From the NCBI GenBank assembly GCA_026225435.1, contig JAMFST010000342.1, positions 1-11,346 on the forward strand: a stretch of 11,346 nucleotides of DNA. The letters run 5' to 3'. Numbering within the stretch: position 1 is the first letter of the stretch; every line of letters starts with the position of its first letter. Positions 1-11,346 of this stretch are shown piece after piece. The notes beneath the pieces are model-generated. The model was not told the DNA's origin. It worked only from the letters and a program-made list of their open reading frames with translations, and ran no database searches. A program made the translations under genes and the position numbers. Source of the DNA: Labilithrix luteola (lineage in GTDB: Bacteria; Myxococcota_A; Polyangia; Polyangiales; Polyangiaceae).

Positions 1-1
1 C

Positions 2-1153
2 GCCTCGGGCGAGACCGTGGCCGGCCTCACCCAGGTGCAGCAGTACCTCACCGGGTCGAGCGGTCTGACCATGATGTTCCGCGGCTACGTCGGCAGCGCG
101 AGCGCGTACGACACCTTCGGCCCGCAGCTCTTCGCCGCGACCGGCGGCAGGTTCAGCCTCGCCATGGGCATCGGCAACCAGCCCGACCCCGCAGGCGTCG
201 TCACCCTCGCGCAGGGGGCGGCCACCCAGGGAAACTGGGTTCGCTTCATCGAAGGGGGCAACGAGCCGAACACCAACTTCGGCGCGGCCTACCAGACCGG
301 CGTCGACGCGGGGACGGAGCTCGCGGCGATGAAGACCATCGCCAGCGCGCTCGATCCGACGGGGATCGACGTCGCGTCCGCCTCGGTGGTGGGAAGCGCC
401 ACCGGCATCGCCGCCTACTGGGGAGGCGATCTCGCGGGTGCGGTCGCCGCGACGGATCTGTACAATACACACCTCTACCCCAACAACGGCGGGCCCAACG
501 GCGCCAACCAGCTGCACGACTGGTCCGCCGCCGTGCAGACCCTCTGGGGAGGCAAGCGCGGCATCGTCACCGAGTGGCAGCCGGTGCTGTACAACAAGAA
601 GACCGACGACGCGACGGCGGCCTACTGGACACCGATCATGCTGCTGTCGAGCGTGGTCGACTTCCAGGTGGAAGGCGTCTTCTGGTGGGGCCTCTTCGAC
701 TACGTCGGCGGCGGCTACGCCGTGCACACCGGGATGTTCCGCGACAACGTCGCCAACCCCTACCCGGCGGCGATGGCCCTCAAGGCGATGTACGGCCTCA
801 CCGGCGACACCAGCGCGAGCAAGCACACCTTCGCGCCGGGCAAGATCGACTTCACCGTCACCGGCCTCCCGAGTGGAGGCAACGCCTACTCCGGCGGCCG
901 CACCGCGCTCTTCCAGAACGCGGCGGGCGAGTACTTCCTCTTCGTCTGGAACGAGCAGGACGCGCTCGCCACCGGCACCTCGAGCCACGTGACCGTGACG
1001 TTCAACGGGGCGGCGATGACCACGGTGGTGGACTACAGCCTGACCAACCCGGCCACGGCCACCCCTACGCCGAAGCAGACGCTGACCAACGTGACGACGG
1101 TGAGCCTCGAGCTGACCACCGAGGTGCGGCTGCTGCAGATCACGCATCCCTGA
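2..1153 (+). CDS. Clan GH-A type glycoside hydrolase, 5'-truncated by window edge
   Basis: The reading frame is open from base 2 to the TGA at 1151-1153. A GTG at 17 lies inside the frame, but the chain very probably begins upstream, so this is a 3' fragment of about 383 residues. Two glutamates sit in contexts typical of retaining (beta/alpha)8 clan GH-A enzymes. One is in GNEPN (Glu codon 263-265), the usual acid/base position at the end of strand 4. The other is in IVTEWQP (Glu codon 572-574), the usual nucleophile position on strand 7, 103 residues later. An aromatic FWWGLFDY segment follows, as in strand 8. The last 110 or so residues are rich in Thr, Val and Gly and look like the C-terminal beta-sandwich seen in families such as GH39 and GH79. 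The substrate and exact GH family cannot be read from this. Such enzymes are normally secreted, but any signal peptide would be outside the window. No terminator is visible after the stop. Confidence 0.72.
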   Translation, partial: ASGETVAGLTQVQQYLTGSSGLTMMFRGYVGSASAYDTFGPQLFAATGGRFSLAMGIGNQPDPAGVVTLAQGAATQGNWVRFIEGGNEPNTNFGAAYQTGVDAGTELAAMKTIASALDPTGIDVASASVVGSATGIAAYWGGDLAGAVAATDLYNTHLYPNNGGPNGANQLHDWSAAVQTLWGGKRGIVTEWQPVLYNKKTDDATAAYWTPIMLLSSVVDFQVEGVFWWGLFDYVGGGYAVHTGMFRDNVANPYPAAMALKAMYGLTGDTSASKHTFAPGKIDFTVTGLPSGGNAYSGGRTALFQNAAGEYFLFVWNEQDALATGTSSHVTVTFNGAAMTTVVDYSLTNPATATPTPKQTLTNVTTVSLELTTEVRLLQITHP

Positions 1154-1247
1154 GCGGACATTCGAGGAGACGGCGGTGCCGCGCTCGTGACGCTCGAGCC
1201 AACCGGTATGCGTGGTCCAGCCGAAAAGGAGTACCCTGTAGCGCGTC

Positions 1248-3731
1248 ATGACCGAGCCGTTGCTGACGCCGAGCGCCCCTTTGCTACCGTATGCGCCGGA
1301 GAAGCCGTCCTCGCCCCAGCAGGAAGGGCGGGCCACGCATCCGTCCACTCCCCCGCCTTCGATGCCCCCCGCTCCGCCGTCGGTCTCGTCAGGTGCCGCG
1401 CCGCCCACCCTGGCCGTGCCTCCGAGCGGAGCGACGACGCCGCTGCCGACCGCCGTGAGCACCACCGTGGCGGCGACCACCGGCGGCACCGTCGCTCCTC
1501 CGGCAACCAACGCCTATGCCGGCCTCGGCGACTCGCCCGATCTGCGCGCTTCGTCGCTGTACATCAACCGCGAGCTGTCCTGGCTGGAGTTCAACGCGCG
1601 CGTCCTCTCCGAGGCGGAGAGCGACGCCGTGCCGCTGCTCGAGCGGCTCAAGTTCATGTCGATCTTCTCGTCGAACCTCGACGAGTTCTTCATGGTGCGG
1701 CTCGCCGGGTTGAAGCAGCAGCTCACCGGTGAGGTCGGCGAGATCCCGCCCGATGGGATGACCGTGAGCGAGCAGCTCAACGCCATCAGCAACCGGGTGC
1801 ACGAGCTGGCGGCGCGGCAGGACCAGAGCCTGCGCACGGTGCTCTTGCCCAGGCTCGCCGAGCTGGGGAACGTGCTGGTGAAGCCGGAGCGGCTCGGTCC
1901 CGAGGCGCTCGCCGCGCTCGACAAGCGCTTCCACGAGGAGGTGTTCCCCATCCTCACGCCCATCGCCATCGACCCGGGGCACCCCTTCCCTCACCTGCGG
2001 AACAAGAGCCTCAACCTCGGCGTGATGTTCATGCGCGAGGGGCAGCTGGAGGCCGGCTTCGGCGTCGTGCAGGTGCCGATGATGCTACCGCGCCTCCTCG
2101 AGGTGACCGGGCTGAAGTCGGCCGACGGCTCGGTGGCGCGGCACGCGTACGTGCTCCTCGAGGACCTCATCGCGCGCCACGTGGAGACCATCTTCCCTGG
2201 CGTGCGGCAGAAGGGCGTCTACACCTTCCGCGTCACGCGCAACTTCGACCTCGAGATCGACGAGGAGGAGGGGCAGGACCTCCTGCAGACGATCCAGCAG
2301 GAGCTGCGGCGGCGCGAGCGCGGCAACGCCGTGCGCCTGGAAGTGACCGGCGATCCGACGCCGGCGTCGCTGGCCAAGCTGGTGAAGGCGCTCAAGCTCG
2401 AGTCGGAGCGCGACGTCTACCGCTCGACCGGCGTGCTCAACGTGTCCGACCTGATGACCATCTACGCGCGCGACGATCGCCGCGAGCTGCACGACGAGCC
2501 GGCGGTGCCGCTGCCGGTGGCGATCCTGCGCGACTCGGAGGACGTCTTCGCCACCCTGCGCGAGGCGGACGTCCTCGTGCACCAGCCGTACGAGTCGTTC
2601 GACAGCCTGGTCGATCTCATCACCCGCGCGGCCGACGATCCCGACGTCCTCGCCATCAAGCAGACGCTGTATCGCGCCGGCGGCGACTCGCCGATCGTGA
2701 AGGCGCTGGCTCGCGCAGCCGAGTCGGGCAAGCAGGTGACGGCGATCGTCGAGCTGAAGGCGCGCTTCGACGAGGAGTCGCACATCGTCTGGGCGCGCAC
2801 CCTCGAGCAGAGCGGCGTGCACGTGGTCTACGGCCTCCTCGGGTTGAAGACGCACGCCAAGTGCCTCCTCATCATCCGCCGGGAGAAGAACGGCCTGCGG
2901 CGCTACGTGCACCTGTCGACCGGCAACTACAACCCGTCGACCGCGCGCCTGTACACCGACTTCTCCATCCTCTCGGCGCGCCCCAACCTGGGCGAGGACG
3001 CCTCGTCGCTCTTCAACTTGCTCACCGGGTACAGCGCACCGCCCAAGTGGAACTCGCTGGTCGTCGCGCCGCTCGGTCTGCACGAGGCGGTGCTCGGGCT
3101 CATCGCCCGCGAGGCGGAGCACGCGCGCCAGGGGCGGCCGGCGAAGATCGTCGCCAAGATGAACGCGCTCGTCGACGAGGACGTCATCGAGGCGCTCTAC
3201 CGCGCGTCGCAGGCGGGGGTGAAGATCACGCTGCTCATTCGCGGCATCTGCTGCCTGCGCCCCGGCATCCCCGGCATCAGCGAGACCATCATCGTGCGCG
3301 CGCTGGTCGACCGGTACCTCGAGCACGGGCGCGTCTTCCAGTTCGCCAACGGCGGCAAGGACGAGGTGTACCTGGCCAGCGCCGACTGGATGCCGCGTAA
3401 CTTCCACCGCCGGGTCGAGGTGATGGTGCCCATCGAGGACAACGCCGTCCGCCAGCGGCTCATCGACTGCCTCGATCTCACCGCCGCCGACAACGTGAAG
3501 TCGTGGGACCTGCAGGCCGACGGCAGCTACGTGCGCGTGCAGCCCAAGCCGGGGGCGCCGCAGCTGCGCAGCCAGACCAAGCTCCTCGAGCTCGCCCGCA
3601 GCACGCTCAAGGGGGCCGAGGCGGCGGCGCGTCCGTCGGCGCGCTTCCACATGGCGCTCACCGCGCAGCGCTCCCCCTTCGAGGGGAAGCTGCCCAAGGC
3701 CAAGACGCGGCGGGAACGGAACAAGGCATGA
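1248..3731 (+). CDS. ppk1: Polyphosphate kinase 1 with proline-rich N-terminal extension
   Basis: This enzyme reversibly transfers the gamma-phosphate of ATP to inorganic polyphosphate. The chain is 827 residues, against 688 in E. coli. The conserved start of the family (LYINRELSWLEFN) appears only at residue 104. The two histidines of the active site align well: H536 in THAK (the autophosphorylated residue, E. coli H435) and H693 in LEHGR (E. coli H592). Their spacing of 157 matches E. coli exactly. Using that offset, the four domains lie roughly at 103-207 (N), 208-422 (H), 423-603 (C1) and 604-788 (C2). Other signatures are HLSTGNYN and SADWMPRN. Residues 1-100 are low-complexity Pro/Ala/Thr/Ser, and a basic tail of about 40 residues ends the protein. 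An in-frame TAG at 1239-1241 makes the ATG at 1248 the first possible start. AAAAGGAG at 1224-1231 is the only ribosome site, 16 bases away, which is long. The stop overlaps the start of the next gene. Confidence 0.96.
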   Translation: MTEPLLTPSAPLLPYAPEKPSSPQQEGRATHPSTPPPSMPPAPPSVSSGAAPPTLAVPPSGATTPLPTAVSTTVAATTGGTVAPPATNAYAGLGDSPDLRASSLYINRELSWLEFNARVLSEAESDAVPLLERLKFMSIFSSNLDEFFMVRLAGLKQQLTGEVGEIPPDGMTVSEQLNAISNRVHELAARQDQSLRTVLLPRLAELGNVLVKPERLGPEALAALDKRFHEEVFPILTPIAIDPGHPFPHLRNKSLNLGVMFMREGQLEAGFGVVQVPMMLPRLLEVTGLKSADGSVARHAYVLLEDLIARHVETIFPGVRQKGVYTFRVTRNFDLEIDEEEGQDLLQTIQQELRRRERGNAVRLEVTGDPTPASLAKLVKALKLESERDVYRSTGVLNVSDLMTIYARDDRRELHDEPAVPLPVAILRDSEDVFATLREADVLVHQPYESFDSLVDLITRAADDPDVLAIKQTLYRAGGDSPIVKALARAAESGKQVTAIVELKARFDEESHIVWARTLEQSGVHVVYGLLGLKTHAKCLLIIRREKNGLRRYVHLSTGNYNPSTARLYTDFSILSARPNLGEDASSLFNLLTGYSAPPKWNSLVVAPLGLHEAVLGLIAREAEHARQGRPAKIVAKMNALVDEDVIEALYRASQAGVKITLLIRGICCLRPGIPGISETIIVRALVDRYLEHGRVFQFANGGKDEVYLASADWMPRNFHRRVEVMVPIEDNAVRQRLIDCLDLTAADNVKSWDLQADGSYVRVQPKPGAPQLRSQTKLLELARSTLKGAEAAARPSARFHMALTAQRSPFEGKLPKAKTRRERNKA

Positions 3732-4291
3732 GGAGCATGACGAGACGCGCGGGTGTGCTCCTCGGAGCGGGGCTAGCTCTCTTCGCAAGCGGCTGCGCTC
3801 ACGATCATCCGGCGGCGGCGCCCACACGGGACGTCGCCGGGCTGGAGGCGCGGGTCGAGCGTACGAGCCAAGGGCTGCGCACCTGGCAGCTGGTGTTCGC
3901 GCCGCACACCGATCCGGTGGCGGTGCTGAGCGAGTTCCTCCTCGCCAACCACGTGCAATATGCAAGCTACTACGGCATCGGCGCCTGCGAGAGCGCGACG
4001 TTCGCCGCCTTCGATCCCGCCATCAAAGGCTACACGCCGATGGCGCACGCCGAGCAGATGGAGATCCTGACCTTCACCGGCGAGTCGAGCTGGATGGACG
4101 GCAAGCCGCTCCTGCACACGCACGCGACCTTCGGGAAGCTCGACGGAGCTGCGCTCGGCGGCCACGTGCTGGCAGTGAAGGTGTATCCGACGCTGGAGCT
4201 GGTGTTGACCGAGGGCTCGTCGCCGATCGCGCGCGGCCCGGACCCGTCGGGCGCCAAGCTGATGAAGCTCGATCAGCCGGTCCAGAGGTAG
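3728..4291 (+). CDS. Exported PPC/DUF296-domain lipoprotein coupled to ppk1
   Basis: The ATG at 3728 overlaps the ppk1 stop (ATGA), so the two are probably translated from one mRNA; a second ATG at 3737 is possible. The 187-residue product begins with basic residues and a hydrophobic stretch ending LFASGC. This is a plausible lipobox, although Ala at -3 is less usual than Leu, and would give a lipid-anchored protein. The rest resembles the PPC domain (DUF296, 'plants and prokaryotes conserved'). It has a YYGIGACESATFAAFD segment and the histidine set H130-T-H132 and GGH at H146, which bind metal in bacterial PPC structures. PPC proteins form trimers; in plants they are joined to AT-hooks and bind DNA. 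The bacterial function is poorly known and most copies are cytosolic, so an exported copy is unusual. A role in polyphosphate or phosphate handling is only suggested by the coupling. The 3' end overlaps the opposite-strand gene by 19 bases. Confidence 0.85.
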   Translation: MRSMTRRAGVLLGAGLALFASGCAHDHPAAAPTRDVAGLEARVERTSQGLRTWQLVFAPHTDPVAVLSEFLLANHVQYASYYGIGACESATFAAFDPAIKGYTPMAHAEQMEILTFTGESSWMDGKPLLHTHATFGKLDGAALGGHVLAVKVYPTLELVLTEGSSPIARGPDPSGAKLMKLDQPVQR

Positions 4292-5640
4292 GGGCCGACG
4301 TAGCTGCCGGCGACGGCGCCGACGATCCCGACCGCCACGACGATCAGCGTGGAGACGGTGACGCGGCGGCTCAGCGATCGTGATCGCGAGAGGCGGTGGA
4401 CGACGCCGATGTTGATGATGGCGCTGGCGAGCGAGGCGAGCACGGCGCCGATGCCGGCGACGTACGGCGCGACCTTCCCGGCGGCGGCGAGCGAGCCGGC
4501 CGAAGCGACCGACGACGCGCTCGAGACGAGCCCGCCCACGACGCTGACGGCGTAGAAGCCGCCGCGGCCGAGCTGGGCCTGGGCGAGCGTGCCCACCACC
4601 TGCAGGACGAGGAAGATGGCGCCGAACTTGAGCGCCGAGGCGAGCGAGAACGGTGAGGTGAGCGTCGAGGAGGCGACGGGCGACGGCGCGAGCGCGGGAG
4701 CCACGGGAGCGGCTGGTGCAGACGGCGGCTCGGGCGGGCCGACCGGAGGCGCGCTCGCCCGGCGCGAGGTGAACACCAGGGCGAGCGTGGTCACGAGCAT
4801 GAGGGCGAGCGAGATGGTGCTGCCGAGGAAGGCGCCGGGCGAGAGCAGCGCCAGGAGCACCGCGTTGCGCCCCACCATGGCGATGACCGAGAGGAGCACC
4901 CCGCGGTAGGCGACGTCGGCGAAGCCCGGCGAGGCGGCGACCCGCGTGGCCAGCTCGGTGACGGTGACCGTGCTGTTCACCAGGCCGCCGAGGAAGCCGG
5001 CGTACTCGACGCCGCGGGCGCCGAAGATCTTCCACAGCAGGTAGTTGACGAAGCCGATGCCGGCGATGAGCAGGACGGTGATCCAGGCCTCGCGCGGGAC
5101 GATGAGCCCGAAGCGGTCGATCGGCGTGGCCGGCAGGATCGGGTAGATGGCGAAAGCGAGGACGGCCAGCAGGATGGCCGAGCGCAGCTCCGCCTCGGTG
5201 AGCTTGTGGCTGAAGCCGGCCAGGCGTTCCTTGGAGGCGAGCAGCCAGGCGGACACCACGCCGACCGCCGCCGGAGTCACGGTGTGACCGAGACCGCAGA
5301 GGATGCCGCACATGGCCGCGACGAGGAGCGCCGCCGAGGTGGTCAGCTCCAGCTGCGGCCTGTCGCTCGCCCGCATCGACTGCAGGTTGAGGAAGACGAC
5401 GAGCACCGTGACCCCGCCGAAGGCGGCGATGGCGTACGGCAGCCCGAGCATCCCGCCGATGCCGCAGAGGAGAGCGGCGAAGCCGAAGGTGCGCAGACCT
5501 GCTTCTTTGCCCCGCCACTCTCGCTCGATCCCCACGAACAGACCGATCGCGAGCGCCAGCGTCAGCCGCATCAGGCTCGCCAGCGGCACCCAGGTCAGGG
5601 TCGCCGGGACCGAAGGTCCAGGATCGGGAAGGGGCTGCAT
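4273..5640 (-). CDS. MgtC/SapB-DUF4010 family integral membrane protein
   Basis: A 455-residue, very hydrophobic protein with about eleven likely membrane segments. Near the N-terminus, GLFVGIEREWRGKEAGLRTF (residues about 33-52) matches the signature loop of the MgtC/SapB family, with the conserved Glu-Arg and Gly-Leu-Arg-Thr. The following region, with GIGFVNYLLWK, GLVNSTVTV and GGLVSSASSVAS, fits the DUF4010 half found in the longer members. A Pro/Ala-rich hydrophilic linker at about residues 292-325 (4660-4770) separates two membrane blocks. MgtC itself helps pathogens survive low magnesium and inhibits ATP synthase; the DUF4010 members have no settled function, so transport is only a guess. 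The ATG at 5638-5640 is the first convincing start, with a weak purine-rich site (GGCGAG) upstream. It is divergent from the PilZ-like gene and convergent, with overlap, to the lipoprotein gene. Confidence 0.87.
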   Translation of the reverse strand: MQPLPDPGPSVPATLTWVPLASLMRLTLALAIGLFVGIEREWRGKEAGLRTFGFAALLCGIGGMLGLPYAIAAFGGVTVLVVFLNLQSMRASDRPQLELTTSAALLVAAMCGILCGLGHTVTPAAVGVVSAWLLASKERLAGFSHKLTEAELRSAILLAVLAFAIYPILPATPIDRFGLIVPREAWITVLLIAGIGFVNYLLWKIFGARGVEYAGFLGGLVNSTVTVTELATRVAASPGFADVAYRGVLLSVIAMVGRNAVLLALLSPGAFLGSTISLALMLVTTLALVFTSRRASAPPVGPPEPPSAPAAPVAPALAPSPVASSTLTSPFSLASALKFGAIFLVLQVVGTLAQAQLGRGGFYAVSVVGGLVSSASSVASAGSLAAAGKVAPYVAGIGAVLASLASAIINIGVVHRLSRSRSLSRRVTVSTLIVVAVGIVGAVAGSYVGPYLWTG

Positions 5641-5688
5641 CTGGGAGATCTCGCCGCGCGATCAGACCGCAAGCGGCTTCTCGAGGCC

Positions 5689-5724
5689 AGAAAGCCGCGG
5701 AGAGCCGCAGGTAGAAAGCCGGCA
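5689..5724. repeat. Three imperfect 12-base repeats between divergent genes
   Basis: Units start at 5689 (AGAAAGCCGCGG), 5701 (AGAGCCGCAGGT) and 5713 (AGAAAGCCGGCA); the outer two share their first nine bases. Just upstream, GCGGCTT at 5673-5679 is complementary to AAGCCGC at 5692-5698, giving a 7-base inverted repeat. The block lies between the MgtC-family gene (start 5640, - strand) and the PilZ-like gene (start 5760, + strand), so it could hold binding sites that control either. The short length and GC richness make chance a real alternative. Confidence 0.3.
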
Positions 5725-5759
5725 AAGGGGAGCGCTTTCCATCTCCGACATGGCTTACG

Positions 5760-6752
5760 ATGCTCGCCATCATGTCGAACGCGACGAACGCCACCGGTGC
5801 CTCGGCCGTGCATGCGGCCAAGAGCGCGCGCGAGGAGCTGGCCCAGGGTCTGAATGCGCTCCAGGGGGACGCGAACGTCCCGCCGCAGCTCCTCGAGCTG
5901 GCTGCCCCCATTGCCCAGTCGATGGGCGCCCTGCACCAGATCGAGCGCTCGGGAGGCAACGAGCTCAAGCCGCACGCCGACGTGGCGCTGTCGAACGTGC
6001 GCGCGGCGCTGGCCCAGCTGCAGGCGCAGCCGCCGTCGCACCCGGCGGTCGCGCGGGCGATGGAGGCGGTGGCCGCGTCGCTCGGGCACGTGCACGCGCT
6101 GTCGAAGATGGCCGCGCAGTCCGCCGCTCCGCAGGCCGCGCCGGTTCCGCAGCAGCAGGTGCAGCCGGCCTTCGCGGCGACGATCGCCGAGCCGAGCACG
6201 CGTCCGCGGTCGTCGCACCCGCAGGCGTACAGCCCGTCGAGCTTCGGGGGGAACGGCTTTCCGCCGCCGGCCGCCACGGTCAACCAGCCGCCGTACACCC
6301 CGCCTCCGCAAGCCGCCGCGCCTGCGCCTGCCCACCGCGAGCCGACCCCCGCGGCGGCGGCGGTCCCGGCGACTCCCCTGCGTGCCTCCAACCCCGTCCC
6401 CGCTCCGCCGCTCGAGAAGGGGCTGCAGCTGGTGAACGCCGACCTCGGCGCCCACAGCCCGACCAACTTCTACAAGGGGCTCGCCGGCAACGACATCATC
6501 GACCACGGCGGTCTCTTCGTCTCCACGTACATGGTCCCGAAGATCGGGACGAATGTACGTTTGAAGGTCTCGCTCCCCGGCGGCTACGAGTTCGAGGCCA
6601 ACGGCACCGTGCGCTGGGCGCGCGAGGCGGCCGGCCCGGGCGACGCGCCTCCGGGCTTCGGGGCGCAGTTCACGCAGATCTCCCCGGAAGCGCGCCAGCT
6701 CGTTTACCGCTACGTCCGCAATCGCGAGCCGCTCTTCTACGACGACCTGTGA
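5760..6752 (+). CDS. PilZ-like (TIGR02266-type) domain protein with helical N-terminal region
   Basis: The product is 330 residues. Residues 1-120 are Ala/Leu/Gln-rich and look all-helical, possibly a helical bundle. Residues 120-220 are a Pro/Ala/Gln linker. Residues 228-330 form a PilZ-like beta-barrel: DHGGLFVST at D248 corresponds to the D-x-S-x-x-G segment, followed by NGTVRW (W286), PPGFGAQF and a closing helix. The usual c-di-GMP contact RxxxR is absent; the equivalent stretch reads SPTNFYKG. The Ser of the second motif is also replaced. This fits the PilZ-related domain amplified in Myxococcus (TIGR02266), whose members often do not bind c-di-GMP. It may act as a protein-protein module in signalling or motility, which is inference. 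No signal peptide is visible, so it is probably cytosolic. Start choice is uncertain: ATG 5760 or ATG 5772. The only Shine-Dalgarno-like run (AAAGGGGAG, 5724-5732) is too far from both. Confidence 0.8.
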   Translation: MLAIMSNATNATGASAVHAAKSAREELAQGLNALQGDANVPPQLLELAAPIAQSMGALHQIERSGGNELKPHADVALSNVRAALAQLQAQPPSHPAVARAMEAVAASLGHVHALSKMAAQSAAPQAAPVPQQQVQPAFAATIAEPSTRPRSSHPQAYSPSSFGGNGFPPPAATVNQPPYTPPPQAAAPAPAHREPTPAAAAVPATPLRASNPVPAPPLEKGLQLVNADLGAHSPTNFYKGLAGNDIIDHGGLFVSTYMVPKIGTNVRLKVSLPGGYEFEANGTVRWAREAAGPGDAPPGFGAQFTQISPEARQLVYRYVRNREPLFYDDL

Positions 6753-6792
6753 TCCGCCTCTGAGCTGACATTCGCTTTCGCTTCCCGTATCT

Positions 6793-6812
6793 CTCGCGCT
6801 CCAGGGCGCGAG
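6793..6812 (+). terminator. GC-rich hairpin between PilZ-like and peptidase-barrel genes
   Basis: CTCGCGC (6793-6799) and GCGCGAG (6806-6812) form a perfect 7-base stem with a 6-base loop, followed by the pyrimidine-rich CTTCCTTCGTT. There is no true T-run, so it is a weak candidate terminator for the PilZ-like gene. Because it ends 20 bases before the GTG at 6833, it could instead be a leader structure for that gene. Confidence 0.35.
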
Positions 6813-6832
6813 CTTCCTTCGTTGCCGACGCC

Positions 6833-9808
6833 GTGCCGAGAGCCACTCTCCATCGCCTCGTTCTGGTCGTTGCGATCGTGGTTGCGCTCACGTGCGCTCG
6901 CACCGCGCACGCGGTGAGCTGGCCGTACCTGAAGTGGCACACGATCGAGACGGCGCACTTTCGTATCAACTACTACTCGGGTGAGGAGGAGATCGCCCAG
7001 ACGGTGGGGCGGCTCGCCGAGGACATCCACGGGCGGCTGGCGCCGGCGGTCGGCTGGGCGCCGAAGAGCCGCACCGAGATCCTCCTGACCGACGACTCGG
7101 ACACCGCCAACGGCTCGGCGACCGCGCTGCCGTACAACGCCATCCGCCTGTACGTGACGGCGCCCGACGACCTGTCGCCGCTGGGCGACGTCGACGAGTG
7201 GTACCAGGAGCTGGTCACCCACGAGTACACGCACATCCTCCACACCGATCACATCCACGGCATCCCCGCCTGGGTGAACGCGGTGCTCGGCAAGACGCTC
7301 GCCCCCAACCAGACCGAGCCGCACTGGATGCTCGAGGGGCTCGCCGTCTTCGAGGAGAGCGATCTCACCAGCGGCGGGCGCCTGCGCTCCTCCGAGTGGA
7401 ACATGTTCATGCGGGCCGACGTGCTCGAGGACAACGTGGCGACGCTCGACCAGTTCTCCAACGACGTGCGGCGCTGGCCGCAGGGGAACATCTGGTACCT
7501 GTACGGCTCGTTCTTCATGCGCTGGATCGCCGACACCTACGGGTCGGAGGCGATCCGGAAGATGATCGACGACTACGGCGGGCAGATCGTGCCCTACGGG
7601 ATCAACCGCTCCACGCGGCGGGCGACCGGCAAGACCTTCGAGGAGCTCTACGATCTCTGGATCGCCGACCTGAAGAAGGAGGTGAAGAGCGAGGTCGAAG
7701 GCATCCGCTCGCGCGGGCTGCGCGAAGGAAAGCGCATCACCTTCGGCGGGCAGACGGTGCAACACCCGCGCTTCATCCCCGAGGGGACCTGGCCGGGTCG
7801 CGCCGGCGATGTCCTCTTCTACGAGGACGACGCCCACACCACCGCCGGCCTCTACGCCCTCGACATGAGCGGCAAGCGCACCAGGCCGGGAGCGGCGCCG
7901 GAGAAGCAGCTGATGGCCCGCACCGCCACGGTCTCGGCGCCGACCTGGGATCCCGACGGGCGGCTGTACTTCGACAGCGCCGACATCGTGCACAACATCT
8001 TCGCCTACAACGATCTGGCGACGATGGCCGCCGGCGAGATCGGCGTGCGCGGGCTCGAAGGGAACCGGCAGCGGCTCACCGAGGGGGCGCGCGCCTCCGA
8101 TCCCGACGTCTCCCCCGACGGGCGACAGATCGTCTTCTGCACCAACCACCGCGGCACGCGCTACCTGCAGATCGCCGACGTCGATCACTCGGCTGGCGAC
8201 GGCACCGCGCCGAAGCTCACCAACGTCCACGCGCTGGTGAAGAGCTACCGCTTCGAGCAGGCCTACGCGCCGCGCTGGTCACCCGACGGCAAGACCATCG
8301 CCTACAGCGTCTGGGTGAAGGGCGGCTACCGCGACATCCGCCTGGTCGACGTCGCCACCGGCACCGTGCGCAACGTCACCTCCGACCGCGCCATCGAGAG
8401 CGGCCCGTCGTTCTCGAAGGATGGCCGCTGGCTCTTCTTCCACTCGGATCGTACCAGCGTCACCAACGTCTACGCCTTCGAGCTCGCCAGCGGGCGGCTG
8501 ATGCAGGTGACCAACGTGCTCGGCGGCGCCTACCAGCCGGAGACCTCGCCGGACGGCAAGACGCTGGTGTACGTCGGCTACACGCACGAGGGCTTCGATC
8601 TGTTCTCCATGCCGCTCGACGAGAGCAAGTGGACGGTGGCCGAGCCCTACTCCGACGTCCGCCCCGCGCCGCCGCCGGAGCCGCACGCGCGTACCTTCCC
8701 GGTGCAGGACTACTCGCCGTTCGAGACGCTGCGCCCGCGCAAGTACAGCGTCATGATCAACCAGGGGGACTTCGGCTACCAGACGACCCTCACCGTCAGC
8801 GGGACCGATCTGGCGTCGTGGCACTCGCTCACCGGCAACATCACCTCGGCCTTCGACAAGCCCGGCTTCCAGGGTGCGCTCAGCTACACGTACAGCCGCC
8901 TCCCCTTCGACGTGGGGCTCGGGGTGTATCGCTCGCTCTCCGCCCGCGGAGGGTTCGGTGCCGGGTCTTTCCAGCCGACGGTGACGCAGGAATCGGTCGG
9001 GGGGAGCGCGTCGATCACCGTCCCCATCAACCATCCGTTCGACTCGCAGAGCGTCAACCTGACATACAGCTTCCAGCGCGTCGGCTTCGACTTCCAGCTG
9101 CCGAAGAGCGCCTTCGATCCGTACAACATCCCCACCATCCCCACGGCGGGCTTCGTCGGCGCGCTGCACCTCGGCTGGTCGTACTCGAGCGTCGAGCAGT
9201 ACGTGTGGAGCGTCTCGCCCGAGCGCGGGCTCGGCCTCAGCGCCAACTTCGATCTCACCGACCCGGCGCTGGCGAGCGACTACCATGGGTACGACGCCAG
9301 CGTGAACGCGCAGTTCTACCAGCCGATGCCCTGGCTGCGGAACCACGTGCTCGCGCTCCACGCCGGGGGAGGCGTGAGCGGCGGCGACTTCCCCGGGCGG
9401 GGCGCCTTCTACGTCGGCGGCTTCGTCGACGAGCCGGTCATCACTTCTGTACAAAATACCATCGTGCAGGGGGGCATCCTCCTGCGCGGCTACCCCGTGG
9501 TCGCCGAGAGCGGCGCGTACTACGCGCTCTTCAACGCCGAGTACCGCTTCCCCATCCTCAACTTCGAGCACGGGCCGTCGACGCTGCCGATCTTCCTCCA
9601 GCGGGTGAACGGGAACCTGTTCGTCGACTACGGCAGCGCGTTCAACACGCCGGAGACCGCGGAGTTCAAGACGGGCAGCGGCGCCGAGCTGTGGTTCGAC
9701 TTCACCTTCGGGTACGTGATCGACATGACCTTCCGCCTCGGGTACGCCCACGGCTGGGCGAGCGAAGGGCTCGACAAGGTCTACTTCGTCGCCGCAGTCC
9801 CCTTCTGA
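6833..9808 (+). CDS. Exported metallopeptidase - beta-propeller - Omp85-like barrel fusion
   Basis: A 991-residue protein with a clear signal peptide (cut after ARTAHA, about residue 27), starting at GTG 6833; no closer in-frame alternative is seen upstream. Module 1 (about 28-285) is a gluzincin-like peptidase: HEYTH at H130-H134 gives the two histidine ligands and the catalytic Glu, and E168 in LEGLAVFEE is the likely third ligand, as in peptidase MA-like enzymes. Module 2 (about 300-610) has six recognisable PD40/TolB-like propeller blades, with SPDG motifs at S427, S483 and S572 and variants between. Module 3 (about 640-991) looks like an Omp85-superfamily barrel: alternating strands, RGY at R885-Y887, then FNAEYRFPI, and a terminal Phe typical of outer-membrane barrels. 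All key peptidase residues are present, so it may be active, facing either the periplasm or the surface. No substrate can be named. It appears to stand alone, and its 3' end faces a convergent lipoprotein gene. Confidence 0.88.
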   Translation: MPRATLHRLVLVVAIVVALTCARTAHAVSWPYLKWHTIETAHFRINYYSGEEEIAQTVGRLAEDIHGRLAPAVGWAPKSRTEILLTDDSDTANGSATALPYNAIRLYVTAPDDLSPLGDVDEWYQELVTHEYTHILHTDHIHGIPAWVNAVLGKTLAPNQTEPHWMLEGLAVFEESDLTSGGRLRSSEWNMFMRADVLEDNVATLDQFSNDVRRWPQGNIWYLYGSFFMRWIADTYGSEAIRKMIDDYGGQIVPYGINRSTRRATGKTFEELYDLWIADLKKEVKSEVEGIRSRGLREGKRITFGGQTVQHPRFIPEGTWPGRAGDVLFYEDDAHTTAGLYALDMSGKRTRPGAAPEKQLMARTATVSAPTWDPDGRLYFDSADIVHNIFAYNDLATMAAGEIGVRGLEGNRQRLTEGARASDPDVSPDGRQIVFCTNHRGTRYLQIADVDHSAGDGTAPKLTNVHALVKSYRFEQAYAPRWSPDGKTIAYSVWVKGGYRDIRLVDVATGTVRNVTSDRAIESGPSFSKDGRWLFFHSDRTSVTNVYAFELASGRLMQVTNVLGGAYQPETSPDGKTLVYVGYTHEGFDLFSMPLDESKWTVAEPYSDVRPAPPPEPHARTFPVQDYSPFETLRPRKYSVMINQGDFGYQTTLTVSGTDLASWHSLTGNITSAFDKPGFQGALSYTYSRLPFDVGLGVYRSLSARGGFGAGSFQPTVTQESVGGSASITVPINHPFDSQSVNLTYSFQRVGFDFQLPKSAFDPYNIPTIPTAGFVGALHLGWSYSSVEQYVWSVSPERGLGLSANFDLTDPALASDYHGYDASVNAQFYQPMPWLRNHVLALHAGGGVSGGDFPGRGAFYVGGFVDEPVITSVQNTIVQGGILLRGYPVVAESGAYYALFNAEYRFPILNFEHGPSTLPIFLQRVNGNLFVDYGSAFNTPETAEFKTGSGAELWFDFTFGYVIDMTFRLGYAHGWASEGLDKVYFVAAVPF

Positions 9809-9828
9809 CCGCGCGGCGCGAAGGTCAG
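9805..9828. terminator. Inverted repeat spanning two convergent stop codons
   Basis: CTGACC (9805-9810) and GGTCAG (9823-9828) form a 6-base stem around a 12-base GC-rich loop. The arms contain the stop codons of both convergent genes (TGA 9806-9808 on +, TCA 9825-9827 read on -). It could act as a bidirectional terminator, but no T-run follows on either strand, so support is weak. Confidence 0.3.
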
Positions 9829-10331
9829 TTCTGGCCGAGGCGGATGGTGGCGAAGTGGACGTTCTCGCTCGGCGGGACGTTGTCCGGCTGCTCGACCTTC
9901 TCGCCGAGGAGGCCGACGTCGCCGTCGGAGCGGGTCTCGCTCGCCAGGCGCCAGCCGCCGAACTTGCTGGTCCACTTCTGCTTGATGGTGGTGAGCTTCA
10001 GCTCCTCCTCGTCGAGACGGAACCAGGAGACGCGCACGGAGACGTCCGCCTCCTCGTCCTTCTTCACCATCTTGATGCCGATGAGCTCGGCATCGGCGAC
10101 GCGGATGCGGCTGCCCCAGGCCTTGTGGTGCTCCACGAAGGCGGCCTGGTTCTTCTCGCCCGGGGCGATCGACTCGGCGGCGAGCTCCATGCGTCCGAAG
10201 CGGAGATTGTTGGTGAAGTCGGTGGCAATCTGCTGCGCCGAGGCGCCGCCGGTCTGTCCCAGGCAGCCGATCACGGTGAAGGCGAGAGTGCCGGCGAGAG
10301 CGAGGCTGGCGAGTCGGACGGTGCTGCGCAT
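9825..10331 (-). CDS. Small lipoprotein, possibly NTF2-like fold
   Basis: With the ATG at 10329-10331 the product is 168 residues, starting MRSTVRL with a hydrophobic stretch and the lipobox VIGC (Cys23). That gives a textbook lipoprotein signal and is preferred over the TTG 36 bases upstream, which would place extra residues before the signal. The mature part begins with an alpha-helical segment, then shows alternating charged and hydrophobic strands (EADVSVRVSW, LTTIKQKW, GGWRLASE). This pattern resembles NTF2-like/DUF4878-type lipoproteins, but that is a fold guess, not a family match. Function is unknown. It is convergent with the barrel fusion gene, 16 bases away, and divergent from the small basic protein gene. 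No strong Shine-Dalgarno sequence is visible. Confidence 0.75.
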   Translation of the reverse strand: MRSTVRLASLALAGTLAFTVIGCLGQTGGASAQQIATDFTNNLRFGRMELAAESIAPGEKNQAAFVEHHKAWGSRIRVADAELIGIKMVKKDEEADVSVRVSWFRLDEEELKLTTIKQKWTSKFGGWRLASETRSDGDVGLLGEKVEQPDNVPPSENVHFATIRLGQN

Positions 10332-10415
10332 GGCCCGACTAAGCCAGCCGCGGGAGGACGGGGCCAAGAATTCGGTTGCCAGCCACGGGCGATCCGAGGC
10401 ACGGTGCCGCCCCTC

Positions 10416-10589
10416 ATGGGAAAGTTCGACCGTCGCAACTCGCAGAAGATGAAGCGCCGCAAGGCTCAGACGAAGAAGAAGGAGAAGCTCGCCCGTCTTC
10501 GTGCGCCCTCGGCCGCCAAGAAGTCGGCTTCCCCCGCGAAGAAGTCCGCCAAGAAGTCGGCCGCGCCGAAGGCCGCAGCCGCCGTCTGA
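10416..10589 (+). CDS. 57-residue lysine-rich protein, MGKFDRR type
   Basis: The ATG at 10416 opens a 57-codon frame. The N-terminal half (MGKFDRRNSQKMKRRKAQTK) is strongly basic and predicted helical. The C-terminal half is a low-complexity Lys/Ala/Ser/Pro tail with repeated KKSA units, similar in composition to histone H1-like bacterial tails. Such a protein would bind nucleic acid or ribosomes. The MGKxDRR opening recalls the small ribosomal protein Thx of Thermus, but the resemblance is limited to a few residues. Good support that it is a real gene comes from the intrinsic terminator 24 bases after its stop. No convincing ribosome-binding site is visible. A much longer frame runs through this start from 9855, but it is antisense to the lipoprotein gene, so the short form is preferred. 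Confidence 0.65.
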   Translation: MGKFDRRNSQKMKRRKAQTKKKEKLARLRAPSAAKKSASPAKKSAKKSAAPKAAAAV

Positions 10590-10612
10590 ACGACGACTGA
10601 GCGATGTAGCAA

Positions 10613-10653
10613 CGCAGCGCGAGGCTAGCTCCTCGGCGCTGCGGCTCGCTTTT
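10613..10653 (+). terminator. Intrinsic terminator of the basic-protein gene
   Basis: CGCAGCGCGAGG (10613-10624) pairs with CCTCGGCGCTGCG (10631-10643), leaving one bulged base and a 6-base loop (CTAGCT). A T-run at 10650-10653 follows six bases later. The opposite strand lacks a T-run, so it serves + strand transcripts. Confidence 0.75.
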
Positions 10654-10700
10654 GTGGTGTCGACCGCGAAACCAGCAGGCCCAGGCCCAGGCGCAGCGGC

Positions 10701-10949
10701 TCAGCCCGTGGATTCGGCGACGGCGTCTTGCCGACTGCGGACTTCCAGCCGGTAGCGGCTGTTGATCGTCTCGATGTAGAAGACCTCGCGGCCCGCGAGA
10801 CGGAGCACCCGCTTGACCGGCGTGGTCACGTACTCGTGCATGCCGTCCGGAAACTCGATGACGACCACGGAGCCCTTGCGTGGCGCTCTCACGAGTCGAC
10901 CCGAGACCGCGCGCGAGCCCTTCCCGAGCTTCCGGAGAACCACGTCCAC
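10701..10949 (-). CDS. Small 82-residue uncharacterised protein
   Basis: The GTG start at 10947-10949 has a well-placed AGGA (10957-10960 on the + strand as TCCT), seven bases upstream, which supports both the gene and the start. The product is basic at the N-terminus and then shows several short beta-type segments (GSVVVIEFPDG, EYVTTPV, REVFYIETI, RYRLEVR). This suggests a small SH3-like or other beta-barrel domain. There are no membrane segments, no signal peptide and no cysteine pairs. I do not recognise the family. It is divergent from thymidine kinase, with 152 bases between the starts; its 3' end faces the terminator of the basic-protein gene. Confidence 0.62.
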   Translation of the reverse strand: MDVVLRKLGKGSRAVSGRLVRAPRKGSVVVIEFPDGMHEYVTTPVKRVLRLAGREVFYIETINSRYRLEVRSRQDAVAESTG

Positions 10950-11007
10950 GAGACAATCCTAGCATCGTCCGTTGGCTCGTCTACCGGGCTCGGATGGACA
11001 GCCGAAT

Positions 11008-11020
11008 CGTGTCCGACACG
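11008..11020. promoter_or_regulatory. 13-base palindrome in the divergent gap before tdk
   Basis: CGTGTC-C-GACACG is a perfect palindrome with a one-base centre, lying between the divergent 82-residue gene and tdk. It could be a dimeric repressor site. It also overlaps the first arm of the RNA structures proposed for the tdk leader, so its role is ambiguous. Confidence 0.35.
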
Positions 11021-11075
11021 GGCGCCGCTGTCGGTGGATCGCGCGACGGCGTGGGGCGCGGCTGTCGCGCGTTTT
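11013..11075 (+). promoter_or_regulatory. Candidate transcription attenuator in the tdk leader
   Basis: GCGCGACGGC (11041-11050) pairs fully with GCTGTCGCGC (11061-11070), ten pairs including one G-U, followed by TTTT at 11072-11075. This is a standard intrinsic terminator shape, placed 26 bases before the tdk start. No + strand gene ends nearby that would need it. Upstream, CCGACA (11013-11018) can pair with TGTCGG (11029-11034). That second arm can alternatively pair with the first terminator arm (11026-11033 with 11044-11051, eight pairs), which would prevent the terminator. The layout is that of an attenuator; the signal sensed is unknown. Confidence 0.45.
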
Positions 11076-11101
11076 GCCCGCAGATCGGCTAGACGGGGCC
11101 C

Positions 11102-11346
11102 ATGGTGGAACACGGCGAGCACCTGGCGCGGATGGCGCATCCGACCGGAGTGCACGGGTGCGTGGAAGTAGTCTGTGGCTCGATGTTCAGCGGCAAGACC
11201 GAGGAGCTGCTCCGCCGCATCAAGCGCGCGAAGCTCGCGCGGCTGCCGCTGCAGCTGTTCAAGCCGCGCGTCGACCAGCGCTACGACGCGGTGAAGGTCG
11301 TCTCGCACGAGGGGCTCAACGCCGACGCGGTGCCGGTGGCGAACGC
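11102..11346 (+). CDS. tdk: Thymidine kinase, 3'-truncated by window edge
   Basis: The first 81 codons are present. The P-loop GSMFSGKT (residues 26-33) followed by EELLRRIKRAKLAR, then LFKPRVDQRY and VVSHEGL, is the characteristic opening of type II (TK1-like) thymidine kinases. These phosphorylate thymidine with ATP to dTMP in the salvage pathway. Family members from Gram-positive bacteria and Bacteroidetes share this GSMFSG form of the P-loop. The zinc-binding and lasso regions would lie beyond the window. An in-frame TAG at 11090-11092 makes the ATG at 11102 the earliest start; the GGGG just before it is a poor ribosome site. Later starts at 11132 or 11150 (GTG) would still keep the P-loop. 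The upstream leader may contain an attenuator. Confidence 0.93.
   Translation, partial: MVEHGEHLARMAHPTGVHGCVEVVCGSMFSGKTEELLRRIKRAKLARLPLQLFKPRVDQRYDAVKVVSHEGLNADAVPVAN

Follow-up and report, generated by a model that had tools for sequence, protein, structure and literature searches.

A putative zinc peptidase, a TolB-like propeller and an Omp85-type barrel in a single protein chain of Labilithrix luteola and its relatives

The window analysed here, a stretch of 11,346 nucleotides from Labilithrix luteola, codes for a protein in which a gluzincin-like peptidase domain is followed by a predicted TolB-like propeller and a predicted Omp85-type barrel, and on the evidence of sequence and structure prediction this architecture of three folds is shared across phyla (Table 1). 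We propose that the protein anchors itself in the outer membrane, with the peptidase and the propeller in the periplasm, and that it most probably cuts envelope proteins, a reading to which we give even chances. An anchored periplasmic protease is favoured because of the peptidase fold and its ligands, their conservation, the likeness to BamA and TolB, the paralogues that carry an OmpA domain and the presence of a separate, likely BamA in the same genome.

Table 1. Position of the gene, of its domains and motifs, and of its two flanking genes in the window
Feature	Residues	Position	Strand	Basis or remark
PilZ-domain protein, 80 bases upstream of the main gene		5760..6752	+	PF07238, E 4.7e-7
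Peptidase-propeller-barrel protein, CDS	991 residues	6833..9808	+	GTG start, stop 9806-9808; end-to-end relatives
Putative Sec signal peptide, AHA at 25-27	1-27	6833..6913	+	by eye
Gluzincin-like zinc peptidase domain	28-290	6914..7702	+	AlphaFold2, fold matches
HEYTH: two putative zinc-ligand His and putative catalytic Glu131	130-134	7220..7234	+	roles inferred
Glu168, likely third zinc ligand, in EGLAVFEE motif	168	7334..7336	+	conservation; ligand role inferred
Tyr222, candidate catalytic Tyr	222	7496..7498	+	role inferred from position
TolB-like six-bladed propeller	about 300-605	7730..8647	+
Omp85-type 16-strand barrel	637-991	8741..9805	+
RGY, loop between strands 11 and 12	885-887	9485..9493	+
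Exported-looking protein	180 residues	9825..10367	-	no Pfam/NCBIfam match

The Pfam scan of the protein showed PD40 repeats and the Omp85 barrel above their cut-offs. In the structure prediction a 16-stranded BamA-type barrel was found at the C-terminus, and the fold search with the full-length chain showed that the barrel resembles BamA and the propeller resembles TolB. The sequence-only reading had described three parts in one chain, had assigned the barrel to the Omp85 class and had named a predicted 16-strand barrel as a check; the anatomy is borne out by the sequence, the predicted folds and the relatives, and the class by the 16 strands, the BamA-like fold and the RGY in the L6 place. 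This RGY sits at the place of the Omp85 L6 motif RG[FY], and the strand with F930, D932 and G934 resembles the Omp85 FxDxG motif. The matches to the NCBIfam equivalogs of TolB (112.7 bits, cut-off 343.15) and BamA (24.6 bits, cut-off 297.15) are both partial and stay below the cut-offs. The propeller fold and the PD40 repeats are common to TolB and the protein of the window, which has the peptidase where TolB has its N-terminal domain. No POTRA was detected in the protein by the Pfam scan (E up to 1), while L176 of the same genome scores both POTRA and Omp85 domains. The host genome gave seven Omp85 matches, the protein of the window among them, and judging from these domains L176 is likely to be its BamA rather than the protein of the window; the main gene itself was found in one place only in the genome search. 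That the domain order could be an artefact of the assembly or of the reading frame has a practically negligible probability: the source assembly is fragmented (1502 contigs, about 80% complete), but this explanation is already refuted by relatives with long open frames from numerous genomes and phyla, with identities down to about 23%.

The peptidase was folded alone, since the list from the full-length fold search was filled by propellers and barrels. The AlphaFold2 model of residues 28-300 (pLDDT 91.3, pTM 0.90) returned matches of the M30, M1 and M9 type. A sequence profile of the domain found no PDB sequence at an E better than 0.051, and the domain is placed by fold comparison only. Its fold and the HExxH with a downstream Glu, the putative ligand E168, are those of the gluzincin clan MA(E), and the matches spread over gluzincins such as M30, M1 and M9 with no assignment to a single family. 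The domain is like M30 (lugdulysin), M1, M9 and M61 in fold, HExxH and downstream Glu, and unlike them in its fusion to a propeller and a barrel and in its score below the gathering cut-off of Peptidase_MA_2 (PF13485; 14.5 against 32.4 bits), a profile that at E up to 1 matches 34 of 66 family members, the best with 1.9e-8. The position of Tyr222 matches, as we assume, that of the catalytic Tyr of M1 and M30. Zinc binding and catalysis by the domain are suggested by these residues.

The putative active site was then followed through the relatives. An alignment of 23 close sequences shows no variation at H130, E131, H134 and E168, and these four residues, together with E175, R183 and Y222, are kept in every one of 79 relatives whose loci had not been seeded on a motif. 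These loci were 80 places chosen from the Myxococcota survey for strong long matches, others being passed over, and 79 of them include the peptidase part, the remaining one being cut off at a contig end. Tyr222 is kept as well in 74 of 74 members of a second set. The contig scan was seeded on the patterns EGLA[VI][FY]EE and PDD[LM]SPLGD, and the conservation of E168 is there partly built in. The full comparison comprised 145 non-redundant full-length sequences (154 rows less 4 with incomplete domains and 5 at 90% identity or more) and takes in the protein of the window as well as loci of either kind. HExxH is present in all 145 of these main-lineage sequences; the complete HEYTH...E metal site that had been read from the letters is borne out by this count and by that of E168, and the glutamate of HExxH, whose loss in homologues had been named as a refutation, held in all of these sequences. 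The mean pairwise identity is 0.392 for the peptidase, 0.317 for the propeller and 0.276 for the barrel, and the columns conserved at 95% or more number 28 of 263, 7 of 306 and 11 of 357, respectively. The peptidase is therefore the best-conserved domain, and selection seems to act to preserve catalysis. Between pairs of sequences, identity in any one domain rises with that in the others (Spearman 0.63-0.68), as it should for one unit inherited together.

In the loci collected later, HExxH was found in 15 of 15 from the survey of the phylum of L080 (one being the L080 gene again), in 28 of 30 from the Myxococcota rescoring, where one miss is a piece without the peptidase part (L219) and the other a propeller only (L227), and in 10 of 13 of a further set, where only the propeller matches in L236 and L237 and L233 has lost the motif. 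L233 is the second copy in genome G103, with an open frame of 764 residues lacking both HExxH and the EG motif, and is likely, from its sequence, a pseudo-peptidase; the same genome has the HEYTH-bearing copy L206. Such a copy suggests that the fold can persist without the site, as it would if the domain were a peptide-binding scaffold and an enzyme no longer, but the main lineage shows no exception at HExxH or E168, which is typical of a working site, and we give this explanation very little credence. A longer paralogous group (L228, L229, L230 and L235; 1156-1197 aa) keeps HE[FY][GA]H, and every member shares its Myxococcota genome with a match of the main form. Five long paralogues (L228-L231 and L235) keep HExxH but have, by eye, SGY, AGY or PGY in the position of RGY.

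We consider that the peptidase and the propeller would lie on the periplasmic side. In Omp85 proteins the barrel termini face the periplasm and the region N-terminal to the barrel is periplasmic. In the long paralogues L231 (genome G003) and L232 (genome G117) the propeller match is split in two by a complete OmpA peptidoglycan-binding domain (E 5.6e-18 and 1.5e-21); both are of family f18 and distant from the window's protein, and they count as one observation. Since the OmpA domain binds periplasmic peptidoglycan, the propeller of these paralogues should be periplasmic, and homology suggests the same side for the protein of the window. A protease displayed on the surface or released through its own barrel, for predation or nutrition for example, had been offered earlier as an alternative and is now disfavoured. 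It agrees with the M30 and M9 matches of the fold search, as these peptidases are secreted enzymes, but the orientation of the Omp85 termini, the OmpA domain inside the soluble part of the two paralogues and the presence of the family in Gallionella records, a lineage not known to us for predation, argue against it and make it very unlikely. The precedent of PlpD points the same way: this Omp85 protein was once thought to export the enzyme that its barrel carries, a claim overturned when the enzyme was shown to be periplasmic (PMC11116518, available part).

The anchored periplasmic protease could work as follows. Its own barrel would anchor the protein in the outer membrane and hold the device in place, the propeller would receive or screen unfolded or stalled chains, and the peptidase would cleave them at the inner face of the outer membrane, where the BamA-type barrel may offer a lateral gate. 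Quality control or maturation would be the task, with the substrates drawn from such chains. According to the available text of PMC13067283, barrel proteins that have stalled at a late stage are degraded at BAM in E. coli by the separate protease BepA; two more zinc proteases, YcaL and LoiP, have been linked to the biogenesis of barrels, and the propeller BamB is attached to BamA. The protein resembles the BAM complex in its BamA-like barrel with the L6 motif, in having a propeller, as BamB is, though TolB-like here, and in a putative zinc protease at the outer membrane, as BepA is, and differs from it in being one chain without POTRA that exists beside a POTRA-bearing Omp85; its peptidase also differs from BepA in giving gluzincin matches (M30, M1), with no M48 among the matches listed. 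A bolder version, which we judge unlikely, would make it a one-chain machine for outer-membrane assembly and proof-reading, an ancient combination of a BamA-type gated barrel, a BamB/TolB-type docking propeller and a BepA-type protease that serves special outer-membrane or secreted clients without POTRA. Against the anchored periplasmic protease count the PilZ and exported-protein neighbours, the patchy occurrence, L233 without HExxH and the altered RGY of five paralogues.

The barrel might instead be an active Omp85 insertase or translocase with a client or clients of its own, the peptidase trimming cargo during export or assembly. This is rather improbable in our estimate. The 16 strands are kept, L6 reads RG[YF] in 140 of the 145 non-redundant full-length sequences and the strand of F930, D932 and G934 is like FxDxG, but the barrel is the least conserved domain, POTRA is lacking, only about 30 residues link the propeller to the barrel and no cargo gene is evident among the recurrent neighbours. 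Assembly or translocation is given as the general function of Omp85 proteins in the available part of PMC4104836, but in PlpD an Omp85 barrel carries an enzyme that stays unsecreted (PMC11116518, available part).

The architecture is known in part. The superfamily is defined by the barrel, POTRA being usual and not required in the 2014 scheme, and a propeller with an Omp85 barrel forms the WD40-Omp85 subfamily of Heinz and Lithgow (PMC4104836, available part). The protein of the window shares with this subfamily the N-terminal TolB-like propeller, the Omp85 barrel and the lack of POTRA, and by these features it fits there; it differs in the peptidase, of which the available part of the 2014 description makes no mention. 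The architecture can hence be called new only in part, the propeller with the barrel having been listed as early as 2014. The 'Metallo' Omp85 subfamily of the same paper (PMC4104836, available part) rests on PF00149, a different domain. PlpD is alike in having its enzyme N-terminal to an Omp85 barrel and unlike in being a phospholipase with one POTRA and no propeller. In the openly licensed full-text literature, we found no paper on the peptidase-propeller-Omp85 combination, and WD40-Omp85 and similar names led only to PMC4104836; as far as we found, the peptidase on this lineage is unremarked there. The available part of a 2024 paper calls WD40-Omp85, with other kinds, not well characterised. 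For M. xanthus, the Omp85 protein MXAN4728 and the TolB protein MXAN5756 are listed (PMC3222651), and no named locus could be tied to the family from the available parts of PMC3222651 and PMC4158809. With an invariant peptidase recognised on it, the WD40-Omp85 lineage is no longer just a structural curiosity but offers an enzyme to test, and the natural fusion can be used to ask how proteolysis couples to the outer membrane.

Judged from the matches, the family appears ancient and widely conserved. In the Myxococcota survey, 276 of 282 genomes gave some match, the weak ones mostly propellers; by hand count, 201 of 282 matched at E 1e-30 or better, 81 weakly or not at all, and within the window's own family the gene is present at this threshold in 21 of 22 genomes. 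Rescoring with a broader alignment was applied to 80 Myxococcota genomes, mostly weak matchers (30 further weak genomes lie outside it), and gave 29 strong and 51 not strong, consistent with the E 1e-30 threshold; among these 51, at least G117 still has a distant paralogue, L232. The locus L080 comes from a Thalassolituus record, and its phylum is hence probably Pseudomonadota; of 299 genomes of that phylum, 18 gave a strong match (E below 1e-90, hand count, seed genome included) and 281 no long relative. The pattern-seeded contig scan added 74 loci, about 60 of which (hand count) match over most of the query, from records that include Myxococcales, Polyangiaceae, Nitrospirae, Gallionella, Gemmatimonadetes, Acidobacteria, Schekmanbacteria, Bdellovibrionales, Oligoflexia, WOR-1 and others; in a few, the Phycisphaerae records among them, only the peptidase part matches. 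Pfam entries PF26549 and PF26550 are precomputed on listed homologues of the protein. That the family is so broad and occurs in nearly all genomes of the window's own family argues for importance to the cell, and the patchy occurrence is ill-suited to an indispensable factor.

The gene neighbourhood was counted in the 165 of 173 loci used in which the gene was located, some genomes being counted twice. The two largest flanking clusters are those of the PilZ protein (28 related ORFs, 27 of them upstream on the same strand) and of the 180-residue exported-looking protein, whose relatives flank the gene in 26 of 165 loci in mixed orientation, and both were seen in relatives of the window. None of the recurrent neighbours in these loci points to a substrate, a cargo or barrel assembly. 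Outside Myxococcota-type records the contexts differ, with other genes in other phyla: in the Nitrosomonadales record L059 the upstream genes are, by eye, a recN-like gene, a small lipoprotein resembling BamE and a dapB-like gene, and nine Gallionella/Nitrosomonadales loci among L053-L068 share the upstream dapB-like gene. The PilZ protein of the window reaches 58 bits with TIGR02266, below the cut-off of 68.7; it has a long Ala/Pro-rich middle, and the usual c-di-GMP motifs look incomplete by eye. Elsewhere in the window, a gene directly after that of a polyphosphate kinase (3728-4291, +) codes for a PCC domain (PF03479, E 5.8e-20) behind an apparent lipoprotein signal peptide, and an exported PCC domain seems unusual; convergent with it lies the gene of a membrane protein with MgtC and DUF4010 (4273-5640, -).
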